From: Candidatus Gastranaerophilales bacterium
GTDB taxonomy: Bacteria > Cyanobacteriota > Vampirovibrionia > Gastranaerophilales > Gastranaerophilaceae
NCBI GenBank assembly: GCA_905234915.1
Contig: CAJOJP010000025.1
Span: 14,882-48,826 of the forward strand
DNA: 33,945 nucleotides
Direction: 5' to 3'
The translations under genes and the position numbers were made by a program. The notes beneath the pieces are model-generated. The model did not search any database and was not told the DNA's origin. It saw nothing but the letters and a program-made list of their open reading frames with translations. Shown here piece after piece: positions 1 through 33,945 of this stretch. The first letter of the stretch is position 1. Every line of letters starts with the position of its first letter.

Positions 1-95
1 TTATTTTTTATCAATAATAAAAAAATAGCTGGTGCGGCTTAAGAAATAAGCGGGTGTAACAGCTCCGAAAAGTGTTTTCTTTTTTGCAGTACTCT

Positions 96-130
96 AAAAA
101 AACAGAGCCGTATTAAAGCTCTGTTTTTTA
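96..130. terminator. Bidirectional intrinsic terminator downstream of fusA
   Basis: A 7-bp stem (102-108 pairing with 118-124) is extended on both sides by A/T pairs. An A-run lies on the left and a T-run on the right, so it can terminate transcription in either direction. It lies about 20 bases past the fusA stop codon, which suggests fusA is not co-transcribed with anything further left. Confidence 0.85.
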
Positions 131-149
131 GCAAATTTTATATCACTAA

Positions 150-2234
150 TTAAGCATTTGCGCCCGATTTTGATATGATTTCCATTTGAACATTAGCCGG
201 AACTTGTTCATACTTCAAGAATTCCATCGAGAAGGTGCCTCTACCCTGAGTATTTGAACGTAAGTCTGTAGCATAACCGAACATATTACCTAAAGGAACG
301 GTAGCTCTTACAATTACATTACCCGTATTGCCCTGAGGTTCCTGACCTTCAATACGTCCGCGTCTTCTTGAAATATCACCGATAATAGTACCCGTATATT
401 CATCAGGAATTTCAATTTCAACTTTCATCATAGGTTCAAGTATGCAGGGATTTGCTTTTTTACAGCCGTCTTTAATTGCCATAGAACCTGCAATTTTGAA
501 TGCCATTTCAGATGAGTCAACTTCGTGATAAGAACCGTCATAAAGTTCTACTTTAACATCAATCATTGGATAACCGGCTAAAATACCGCCTTCAAGAGCT
601 TCTTCCATACCTTTTCTGGCAGGTTCAATGTATTCTTTCGGAATAGCACCGCCGACGATTTTATTTTCAAATACAAAACCTTCGTTTTCTCCTGCGGGCA
701 TAATTCTGATTTTAACGTGACCGTATTGACCTTTACCGCCTGATTGACGAATAAATTTAGAATCCTGATCCGCATTTCCGAGAATTGTTTCTCTGTATGC
801 TACCTGTGGTTTACCTACATTTGCATCAACCTTAAATTCTCTTAAAAGTCTATCTACGATAATATCGAGGTGAAGTTCACCCATACCGGAAATAATTGTT
901 TGACCTGTTTCCGTATCGGATTTAACTCTAAAGGAGGGATCTTCTTCTGCAAGTTTTTGAAGCGCAATACCCATTTTATCCTGATCCGCTTTGGTTTTTG
1001 GCTCAATGGCAACAGAAATAACAGGATCCGGAAATTCCATTTTTTCCAAAATAATAGGAGCATTTTCATCACACAAGGTATCTCCTGTTGTAGTATCTTT
1101 TAATCCTACTGCAGCACAGATATCACCTGCATATACATCTGTTATTTCGTTTCTTTGGTCTGCATACATTTGAACTAATCTTGAAATACGTTCTTTTTTA
1201 CCGTTTGTTGCATTTAAAACATAAGAGCCGGAAGATAATTTACCTGAATATACTCTTAAGAAAGTTAAACGACCTACATAAGGATCGGTCATAATTTTAA
1301 AAGCAAGCGCGCTGAAAGGTTCATCTTCGCTGGAGTGTCTTGCAACTTTTTCACCGTTTTCAAGTTCCCCTTCAATAGCTTTAACATCTAATGGAGAAGG
1401 CATATAATATACAACATTATCCAATAAAAGTTGAACACCTTTATTTTTAAAAGCTGTTCCGCAGCATACCGGAACAATCTGGTTATTGCATACAGCTTTT
1501 CTTAAAGCAGCCTTTAATTCTTCAACAGTAGGTTCTTCACCTTCCATAAACTTCAACATCAAATCATCATCTGTTTCAGAAATTTTTTCAATCATTTCTG
1601 CTCTGTATTCTTTTGCTTTTTCAAGCATATCGGAAGGAATTTCTTCTTCTTTTATATCGGTACCTAAATCGTTAGTATAAATTTCAGCTTTCATTTCCAT
1701 TAAATCAATCAAACCTGTAAATTTATCTTCAGCTCCGATAGGTAATTGGATAGGAACAGCATTAGCCCCCAGTCTGTTTTTTATTTGGTCAACTACACGA
1801 TAGAAATTTGCCCCTGTTCTATCCATTTTATTAACAAACACCATACGGGGAACTTCGTATCTGTTAGCCTGACGCCAAACAGTTTCGGATTGAGATTGAA
1901 CACCGCCTACAGCGCAGAATACCGCAACAACGCCATCCAATACGCGTAATGAACGTTCTACTTCAATAGTAAAATCAACGTGTCCGGGAGTATCAATTAT
2001 ATTAAACTGATGATTTTTCCACATAGCGGTAACAGCAGCAGACTGAATTGTAATACCTCTTTCGCGTTCCTGCTCCATGAAGTCGGTAACTGCCGCTCCA
2101 TCATGAACTTCACCAATTTTGTGTGTTTTTCCCGTGTAAAAAAGAATACGCTCTGTTGTTGTGGTTTTACCGGCATCAATATGCGCCGCAATACCGAAAT
2201 TACGTACTCTCTCTAATGGAACTTGTCTTGCCAT
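150..2234 (-). CDS. fusA: Elongation factor G
   Basis: Ribosomal translocase GTPase, 694 aa, full length for EF-G. The N-terminus carries the P-loop AHIDAGKTT, then the switch and G-motifs RGITI, DTPGH and NKMD. The C-terminal half has the EF-G domain III-V signatures, such as GMGELHLDI and RRGRIEG. The frame stays open upstream to 2273, but the start chosen is the ATG at 2234. It follows an AAGGA Shine-Dalgarno and gives the usual MARQ-type N-terminus; the 13 extra upstream residues are not family-like. The gene stands alone rather than in a str operon with rpsL, rpsG and tuf, at least within this window. A terminator follows it. Confidence 0.98.
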
Positions 2235-2402
2235 TTTTGTTTTCCTTTTATTTTTAATTACTACATAAATCACTTAGCTTTCGCTATTATTTTAATTTTT
2301 GCATAAAAATAATTTTTTTGTAACTTTATTTGCAAATATTCATAATAAAAGTTTATATCACTTGAAATCCGGCAATTTTTACTCCGGTTTCGGTATTCTA
2401 TT

Positions 2403-2445
2403 AACCGAAAGATTAATGTTTAATTATAAACCGTTAGATTGATGT
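2403..2445. repeat. Imperfect 17-bp direct repeat in the fusA / AMIN-like gene intergenic region
   Basis: Two copies of AACCGnnAGATTnATGT lie at 2403-2419 and 2429-2445, 26 bp start to start, matching at 14 of 17 positions. A TTTCGGT/ACCGAAA hairpin (2388-2410) overlaps the first copy. The 255-bp divergent gap holds no gene that I can see. The spacing, close to 2.5 helical turns, would suit a regulator binding site, but this is inference only. Confidence 0.4.
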
Positions 2446-2489
2446 CTTTTTTTTACAAACTTTTTAGAATTAAAAAAAGGGTAAATTAA

Positions 2490-3143
2490 ATGATTATATT
2501 TAAAGAGTGTATTAAGAAGTTTGTATATTGTGTATTAATTTTATTTTTTACAGGTCTGTCCGCAAATGCGGCAAATAATTCTCTTACGGGAATTGATGTT
2601 AAACAAAGCACTAAAGACGGCTATAATATAATATTAAATCTTGAAGGCATTGCTAATGTTAAAAAAATAATGAATACTGCTGATACTCTTGCTCTTATGC
2701 TTAATTCCACCGTACCTTCAAATGAAATGGAAATTATATATGATAATACCTCCGGTATTAATAATGTAACGGTTCAGAAAAAAAATCAGGAAAATACAAT
2801 TATAGTATTAGAAGGCAAAAATATCTCAAATTCTGTTATTTATTCAAAGGATATTTCCACCGGTCTTATAACACCAATAAATACAGGTATATTGTTTTTC
2901 GGTGTAAATAAGAATCTTATGACTTTATCAATTGCAGCAATGCTTTTATGGTTTTCAATAATATTCGGTTTTAGAAAAAATAACAGGAATAAGAATAAAA
3001 AATCAAACAAAATTTTAAGAAATATATCTTTATCAACTGCTCCTTCAATAGCTTATAAACCTTCAAATTCATATATCAGTGTTCCGAAAGATTTTATTAT
3101 CAACAGATATATGCAGGAAGAAAAAATTCAAAAAGCAGGTTAA
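2490..3143 (+). CDS. Exported, membrane-anchored protein with AMIN-like beta domain
   Basis: A 217-aa protein of unknown function. Residues 1-27 form a classic signal peptide: basic start, hydrophobic core, and an ANA-type cleavage site. Residues about 33-112 alternate short beta-strand-like segments (LTGIDV, YNIILNLEG, TLALMLN, NTIIVLEG). This resembles the AMIN fold used by envelope proteins to bind peptidoglycan or to sit in secretin and pilus complexes. A second hydrophobic segment at about 143-161 is followed by a very basic stretch, RKNNRNKNKK, which predicts a cytoplasmic C-terminus of about 55 residues. An AGGG Shine-Dalgarno precedes the ATG. The AMIN assignment rests on the pattern only. 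The gene converges on the glycosyltransferase at 3163 with a 19-base gap and no obvious terminator. Confidence 0.65.
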   Translation: MIIFKECIKKFVYCVLILFFTGLSANAANNSLTGIDVKQSTKDGYNIILNLEGIANVKKIMNTADTLALMLNSTVPSNEMEIIYDNTSGINNVTVQKKNQENTIIVLEGKNISNSVIYSKDISTGLITPINTGILFFGVNKNLMTLSIAAMLLWFSIIFGFRKNNRNKNKKSNKILRNISLSTAPSIAYKPSNSYISVPKDFIINRYMQEEKIQKAG

Positions 3144-3162
3144 AAATTATAGAAATATATAA

Positions 3163-4167
3163 TTAAATTAAACCTTTTTTTTCAAGTTTTTTGGATAATT
3201 TTTTATATAAAAATAATCTTGCTTTATATTTTAAAGGAAGGTTTTTTGATTTTAATTCATTTATTAAATTAATATTCTCTTTATATAAATTATTTAAATC
3301 TGTTAATTTTTTAACAGATTTAAGTATTTTATCTTCTTCTTTAATTTCCGATAAATCATCAATTAAGGAATGTTTAATTGAGTTAAAAGAATTATAAGAA
3401 TTTAATAAAAGCTGCGGATATTTTTTATCGAAATAAATCCATAAATCCTTGTATAAATTAGCAGTTAATAAATTTTGCCCGAGTTTTGAGTTTCCCATCC
3501 ATAGTCCTTCTTCTGTGACTCTATAGACGGCATCTTCTTCCGCTGCGCAATGTGCCTTGCCTTTTTCAAGATGAATTGCCGTTCTAAAGGAATCCCCTCT
3601 AAAAGATTGTTCGTTTGTAGGCGAAACCAAATTAATCATTTTATCCGGCAAGCCGTTTTTAAAAACAACATTTCTGAAAGTTGACCCCAGAGTGCAGCCT
3701 AAAGCTGCTTTTCCTTTCAAAAAGTCATTAAAATCAGAATCAACAATATGTTTCCTTTTAATAAATTGTTTTCTTGAACCATCAGGCATTTGTTGAATGG
3801 TATCTGTTACATATATTGTATAATCTTTGTTTTTTTCAAGAAAATCAAGTGCTTTTTGAATTTTGTATTTGTCTATCCAAAAATCATCAGGATCAAGTAC
3901 GCAAAAATAGTCGGTTTTAGTAAGTTCATAGGCTCTACGTACATTTTTATACAATTTTTGATTTGTTTTTGATGTCAAAAGTGTAATTTTACCGGGATAT
4001 TTAGCTTGATATTGTTTGACTATATCTGTGGTTTTATCGGTAGAACAATCATCAGCAACAATTATATTATAATTATAAGTTGTTTCTTGCATAAAAACTG
4101 AATTTAGAGCTTCAGCAATATATTTTTCTTTATTATATGACGGCATTATTATTGTTATATCAGCCAT
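3163..4167 (-). CDS. Family 2 glycosyltransferase
   Basis: A 334-aa GT-A fold glycosyltransferase. The nucleotide-sugar binding start (ITIIMPSYNKEKYI) is followed by the first acidic motif ADDCSTD (residues 38-44) and the metal-binding DPDDFW (92-97). There is no membrane segment, so it is probably cytosolic or peripheral. The substrate cannot be read from sequence. The C-terminal 90 residues are helical and lysine-rich. It is the last gene of a minus-strand run and starts 24 bases after the prepilin peptidase stop, with an AGAGGTG Shine-Dalgarno. That linkage makes a role in decorating surface structures such as pili plausible but unproven. Confidence 0.88.
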   Translation of the reverse strand: MADITIIMPSYNKEKYIAEALNSVFMQETTYNYNIIVADDCSTDKTTDIVKQYQAKYPGKITLLTSKTNQKLYKNVRRAYELTKTDYFCVLDPDDFWIDKYKIQKALDFLEKNKDYTIYVTDTIQQMPDGSRKQFIKRKHIVDSDFNDFLKGKAALGCTLGSTFRNVVFKNGLPDKMINLVSPTNEQSFRGDSFRTAIHLEKGKAHCAAEEDAVYRVTEEGLWMGNSKLGQNLLTANLYKDLWIYFDKKYPQLLLNSYNSFNSIKHSLIDDLSEIKEEDKILKSVKKLTDLNNLYKENINLINELKSKNLPLKYKARLFLYKKLSKKLEKKGLI

Positions 4168-4191
4168 AATACACCTCTTGTTTAATTCCGG

Positions 4192-5250
4192 CTAAATAAA
4201 TATATGTTCAAATAAAAATCTTTTTATATCATTTCCCCAAAAAAGGACAACAAATGTTGAAATTAAAAGTGCAGGCCCGAAGGGAATTGCGGAAAATCCC
4301 TGATTGCTGCGCGTTTGTTTTAATCCGGTTACAAAATCAACAGCAAAAAACATAAGCACAACAACAAAAGCTATTGCCGCATAAAAATTAAGCTCGATTA
4401 TATTTGTAATAAGCCAGTAAACTATAGCCAGCACAATAAAAGAAACTAATGAAAAAACTAATCTGTAATGTTTTTGCCTGTATAAATTAATTATAAATTG
4501 CGGTAATACACAAACCGCTTGCAGGATAATAGACGTAAACATTGCAAGAAGCATATACTGCCAGCCGAGTAAAGCTCCTGAAGCTGCTGCAAGGTATGTA
4601 TCACCTTCGCCAAAGGCACGTTTATTTTTTTTTATATATTCATTTATATCAAAGTTTTCATCTTCAATATCCGTTTTTCTATCTTCTTCCTTTTCAATAT
4701 TTTCAACTTTTTCTTCCTTCTTTTTTATAAGATAATATGAAAGTTTTGCAATAATCTCCATAGCAAAAGCCCCGGCAATTAAACCGACAGCCGGAACGGT
4801 ATAGTTTGAAATTCCGTTAATATTTAATGATAAAGCTATTGCGGAAACAATTAAAATCCAGGCATGAGTTTCAAAAATATATTCTCTTTTTATATCGGTA
4901 ATAATTATAACAATTGAAATTGAAAATAATATTAAAAATAAAAGAGTTTTTATTGTTGACCCCCAGGCAAAATAAGCTGCAAGAAAAATTACGGAGGTAA
5001 GAGCTTCTACAATCGGGTATTGTATGCTCACACTTTGAGCGCAATTTCTGCATTTACCTTTAAATGTAAAGAAATATGAAAATATTGGAATATTATCGTA
5101 CCATTTTATGCGGGCAGAACATTTAGGACATTTTGACGGCGGAAGTATTATTGATTCATTTGTTAAAGCACGAAGTGCAACAACATTCAAAAAACTGCCT
5201 ATACAAGCTCCTATTATAAGGACAAATAAACAAACTAAAATTGCTTCCAT
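4192..5250 (-). CDS. pilD: Prepilin peptidase (type IV leader peptidase, A24 family)
   Basis: A polytopic inner-membrane aspartyl protease that cleaves the leader of type IV pilin-like proteins and usually N-methylates the new N-terminus. The methylase/zinc domain has two CxxC pairs (C41/C44 and C67/C70) around the family phrase WYDNIP. The two catalytic aspartates are visible as D119 in TDIKREYI and the GEGD motif at 214-217. At 352 aa it is longer than the usual 250-290. The extra length is mainly a charged Lys/Glu/Asp-rich loop (about 176-208) just before GEGD, plus additional C-terminal membrane segments. The start ATG lies 4 bases after the sigma factor stop, so translation is probably coupled. 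No pilin gene is present in the window. Confidence 0.93.
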   Translation of the reverse strand: MEAILVCLFVLIIGACIGSFLNVVALRALTNESIILPPSKCPKCSARIKWYDNIPIFSYFFTFKGKCRNCAQSVSIQYPIVEALTSVIFLAAYFAWGSTIKTLLFLILFSISIVIIITDIKREYIFETHAWILIVSAIALSLNINGISNYTVPAVGLIAGAFAMEIIAKLSYYLIKKKEEKVENIEKEEDRKTDIEDENFDINEYIKKNKRAFGEGDTYLAAASGALLGWQYMLLAMFTSIILQAVCVLPQFIINLYRQKHYRLVFSLVSFIVLAIVYWLITNIIELNFYAAIAFVVVLMFFAVDFVTGLKQTRSNQGFSAIPFGPALLISTFVVLFWGNDIKRFLFEHIFI

Positions 5251-5254
5251 AATT

Positions 5255-6040
5255 TTATACCTTTTCTTTTTCAGATAAAATTTTTAAAAGATTCTGCAGT
5301 GCTTTTTTCAATCTTCTTGAAACCTGCATTTGAGATATACCGAGTTTTGCGGCTATTTGAGTCTGGCTCATATCTTCAAAATAATTAAGTACTATTACCT
5401 CTTGCAGTTTTACATCAAGTTTTTTTATTGCATCATTTAACAAAATTTTATCCTCGTGAAAGGATTCCAGATTATAATGATTATCATCTGCAATTTTATC
5501 AAATAAAGATAATGATTCATCGTTACCTGTAGAAATAATCTGGTCAAGAGAAATTGTCTGTTTTCTTCTTTCAACATCAATAACTTCTTTAACTTTACCT
5601 ACCGAGGTACCGAGTTCTTCAGCTATAATAGCTTCAGAAGGTTCATTTCCCTGTTCGTCTTTTAATTTTTGCATAACTTTATTTACACGGTATGCAAGTT
5701 CATATATTTCTCTTGGAGCTTTAATCATAGCGACTTTATCACGAAGATAATGTCTTATTTCTCCGGTAATAAGATAAGTAGCATAAGTTTTAAAATTCTC
5801 GCTCACTTTAGGATTATATAATTGAATGGCTTTAACAAGCCCTACACTTCCAACCTGAATAATATCTTCAACGGGGTCTGTATTTCTTCTGGCTAAACCG
5901 CGTCCGATTTTTTTTACAAGCGGCATAGCCGCAAGGGCAATAATATTTTGTAAGTGTTTTTTTTCTTTTTCATCCTCTGATGATTTATACAGCTTAAGAT
6001 ATTCCGATATTTCATCATAATTAACATTATAATCAGCCAC
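5255..6040 (-). CDS. Group 3 sigma-70 factor, SigF/SigB/WhiG type
   Basis: An alternative RNA polymerase sigma factor, 261 aa. Region 2 spans about 29-105 (DIIQVGSVGLVKA, FKTYATYLITGEIRHYLRD), region 3 about 110-170, and region 4 about 205-252 with a helix-turn-helix around MSQTQIAAKLGISQMQVSRR. Region 1.1 is absent, as expected for this group. It starts with GTG at 6040, preceded by an AGAGGA Shine-Dalgarno. It is followed after 4 bases by the prepilin peptidase. In the cyanobacterium Synechocystis, SigF is needed for type IV pili and motility, so this linkage suggests a pilus or surface regulon. No anti-sigma or anti-anti-sigma gene is adjacent. Confidence 0.92.
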   Translation of the reverse strand: MADYNVNYDEISEYLKLYKSSEDEKEKKHLQNIIALAAMPLVKKIGRGLARRNTDPVEDIIQVGSVGLVKAIQLYNPKVSENFKTYATYLITGEIRHYLRDKVAMIKAPREIYELAYRVNKVMQKLKDEQGNEPSEAIIAEELGTSVGKVKEVIDVERRKQTISLDQIISTGNDESLSLFDKIADDNHYNLESFHEDKILLNDAIKKLDVKLQEVIVLNYFEDMSQTQIAAKLGISQMQVSRRLKKALQNLLKILSEKEKV

Positions 6041-6074
6041 AAAAAAGTCCTCTTATCTTCCTTCTACCATTATA

Positions 6075-6470
6075 TTACAATATTTCAAAAGGATAAGGCA
6101 ATATTTCATTAATACCAAAAATTTTAATTTCATTGTCCAATCCTTGAAGTATAATTTGAGTATTATACCCTTTTGCAAATTCGTATATCCACTGCCTGCA
6201 TGCCCCGCATGGGAAACATAGGTGAGTTTTAGACGAATATACAGCTAATTTAATGAGTTTTGATTTTTCTCCGGCTGCTATGGCAGATGAAATAGCATTT
6301 CTTTCCGCACATAAAGAAAGACCGTAACTGGAATTTTCAACATTACATCCTGTATATTCATTTCTGCTTTCAAAAACTGCACAGGCTCCGACAGGAAAAT
6401 CCGAATATTTGCAATAAGCATTTTTTGATGCATTTATTGCCAATTGTAAAATTTCTTTATTATTTTTCAT
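6075..6470 (-). CDS. cdd: Cytidine deaminase
   Basis: Converts cytidine and deoxycytidine to uridine and deoxyuridine in pyrimidine salvage. At 131 aa it matches the small homotetrameric class. The zinc site is C54-A-E56 (in SLCAERNA) with C88 and C91 in PCGACRQ, and E56 is the proton shuttle. A GGAAGG Shine-Dalgarno lies 5-6 bases before the ATG. It heads a minus-strand run that continues after 34 bases into the sigma factor gene. The run may be one operon, but the functional link is not obvious. Confidence 0.96.
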   Translation of the reverse strand: MKNNKEILQLAINASKNAYCKYSDFPVGACAVFESRNEYTGCNVENSSYGLSLCAERNAISSAIAAGEKSKLIKLAVYSSKTHLCFPCGACRQWIYEFAKGYNTQIILQGLDNEIKIFGINEILPYPFEIL

Positions 6471-6536
6471 TCCAAACCTTCCGTTACATGCAATATTTTA
6501 TACGTAAATGCTTTTATAGAATATAGTATATTTGAA

Positions 6537-6545
6537 TGATATAAT
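6537..6545 (+). promoter_or_regulatory. Extended -10 promoter for murA
   Basis: TGATATAAT is a perfect extended -10 element (TGnTATAAT). It lies about 100 bases before the murA start and has no good -35. The predicted transcript would have a leader of about 95 bases. A matching extended -10 occurs before ftsH. Confidence 0.5.
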
Positions 6546-6645
6546 ATGTTGTGTTTACAATATTTAATCTATTTACGCATAAATGTCAGAGTTATATTAT
6601 TATATTAAATATGGGTTATTATCTTAATCCCAAATGGGAGGAACA

Positions 6646-7974
6646 TTGACAGATAAAATTAAAATAATCGGCGGAAAACCATTAAAAGGTGAAGTTTCTA
6701 TAAGCGGAGCCAAAAATGCAGTATTAAAATTAATGGCGGCTTCTATACTTGCAAAAGGTGAAAGCAAAATTTACAATGTTCCTGAATTGACGGATGTTAT
6801 TATTATGCTCAATGTAATTGAGCAATTAGGTGCAAAAACAAATTATGACAGAATAAATAAAATAATAACCATTGATGCTTCTGAAATTACGGAGGTAAGA
6901 GCCGGATATGAGCTTGTAAGCAGAATGAGAGCTTCATTTATTGTATTGGGAGCATTGGTGGGAAGATGTAAAGAAGCTGTTGTTGCGCTCCCCGGCGGTT
7001 GTGCCATAGGCGAAAGAAAAGTAGATTTTCATATAAGAGGTTTAGAAGCCCTCGGTACAAATGTTAAAATCGAAAACGGTTACGTCCACGCAAAAGCTAA
7101 AAAATTAACAGGTAATGATATTTATTTGGATATTCCTTCTGTAGGCGCAACTGAAAATATTATGCTCGCTGCTGTTCTGGCGGAAGGAGCTACGCGTATT
7201 CAAAATGCAGCTCAAGAACCTGAAATAGTTGATTTATCTAATTTCTTAAACGCTATGGGGGCTGATATTACAGGTGCGGGGACATCGGAAATTGTTATTA
7301 ACGGTGTTAAACAGGAAAACTTAAAACCCATTGAATATACTACTATTCCCGATAGAATTGAAGCAGGAACATATATGGCTGCTTTTGTTGCAACAAAAGG
7401 TAAGGGGATTATCAGAAATATTTTCCCGAATCATCTTACTTTTTATACTTCAAAACTTACTAAAATGGGAGCTGACGTTAAATTAGTCGATCCTACCTCG
7501 ATAGAAGTAAGCTGCAAAAAAAGACTTGAAGCTGTAAATATAATTACTCAGCCGTATCCCGGTTTTCCTACAGATTTACAGTCACTCGCAATGGCACTGG
7601 CTACAACGGCGGACGGAGTAAGTATTATTACGGAAAGTCTTTACGAAAACAGATTTATGCAGGTTCCGGAACTTAGAAAGATGGGGGCTGATATTCATCA
7701 GGAACGAAATCACGCACTTGTTAAAGGTGTAAAAAATCTTACAGGCGCAAATTTAAAAGCTTCTGATTTGCGTGCCGGAGCTTCACTTATTATAGCAGCA
7801 CTTATGTCTGAAGGGGAAAGCATTATTGATAATATTTATCATATCGACAGAGGCTATGAACTTATTGAGGACAAATTCAGAAATATTGGAGCTGATATAG
7901 TACGATACAGTGAAAAAGAAGCGGATATTATTAATCAAAATAAAGGAAGTTTAAGTGAATCAACAAAATTATAA
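6646..7974 (+). CDS. murA: UDP-N-acetylglucosamine 1-carboxyvinyltransferase
   Basis: The first committed step of peptidoglycan synthesis, transferring enolpyruvate from PEP to UDP-GlcNAc. The start is decided by the ribosome site. GGGAGG at 6636-6641 lies 4 bases before a TTG at 6646. The in-frame ATG at 6634 has no Shine-Dalgarno and is itself part of this site. From TTG the protein is 442 aa and begins with the family pattern, including SGAKNA (K23, N24 bind substrate). The catalytic loop reads PGGCAIG with Cys119. The enzyme is therefore of the cysteine type, predicted to be fosfomycin-sensitive, unlike Asp-type homologues. Its last 20 bases overlap the next gene, which suggests coupled translation. 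Confidence 0.96.
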   Translation: MTDKIKIIGGKPLKGEVSISGAKNAVLKLMAASILAKGESKIYNVPELTDVIIMLNVIEQLGAKTNYDRINKIITIDASEITEVRAGYELVSRMRASFIVLGALVGRCKEAVVALPGGCAIGERKVDFHIRGLEALGTNVKIENGYVHAKAKKLTGNDIYLDIPSVGATENIMLAAVLAEGATRIQNAAQEPEIVDLSNFLNAMGADITGAGTSEIVINGVKQENLKPIEYTTIPDRIEAGTYMAAFVATKGKGIIRNIFPNHLTFYTSKLTKMGADVKLVDPTSIEVSCKKRLEAVNIITQPYPGFPTDLQSLAMALATTADGVSIITESLYENRFMQVPELRKMGADIHQERNHALVKGVKNLTGANLKASDLRAGASLIIAALMSEGESIIDNIYHIDRGYELIEDKFRNIGADIVRYSEKEADIINQNKGSLSESTKL

Positions 7975-8278
7975 AAGATGGTATGATTATGACCCTGTTT
8001 TACTTGAAGTGATTAATCTGCTTCAAAATTATCAAAATGAATTAAAAGCTCAGGCTGAAATTTTTTTACAGGAAATAGAAAAAAAAGTTTCAAAAGATGC
8101 TATTGATAAATTTTATGAAATGGTAAGACCCAAAGTTTGCAATCGCTGGTATGATAAAGACCCTGTTATTTCTAAAACCGTTGAACTTCTAAGAGTAGTT
8201 CCTCCTGATGTACAAAAAGCTACCGCCCAAAGTTTTTTGAATGCCCTTAAGGAAATGGGTGTATATAAAAATAATTAA
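7955..8278 (+). CDS. Small protein with duplicated RWYDxDP module
   Basis: A 107-aa soluble protein that I do not recognise. It starts at GTG 7955 with AAGGAAG five bases upstream, inside the end of murA. It consists of two copies of one module of about 35 residues (8-42 and 64-99). Each begins RWYDxDPV and continues as a helix with the pattern LL...(A)Q..FL..(I/L)..K. The linker (43-63) is helical and charged. There is no signal peptide or membrane segment. Its overlap with murA hints at a role tied to envelope synthesis, but that is only context. Its stop codon overlaps that of the convergent gene at 8275. Confidence 0.8.
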   Translation: MNQQNYKRWYDYDPVLLEVINLLQNYQNELKAQAEIFLQEIEKKVSKDAIDKFYEMVRPKVCNRWYDKDPVISKTVELLRVVPPDVQKATAQSFLNALKEMGVYKNN

Positions 8279-9276
8279 AAAAGTTTTTTGGCTAAAGGCG
8301 GAATGATTTTTCTCCAGGCATTAGCATTAGGATGAATAGTGACTGTTCTTTCATTTTCAAGTATATCCTCCATACTTGCTTTTGCGCCCGTGAGTTCTTC
8401 TGTTGAAAGAACAATGATACCTTCATTTTCAAGGTCTTTCCATTTTGTAATATCAAGCGAATTAACAGCTTCTTCACTTGCATTTAATCCTGAGCGTTTT
8501 ATAACATTTATTTCATCCGAGTATATTAATAAAACCATTTTTGCATTTGGAAAATTTGAGTGAATATCATTATTAATCGACTTAAAATAATTTTTTAACA
8601 GATTTATTACACTGTTTTCAAGCCCTTGTTTATACAAGGATTTAACAAATAACTTATTTTTTATTGATAAAACTGTATATAAATTATCGAAAACAGAATA
8701 TTTTTGATCTTGTAAAAGACCGTATTTTCTTAAATTATAATATCTGTATTGTCTGTTAGGACTGAAAGTTCTTGCAAATTGAGGATAAGTATATGTAAAA
8801 ATAACGTATTCCAAGGGATTTTCAGTTGTTTGATTTTTTAATTCTTGAATATTTTTTTCATTTTTAAATTCTAATACAGAATACTCGCTGCCCTCTGTAC
8901 AGAATGCCCAGTTATAAACAGGGCGTTTTGTGTAATTTGAAAGCTGATAAGCAAAAGTTTTTTCTTTTGTAAGTCCGAGCCCGTATGTATAAGAATCACC
9001 CAACAGTAATACAGCTCCTTTTTTGTATTTTTCACCCGTTTGTTCTCTGCCGTCATTTGTGTAATATATCGGATTTCCTTCTTGAGGTTTTTTATAATTT
9101 ACATATAAATGGTTTCCCACAAGAAATTCATCTTTTAATTTTTCAAATTTTTTATAATCGGGAAATAAAATGAATCCTGAAGAAAAAATACTTCTGTAGG
9201 CAAAAACTTCATTTGCAATAAAAAGTATTGATAATAAAATAATATTCAAAATTATTATTAATATTTTCTTTTTCAT
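8275..9276 (-). CDS. Membrane-anchored SGNH-fold protein, paralogue A
   Basis: A 333-aa protein with an uncleaved-type N-terminal hydrophobic anchor (5-25), so the bulk is probably outside the cytoplasmic membrane. The SGNH/GDSL nucleophile block is intact as LLLGDSYTYG with S95. Near the C-terminus IHPNANAW supplies the histidine (H315), but the usual aspartate three residues before it is replaced by valine (V312). Family members act as carbohydrate or lipid esterases or O-acyl-modifying enzymes. The substrate is unknown, and loss of the Asp may weaken catalysis or be compensated. The start ATG overlaps the stop of paralogue B (ATGA), so the two are translationally coupled. Confidence 0.75.
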   Translation of the reverse strand: MKKKILIIILNIILLSILFIANEVFAYRSIFSSGFILFPDYKKFEKLKDEFLVGNHLYVNYKKPQEGNPIYYTNDGREQTGEKYKKGAVLLLGDSYTYGLGLTKEKTFAYQLSNYTKRPVYNWAFCTEGSEYSVLEFKNEKNIQELKNQTTENPLEYVIFTYTYPQFARTFSPNRQYRYYNLRKYGLLQDQKYSVFDNLYTVLSIKNKLFVKSLYKQGLENSVINLLKNYFKSINNDIHSNFPNAKMVLLIYSDEINVIKRSGLNASEEAVNSLDITKWKDLENEGIIVLSTEELTGAKASMEDILENERTVTIHPNANAWRKIIPPLAKKLF

Positions 9277-10163
9277 TTTCGATTTATTCTTTTTATTAAT
9301 TCAGGGACAATTACCTTCCAGGCTTTATTATTAGGATGATAATTATCGGATATAAAGTATTCTTTATTATCCATTATACCGCCTGTTAAATCGGTTGTGG
9401 AAATAATGGTAAATCCTTGTTTTTCAAGTTCTTCCCAGTTTTTATGTTCTTGTTTTATATAATCTTTGTCACGTTCATAAATTAAAATTATAAATTTATA
9501 ATCTTTCCAATGTTTATCGAACTCTTGTTTTGTTTCAATAAAAAATTCATTTATCGAATTATCGAGAAATTCCCATGAATACTTGTAGGCTCTATATTCC
9601 GAATAAGTTCTGAACATGTGCAGATTGTAGCGTAAAGAAAATTTTTCCCTTTCCAATCTGCCGTTTTTTTTAATATAACGTATTACGGGATATGGAAAAA
9701 CAGGGTCGAAACTGCTGCAATTAGCTTTTACTATATGATCGCCCGTAAAAACATATATAATATATTCAGGGTTTGGAACTTCCTTATAAAAATCCTCTCT
9801 GCGCGCTTGATACAGCATGGTATTAACACCCCAGTTCCACTCAAATGCCCGATTATAAACCGGTCTTTTAAGCTTTTCGGATAACATATAGCCTAAAGTA
9901 TCTTCTTTATCAAGTTTATATCCGTAAGCATAAGAACAGCCCATTAGTAAAATCGGTTTGTTTTTATAATTCAATCCTATAGGCTTATTAAGTTTTTCAC
10001 GTTTTATCATTTCGTATAATTTATCAAAGGATTGAAGTTTAAACCAGGAATACCGGGGTTTATTTTCATAATTCCTTATATTATAAAAATAACAGGTAGT
10101 TTCAACAATAACTAATATCAAAATAATATTAACCGATAATATTAAAAATATTTTTTTTATCAT
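9273..10163 (-). CDS. Membrane-anchored SGNH-fold protein, paralogue B
   Basis: A 296-aa protein with an N-terminal hydrophobic anchor (4-24), homologous in layout to the downstream paralogue. Shared phrases include (K)RPVYN.AF after the nucleophile block, and HPN.(K/N)AW plus two or three prolines near the C-terminus. Its nucleophile block reads LLMGCSYAYG, with S77 kept but the preceding Asp changed to Cys. Its C-terminal block is the complete DNYH form (D273, H276). The two paralogues therefore deviate at different motifs. It begins 3 bases after the stop of the upstream GT-C-like gene and lacks a clear Shine-Dalgarno, so it is likely translated by coupling. Confidence 0.75.
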   Translation of the reverse strand: MIKKIFLILSVNIILILVIVETTCYFYNIRNYENKPRYSWFKLQSFDKLYEMIKREKLNKPIGLNYKNKPILLMGCSYAYGYKLDKEDTLGYMLSEKLKRPVYNRAFEWNWGVNTMLYQARREDFYKEVPNPEYIIYVFTGDHIVKANCSSFDPVFPYPVIRYIKKNGRLEREKFSLRYNLHMFRTYSEYRAYKYSWEFLDNSINEFFIETKQEFDKHWKDYKFIILIYERDKDYIKQEHKNWEELEKQGFTIISTTDLTGGIMDNKEYFISDNYHPNNKAWKVIVPELIKRINRK

Positions 10164-10166
10164 AAA

Positions 10167-11498
10167 TTATTTCGCCTTATAAACTTTAATAGTATCTTTA
10201 TAATTTTCTATTAATTCGTACTGCGGTAAATCTGTCTGCATAGATGCAAAAATATAAACGGGTTTATTAAAAGACTCTATATTTCGCTGAATTTCTTCTC
10301 CGTTTGGTACAAACCATTTCATTACATAAGAATAAGGCTCATTACCGTTCATTAAAGTTACCGTCTTATTGTTAATAAAAAAGGGAGCTATTTGAAACAG
10401 TATATTATCAGGGTTATCTACAAACATAATAACTGAATTATCATACTTTGAACTGTCTTTTTCCATTATTCTTCCGTATTCGTAAACAATAGGATTTCCG
10501 TGTTTAAATGATAAATCATTAGGAGTAAAAAGAAGCAGTGCAAGAAGTACGTACAAAATCTGCGAAAAACCGTTCTCATAAGGTTTATATGAATTTTGAA
10601 TCCATACCGTCATAATAAGCCATATTAAAAAGAAATAGTTATGATGTTGAAAACAACAATAAACAAAAGTCATAAATAATAATTGAAGAGTTAAAGTATA
10701 TAAAAGAAAAAATACCGATTGCCTCTGCATTCTGTTTTTTAAACCGTTAACAACAAGCAAAATGATTGATGTTATATATCCGCAAATGAAGGTAAGGTTA
10801 TTTTTTAACGGAAAGAAAAACATTTCAAAAGATTCTTTTTCCGCTAAAAAATGGAAATCATAAGTTATATGCGGCAGAACGCAAAAAATTCCGAAAGTAA
10901 ATAATATTAATAAACTTATTATTATTTTAGATTTTTTAATATTATTTCTTTCTTTGAATAAATTAAAAAGAAACAAAAACGATAAACCGCTTACCCCTAT
11001 TGAAGCAATCGCACTCGTATTTGCGGTTAAAACAAGCATTATTGCATAAATAACAGGCTTTTTTGTCTGCTCTTTAAAAAGATAAGCCAGAATAAACAAA
11101 CCTAAAATACCTATAGAATAGCATCTTGCAACTATAGCAAAATAAGAAATCATCATAAAAGAAAAGGTTACAATTATCTTTAATGTGTTGTTAAAAGGTG
11201 CTTTAAGCCACATAAAAATCAGGGAAGCAAGCGTAAAAATATAATTTATAATCAATATTGAATAAGGATAAGCTAAATTGAGCTTTGCAAAAGGCATAAT
11301 GATAAGATACCATAGTATCGGATGTCCATGGCTTTTTAAAATTTCCATAAAATTCGATATAGTCATAAACCATGCAGCCATATAATTCTGGCTTTCATCG
11401 CAATGCGGAATATGAGTAATCATATAAGGAAACGTAATTAAAACGAAAAAAGCCAAACAAACCGTCATTAATATATAATTTTTTTCAATTTTAAACAT
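10167..11498 (-). CDS. Polytopic GT-C-type glycosyltransferase-like membrane protein
   Basis: A 443-aa protein with about ten hydrophobic segments and a short soluble C-terminal tail. After the first membrane segment comes HCDESQNYMAAW (D34, E35), and then a GHPILWY phrase. This acidic pair in the first external loop is typical of GT-C enzymes such as ArnT/PMT-like, which use polyprenyl-phosphate sugars. It heads a three-gene operon with two SGNH proteins, suggesting transfer of a sugar onto an envelope polymer followed by acyl editing. A GAGG Shine-Dalgarno precedes the ATG. The acceptor is unknown, and an O-antigen-polymerase-like role is the main alternative. Confidence 0.75.
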   Translation of the reverse strand: MFKIEKNYILMTVCLAFFVLITFPYMITHIPHCDESQNYMAAWFMTISNFMEILKSHGHPILWYLIIMPFAKLNLAYPYSILIINYIFTLASLIFMWLKAPFNNTLKIIVTFSFMMISYFAIVARCYSIGILGLFILAYLFKEQTKKPVIYAIMLVLTANTSAIASIGVSGLSFLFLFNLFKERNNIKKSKIIISLLILFTFGIFCVLPHITYDFHFLAEKESFEMFFFPLKNNLTFICGYITSIILLVVNGLKNRMQRQSVFFLLYTLTLQLLFMTFVYCCFQHHNYFFLIWLIMTVWIQNSYKPYENGFSQILYVLLALLLFTPNDLSFKHGNPIVYEYGRIMEKDSSKYDNSVIMFVDNPDNILFQIAPFFINNKTVTLMNGNEPYSYVMKWFVPNGEEIQRNIESFNKPVYIFASMQTDLPQYELIENYKDTIKVYKAK

Positions 11499-11577
11499 AA
11501 AACCTCACTGATAATATTTATTATATATTACAATTTGTCTAATTCATATATTATTACGAAATTTAACTTTTTTAATT

Positions 11578-11790
11578 TTACTCAAAATCAAATAAATCTT
11601 TTAATTTTATTCCTATATTATCAGCTATGATTTTTAACTTACTTACTGTAATATCTGTTTTAGCTAACTCCAGCAAACTTATCATGGAACGAGAAACTCC
11701 ATTTACACCTACATCATCTTGTGTCAAATTTCTTTGTTCTCTTTTTTCTTTTAAACTTTTTGCCAATTTTTTGATAAATGACTTGTTCAT
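11578..11790 (-). CDS. Small XRE-family helix-turn-helix regulator
   Basis: A 70-aa DNA-binding protein consisting almost only of a Cro/C1-type HTH. Helices 2-3 lie around LTQDDVGVNGVSRSMISLLE, followed by the conserved ITVSKLKIIADNIGI(K) and a short LKDLFDFE tail. There is no partner domain. No Shine-Dalgarno is seen. A TATAAC box about 14 bases upstream of the ATG implies a very short leader. It is transcribed divergently from the small HAD gene across an inverted repeat, the usual layout of an autorepressor controlling its neighbour. Standalone XRE genes of this size also occur in phage remnants and antitoxins. Confidence 0.88.
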   Translation of the reverse strand: MNKSFIKKLAKSLKEKREQRNLTQDDVGVNGVSRSMISLLELAKTDITVSKLKIIADNIGIKLKDLFDFE

Positions 11791-11829
11791 TTTTAAATTG
11801 TTAGTTATACTATCAATACATACAACTAA
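11783..11829. promoter_or_regulatory. Divergent promoter/operator between XRE regulator and HAD gene
   Basis: An inverted repeat with arms TTAGTTATA (11801-11809) and TACAACTAA (11821-11829) matches at 8 of 9 positions. For the HAD gene, TTGTTC (11783-11788) lies 17 bases before TATACT (11806-11811). For the regulator, the minus-strand TATAAC (11809-11804) also lies in the left arm. A dimeric repressor bound here would cover both -10 elements. Confidence 0.5.
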
Positions 11830-11857
11830 TCACACTAGCAAAAAAGGAATTAAACAT

Positions 11858-12193
11858 ATGAAAAAAACATTAATGATAGACCTTGATGGAGTATTAAATA
11901 ACTACACAAAATACGAAGAAAATTTTATTCCTAAAATAAAAGAAGGTGCAAAAGAATTTTTAGAAAAATTACATAAATCAAATAAATATGAGCTCGTATT
12001 ATTTACAACAAGAAATTACGAACTTTCACAAAAATGGCTTCAAGAAAATAAAATAGAGCAATACTTTAAGGAAATAACAAATATAAAAAAGCCTACATCA
12101 ATTTATATAGATGACAGAGCCTTAAAATTTAATGGAAATTTTAATCAAACATTAGATGAAATTGAAAAATTTACTGTTCACTGGAAAAAATAA
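11858..12193 (+). CDS. Small HAD-superfamily phosphatase-like protein
   Basis: A 111-aa minimal HAD fold without a cap domain. Motif I is DLDGVLN (D8 nucleophile, D10 acid/base). Motif II is the threonine in LFTTRN. The motif III lysine lies in IKKP, and motif IV is IYIDDRA. Start ATG 11858 is preceded by AAAGGAAT. The open frame reaches further left, but those codons overlap the divergent regulator and lack a start signal. Such mini-HADs are often encoded by phages or accessory islands, with unknown nucleotide or sugar phosphate substrates. The gene ends 9 bases before the convergent ftsH stop. Confidence 0.82.
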   Translation: MKKTLMIDLDGVLNNYTKYEENFIPKIKEGAKEFLEKLHKSNKYELVLFTTRNYELSQKWLQENKIEQYFKEITNIKKPTSIYIDDRALKFNGNFNQTLDEIEKFTVHWKK

Positions 12194-12202
12194 TATAAAA
12201 AT

Positions 12203-14074
12203 TTATAATTTTTCAATAAATTCTTCGCCTTTTAGTTTTGTTATAATGTTTGTTACATCCTCATCATCAAGAGTTTCTTTTTCTAAAAGTTCTTTAGAAA
12301 TTGCTTCTAACAAATCTCTGTTTTCGTCTAAAATTTGTTTAGCCTTTTTATACTGTTCATCTACTATTTTTTTAACTTCTCTGTCAAGTTCTGCGGCAAA
12401 TTCTTCGGAGAAATCTCTGGTGGTACCAAAATCTCTGCCCATAAATACATGTTCTTGAGATTTACCGTAAGTCATAGCCCCCATTTTTTCGGACATACCC
12501 CATTGAGATACCATTTTTTTAGCAAGTTCGGTAACTTTTTCCAAATCATTAGATGCGCCTGTTGAAATTCTATCTTTACCATAGACAATTTCTTCGGCAA
12601 CTCTGCCGCCAAGCGTCATGGTTATTTGGTCTAAAAGCTTTGCTTTACTTATGTGTACTTTATTATCCTCGGGTTTTGTCCAGGTAATACCCAGAGCATA
12701 GCCTCTCGGTATTATGGTTACTTTATGGAGTTCATCGCAATCTTTAAGCAGTTTAGCAAGTAAAGCATGCCCTACTTCATGGTAAGAAGTAATTTCTTTA
12801 TCTTCATCAGTCATAACACGGCTTTTCTTTTCTATGCCGGCAATAACTCTATCTATTGCGGAATCTATTTCTTCCATATTAATTACGGTTTTATTTCTTC
12901 TTGCGGCAAGCAGAGCGGACTCATTTAAAAGGCTTTGTAAATCCGCGCCTGTAAATCCGGGGGTACGTTTAGCAAGAACTTTCAAATCGACATCTTCACC
13001 TAAAGGTTTACCTTTTGCATGCACCTCTAAAATTTTTTCTCTGCCTTTTACGTCGGGCAGGCTTACCATAATCTGCCTGTCAAATCTGCCGGGTCTTAAA
13101 AGAGCGTTATCAAGTATATCAGGTCTGTTTGTAGCGGCAAGGATTATAATATTTGTATTTCCGTCAAAACCATCCATTTCGACAAGCAGTTGATTTAAGG
13201 TTTGTTCTCTTTCATCATGCCCGCCGCCTAAACCTGCACCTCTCTGGCGGCCAACGGCATCAATTTCATCTATAAACACAATACAAGGCTGATGTTTTTT
13301 AGCCTGTTCAAATAAATCTCTTACTCTTGAAGCTCCGACACCGACAAACATTTCAACGAAATCAGAGCCGCTGATGGAAAAGAAAGGAACACCGGCTTCA
13401 CCGGCTACAGCTTTTGCCATTAATGTTTTACCCGTTCCGGGAGCTCCTACAAGCAATACTCCTTTTGGAATTTTAGCTCCGAGTTTCAAATATTTTTCAC
13501 CGTTTTTTAAAAAATCTACAATTTCTTCAAGCTCTTGTTTTTCTTCATCTATGCCGGCGACATCCTTGAAAGTAATTTTAACCTTACTGTCTATCATCAA
13601 TTTGGCACGGCTTTTACTGAATGAAAGTGCTTGAGAACCGCCTGTCTGAATAATTTTAGCAAGTACAATAAAGAAACCTATTATAAGCAAAATAGGAAAT
13701 GCCGTACCAAAAATCCCTATAAAATGCGAGGGTTCATTTCCTTTTTTTATATCTATATTTACGTTATTATCATTAAGTATTTTATAAACGGAAGCATCGT
13801 TTGAGGGAATATTAACTTTATATCTTAAATAGGCCTTTCCTAATTCTTTACCGGAAGCATCTTTTGAAATTATTTCATCGTTAAAAGGGATTGCATTAAT
13901 TGTATCATTGTTTATTACAACCTCTTTTATTTCAGAACTTTTAACTTTATTTAAAAATTCTGTATAGGAAAGTAATTTTGTGGAAGTAGCAGGCCCTGAT
14001 ATAAAACTTGAAATAAGTGCCAAAACTAATATACCTATTACAATCCAAATTCCTGCAGATTGATTTTTATTCAT
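12203..14074 (-). CDS. ftsH: ATP-dependent zinc metalloprotease FtsH
   Basis: A hexameric membrane-anchored AAA+ protease that degrades misfolded membrane and regulatory proteins. It is 623 aa. TM1 is at about 8-27, an extracytoplasmic domain at 28-115 and TM2 at about 118-141. The AAA domain has Walker A GAPGTGKT (210-217), a pore FVG (243-245), Walker B VFIDE (266-270) and the second region of homology [19 protein letters not shown]. The M41 zinc site is HEVGH (432-436), with D510 as third ligand. An AGAGGT Shine-Dalgarno precedes the ATG. It appears monocistronic. The only hairpin at its end is a weak all-A/T one. Confidence 0.98.
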
Positions 14075-14110
14075 TTTATAAACCTCTGTTTACAGTAATA
14101 CTCATAGAAA

Positions 14111-14119
14111 ATTATATCA
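14111..14119 (-). promoter_or_regulatory. Extended -10 promoter for ftsH
   Basis: Read on the minus strand this is TGATATAAT, a perfect extended -10. It lies about 37 bases upstream of the ftsH ATG and would give a leader of about 30 bases that contains the Shine-Dalgarno. No good -35 is visible. Confidence 0.55.
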
Positions 14120-14234
14120 TAAACACAAGACTATTTTATTATTCCAAATTGCATTTATTGTCACAAGGCAATTTTTTATAATTTTAAGTTTTTATATATA
14201 TGAAATATACAAAATATACAAAAATGGGAAGGGA

Positions 14235-15656
14235 TTGAATACTTGTATTATGACAATTAGTGTAGATAGAGCTGAACCAAGCGGTTCACAGAGTTATAAA
14301 ACAATAATAATAAATGAATGGGCAAAAGAAGAAGAAGGAAATGATTGCTTATTTGCTATTATTAAAAATAACTTCGGAGAAGAATACGGCACTGAGCGTT
14401 ATTTTGAGCTTGAAAAAATTATAATGGATGCGAATCCCGATAAATACGGCAATGAAGAATCAGGCTGGCGTGAAACAATAGGCGGTGAAGGCAGACACAA
14501 TGCCGTATTATATGATGGTGAAGAAATAAATATTCCCGATTATTCATCTGAACCACCGAATATAGAACCTGAGAAAGATGAACCTGAGCCGGCAAAACCT
14601 GAACCGCCAAGAAACGAATACACAGCGGAAGATGGGAAAGATGACGGAAGTATAGGCTTTTTTGATGCATTAAAACATATTGGGATAGGGGCAAAAAACG
14701 GGCTTGTAAATATGGCAAAAAGTTGTGCATTTGATGCAAATGGGGATTTTTCACCTCTTAGAGCCATTGCAACGGGAGCTACAGTTGCAGCAAGCATTGC
14801 TTTTCCTCCCTTAGGCATTGGATTATGCACGGTTGGCGGAATATACGGAACGCTAAATACTTTAAAAGGTGTCCGTGAAGCCGTAAATGCAACGACTGAT
14901 AAAGCGGCTCAACAAGCTTTTGAAGGAGTTGGCGAAGGAATCTCCGAAGTAGCGGTTTCCGCTGCAGGAGCAAAAGGATTAAAAGGACTCGGGAAAAATC
15001 CGAAAGGAGAAAGTGTCGAAGCAATATGGAATGAAAAAACAGGTCAATTTGAAATTCCGGAGCCTGCCTTTACTCCGTATAAAGGTGTTGCTGCGGAGGA
15101 ATCTGCAGTTCCGCCTCAAAAACCCAATTCAGGCTTTCAATTTTTTGAACCTGAAAAGAATGCATATTTTGAAAGAAATATTCGCATTCAAATAGAACCG
15201 GAGGCAGGAGCTGCTCCGAAAAAGAGTGAAATGCCCGCAAATGCGCCAGTAGGTGCTGATACTGCTGCAACTCCGAAAAAGAGTGAAATGCCCGCAAATG
15301 CTCCCGTAAGCTCTGATACTGCTGTTCCACCTAAAAGCGAGCTTGGCGCAAATGCGCCCGCTGTAAGAGAAGCTGAACCGGAGGTAAATGTTCCTTTAGA
15401 AGGAGAACCTGATGTTCCCGCTCAAACGCTTCCTAAAGTCAGTCCATATAGGAGTGAAGAACCTGCAGTTCCGCCTGAAACAAATGAACCGCCGGTTACA
15501 CCTGAACCAGTTGGAAATACGCCGGAAACAGAAGCCAAAATTCATGCGGTTTTAGCTGGAGTACTTGCGGAAGAATCCGGATTACTTCATGAAGCGGCAG
15601 ATAGCATAGGTTCAGGTTATGATGATGTAATACCTGATACTGAATCAGGTCAATAA
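14235..15656 (+). CDS. LysM-like envelope protein with glycine-rich core and proline-rich tail
   Basis: A 473-aa protein of unknown function. Residues about 37-103 resemble a LysM peptidoglycan-binding module: DCLFAIIKNNFG, then IIMDANPDKYG, ending VLYDGEEINIPDY. A Glu/Pro linker follows. Residues about 145-255 are Gly/Ala-rich and partly hydrophobic (ATGATVAASIAFPPLGIG). The C-terminal 200 residues are Pro/Glu-rich and contain three tandem copies of a 19-residue repeat (PKKSEMPANAPV type) at about 328-378. No signal peptide is visible. The start is uncertain. TTG 14235 sits very close to GGGAAGGG, while ATG 14250 lies about 16 bases beyond it; the LysM-like part is unaffected either way. The LysM call is by pattern only. 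Confidence 0.75.
   Translation: MNTCIMTISVDRAEPSGSQSYKTIIINEWAKEEEGNDCLFAIIKNNFGEEYGTERYFELEKIIMDANPDKYGNEESGWRETIGGEGRHNAVLYDGEEINIPDYSSEPPNIEPEKDEPEPAKPEPPRNEYTAEDGKDDGSIGFFDALKHIGIGAKNGLVNMAKSCAFDANGDFSPLRAIATGATVAASIAFPPLGIGLCTVGGIYGTLNTLKGVREAVNATTDKAAQQAFEGVGEGISEVAVSAAGAKGLKGLGKNPKGESVEAIWNEKTGQFEIPEPAFTPYKGVAAEESAVPPQKPNSGFQFFEPEKNAYFERNIRIQIEPEAGAAPKKSEMPANAPVGADTAATPKKSEMPANAPVSSDTAVPPKSELGANAPAVREAEPEVNVPLEGEPDVPAQTLPKVSPYRSEEPAVPPETNEPPVTPEPVGNTPETEAKIHAVLAGVLAEESGLLHEAADSIGSGYDDVIPDTESGQ
15216..15374 (+). repeat. 57-bp coding tandem repeat (about three copies)
   Basis: Two nearly identical units encoding PKKSEMPANAPV plus a short variable spacer are followed by a diverged third (PKSELGANAPA). 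The period is 19 codons, then 18. It lies in the proline-rich tail of the LysM-like protein, where copy number could vary without breaking the frame. Confidence 0.75.
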
Positions 15657-15724
15657 AATTTAAAATAGTTTTATCAAGTGCTTAATTTTTAATTCTTTTT
15701 TCTTTTTTTATTTAATTTTTTTAT

Positions 15725-15730
15725 TATAAT
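15725..15730 (+). promoter_or_regulatory. -10 element placing the TPR gene on a leaderless mRNA
   Basis: A perfect TATAAT ends 6 bases before the ATG at 15737, and no Shine-Dalgarno lies between. Transcription would start at or next to the A of the ATG. The -35 region is only T-rich. Confidence 0.5.
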
Positions 15731-15736
15731 AAAATT

Positions 15737-16516
15737 ATGGAAGATAAAGAAAATAAAGAAATAGAAAAAGCACTTGATTTATTTAAAAAATCAGAGTACG
15801 AAAAGGCAATTGAGGCTTTTAACGAACTTTTAGACAAGGATAAAAACAATCCGAATATTTTAAATAATATCGGTTTATGTTATATGAAGCTTGCTGATGA
15901 TGAAAGAGCTTCGGAATATTTTATTAAGTCTTTATCTTTTAACCCGAAGGCTGTTCAAACGTACATCAATCTTGCCGATGTTTATTTCAGAAATAATAAT
16001 ATAATTGAAGGAATAAATCTGCTGGAAAACGGTGTTACGCTTATGCCCGGTGAAATTGCACTCAAACATTATCTTTCAAGATTTTATTTAAAAGACTGCC
16101 GTTATGATTTAGCGATGACCGAATTATTTGAAATTTTGGATATTGATGCCGATAATCTTGATGCTTATTGGGACTTAGGGAATATTCAATTTGAACTCGG
16201 AGATTATGACAGTGCTGTTGAAAACTATGAAAATGTACTTGAGCATATTACAACAAATGCAGTTATGTATTATCAGACTGCTATTACTTATGAAGCCGCC
16301 GATAATATAGATAAGGCAATATCCAACCATTTAAAAGCTGTTTCCTGCAACGAAAATTTTGAACCGTCCTACAAAAAACTCGGAATACTTTTTATGGCAC
16401 GTTCTGATAATCAAAGTGCTATTGAATATTTTGAAGATTATTTAAAATTCGACTTACCGAAAGATGAAAGAAAAAATATTGAAGATTTAATAACAAGATT
16501 ACAAATTAATACCTAA
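15737..16516 (+). CDS. TPR-repeat protein
   Basis: A 259-aa soluble protein made almost entirely of about seven tetratricopeptide repeats from residue 6 onward. Examples are the unit starting KKSEYEKAIEAFNELL, then ILNNIGLCYMKLADDERASEYFIKSL, and later LGNIQFELGDYDSAVENYENVL. Such solenoids bind partner proteins, and the partner cannot be read here. Its stop codon TAA shares a base with the ATG of the histidine kinase (TAATG), so the two are translationally coupled and may work together as a sensory pair. No Shine-Dalgarno is present, and a TATAAT lies 6 bases before the start. Confidence 0.92.
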   Translation: MEDKENKEIEKALDLFKKSEYEKAIEAFNELLDKDKNNPNILNNIGLCYMKLADDERASEYFIKSLSFNPKAVQTYINLADVYFRNNNIIEGINLLENGVTLMPGEIALKHYLSRFYLKDCRYDLAMTELFEILDIDADNLDAYWDLGNIQFELGDYDSAVENYENVLEHITTNAVMYYQTAITYEAADNIDKAISNHLKAVSCNENFEPSYKKLGILFMARSDNQSAIEYFEDYLKFDLPKDERKNIEDLITRLQINT

Positions 16517-18210
16517 TGAAAATTAAACATCTTAAAATTGTTGAACAAATAATAATAATTTCTTTAATAGGAGTTTTATTTCCTTCTGTCGTTTCATGGT
16601 TTGTAATAAATAATATAAGCCAGCATTCAATAAGACAGCATCTTGCAAATTCAGCTCAGGCTTATGCAAAAATAATAGAAAATAATATTTCTTATATTAT
16701 AAAATCCGATGAAAACAGACTTAATGAAATAGCAACAGGTCTAAACCACGTTAAAGGAAATTACGAACAGCAATTATATTTAAATGATATTGCAATAAAT
16801 TCAAATATATTTAAAGAATTTGAAATTATACGTCCGAGTGAAAATCCTGATTTTGATGCAAATACAAAATCAATTATTGATTCTGAGGCAGACCGGTTAT
16901 GGTTAATTGAAAAAATTCACAATGATAAATATATCAAAGCCGAAATAAATACAAAACCTATAAAGAATGATATTTTTAAAAACATAGAAGATATAAAATA
17001 CAGAAGAATATATGTTGTTAATAAAGCAGGCAGGCTTTTATTTTCGCATAATTATGATGAGGAGGATTTTCAAAAATGCGTAAAACAGCTGCCTGTTAAC
17101 CTTGTAAATAATATAGTTACAAGGTTTGATGAAATTAAAAACCAGCCCAGAGTTTATTTAAAATTAAAAGATTTAGATTTGATTATTATAGTAAATACCT
17201 CAAAAGAATTAACCGAGGCAACAATAAATAAAGCAAGAATAAAAATTCTGGCTGCATTTCTCGCTGCTGCGGCTGTGACTCTGCTTTTAACTTTAATGTA
17301 CAGTTATTATCTGTATTTTAATATAAAGCAGTTATTTAGAGGTATTATTGCCGTATCAAGAGGGAATTATATACGTCCTATAACTTTGCGAACAAACATT
17401 TTTACCCCGCGTGAAATTATTTTTCTTGCCGAAGAATTTAACGGTATGGTTAATAAAATCAATAGCTCTTATAAAGAACTGGAACAAAAAAATAAAGAAT
17501 TAAAGCAGCTGGACAGTTTCCGTTCTAATCTGGTTGATACAGTCAGCCACGAATTAAGAACTCCGTTAACGGGCATTAGAGGTTATACTTCACGTCTTTT
17601 AAGAAAGGATATTCAAATTGATGAAGAAACAAAGCATAAATCTTTGTTAATAATTAAAAGGCAGGCAGAAAGATTATCCCGTATGATAGAAGATTTGCTT
17701 GTTATACCTGATATTGAAGGAGCAAAACTTAATATTAATCTTGAGCCTGTTAATCTTTTAAACTGCATTGAAGCTGCCGTTTATTCCGTTAAAAATATAG
17801 AGGACAGGGAAATTGAAAATAACGTAACCAATAAATTTCCTCTTATTTTAGCTGATAAAGACAGGCTGGAACAGGTACTGATAAATTTAATAGGAAATGC
17901 TCATAAATATGCTTATGAAAATACATCAATAAAAATAAATGCTTTCAAAAGTAATGATAAAGCCGAAATTACAATTTCCAACAATGCGGATTACATTGAA
18001 GAAGATATTCTTAATACTCTGTTTGATAAATTTATAAGACTTGATGATAAAACCACCAGGACTACACGCGGTACGGGTTTGGGACTTTATATCGTGCAAG
18101 GTCTGATAAAAGCAATGAATGGTAAGGTTGAAATTATATCGACAAAAGATAATATATTTACGGCAAAAATTATTTTAGATATTTATAAGGAAAACAATAT
18201 TGAAGCTTGA
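16516..18210 (+). CDS. Membrane sensor histidine kinase (HAMP, HisKA, HATPase)
   Basis: A 564-aa sensor kinase. TM1 is at about 11-33, an extracytoplasmic sensor domain at 34-243 and TM2 at about 244-268. HAMP (about 270-322) and a short coiled coil follow. HisKA carries the phospho-acceptor H345 in SHELRTPL. The ATPase N-box is INLIGNAHKYA (N457, N461) and the G2 box is RGTGLGLYI (518-526). The G1 box, normally DxGxG, is degenerate here: SNNADYI at 488-494. Nucleotide binding may therefore be altered. No response regulator gene is adjacent, so it is an orphan within this window. It is coupled to the TPR gene upstream and overlaps tadA downstream by 11 bases. Confidence 0.92.
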   Translation: MKIKHLKIVEQIIIISLIGVLFPSVVSWFVINNISQHSIRQHLANSAQAYAKIIENNISYIIKSDENRLNEIATGLNHVKGNYEQQLYLNDIAINSNIFKEFEIIRPSENPDFDANTKSIIDSEADRLWLIEKIHNDKYIKAEINTKPIKNDIFKNIEDIKYRRIYVVNKAGRLLFSHNYDEEDFQKCVKQLPVNLVNNIVTRFDEIKNQPRVYLKLKDLDLIIIVNTSKELTEATINKARIKILAAFLAAAAVTLLLTLMYSYYLYFNIKQLFRGIIAVSRGNYIRPITLRTNIFTPREIIFLAEEFNGMVNKINSSYKELEQKNKELKQLDSFRSNLVDTVSHELRTPLTGIRGYTSRLLRKDIQIDEETKHKSLLIIKRQAERLSRMIEDLLVIPDIEGAKLNINLEPVNLLNCIEAAVYSVKNIEDREIENNVTNKFPLILADKDRLEQVLINLIGNAHKYAYENTSIKINAFKSNDKAEITISNNADYIEEDILNTLFDKFIRLDDKTTRTTRGTGLGLYIVQGLIKAMNGKVEIISTKDNIFTAKIILDIYKENNIEA

Positions 18211-18631
18211 ATTTATGCAAAAAGCATTGGAAATAGCAGGACACTCCGGAAATGACATACCTGTAGGTGCTGTAATCGTCAAAAATAATGAAATTATAGC
18301 TTTTGGTGTAAATGAACGCGAAAAATCGCAAAATACTGTAAATCATGCCGAAATGCTCGCAATACAAAGAGCAAATAAAAAATTAAATAATTGGAGATTA
18401 AGTGATTGTGAAATATACGTAACCCTTGAACCCTGTTCGATGTGTGCTTCTGCTATAGTTCAGGCAAGGATAAAATGTGTATATTTTGGAGCTTATGATT
18501 ATATTAACGGAGCAATGGGCTCTAAAACGGATATGTGCAAAATAACGAATATTCCTGTTAACGTAAAAGGCGGAATAATGGAAGAAGAATGCACTAAACT
18601 AATTAAAGACTACTTTGAAAAAATACGCTAA
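18200..18631 (+). CDS. tadA: tRNA(Arg) adenosine-34 deaminase
   Basis: Deaminates the wobble adenosine of tRNA-Arg(ACG) to inosine. It is 143 aa and full length. The zinc/catalytic motifs are H49-A-E51 (NHAEMLAI) and PCSMC (C79, C82). The start chosen is TTG 18200, with AAGGAA at 18187-18192 about 8 bases upstream. The next in-frame ATG (18215) is 23 bases from that site. The start lies inside the 3' end of the histidine kinase, an overlap of 11 bases, so expression is probably coupled. Similar zinc folds occur in guanine and cytosine deaminases, but VTLEPCSMCASAI fits TadA best. Confidence 0.94.
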   Translation: MKLEFMQKALEIAGHSGNDIPVGAVIVKNNEIIAFGVNEREKSQNTVNHAEMLAIQRANKKLNNWRLSDCEIYVTLEPCSMCASAIVQARIKCVYFGAYDYINGAMGSKTDMCKITNIPVNVKGGIMEEECTKLIKDYFEKIR

Positions 18632-18637
18632 AAAGAA

Positions 18638-18666
18638 TTGCAGAAAATAAATTTTTATTTTATAAT
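18638..18666 (+). promoter_or_regulatory. Promoter of the SRP RNA
   Basis: TTGCAG (18638-18643) and a perfect TATAAT (18661-18666) are separated by exactly 17 bases. The RNA's 5' end, inferred from helix pairing at 18673, lies 7 bases downstream. This is one of the strongest promoters in the window. Confidence 0.8.
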
Positions 18667-18672
18667 TAAAAA

Positions 18673-18929
18673 GCCGTGCTCCACGGGGACTTTGCGAATC
18701 TCTTGACCCGAACGCATAGCGGGGTGCAGAGCCTGCTGTGAGGTTTTTATGGAACAGACGTATTGTACATTTATTGTTGATATGAACTTTAGTTATGGCG
18801 TAAGCCTTTGAACCGTGTCAGGGCAGGAATGCAGCAGCACTAAAAAGATACTTGCGGGTATAATTACGGAACATGGAGGTACTTGTATAAAAAATTTGTT
18901 TTATATTTATCGATAGGCAGAGGCACGGC
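18673..18929 (+). ncRNA. ffs: Signal recognition particle RNA, large bacterial type
   Basis: RNA scaffold of SRP, which targets nascent membrane proteins with Ffh. The terminal helix is formed by GCCGTGC (18673-18679) and GCACGGC (18923-18929). The S-domain signature is complete at 18815-18840. A GTG/CAC stem flanks the asymmetric loop TCAG/AGCAG, capped by a GGAA tetraloop (18826-18829) closed by an A-U pair. At about 257 nt, with a 5' Alu-like region beginning GCCGTGCTCCACGGGG, it is the long form known from Bacillus rather than the 4.5S form. It has its own promoter and a strong terminator, so it is a separate transcription unit between tadA and adhE. Confidence 0.9.
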
Positions 18930-18930
18930 A

Positions 18931-18962
18931 AAAATGAGAATTCATTATTGAATTCTCATTTT
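18931..18962 (+). terminator. Intrinsic terminator of the SRP RNA
   Basis: A perfect 13-bp stem (18931-18943 with 18950-18962) has a 6-base loop and ends in a T-run. It begins two bases after the SRP RNA terminal helix. Confidence 0.9.
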
Positions 18963-18983
18963 TTATATATGTATAATTGACTT

Positions 18984-19009
18984 TTTGATATGTTTGTGGC
19001 TTAATCAAA
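18984..19009. promoter_or_regulatory. Possible operator upstream of adhE
   Basis: The inverted repeat TTTGAT (18984-18989) and ATCAAA (19004-19009) has a 14-base spacer and lies 35 bases before the adhE start. The spacing does not fit FNR (TTGAT-N4-ATCAA) or a standard Rex site. It could be a redox-type operator or chance in AT-rich DNA. Confidence 0.2.
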
Positions 19010-19043
19010 TAGAGATTTTAATCACGAAAGGAACTTAAATATT

Positions 19044-21734
19044 ATGGCATCAAAATTAACCAAAGGAGACTCGGAAGAAAAAAAACAAAAACTTCAAAAT
19101 TCGGAAATAACAAATGAAAAACAGGTTGAAACTTCATCAGATGTCGTTGAAACTGTTGAACAATTTGAGGTTATGATTTCTAAAGTAAAAAAAGCACAAA
19201 AAATATTTGAAACTTATTCTCAGGAGCAGGTTGATAAAATATTTCAAGCAGCAGCGGCTGCTGCTAATAAAGCAAGAATACCGCTTGCGAAAATGGCTGT
19301 TGAAGAAACGGGAATGGGTATTCTTGAGGATAAAATTATTAAAAATCATTTTGCTTCGGAATACATATATAATAAACATAAAAATGCAAAAACCTGCGGA
19401 ATAATAAGGGAGGATAAAGCAAACGGAACGAAAATAGTAGCAGAACCCTTAGGAATTATTGCGGGAATTGTTCCTACAACAAATCCTACATCAACCGCAA
19501 TATTTAAATCATTAATAGCATTAAAAACCAGAAATGCCATAATATTTTCACCGCATCCGAGAGCTGCGAAATCAACAATAGCAGCTGCAAAAATCGTTTT
19601 AGAAGCTGCTGTTAAAGCAGGAGCACCGGAAAATATTATTGCGTGGATTGATGTTCCTTCTATTGAGCTTTCAAATGCATTAATGCAGCACCCTGATATA
19701 GATTGTATATTAGCTACAGGTGGGCCAGGAATGGTTAAATCAGCTTATTCGTCCGGCAATCCGGCTTTAGGGGTAGGACCAGGTAATACTGCTGCGGTTA
19801 TTGACGAAACAGCAGATATTAAAATGGCAGTTTCTTCAATTCTTATGTCTAAAACTTTTGATAACGGCATGATTTGTGCTTCTGAACAATCGGTTATTGT
19901 TGTTGATAAAGTATATGAAGAAGTTAAAAAAGAATTTATATATAGAGGGGCATACCTTGTAAACAAATCAGAACAGCAAAAAATGATTGATTTACCGTTT
20001 ATTGATCCGACCAGAGGTACTGCGCATCCTAAAATAGTAGGACAAAGAGCATATAAAATAGCTGAGCTTGCAGGATTTAAAACACCTGTTGATGCTAAAA
20101 TTCTTCTTTGCGAAAGGCCGACTGTTGATTGGAATGATCCGTTCAGCCGTGAAAAATTATCACCAATACTAACTATGTATAGAGCAAAAGATTTTGAAGA
20201 AGCTTCGGAATTAGCTTTTGAACTTGTTTCCAAAGGCGGAGCCGGTCATACTTCAGTTCTTTATACTGATGAAAGAAGTAAAGAAAGAATAGATAAATAT
20301 GCCGAAAAAATGCCTACTTGCCGTGTATTAATTAATCAGCCTTCTTCTCAAGGCGGAATAGGCGACTTATACAACTTTAAATTAGAACCTTCATTATCGC
20401 TTGGCTGCGGTTCTTGGGGCGGTAATGCCGTTTCCGGAAACATAGGAGTTGAAAATCTATTAAACTACAAAACTGTTGCTGAAAGGAGAGAAAATATGTT
20501 ATGGTTTAAGGTTCCCTCGAAAATTTATTTCAAAAGAGGAGCAACAGATTTGGCACTTCGTGAATTAAAAGGCAGAAAACGTGCATTTATTGTTACAGAC
20601 CGTTTCTTGTTTAATTCCGGTGCGGTTGATACTATTACAAAAGTTCTTGATGAAATCGGCATTGAACACGAAGTATTCTTTGATGTTAAGCCGGATCCGA
20701 CATTATCCACCATTAATCAGGCTATGGCAACTTTAAGACCGTTTGAACCTGATATAATTATTTCATTAGGAGGCGGTTCACCTATGGATGCCGCTAAAAT
20801 AATGTGGTTAATGTATGAACAGCCGGATATTAACTTTTCTGATATATCTATGAGGTTTATGGATATCAGAAAGAGAATTTGCTCTATTCCTGATTTAGGC
20901 AAAAAAGCAATGATGGTTGCTATTCCAACTACATCCGGAACAGGCAGTGAAGTTACTCCTTTTGCTATTATTACCGATGATGCCTCGGGAGTAAAATATG
21001 CTATTGCCGATTATGCATTAACACCTAATATGTCTATTATTGATCCGAATTTTGTTGATGGTATGCCTAAAGGTTTAACATCTGCTTCAGGTATTGATGC
21101 TCTTGTTCACTCATTTGAGGCTTATGTTTCCTGCATGGCTACAAACTTTACTAATTCCAATGCATTAGAAGCCATTAAACTGGTATTCAGATATTTAGAA
21201 CGTTCATACAACGAAGGAGCCAATGATCCTATGGCAAGAGAAAAAATGCACTATGCCGCTACAATAGCAGGTATGGCATTTGCTAACTCTTTCTTAGGAT
21301 TATGCCACTCCATGGCTCATAAATTAGGAGCTATGTATCACGTACCTCATGGTGTAGCAAATGCGTTATTATTCAGGCAAATCATTAAATTTAATGCAAC
21401 TGATGCCCCCAAAAAACAAGCTACATTCCCGCAATATAAGTTTCCGAATGCTAAAGCTAAATACGGTCAAATTGCGGATGAACTGGGACTTGGCGGAAAA
21501 GATGACGATGAAAAAGTTAAATTATTGTTAGAGGCTGTTGACAGATTAATGAAAGCTATTAACCTTCCTAATTCAATTAAAGACTTTGGTGTTGATGAAA
21601 AAACATTTATGGATAACCTTGATGAATTGGTTGAATTGGCTTATGACGACCAATGCACGGGAGCAAATCCGGTATATCCGTTATTATCGGATATTAAACA
21701 AATCTATATCGATGCTTACAACGGTGTAGTTTAG
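19044..21734 (+). CDS. adhE: Bifunctional acetaldehyde-CoA / alcohol dehydrogenase
   Basis: Reduces acetyl-CoA via acetaldehyde to ethanol, reoxidising two NADH during fermentation. It is 896 aa. The aldehyde dehydrogenase half has the catalytic C278 in NGMICASEQ. The iron-dependent alcohol dehydrogenase half has the NAD-binding GGGSPMDAAK. Its metal ligands are D685, H689, H755 and H769, spaced exactly as in the E. coli enzyme. An N-terminal Lys/Glu-rich extension of about 38 residues precedes the usual start of homology. A GAAAGGAAC Shine-Dalgarno 10 bases before the ATG supports including it. AdhE normally forms long filaments (spirosomes). It is monocistronic, with a strong terminator, and marks an anaerobic fermentative lifestyle. 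Confidence 0.98.
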   Translation: MASKLTKGDSEEKKQKLQNSEITNEKQVETSSDVVETVEQFEVMISKVKKAQKIFETYSQEQVDKIFQAAAAAANKARIPLAKMAVEETGMGILEDKIIKNHFASEYIYNKHKNAKTCGIIREDKANGTKIVAEPLGIIAGIVPTTNPTSTAIFKSLIALKTRNAIIFSPHPRAAKSTIAAAKIVLEAAVKAGAPENIIAWIDVPSIELSNALMQHPDIDCILATGGPGMVKSAYSSGNPALGVGPGNTAAVIDETADIKMAVSSILMSKTFDNGMICASEQSVIVVDKVYEEVKKEFIYRGAYLVNKSEQQKMIDLPFIDPTRGTAHPKIVGQRAYKIAELAGFKTPVDAKILLCERPTVDWNDPFSREKLSPILTMYRAKDFEEASELAFELVSKGGAGHTSVLYTDERSKERIDKYAEKMPTCRVLINQPSSQGGIGDLYNFKLEPSLSLGCGSWGGNAVSGNIGVENLLNYKTVAERRENMLWFKVPSKIYFKRGATDLALRELKGRKRAFIVTDRFLFNSGAVDTITKVLDEIGIEHEVFFDVKPDPTLSTINQAMATLRPFEPDIIISLGGGSPMDAAKIMWLMYEQPDINFSDISMRFMDIRKRICSIPDLGKKAMMVAIPTTSGTGSEVTPFAIITDDASGVKYAIADYALTPNMSIIDPNFVDGMPKGLTSASGIDALVHSFEAYVSCMATNFTNSNALEAIKLVFRYLERSYNEGANDPMAREKMHYAATIAGMAFANSFLGLCHSMAHKLGAMYHVPHGVANALLFRQIIKFNATDAPKKQATFPQYKFPNAKAKYGQIADELGLGGKDDDEKVKLLLEAVDRLMKAINLPNSIKDFGVDEKTFMDNLDELVELAYDDQCTGANPVYPLLSDIKQIYIDAYNGVV

Positions 21735-21744
21735 TTTTATTATT

Positions 21745-21778
21745 AAAAAAAGAGAATGCCGAAGCATTCTCTTTTTTT
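21745..21778. terminator. Intrinsic terminator of adhE (bidirectional)
   Basis: A perfect 15-bp stem (21745-21759 with 21764-21778) has a CGAA tetraloop. A-runs and T-runs at the ends allow function on both strands. It starts 10 bases past the adhE stop. Confidence 0.95.
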
Positions 21779-21804
21779 ATGTTTAAGTTTCAAATAATTA
21801 TATA

Positions 21805-21836
21805 AAAGAAGCTGTCCGTTTTGGAACAGCTTCTTT
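21805..21836 (-). terminator. Intrinsic terminator of the SDAD-repeat gene
   Basis: An 11-bp stem pairs 21805-21815 with 21826-21836. On the minus strand it ends in CTTCTTTTAT, about 20 bases beyond the SDAD gene stop at 21858. Together with the adhE terminator it insulates two convergent genes. Confidence 0.8.
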
Positions 21837-21857
21837 ACTTCAATATTGAAAATATTA

Positions 21858-24800
21858 TTATTGTTGTTGTGTTGATTTGTCTTTATCGTCATCTGCATCT
21901 GAATCAGAATCCGAATCGCTATCGCTGTCTGAATCCGAATCGCTATCGCTGTCTGAATCTGAGTCGCTATCGCTGTCTGAATCTGAATCGCTGTCGCTGT
22001 CGGAGTCTGAATCGCTGTCGCTATCTGAATCTGCGTCACTGTCGCTGTCTGAATCTGAATCGCTATCGCTATCTGAATCTGCGTCACTATCTGCATCGGA
22101 ATCTGCGTCACTATCAGCATCGCTATCTGCATCACTGTCCGCATCTGAATCTGCATCACTATCGGCATCTGAATCAGCGTCACTGTCTGCATCGGAATCT
22201 GCGTCACTATCAGCATCGCTATCTGCATCACTGTCCGCATCTGAATCTGCATCACTATCTGCATCTGAATCAGCGTCACTGTCTGCATCGGAATCTGCGT
22301 CACTGTCTGCATCCGAATCTGCGTCACTATCTGCGTCACTATCTGCATCGGAATCCGCGTCACTGTCTGCATCGCTATCTGCGTCACTATCTGCATCGCT
22401 ATCGGCATCACTGTCCGCATCTGAATCAGCGTCACTGTCTGCATCCGAATCTGCATCACTGTCTGCATCCGAATCTGCGTCACTGTCTGCATCGGAATCT
22501 GCGTCACTATCTGCATCGCTATCTGCGTCACTGTCTGCATCGGAATCTGCGTCACTATCTGCATCGCTATCTGCGTCACTATCTGCATCGGAATCAGCGT
22601 CACTGTCTGCATCGGAATCTGCGTCACTGTCTGCATCGCTATCTGCGTCACTATCTGCATCGCTATCTGCATCACTGTCCGCATCTGAATCAGCGTCACT
22701 GTCGGCATCGCTATCGGCGTCACTATCTGCATCGCTATCTGCGTCACTATCTGCATCGCTATCTGCATCACTGTCCGCATCTGAATCAGCGTCACTGTCT
22801 GCATCTGAATCAGCGTCACTGTCTGCATCTGAATCAGCGTCACTATCTGCGTCACTATCTGCATCGGAATCAGCGTCACTGTCTGCATCCGAATCTGCGT
22901 CACTATCTGCATCACTATCGGCGTCACTGTCAGCGTCACTATCAGCGTCGCTATCCGCATCTGAATCAGCGTCACTGTCTGCATCGGAATCTGCGTCACT
23001 GTCGGCATCGGAATCAGCATCACTGTCCGCGTCTGAATCTGCATCACTGTCCGCGTCTGAATCTGCATCACTGTCCGCATCTGAATCAGCGTCACTGTCT
23101 GCATCGCTATCGGCGTCACTATCTGCATCACTATCGGCGTCACTATCAGCGTCACTATCCGCGTCGCTATCCGCATCTGAATCAGCGTCACTGTCTGCAT
23201 CGGAATCTGCGTCACTATCTGCATCACTATCGGCGTCACTATCAGCGTCACTATCCGCATCTGAATCAGCATCGCTATCGGCATCTGAATCTGCATCGCT
23301 ATCTGCATCGCTGTCTGCATCGCTATCTGCGTCACTATCCGCATCTGAATCTGCATCACTGTCTGCATCGGAATCAGCATCGCTATCGGCATCGGAATCA
23401 GCGTCACTGTCTGCATCGCTATCAGCGTCACTGTCTGCATCGGAATCCGCATCACTATCTGCATCACTATCGGCGTCACTATCAGCGTCACTATCAGCGT
23501 CACTGTCTGCATCGGAATCAGCGTCACTGTCTGCATCACTATCGGCGTCACTATCAGCGTCACTATCCGCGTCGCTATCCGCATCTGAATCAGCGTCACT
23601 GTCTGCATCGCTATCGGCGTCACTGTCGGCTATCGGCGTCACTATCAGCGTCACTGTCTGCATCTGAATCTGCATCACTGTCTGCATCGGAATCAGCATC
23701 GCTATCGGCATCGGAATCAGCGTCACTGTCTGCATCACTATCAGCATCGCTGTCTGCATCACTGTCTGCATCGCTGTCTGCGTCACTATCGGCATCGGAA
23801 TCAGCGTCACTGTCGGCATCGGAATCAGCATCGCTATCGGCATCTGAATCAGCGTCACTGTCGGCATCGCTATCGGCGTCACTGTCTGCATCGGAATCAG
23901 CGTCACTATCTGCGTCACTATCTGCATCGGAATCAGCGTCACTATCTGCGTCACTATCTGCATCTGAATCAGCATCGCTATCGGCATCTGAATCTGCATC
24001 GCTATCTGCGTCACTGTCAGCATCGCTATCGGCATCTGAATCTGCATCGCTATCTGCGTCACTGTCTGCATCGCTATCGGCATCTGAATCTGCATCGCTA
24101 TCTGCATCGCTGTCCGTGTCACCGTTACCTGAACCGCTGCCTGAGCCTGATCCACTGCCTGAGCCTGATCCACTGCCTGAGCCAGATCCGCTACCTGAAC
24201 CTGATCCTGAACCGTTACCTGATCCGTTGCCGGATCCTGAACCATCACCGGAAGCTGAATCATTGCCTGATCCTGATCCGCTGCCAGAACCACTGCCTGA
24301 GCCTACTCCGTCACCAGAACCGACACCGTCACTGGAGCCTACACCATTGCCTGAACCAACACCGTCACCAGAGCCGCCCTGTACCTCCGGAGTTAATCCA
24401 CCCTGCGTTCCGGGTGTTGTTACCTTTTCATCATCATCGTCATCACTTTTTGAATGCTTACCGCCAAAAATAGCAGCTCCTATTCCTGCAAGCAGAGTAA
24501 AGCCTAAAACCATATTTGCTTCTTTTTGGTCGGCAGCAGAGCCTTTTTTCTTTACTGAACCGCTATTTTGAGTTGAACCTGCTTTTGCTGCCGAGCCTGT
24601 TCCTTTGGCAGAACCTGTTCCGCCTGCAGAACCTGTGCTATCTGCCGAGCCTGCTCCATTTGCATTTCCGGCAGCCGCTGATGTTGATGCTACATTATCA
24701 TCTTCATCACCAAAATCATATTCCATTGAGGGTACATTATTCCAATCACGAACTCCTGCACTGGAGAAAGTTACTTCATCTGTCGGAACTCCAACGTTAT

Positions 24801-25047
24801 TAACTAATTTAATAGCCCCCGACATTGCCGCTACTGTAGGGTCTGTATTTTCTTTAACTTTATTATCCACTTCAATTTCCGGCACCGTATTCACTGGAAC
24901 CGAAGTTTCTGGCACCGTATTATCAGGCACCGTATTCTCGGGAACTTGATTTGCATCTGTGCTTGGTTCCCCTGCCGGCGGTATATTTCCCGAACCCAAT
25001 TTTTTTATGAAAAAATTATCAGGTAAACTAAAATCATTTTCGCTCAT
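21858..25047 (-). CDS. Large Ser-Asp-Ala-Asp repeat protein, frame broken in the repeats
   Basis: About 1,064 aa if read through one frame break. ATG 25047 follows AGGAG by 8 bases. Residues 1-177 are unique, including a VPxNTVP-type Thr/Pro run (36-58) and a GSA-rich stretch. There is a single hydrophobic Gly-rich segment, [18 protein letters not shown] (179-196), then a Lys/Asp cluster and a (GS)n region. About 740 residues of SDAD repeats follow, with an SD-only patch near the end and a QQQ C-terminus. There is no signal peptide or LPXTG. At 23629-23635 one 12-base repeat is cut to 7 bases. As written, translation stops at 23620 after 475 residues, and the SDAD frame resumes in another phase to 21858. 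The function is unknown; the protein is extremely acidic and could bind calcium or act as a surface stalk. Confidence 0.8.
21890..24117 (-). repeat. Coding 12-bp tandem repeat array (SDAD units)
   Basis: About 185 degenerate 12-base units encode Ser-Asp-Ala-Asp on the minus strand. Units differ mainly at third positions and by switching serine between AGY and TCN codons. Higher-order 24-36-bp blocks recur many times, for example the plus-strand 12-mers gcatctgaatca and gcgtcactgtct side by side. The end nearest the stop (21900-22080) is denser in plain Ser-Asp. The array keeps other frames open on both strands by composition alone. Confidence 0.95.
24121..24375 (-). repeat. Gly-Ser/Gly-Asn coding repeat
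   Basis: A low-complexity stretch between the membrane segment and the SDAD array encodes alternating Gly-Ser with occasional Asn, Asp and Val (GDGVGSGNG-type units). It probably forms a flexible linker. Confidence 0.8.
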
Positions 25048-25070
25048 TTTAAATACTCCTACTAAAATAC

Positions 25071-25083
25071 ATAAGTTACTTAT
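25071..25083. promoter_or_regulatory. Palindrome upstream of the SDAD gene
   Basis: ATAAGT-T-ACTTAT is a perfect inverted repeat 24 bases before the SDAD start codon. It could be an operator, but the 83-base gap is so AT-rich that chance is possible. No clear -35/-10 pair was found. Confidence 0.25.
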
Positions 25084-25130
25084 CGACAAAATTAAAAAAA
25101 ACTTTAAAAATTTTTTTTTTGCGCTTTACA

Positions 25131-26468
25131 TTACTTTACATAAACAGTTGAAAATCTGAAGGCTTTAAATGTTTTTGAAAAATAATCGGGTTTCATACCT
25201 GCTTTAATTTTTAGTGATTTTAAAAATTCTTTTTTATCAGGCAACTGTTCCCATACAGAAGGTAAATATACCGCACTGAGTTTTCCGTCCTGAATGATAA
25301 TCCCATCTTCAAAAGGAACAATTTTATCAAGCAAATCTTCTTCACTTGTAAACTCTATAGCCGTAGAATGCGATAATAAAGAAATTGCTATGGATAAATC
25401 TTTTACTTCATCTTGAGAAACAGGCTGAAATCTTGGATCTTTAAAGGCTGCATCCGAGGCATGATGAACTATATCAATAATTAAAGGCTGATAGGCACTC
25501 AATGAACCAATGCAGCCTCTAAGCCTGCCGTTTTTTTCTAATGTAACAAAGCTTGCTCCAAATTCGTCCAATACCTGAGGATATCTGTGCTGTGAAGGTT
25601 TTTTATCAAAACTTGATTCTATTACTGTTTTTGCAAGGTCTAAAATAAAATCACCATAATATTCTTTTATATATTCATTTTTTTCTCCCTCAAACAGAAA
25701 CCAGGTGCCATAACCTACTACTCTTGAAATGTCTTTTGTTACAAATGCAGAATTAATCATATCAACTCTAATCATAGAAAAATTATTTTGTTTTGCAAAA
25801 TTACAAAGTCCTATTATTCCCATAATTCCGCAAGCCTGACCTGTTTCAACTCCGTTAAAATCAGCTTTTTCTATCATTTGTGCAGTAATTAAATCAATTT
25901 TTTTGGCTTCTTCATCAGTTAAAAAATGACTTAAATCAGAGGATATTATAAAACCGTTTTGTTTATCCTGCCAGTAATCCTGTATAATTTTTGTAATTAA
26001 ATCAGTTGATTGATTTGCTATTAAAACAGGAATTATCTTAACATTACCGATAACCGATTGAATTAAAGGTATTTGAATTTCTATTGAATGTTCCGGCGCA
26101 AGAGCTTCATCCTGATAATTTGCTCCGTATTTTTCTATGAGTTCTTTTGTTATTTCGGTATTTATTTCTACATTTCCAAGCGGAGTTTCCCATTCATCAT
26201 AAGAGGTAACACCAATACCGTCAAACCACTTTTTATGAGCAGGCCCTAATATAAAAATATTTTTAAGACCTTTATCCAGCTGATTTATACCCTCATAAGC
26301 AAGTCTTCCCGAATAAACTAAGCCCGCGTGCGGAACGATAACTGCGCGGGCTTTGTATTTTGAATTATTATAGTTATTATTTTCAAAAGAGAGAATTTGT
26401 GCGGATAACTCAGAAGGATTTCCGCTATAAAATTCATTTGCAACAGATGGTTTCTTTATCTTTTTCAT
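25131..26468 (-). CDS. amrB: AmmeMemoRadiSam system protein: Memo-like (AmrB) fused to AMMECR1-like (AmrA)
   Basis: A 445-aa fusion. Residues about 5-262 are the Memo-like domain, related to extradiol dioxygenases. It keeps the conserved VPHAGLVYSG (H47), GPAHKKWF (H78), EHSIEIQIP (H127) and the Cys of the QACGIMGI motif (C213). Residues about 265-445 are the AMMECR1 domain with its hallmark RLRGCIGSL (315-323). In many bacteria and archaea these two domains co-occur with one radical SAM protein, and the joint function is unknown. That partner lies divergently 23 bases away. The gene has no Shine-Dalgarno. TTTACA (26505-26500) and TATAAT (26482-26477), 17 bases apart, would start transcription 1-2 bases before the ATG. 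Confidence 0.93.
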   Translation of the reverse strand: MKKIKKPSVANEFYSGNPSELSAQILSFENNNYNNSKYKARAVIVPHAGLVYSGRLAYEGINQLDKGLKNIFILGPAHKKWFDGIGVTSYDEWETPLGNVEINTEITKELIEKYGANYQDEALAPEHSIEIQIPLIQSVIGNVKIIPVLIANQSTDLITKIIQDYWQDKQNGFIISSDLSHFLTDEEAKKIDLITAQMIEKADFNGVETGQACGIMGIIGLCNFAKQNNFSMIRVDMINSAFVTKDISRVVGYGTWFLFEGEKNEYIKEYYGDFILDLAKTVIESSFDKKPSQHRYPQVLDEFGASFVTLEKNGRLRGCIGSLSAYQPLIIDIVHHASDAAFKDPRFQPVSQDEVKDLSIAISLLSHSTAIEFTSEEDLLDKIVPFEDGIIIQDGKLSAVYLPSVWEQLPDKKEFLKSLKIKAGMKPDYFSKTFKAFRFSTVYVK

Positions 26469-26474
26469 AATTTC

Positions 26475-26486
26475 GTATTATAATAC
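26475..26486. promoter_or_regulatory. Palindromic shared -10 element for the divergent Amr pair
   Basis: GTATTATAATAC is a perfect 12-bp palindrome containing TATAAT on both strands: plus 26479-26484 and minus 26482-26477. The plus-strand ATG is 7 bases beyond its -10, and the minus-strand ATG is 8 bases beyond. The minus-strand unit has a near-consensus -35 (TTTACA, spacer 17) inside the neighbour's first codons. The plus-strand -35 is weak. Confidence 0.65.
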
Positions 26487-26491
26487 TTTTT

Positions 26492-27490
26492 ATGGAATTT
26501 GTAAAGTACTTTCAAAACAAAAAAGTAAAATGTCTGATTTGTCCGCGGGAATGCTTTTTAAATGAAGGACAAAGAGGTTTTTGTCACGTAAGAGTCAACT
26601 CAAACGGCAGCTTAATTCTTGATACTTACGGAAAAACAACAGGACTTTCTATTGATCCTATTGAAAAAAAACCGCTTTATCATTTTTATCCCGCATCACA
26701 AGTTCTTTCTTTCGGAACTTTCGGCTGTAATATGGGATGCTTATTCTGCCAGAATTTTCACATTAGTAAATATAGAGGCGATATTTCCGTATCAAAAACA
26801 GCTATGCCTGACGATATAGTTCAAACAGCAAAAAAATATAATTGTAAAAGTGTTGCGTTTACTTATAATGATCCTGATGTTTTTCTTGAATATGCCGTTG
26901 ATACCGCAAAATTATGCCGTGAAGAAGGTATAAAAACTGTTGCCGTTACCGCAGGTTACATTAACGAAGCTCCTCGCAAAGAATTTTACAAGTATATTGA
27001 TGCAGCTAATATTGATTTGAAAGGCTTTAGCGAAGAATTTTATAAGAAAAACTGCCTCGCTCATCTGCAACCTGTTTTAAATACCATAAAATATACTGTT
27101 AATGAAACTCCCTGCCACGTTGAACTTACTACTCTTTTAATCGAAGGAGAAAATGACTCTGTAACAATGCTTGAAAATGAATGCAAATGGATTACTGATA
27201 ATCTCGGAAACAATGTTCCCCTGCATTTTAGTGCATTTTACCCGAGATATAAATTCAATGACAGAAAATCAACAAGCTTGCAAACACTTTTAAATGCCCG
27301 TAATATTGCAATTAATGCCGGAATAAAATACGTTTATACAGGCAATCTTGATACCGTTGAAACCTCCTCTACATACTGCCATAATTGCAAAAACATTATT
27401 ATTAAAAGATACGGCTACAATATTTTAGAATATAATCTTACCGGCAACAAATGCAATTTCTGCGGCAGCGAATGCATTGGCAAATTTTAA
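26492..27490 (+). CDS. amrS: AmmeMemoRadiSam system radical SAM enzyme
   Basis: A 332-aa radical SAM protein of the PFL-activase-like group. The [4Fe-4S] motif CNMGCLFC (C79, C83, C86) binds SAM. An N-terminal cysteine cluster (C14, C17, C21, C31) and a C-terminal zinc-ribbon-like set (YCHNC and KCNFCGSEC) are typical of AmrS. It starts 23 bases from the divergent Memo-AMMECR1 fusion, completing the AmmeMemoRadiSam triad in two genes. The physiological reaction is not established. No Shine-Dalgarno is present, and TATAAT ends 7 bases before the ATG, so a leaderless transcript is predicted. Confidence 0.93.
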   Translation: MEFVKYFQNKKVKCLICPRECFLNEGQRGFCHVRVNSNGSLILDTYGKTTGLSIDPIEKKPLYHFYPASQVLSFGTFGCNMGCLFCQNFHISKYRGDISVSKTAMPDDIVQTAKKYNCKSVAFTYNDPDVFLEYAVDTAKLCREEGIKTVAVTAGYINEAPRKEFYKYIDAANIDLKGFSEEFYKKNCLAHLQPVLNTIKYTVNETPCHVELTTLLIEGENDSVTMLENECKWITDNLGNNVPLHFSAFYPRYKFNDRKSTSLQTLLNARNIAINAGIKYVYTGNLDTVETSSTYCHNCKNIIIKRYGYNILEYNLTGNKCNFCGSECIGKF

Positions 27491-27501
27491 AAATTTGGTT
27501 G

Positions 27502-27529
27502 TTGTCTATATTTTATTTGTGTGTATAAT
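27502..27529 (+). promoter_or_regulatory. Promoter upstream of the 27655 gene
   Basis: TTGTCT (27502-27507) and TATAAT (27524-27529) have a 16-base spacer. The predicted leader is about 120 bases and contains a direct repeat, AAGCTGTTTTG, at 27535-27545 and 27549-27559. Confidence 0.5.
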
Positions 27530-27654
27530 ATAAAAAGCTGTTTTGCCAAAGCTGTTTTGTTAAAAAATATAAATTTTCACATAATAAATAGCAATAGTTT
27601 TTTTTACGGTATTTATATTATTGGAACGGCTTTATATTTGTGTAAAAAGGGCTA

Positions 27655-28674
27655 ATGTGTAAAAATATGAATTTGATTGATGCAAACATAACTAAACAAA
27701 CGATAAAAAATAAAACTTCTTTCAAGGAGGATATTCAAAGTGCATATAAAGATCCGCTTATGCAATGGCCGTTAAGAGGCTGTGCTTATTCTAACGAAGT
27801 AGGTGCCGCAATACACGGTATATCCCCTAAACTCGGAACTGCATTGTGGATTCCGGCATTGATGTATTTCGGGGCTGATATTTATGATAAATATAAAAAT
27901 GATGAAACAATTTATAACCCCAGCAAAAAAAGAGGAGTAAAAGAAACCGTGTTTCAGGCACTTGCAAGCGTTTTAATGCCTACAGGTGCCGTATGTCTGG
28001 GGCAAAAAGCCGCTTCCTCTCTAAATCGTTTTGCACAAGACGAGTTAACTTCTCAATCTAAAATTGATGTTATTGAAAAATCTATGGATTATATGGAATC
28101 ACAGCGTTTAAGCTCTTTTGCAGATAAAAAACAAGAGTATGCAAAAGAATTTAAAACTTCGATTTTGGAAGCCGCAAATAATAGCCGCGATGATTTTAAA
28201 GCACTTTCTCCCTTAAAAAAGGCTCTTGCCTTCTTAAATCCTTTTAATGATAACGATTCTATAGCATTTGCAAAAAAAGATAAACTCGGAAATTTTGCCC
28301 AAAAGCAGGCTTTAGAAGTTATGGAAATGCGCGAACAGTTAATGAAAAATAGAAAACCTAAAAATATGTCTAAAAAACTGTTTGAAAAATTTAAAACACT
28401 AAAACAGGAATATGCAAAAATATATCCTGAAAATCACATAGGTAAAGCTGCTAAAAGTATTTTAAAAGACCATCATCAAAATCAAATCTTTAAAAACAAA
28501 TTGGTTAAAACAGCGGGCGGATTTGTAAGTTTGGCTCTGCTTATAAAGCCTATTGATAATTTTGTTGAACATATTGTAATAAAGAAAACCGTTGAACCTG
28601 GCTTGGATTATATTTCGGAAAATTATAAAAATTCAAGACATTTCAGACGTTATTCAAACGCAACTGAACAATAA
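27655..28674 (+). CDS. Lineage-type hypothetical protein with two hydrophobic segments
   Basis: A 339-aa protein that I do not recognise. An N-terminal helical region (1-50) precedes a hydrophobic segment, ALWIPALMYFGADIYDKY (about 63-80), then NPSKKRG and a second semi-hydrophobic helix (about 100-121). The middle is long, charged and helical (125-275). A hydrophobic helix lies at about 282-300 (AGGFVSLALLIKPIDNF). It has no signal peptide, so it may be inserted in or peripheral to the inner membrane. AAAGG ends 4 bases before the ATG. A second ATG at 27667 is an alternative start. No catalytic motif is visible. Confidence 0.75.
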   Translation: MCKNMNLIDANITKQTIKNKTSFKEDIQSAYKDPLMQWPLRGCAYSNEVGAAIHGISPKLGTALWIPALMYFGADIYDKYKNDETIYNPSKKRGVKETVFQALASVLMPTGAVCLGQKAASSLNRFAQDELTSQSKIDVIEKSMDYMESQRLSSFADKKQEYAKEFKTSILEAANNSRDDFKALSPLKKALAFLNPFNDNDSIAFAKKDKLGNFAQKQALEVMEMREQLMKNRKPKNMSKKLFEKFKTLKQEYAKIYPENHIGKAAKSILKDHHQNQIFKNKLVKTAGGFVSLALLIKPIDNFVEHIVIKKTVEPGLDYISENYKNSRHFRRYSNATEQ

Positions 28675-28788
28675 ATAACCAAAATACAGATAAGAAATGT
28701 AAATAAATATTAACTTATAAAATTTAAATAGCATTTTTTATATAATTAATTTTTTTATATAAATGTGTGTAAGGAAGGAGTTTTGGTT

Positions 28789-29262
28789 ATGGATTTACAA
28801 AAATTATCATCAAATTTTGATTATTATTCAAAGGCACAGGAAAATAACGGCTGGTCTTATTCTGCAAACAGAGGACAATCAGCACAAGCAAAAGCTAATA
28901 TTGACGGGTTAAATAAAATAATTAATCAGGATACTTATGATACTTATGTCCCGAGTTCCAAGAAAAATGAACAAGAGTCAATGACTAAACTTGTTAAAAA
29001 AATGTTAGCTGAATATGCCGGAAACTACATTAAACAGAAAAAAGAAGAGGACATAATATCTTTTGACGAATTATGTAAAGAATGTTTTGGGAAAAAACTT
29101 GAAGAAAAGGGCATACAAGGAGTAACGGAAGATATATTAACAGCTAATAATGTTCAACAGGAGGAACTTGATAAAAAAGGATTAATAGGGGTTTTGCAAG
29201 ATATAAATAATAATCAAATAAATACAAATGATGACGAGTCTGACCCAAAAGACTTAATATAA
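28789..29262 (+). CDS. Small hypothetical protein
   Basis: A 157-aa soluble, charged protein that I do not recognise. The start ATG 28789 is fixed by the very strong AAGGAAGGAG at 28771-28780, 8 bases upstream. The frame is open from 28765, but those codons contain this ribosome site. The N-terminus is polar with Ser/Asn/Gln (YYSKAQENNGWSYSANRG). The middle is helical, and the C-terminus repeats the pattern KxxExKGIxGVxxDIxxxNN twice (about 104-120 and 125-144). It lies 114 bases after the preceding hypothetical gene on the same strand, with a TATAAT at 28741-28746. Confidence 0.78.
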   Translation: MDLQKLSSNFDYYSKAQENNGWSYSANRGQSAQAKANIDGLNKIINQDTYDTYVPSSKKNEQESMTKLVKKMLAEYAGNYIKQKKEEDIISFDELCKECFGKKLEEKGIQGVTEDILTANNVQQEELDKKGLIGVLQDINNNQINTNDDESDPKDLI

Positions 29263-29343
29263 AAAGTCAAGTTATTGTATAGGTACATATTATTGCATAA
29301 ATTCTTGTAATATTTTATCATAATTGTATTATAAGGTTATTTT

Positions 29344-30297
29344 ATGCAAAAAGCGAAACTTGCAATAATACTTCCGGCATATAATGAAGAAGAATGTATT
29401 GAAGATACATCAGAGCGTTTGCTTGCAATAATGGAGGTTCTTCAAAAAGAAAATTTAATATCAAATGAAAGTTTTTTATTTTGGGTTGATGACGGAAGCA
29501 ATGATAATACATGGAATTTAATAGAAAAATTGCATAATACAAATTTCGAGAAAATAAAAGGAATAAAGTTCAGTAAAAACTTTGGCAATCAAAAGGCAAT
29601 ACTGGCAGGTCTTTTTGAAGGTTTTAAATACGGAGCCGATTGTTTTATTTCTATTGATGCTGATTTACAGCAGGACGAATTTAAAATAAAAGAATTTATA
29701 CAAAAATATCAAAATGGTGCGAAAATAGTTGCAGGAATCAGAAACAACCGTAAAACGGACGGTATTATAAAAAAGGCTGCAGCTCTTTTGTTTTATAAAC
29801 TAATGAATTTAATGGGAGTAAATTTAACGGTAAATCATTCCGATTACAGACTTGTCAGCAGAGAAGCAGTTCAAGCACTCCAAAAATTTCCCGAAACAAA
29901 TTTATTTTTAAGAGGAATTTTTAATGAACTGGGATTTAAAAAAGACTATGTTTATTTTGATGTTAAACAAAGAAAATACGGAAAAACAAAATTCACAAAC
30001 GAGAAGCTTTTTACATTAGCTATAAGCGGAATTACTTCTTTTAGCATTGTTCCTTTAAGATTTGTATCATCTTTAGGTGTATTAATGTCGATAGTGAGTT
30101 TTTTTGTAGGATTAAGTGCAATGTGGGAAAAAGTTGTTAACCATACAACTATTCCCGGCTGGGCAACAATAATTGTTACAGTAGGTTTTGTCGGTGGTAT
30201 TCAAATATTGTGTACAGGAATAATAGGTGAATATCTGGGGCAATTATTTCAAGAGGTTAAAGCACGTCCAAGGTATATAATTGAAAAAGAACTATGA
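29344..30297 (+). CDS. GtrB/DPM1-like polyprenyl-phosphate glycosyltransferase
   Basis: A 317-aa membrane GT2 enzyme that loads a sugar onto a polyprenyl phosphate carrier. The GT-A domain has LPAYNEEE (10-17), VDDGSND (48-54) and SIDADLQ (103-109, with D105 and D107 metal-binding). QRKYGKTKF is typical of the family. Two C-terminal membrane segments (about 237-258 and 270-295) match GtrB. AAGG lies 7 bases before the ATG. Carrier-linked sugars of this kind feed GT-C enzymes, such as the one at 10167-11498, though the two loci are 18 kb apart. It ends 6 bases from the convergent cyclase gene. Confidence 0.9.
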   Translation: MQKAKLAIILPAYNEEECIEDTSERLLAIMEVLQKENLISNESFLFWVDDGSNDNTWNLIEKLHNTNFEKIKGIKFSKNFGNQKAILAGLFEGFKYGADCFISIDADLQQDEFKIKEFIQKYQNGAKIVAGIRNNRKTDGIIKKAAALLFYKLMNLMGVNLTVNHSDYRLVSREAVQALQKFPETNLFLRGIFNELGFKKDYVYFDVKQRKYGKTKFTNEKLFTLAISGITSFSIVPLRFVSSLGVLMSIVSFFVGLSAMWEKVVNHTTIPGWATIIVTVGFVGGIQILCTGIIGEYLGQLFQEVKARPRYIIEKEL

Positions 30298-30303
30298 AAA
30301 AAA

Positions 30304-31917
30304 TTATGAAGCAGGCTGTTCTTCCGGTACATATCTTGTAATTTGACCGTCTATAAACATGTGAATACAATTTTTTCCGTTCCTTTTTGAAACATATAAA
30401 GCTTTATCGGCACAATCAATTAAACTTTTAATTTCTGTTGCGGTATTTGGAAATTCTGCTAAACCTATACTCACAGTCGGACTAACAAAAGTGTTTTCAT
30501 CAACTTTTATTTCTATTTCGCTTATTTTTTGTCTTAATCTTTCTGCAATTGTAACAGCTTTATCAGTTGAAGTTTCAGGTAAAATAACAGTAAACTCTTC
30601 ACCGCCGTAACGTGCAGGAATATCAACATGTCTTATAGTCTTTTGAATTGTCGAAGCAATTTCTTTCAGCACTATATCGCCAATTAAATGTCCGTAGGTA
30701 TCATTTACATTTTTAAAGTTATCTATATCCATCATTAGTAAAGTCAAAGAATGACGGTAACGCTGCACTCTTTTTAATTCGGATTCAAGCAGAGAATAAA
30801 AATGCCTGTGTATATAAAGTTTTGTTAATCCGTCTTTTGTAGCCAGTTCGTACAGCTGAGCATTATCTACCGCGATGGCTGCTTGATTTGCAAGTGCTTC
30901 AACAAATTCCAAATCTTTTTTATTAAAAAGTTTTCCGTTCTTTTTATTTGTAATATTAATAATACCGATACACTCGCCTTTTGCAATTAAAGGCACGCAT
31001 ATTAAAGAGGATATACTGCCGTTTGTATTAAACTGGCTAAATCTCGGGTCTTGTCCGCCTAAATTTGTAATGATTGATTTTTTTTCGGTAAATACTTTTC
31101 CTGCAATACCGCTGTCGGGTGTCATTCTTTTACACTCAATAAGACCGTTATTTATTTCGTCTTCCTGCTTTTTATCTTTTAAACCATATACTACTTTAAC
31201 CTGCAATGTATTATCAGATGAATCATATAGCATTAAAGACCCTTTTTCGGCATTAACGGTTTCTATGGCTTTATCTAATATTACACCGATTAAGCGTTTT
31301 AAATCATCAATAAAGTTAACTGCCTGTGATATATTATAAAGTATTGAGAGATTGTGAAGTGTTTTATTAAGCTCAAGTATTTCATTTTCCTGCTCTTTAT
31401 TTTTTATAAATTTTCTTAAAATCGGATCAATACAACTAAAGACTTTATCTATATACTTAAAATCATTTTCCGTATATATTGACTCATCATCTTTTTCGCC
31501 GATAAAACAAACACAAAACGGCTCATGATTATGATATAAAGATTTAATATATTTTGCATTTAAACCGTGCAAATTTTGAGTATCCCAAAATGCTTTATAA
31601 ATTAAATGTCCATCTTCATTTCTAACATTTATAAGTTCTTCCGTTTCATTCTGCAAAAAAGGAGCATTATCGGCATCAAACTCATATTCGTTGTCGGAGT
31701 CGGTAGAAATATTCTTGGTTTGAAAAATCCCGTTGTTTAACAAAAAGAACCTGATAGCTTTTAGTCCTAAAGAAGATTTTACCAAAAAAGTAATCTTCGA
31801 CAATAAATCTTCAATAGAACGCGATTGATTTGCAACCATATTTAAATCAAATAAATTATGCAATTCTAAAACATTTTTTTGTAAACTATAAACTTTTTCT
31901 GCTAAATCCTGATTCAT
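30304..31917 (-). CDS. Diguanylate cyclase with two GAF-type sensor domains
   Basis: A 537-aa predicted cytosolic enzyme making cyclic-di-GMP from GTP. A GAF-like domain spans about 30-170, then a coiled linker. A clearer GAF is at about 190-357 (KGSLMLYD, GIAGKVF, ICVPLIAKGECIGIINI). GGDEF runs from about 360 to 525, with the active site GGEEF (438-442). An intact inhibitory RxxD site (RHVD 429-432) lies exactly five residues before it, so product inhibition is expected. No EAL or HD-GYP domain is present. ATG 31917 is chosen: TATAAT ends 6 bases before it, with TTGTAA 17 bases further up. An upstream ATG at 31965 would overlap ribD and adds non-family residues. Confidence 0.92.
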   Translation of the reverse strand: MNQDLAEKVYSLQKNVLELHNLFDLNMVANQSRSIEDLLSKITFLVKSSLGLKAIRFFLLNNGIFQTKNISTDSDNEYEFDADNAPFLQNETEELINVRNEDGHLIYKAFWDTQNLHGLNAKYIKSLYHNHEPFCVCFIGEKDDESIYTENDFKYIDKVFSCIDPILRKFIKNKEQENEILELNKTLHNLSILYNISQAVNFIDDLKRLIGVILDKAIETVNAEKGSLMLYDSSDNTLQVKVVYGLKDKKQEDEINNGLIECKRMTPDSGIAGKVFTEKKSIITNLGGQDPRFSQFNTNGSISSLICVPLIAKGECIGIINITNKKNGKLFNKKDLEFVEALANQAAIAVDNAQLYELATKDGLTKLYIHRHFYSLLESELKRVQRYRHSLTLLMMDIDNFKNVNDTYGHLIGDIVLKEIASTIQKTIRHVDIPARYGGEEFTVILPETSTDKAVTIAERLRQKISEIEIKVDENTFVSPTVSIGLAEFPNTATEIKSLIDCADKALYVSKRNGKNCIHMFIDGQITRYVPEEQPAS

Positions 31918-31923
31918 ATTCCG

Positions 31924-31952
31924 ATTATACCTTAAATAATTTATTTTTACAA
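31924..31952 (-). promoter_or_regulatory. Promoter at the ribD stop giving a leaderless cyclase mRNA
   Basis: On the minus strand, TTGTAA (31952-31947) and TATAAT (31929-31924) are 17 bases apart. The -10 overlaps the ribD stop codon. The cyclase ATG lies 6 bases downstream of the -10, so transcription would begin at the start codon. Confidence 0.55.
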
Positions 31953-33037
31953 AAATATCCGACAATCATTATATCGCTTTTTAATTTTTTCGTCGATACT
32001 AATTTTAAAGTATTGCATTCTGAGATATTTTGTCTGATGCATCCTTGCGAAAAATCTATACCTTCTTTATCGGAGAGTATTTTAGGCGCAATAAACTGAA
32101 TAAGTTTATCAACTAAGCCTTCCTGTATAAAGGAATTATTTAGAAAAGCCCCTGCTTCAACAAGAATACTTTTTATTCCCTCTTTATATAATAAGCTAAC
32201 AGCTTTAGATAAATCCACCCTTTTATTTTTCATAGGACATTTAATTATTTTAACATTATAATTAAAATTCAGAATTTTATCATCGGGAATATTTTCTCCC
32301 GTAATAATTATAACAGGAGTTTTATCATCATTATATACATTAAAATCACCTGTTGTTTTTAAAGTTGTATCAATTACAATCCTTATTGGATTTCTTCCGT
32401 TTTTCATCCGGCATGTCAAAGAAGGGTTATCTTTTATTACGGTATTTGAACTTGTTAAAACGGCATCATATTTATTTCTTAATTTTTGCACTTCATATCT
32501 TGAGGTTTCATCAGTAATCCATTTTGAATTGCCTGTTCTTGCCGCAATTTTACCGTCAAGTGTAACAGCAGTTTTAATTGTAATAAAAGGCATTTTTTCA
32601 AGTTGATTTTTTATAAAAATTTCATTAAACATAAGGCATTCATCTTCAAGAACACCTGTTATAACTTCAATTCCCGCTTCTTTTAATTTTTTTATTCCGC
32701 TGCCCGATACAAGGGGATTAGGGTCAATCATACCTATGATAACTTTTTTTAAGCCTTTTTCTATAATCAAATCGGCGCAGGGCGGAGTTTTTCCGTAATG
32801 CGAACAGGGTTCAAGATTTACTATTATTGATTTTCCGGATAAATCAGCTGAGGTATTAAGTAATGCATTTCGTTCGGCATGGTTTTCGCCATATTTAGCG
32901 TGATATCCTTCCGATATAATATTAAAATTATCATCAAAAACAACCGCTCCGACAAGAGGATTAGGAGAAACTCTGCCCTCCCCTTTTTTGGCAAGCATCA
33001 AACAATGCTTCATCAACTTTTTATAATTATCCGACAT
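31925..33037 (-). CDS. ribD: Bifunctional riboflavin biosynthesis deaminase/reductase
   Basis: A 370-aa enzyme covering two steps of riboflavin synthesis: deamination of the pyrimidine intermediate, then reduction of the ribosyl side chain with NADPH. The N-terminal deaminase has H53-A-E55 and the zinc ligands in PCSHYGKTPPC (C78, C87). The reductase domain starts around residue 147 with the family phrases KTAVTLDGKIAA, SKWIT and VEAGAFLNNSF. No other rib gene is in the window. The start overlaps the upstream hypothetical gene by 11 bases, so expression is coupled. No FMN riboswitch was recognised upstream. Confidence 0.96.
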   Translation of the reverse strand: MSDNYKKLMKHCLMLAKKGEGRVSPNPLVGAVVFDDNFNIISEGYHAKYGENHAERNALLNTSADLSGKSIIVNLEPCSHYGKTPPCADLIIEKGLKKVIIGMIDPNPLVSGSGIKKLKEAGIEVITGVLEDECLMFNEIFIKNQLEKMPFITIKTAVTLDGKIAARTGNSKWITDETSRYEVQKLRNKYDAVLTSSNTVIKDNPSLTCRMKNGRNPIRIVIDTTLKTTGDFNVYNDDKTPVIIITGENIPDDKILNFNYNVKIIKCPMKNKRVDLSKAVSLLYKEGIKSILVEAGAFLNNSFIQEGLVDKLIQFIAPKILSDKEGIDFSQGCIRQNISECNTLKLVSTKKLKSDIMIVGYFCKNKLFKV

Positions 33038-33638
33038 TTTTTACTTTCTTAAAAAATCCTTCCGTAATTATTTGCGAATATTTATTTTTTTCATTTAATG
33101 AAATTATAATAACGTTTTTGCCGTCATTAGTTTCAGCAACACCTACTATACCTTCCATATCTTTAATAGGAAGATTAGAAACCTCTGCTTTTACTTTAAC
33201 ATAAGGTATATTTTGTCCTATTGCGTTAAAACTACCTTGTTTTATTATTTTAACTTTATCGGGCTTCAAAAATTTATTCTTATATTTGGTAATTAAATTA
33301 TCAATTTTTTCTTGAATATTATCACTTTGAATATCTTCTTTCGTCAGTGAAACACCATTTTTAGGCTCTAAAATAAAAATTTTTTGTCCTGTAGCATTGT
33401 GTTGTACTAATATCATCTTGTTTTTTAATATTTTTAAAGCTTTATCAACAGAATATTCATCGTCAATTTCAGATAAATCAATAAATTCTTTCGCGCTATC
33501 AGCTGCCTGTTCCTGAGAAACAGCTTTTCTTTCACTAATTTTATCCTGTAATAAATCAATAATACCAAGATATTTCAGACCAAAAAATACCAAAATTGCA
33601 AGAATAATATTTTTTATAGAACTAAAACACCCTTTCAT
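33027..33638 (-). CDS. Membrane-anchored hypothetical protein upstream of ribD
   Basis: A 203-aa protein that I do not recognise. One hydrophobic segment (about 9-27) follows a short start MKGCFSSIKN, suggesting an N-terminal anchor. The Cys is too early and lacks a lipobox. Residues 30-110 are charged and helical. Residues 110-200 alternate beta-like strands (KVKIIKQGSF, IPYVKVKAEVS, EGIVGVAET, NVIIISLN) that could form a compact extracytoplasmic domain. AAGGAG lies 6 bases before the ATG. It overlaps ribD by 11 bases, so it is the likely first gene of the operon here. Confidence 0.78.
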   Translation of the reverse strand: MKGCFSSIKNIILAILVFFGLKYLGIIDLLQDKISERKAVSQEQAADSAKEFIDLSEIDDEYSVDKALKILKNKMILVQHNATGQKIFILEPKNGVSLTKEDIQSDNIQEKIDNLITKYKNKFLKPDKVKIIKQGSFNAIGQNIPYVKVKAEVSNLPIKDMEGIVGVAETNDGKNVIIISLNEKNKYSQIITEGFFKKVKNVG

Positions 33639-33682
33639 TTTTACTCCTTTATATTTTATTATAAGCTAATTATATATGATTT

Positions 33683-33807
33683 TACACCAAAATACTTTTC
33701 CTGCGTATATTTAAGTATAAAGTTGTTAATCTGCATAAAGCATGTCCAAGTTCAGAAACATATTGGACTATTAAATTAATATACAACATAAAGTATATTT
33801 TGGTGTA
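33683..33807. repeat. Nested inverted-repeat structure in a gene-free region
   Basis: The outer arms are TACACCAAAATACTT (33683-33697) and AAGTATATTTTGGTGTA (33791-33807), complementary except for a 2-base bulge. Inside them lies a perfect GTCCAA/TTGGAC hairpin (33744-33749 with 33763-33768). A bulged GTTGTTAAT / ATTAATATACAAC pairing lies between. No open frame was found. It could be a structured RNA, a small MITE-like element or a 5' leader. Confidence 0.45.
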
Positions 33808-33945
33808 TAAGTCTAAAAATTGTTTATATTAAAGCATTAACGGCAGGTCAGGGGATATATTAATTTAAGTAAAAAACAAGTAAAAAACAAAAAATAGCGT
33901 CCTGATGCTACGCACAGATAACATCAATCTCAGTCGTGGCTTCGT
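33808..33945. other. Right-end intergenic stretch, no gene recognised
   Basis: It contains a tandem 11-bp direct repeat, AAGTAAAAAAC (33867-33877 and 33878-33888), and a short GCGT/ACGC hairpin followed on the minus strand by TATTTTTT (33890-33915). The hairpin might terminate a gene entering from beyond the right end. Too little sequence is present to decide. Confidence 0.3.

Follow-up and report, generated by a model that had tools for sequence, protein, structure and literature searches.

Genes and sequence elements at the amr locus

The analysed DNA (the window) was a 33,945-nucleotide stretch of a Candidatus Gastranaerophilales genome, and all coordinates refer to it. Two genes lie head-to-head: amrS, encoding the AmmeMemoRadiSam radical SAM enzyme (26492..27490, + strand, 332 aa; TIGR04337, E=2e-141), and a Memo-AMMECR1 fusion gene, encoding AmmeMemoRadiSam proteins B and A (25131..26468, - strand, 445 aa; TIGR04336 and TIGR04335). 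The scores of all three models exceeded their cut-offs, which upheld the earlier assignment of both divergent genes to the Amr system and gives a complete AmmeMemoRadiSam trio with Memo and AMMECR1 fused. The two ATG codons (26492 on the + strand and 26468 on the - strand) are separated by 23 bp, and no earlier start is possible in either open reading frame (ORF). A literature search on the function of the Amr system returned nothing useful. The gene pair was present in 4 of the 41 genomes of the window genus, and these four occupied at least three places in the partner-protein tree, a patchy distribution attributed to loss or transfer. Beyond the pair, at 21743-25089, long ORFs of up to 916 aa overlap on both strands; the - strand ORF 23620-25089 matched models of Ser-Asp repeat adhesins, but with scores well under the cut-offs, and its repeat composition probably explains these matches.

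A perfect 12-bp palindrome, GTATTATAATAC (26475..26486), is located between the two start codons. Its 8-bp core, ATTATAAT (26477..26484), reads TATAAT on both strands: the -10 element of amrS is found at 26479..26484 (+), 7 nt (26485-26491) before the ATG, and that of Memo-AMMECR1 at 26477..26482 (-), 8 nt (26476-26469) before the ATG. The two perfect hexamers share 4 bp on opposite strands. Each gene therefore has a TANNNT box about 6-8 nt from its start codon, and no Shine-Dalgarno (SD) sequence precedes either ATG. Direct reading of the sequence bore out the initial annotation on the shared palindrome, its position, both distances and the missing SD sequences. The motif TATTATAATA was observed twice in the window (0.30 expected), a rarity that is weak evidence when taken alone. 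In its second occurrence (15722-15739), TATAAT precedes the ATG of a TPR-repeat ORF (15737-16516, +) by 6 nt, which makes a leaderless-type start in one direction only.

A possible -35 element for Memo-AMMECR1, TTTACA (26500..26505, -; 17-bp spacer, within amrS codons 3-5), had also been proposed. The hexamer is present, but it matches the consensus at 5/6 positions only, is missing from the sister locus of the nearest relative (L002) and is no more frequent than chance: 5/6 matches with a 16-18 bp spacer were found at 1.9% of the TATAAT sites of the own genome, as at random positions. TTTACA was therefore dropped as support for a promoter. For amrS, the best -35 candidate was the weak TTATCT (26456..26461, +; 3/6 match), within the Memo-AMMECR1 gene.

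Conservation of the palindrome across the order

Searches for amrS covered 98 relatives first and 383 genomes of the order afterwards, and the start regions were compared. Divergent loci were defined as those with a Memo-AMMECR1 gene divergent from amrS within 200 bp (n=106). Conservation in relatives had been suggested as a check on the palindrome: the exact 8-bp ATTATAAT was retained at fixed distances in 103 of the 106 divergent loci, and the palindrome is therefore real and beyond chance.

Distances to amrS were measured in the resolvable loci, i.e. those with an amrS ATG within 20 nt of ATTATAAT (n=98). The gap was 7 nt in 85 loci, 6 nt in five, 8 nt in four and 9-11 nt in four. In three loci where the ATG was not resolvable (L055, L078, L104), amrS apparently starts with GTG at a similar distance. 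By the gap to the partner ATG, the loci divided into a compact class of 71, with 6-8 nt (exactly 6 nt in 65), and a long class of 27, with 20-53 nt. The window and L002, its nearest relative, belong to the compact class, yet have a partner gap of 8 nt. Most compact relatives had a 3/6 match to the -35 consensus in both directions, near the genome background, and no -35 element was conserved either way.

On both sides of the palindrome, the spacing was fixed while the intervening bases varied. Several nearby third-codon positions of amrS carried only about 0.2-0.7 bit, compared with 2.0 bits in the core, although the core had been a selection criterion (one that 103/106 loci pass). The full 12-mer GTATTATAATAC was found in 32 of the 98 resolvable loci; the outer arms varied and were often asymmetric, and the invariant portion corresponded exactly to the two hexamers. 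The AT that precedes TATAAT and creates the second -10 element was present at 98/98 amr sites, but at only 3 of the 24 TATAAT boxes of leaderless type elsewhere in the own genome.

In the partner-protein tree, the compact state needs only about three changes, and the compact relatives are therefore not independent evidence. The exact pattern CAT-N6-ATTATAAT-N7-ATG occurred 135 times in the 383 genomes, compared with 25 for a reversed control (hand count); roughly 60 of the occurrences were the amr locus. Among 80 loci from other phyla, 35 likewise had amrS and the Memo gene in divergent orientation, but the interval between the two protein matches was 67 bp or more, usually 100-200 bp. The divergent arrangement is thus widespread; as far as seen, the compact promoter is characteristic of this order.

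Leaderless-type genes elsewhere in the genome

Counts for the own genome were made on 64 stretches (1.21 Mb, about half of the genome) with 911 ORFs starting with ATG. TANAAT peaked 6 nt before the ATG (34 ORFs, 7.9 expected; Poisson p ~6e-12). Only one of 47 genes in which TANAAT lies 6-8 nt from the ATG had an SD sequence, compared with 416 of the 864 remaining ORFs. Judged by these signals, leaderless-type starts are a normal minority class here (~5%); the unusual feature is two of them at one box. The peak lay at 6-7 nt genome-wide and a gap of 8 nt was found in just 2/47 genes, so the 8 nt on the minus side of the window is rare. The extended -10 motif TGn was enriched before leaderless-type -10 boxes (13/45, compared with 6.6% background); the amr palindrome has TAT at the corresponding position. 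The 3' end of the 16S rRNA, sought as a check on the anti-SD sequence, was not found in this assembly.

A search of the own genome for other paired ATTATAAT N5-9 ATG arrangements gave a single match (C4:3761-3788), and no ORF of at least 100 aa begins there. Among the other fetched sites, one further pair had long ORFs on both sides. This second double-leaderless layout, in genomes of the window's genus (L292:1501-1527 and L291), has a UvrC-like gene (identified visually by its N-terminal sequence) and a CxxCxxCC-domain gene (assigned with Pfam) around ATTATAAT, at 6 and 7 nt. The uvrC gene of the own genome has a leaderless-type TAAAAT box and no such close divergent partner. Within the window, a GGDEF/GAF ORF (-) was listed from a TTG at 31965; GGTATAAT stands 6 nt before an ATG at 31917 (31917-31965), which suggests a leaderless start at 31917.

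Relatives with altered layout

In the long-gap relatives, the palindrome remains next to amrS and the leader of the partner carries a recognisable SD sequence in 12/26 cases, compared with 0/71 in the compact class (p ~1e-8), a contrast that is partly forced because the compact gap cannot hold an SD sequence. L145 is compact amid long-gap sisters, with a partner gap of 7 nt. L118 has two separate leaderless-type -10 boxes, one beside amrS and the other, the partner's own TATAAT, 6 nt before the partner ATG; its layout reads as the shared promoter split in two.

An amrS gene without divergent partner but with a -10 element at 6-8 nt was found at six loci, of which three were palindromic and three were not. 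The non-palindromic boxes were TGCTAATAT (L072 and L079) and ACTATAAT (L116). At L063, L111 and L152, amrS is non-divergent, yet ATTATAAT is kept; therefore, the symmetry is not strictly tied to a divergent Memo-AMMECR1 partner. No such -10 element was seen where amrS apparently lies close behind a co-directional gene (e.g. L005, L059, L062).

Proposed bidirectional promoter and alternative explanations

The reading favoured here, with a probability of roughly 85%, is a bidirectional promoter that would yield two leaderless or near-leaderless mRNAs from one palindrome. The 23-bp gap between the ATG codons would hold little beyond a sigma-70-type bidirectional promoter. RNA polymerase would load on ATTATAAT in either orientation, owing to the perfect TATAAT on each strand, and initiate about 7 bp downstream, at a distance of 0-3 nt from the first base of each AUG. 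Both mRNAs would be leaderless or nearly so and would be translated without an SD sequence, and the orientation of the polymerase would decide which gene is made per event. Conservation, the genome-wide leaderless class and the relatives with altered layout make a shared -10 box and leaderless genes well supported; the actual transcription starts, the sigma factor and leaderless translation we infer from sequence and conservation.

The 7-bp rule predicts a plus start at 26491, a T, or at 26492, where AUG begins. For the minus strand it predicts 26470, also a T; nearby A residues are found at 26471 and 26468. With the 6-nt gap of the compact relatives, minus-strand transcription would begin precisely at the first base of AUG; the 8-nt gap of the window would probably give a leader of 0-3 nt, and the A at 26471 could give 3 nt. 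The initial annotation had both mRNAs beginning at or within 1-2 bases of AUG. The leaderless reading is well supported by conservation and by the genome class; for the minus side, the claim is better widened to 0-3 nt from AUG, because its gap of 8 nt is off the 6-7 nt peak and an A stands at 26471. The predicted starts are 21 bp apart when taken from the perfect hexamers, and 22-24 bp apart if both lie at AUG.

Three other explanations were weighed. The palindrome could be the -10 element of amrS only, with the Memo-AMMECR1 promoter farther back inside amrS and the minus-strand TATAAT a by-product. The amrS spacing does persist in loci with the partner at a distance of about 35 nt, and the three non-divergent amrS loci that keep the palindrome fit this explanation. 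It is nevertheless improbable: the partner ATG lies exactly 6 nt from the minus -10 element in 65/71 compact loci, the AT before TATAAT is universal at the amr sites and rare at the other leaderless-type genes (98/98 vs 3/24), and both L145 and L118 have a minus-strand TATAAT at a gap of 6-7 nt. That the palindrome is chiefly the operator of a dimeric regulator, and resembles -10 elements by chance, is more doubtful still. The distances to both starts fit the leaderless -10 peak of the genome, and the lone partner promoter of L118 and the non-divergent amrS genes retain a -10 element and no operator. The perfect 12-bp symmetry and the common outer G and C (45 and 49 of 59 compact loci) speak for an operator, but variable, often asymmetric arms around a constant part that matches two hexamers exactly do not. 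An additional regulator may overlap the -10 boxes.

Least credible is the explanation that both genes are leadered, with promoters within each other's coding region and SD-less translation from an A/T-rich, unstructured leader. About half of the own-genome ORFs lack a recognisable SD sequence, so SD-less leadered genes may exist; such an arrangement gives no reason for a conserved palindrome or a conserved spacing, and the leaderless peak of the genome is strong.

Competition and output ratio

For the shared bidirectional promoter, the output of the two partners had been expected to be mutually exclusive per event and balanced on average. Exclusion holds only in the steric sense: at bidirectional promoters, two polymerases are known to block each other's binding (PMC12825309). 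The same paper reports for five E. coli bidirectional promoters that basal activity is too low for substantial competition, which appears only once one direction is activated; to this extent the expectation falls short. Balanced output of amrS and Memo-AMMECR1 is not supported, the -35 matches being unequal (3/6 vs 5/6) and none of them conserved.

A tentative proposal, which we hold to be possible and somewhat doubtful, is that the 8-bp palindrome is the whole promoter and also fixes the translation starts of a double-leaderless pair, which lie only 21-23 bp apart, having been selected so that polymerase orientation alone sets the AmrS:Memo-AMMECR1 ratio. The locus would represent a minimal intergenic region, in which an 8-bp promoter suffices for two genes and a leader is unnecessary. 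It offers a conserved natural system, with the long-leader relatives as controls, for the question of whether polymerase competition sets protein ratios, and its relatives provide material on switches between SD-led and leaderless translation upon gain or loss of a leader.

Comparison with known systems

A literature search for double-leaderless divergent promoters, with limited coverage of subscription papers, retrieved no description. Each principle is known alone, and the double-leaderless version appears to be new. Bidirectional promoters that arise from -10 symmetry are established (Warman, Grainger and colleagues; accessible parts of PMC12825309 and PMC10268837), and so is the occurrence of leaderless genes whose -10 element adjoins the ORF (PMC12340547, PMC3160421).

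As in the bacterial bidirectional promoters described in the available text of PMC12825309 and PMC10268837, a near-symmetrical -10 region at amr would serve both strands; theirs have transcription start sites (TSSs) 7-25 bp apart, often between divergent, function-linked genes, and the predicted amr separation of 21-24 bp falls inside this range. Within the available text of PMC12825309, E. coli bidirectional promoters prefer TSS distances of 18, 10 and 23 bp, and the 21 bp predicted from the perfect amr hexamers is not among them. The 18-bp geometry (reciprocal -7T/-11A) would require TATTAT on the minus strand (26485-26480) to be read as the -10 element, which would leave a leader of 5 nt. 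Unlike the promoters in these sources, as far as their accessible text goes, the amr hexamers are both perfect TATAAT overlapping by 4 bp, and both products are predicted to be leaderless or nearly so; this combination is not described in those parts of PMC12825309 or PMC10268837.

The amr genes resemble the leaderless genes of Deinococcus-Thermus (PMC12340547; survey in PMC3160421) in having a TANNNT box a few nt ahead of the start codon and no SD sequence; transcription of the latter starts at or near AUG. Both papers present their leaderless genes as one-directional, unlike the amr pair: neither "divergent" nor "bidirectional" appears in PMC12340547, and "divergent" is absent from PMC3160421.

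The lysG-lysE pair of Mycobacterium tuberculosis (PMC5648196) shares with amr the divergent genes and the overlapping promoters, and has one leaderless transcript (P2-lysE). It differs in its 108-bp intergenic region, in its central regulator site and in that its leaderless transcript comes from a promoter other than the shared one. Dozens of related bacteria retain the amr layout, which is therefore real; beside these systems, the amr locus is an unusually compact union of two known phenomena.
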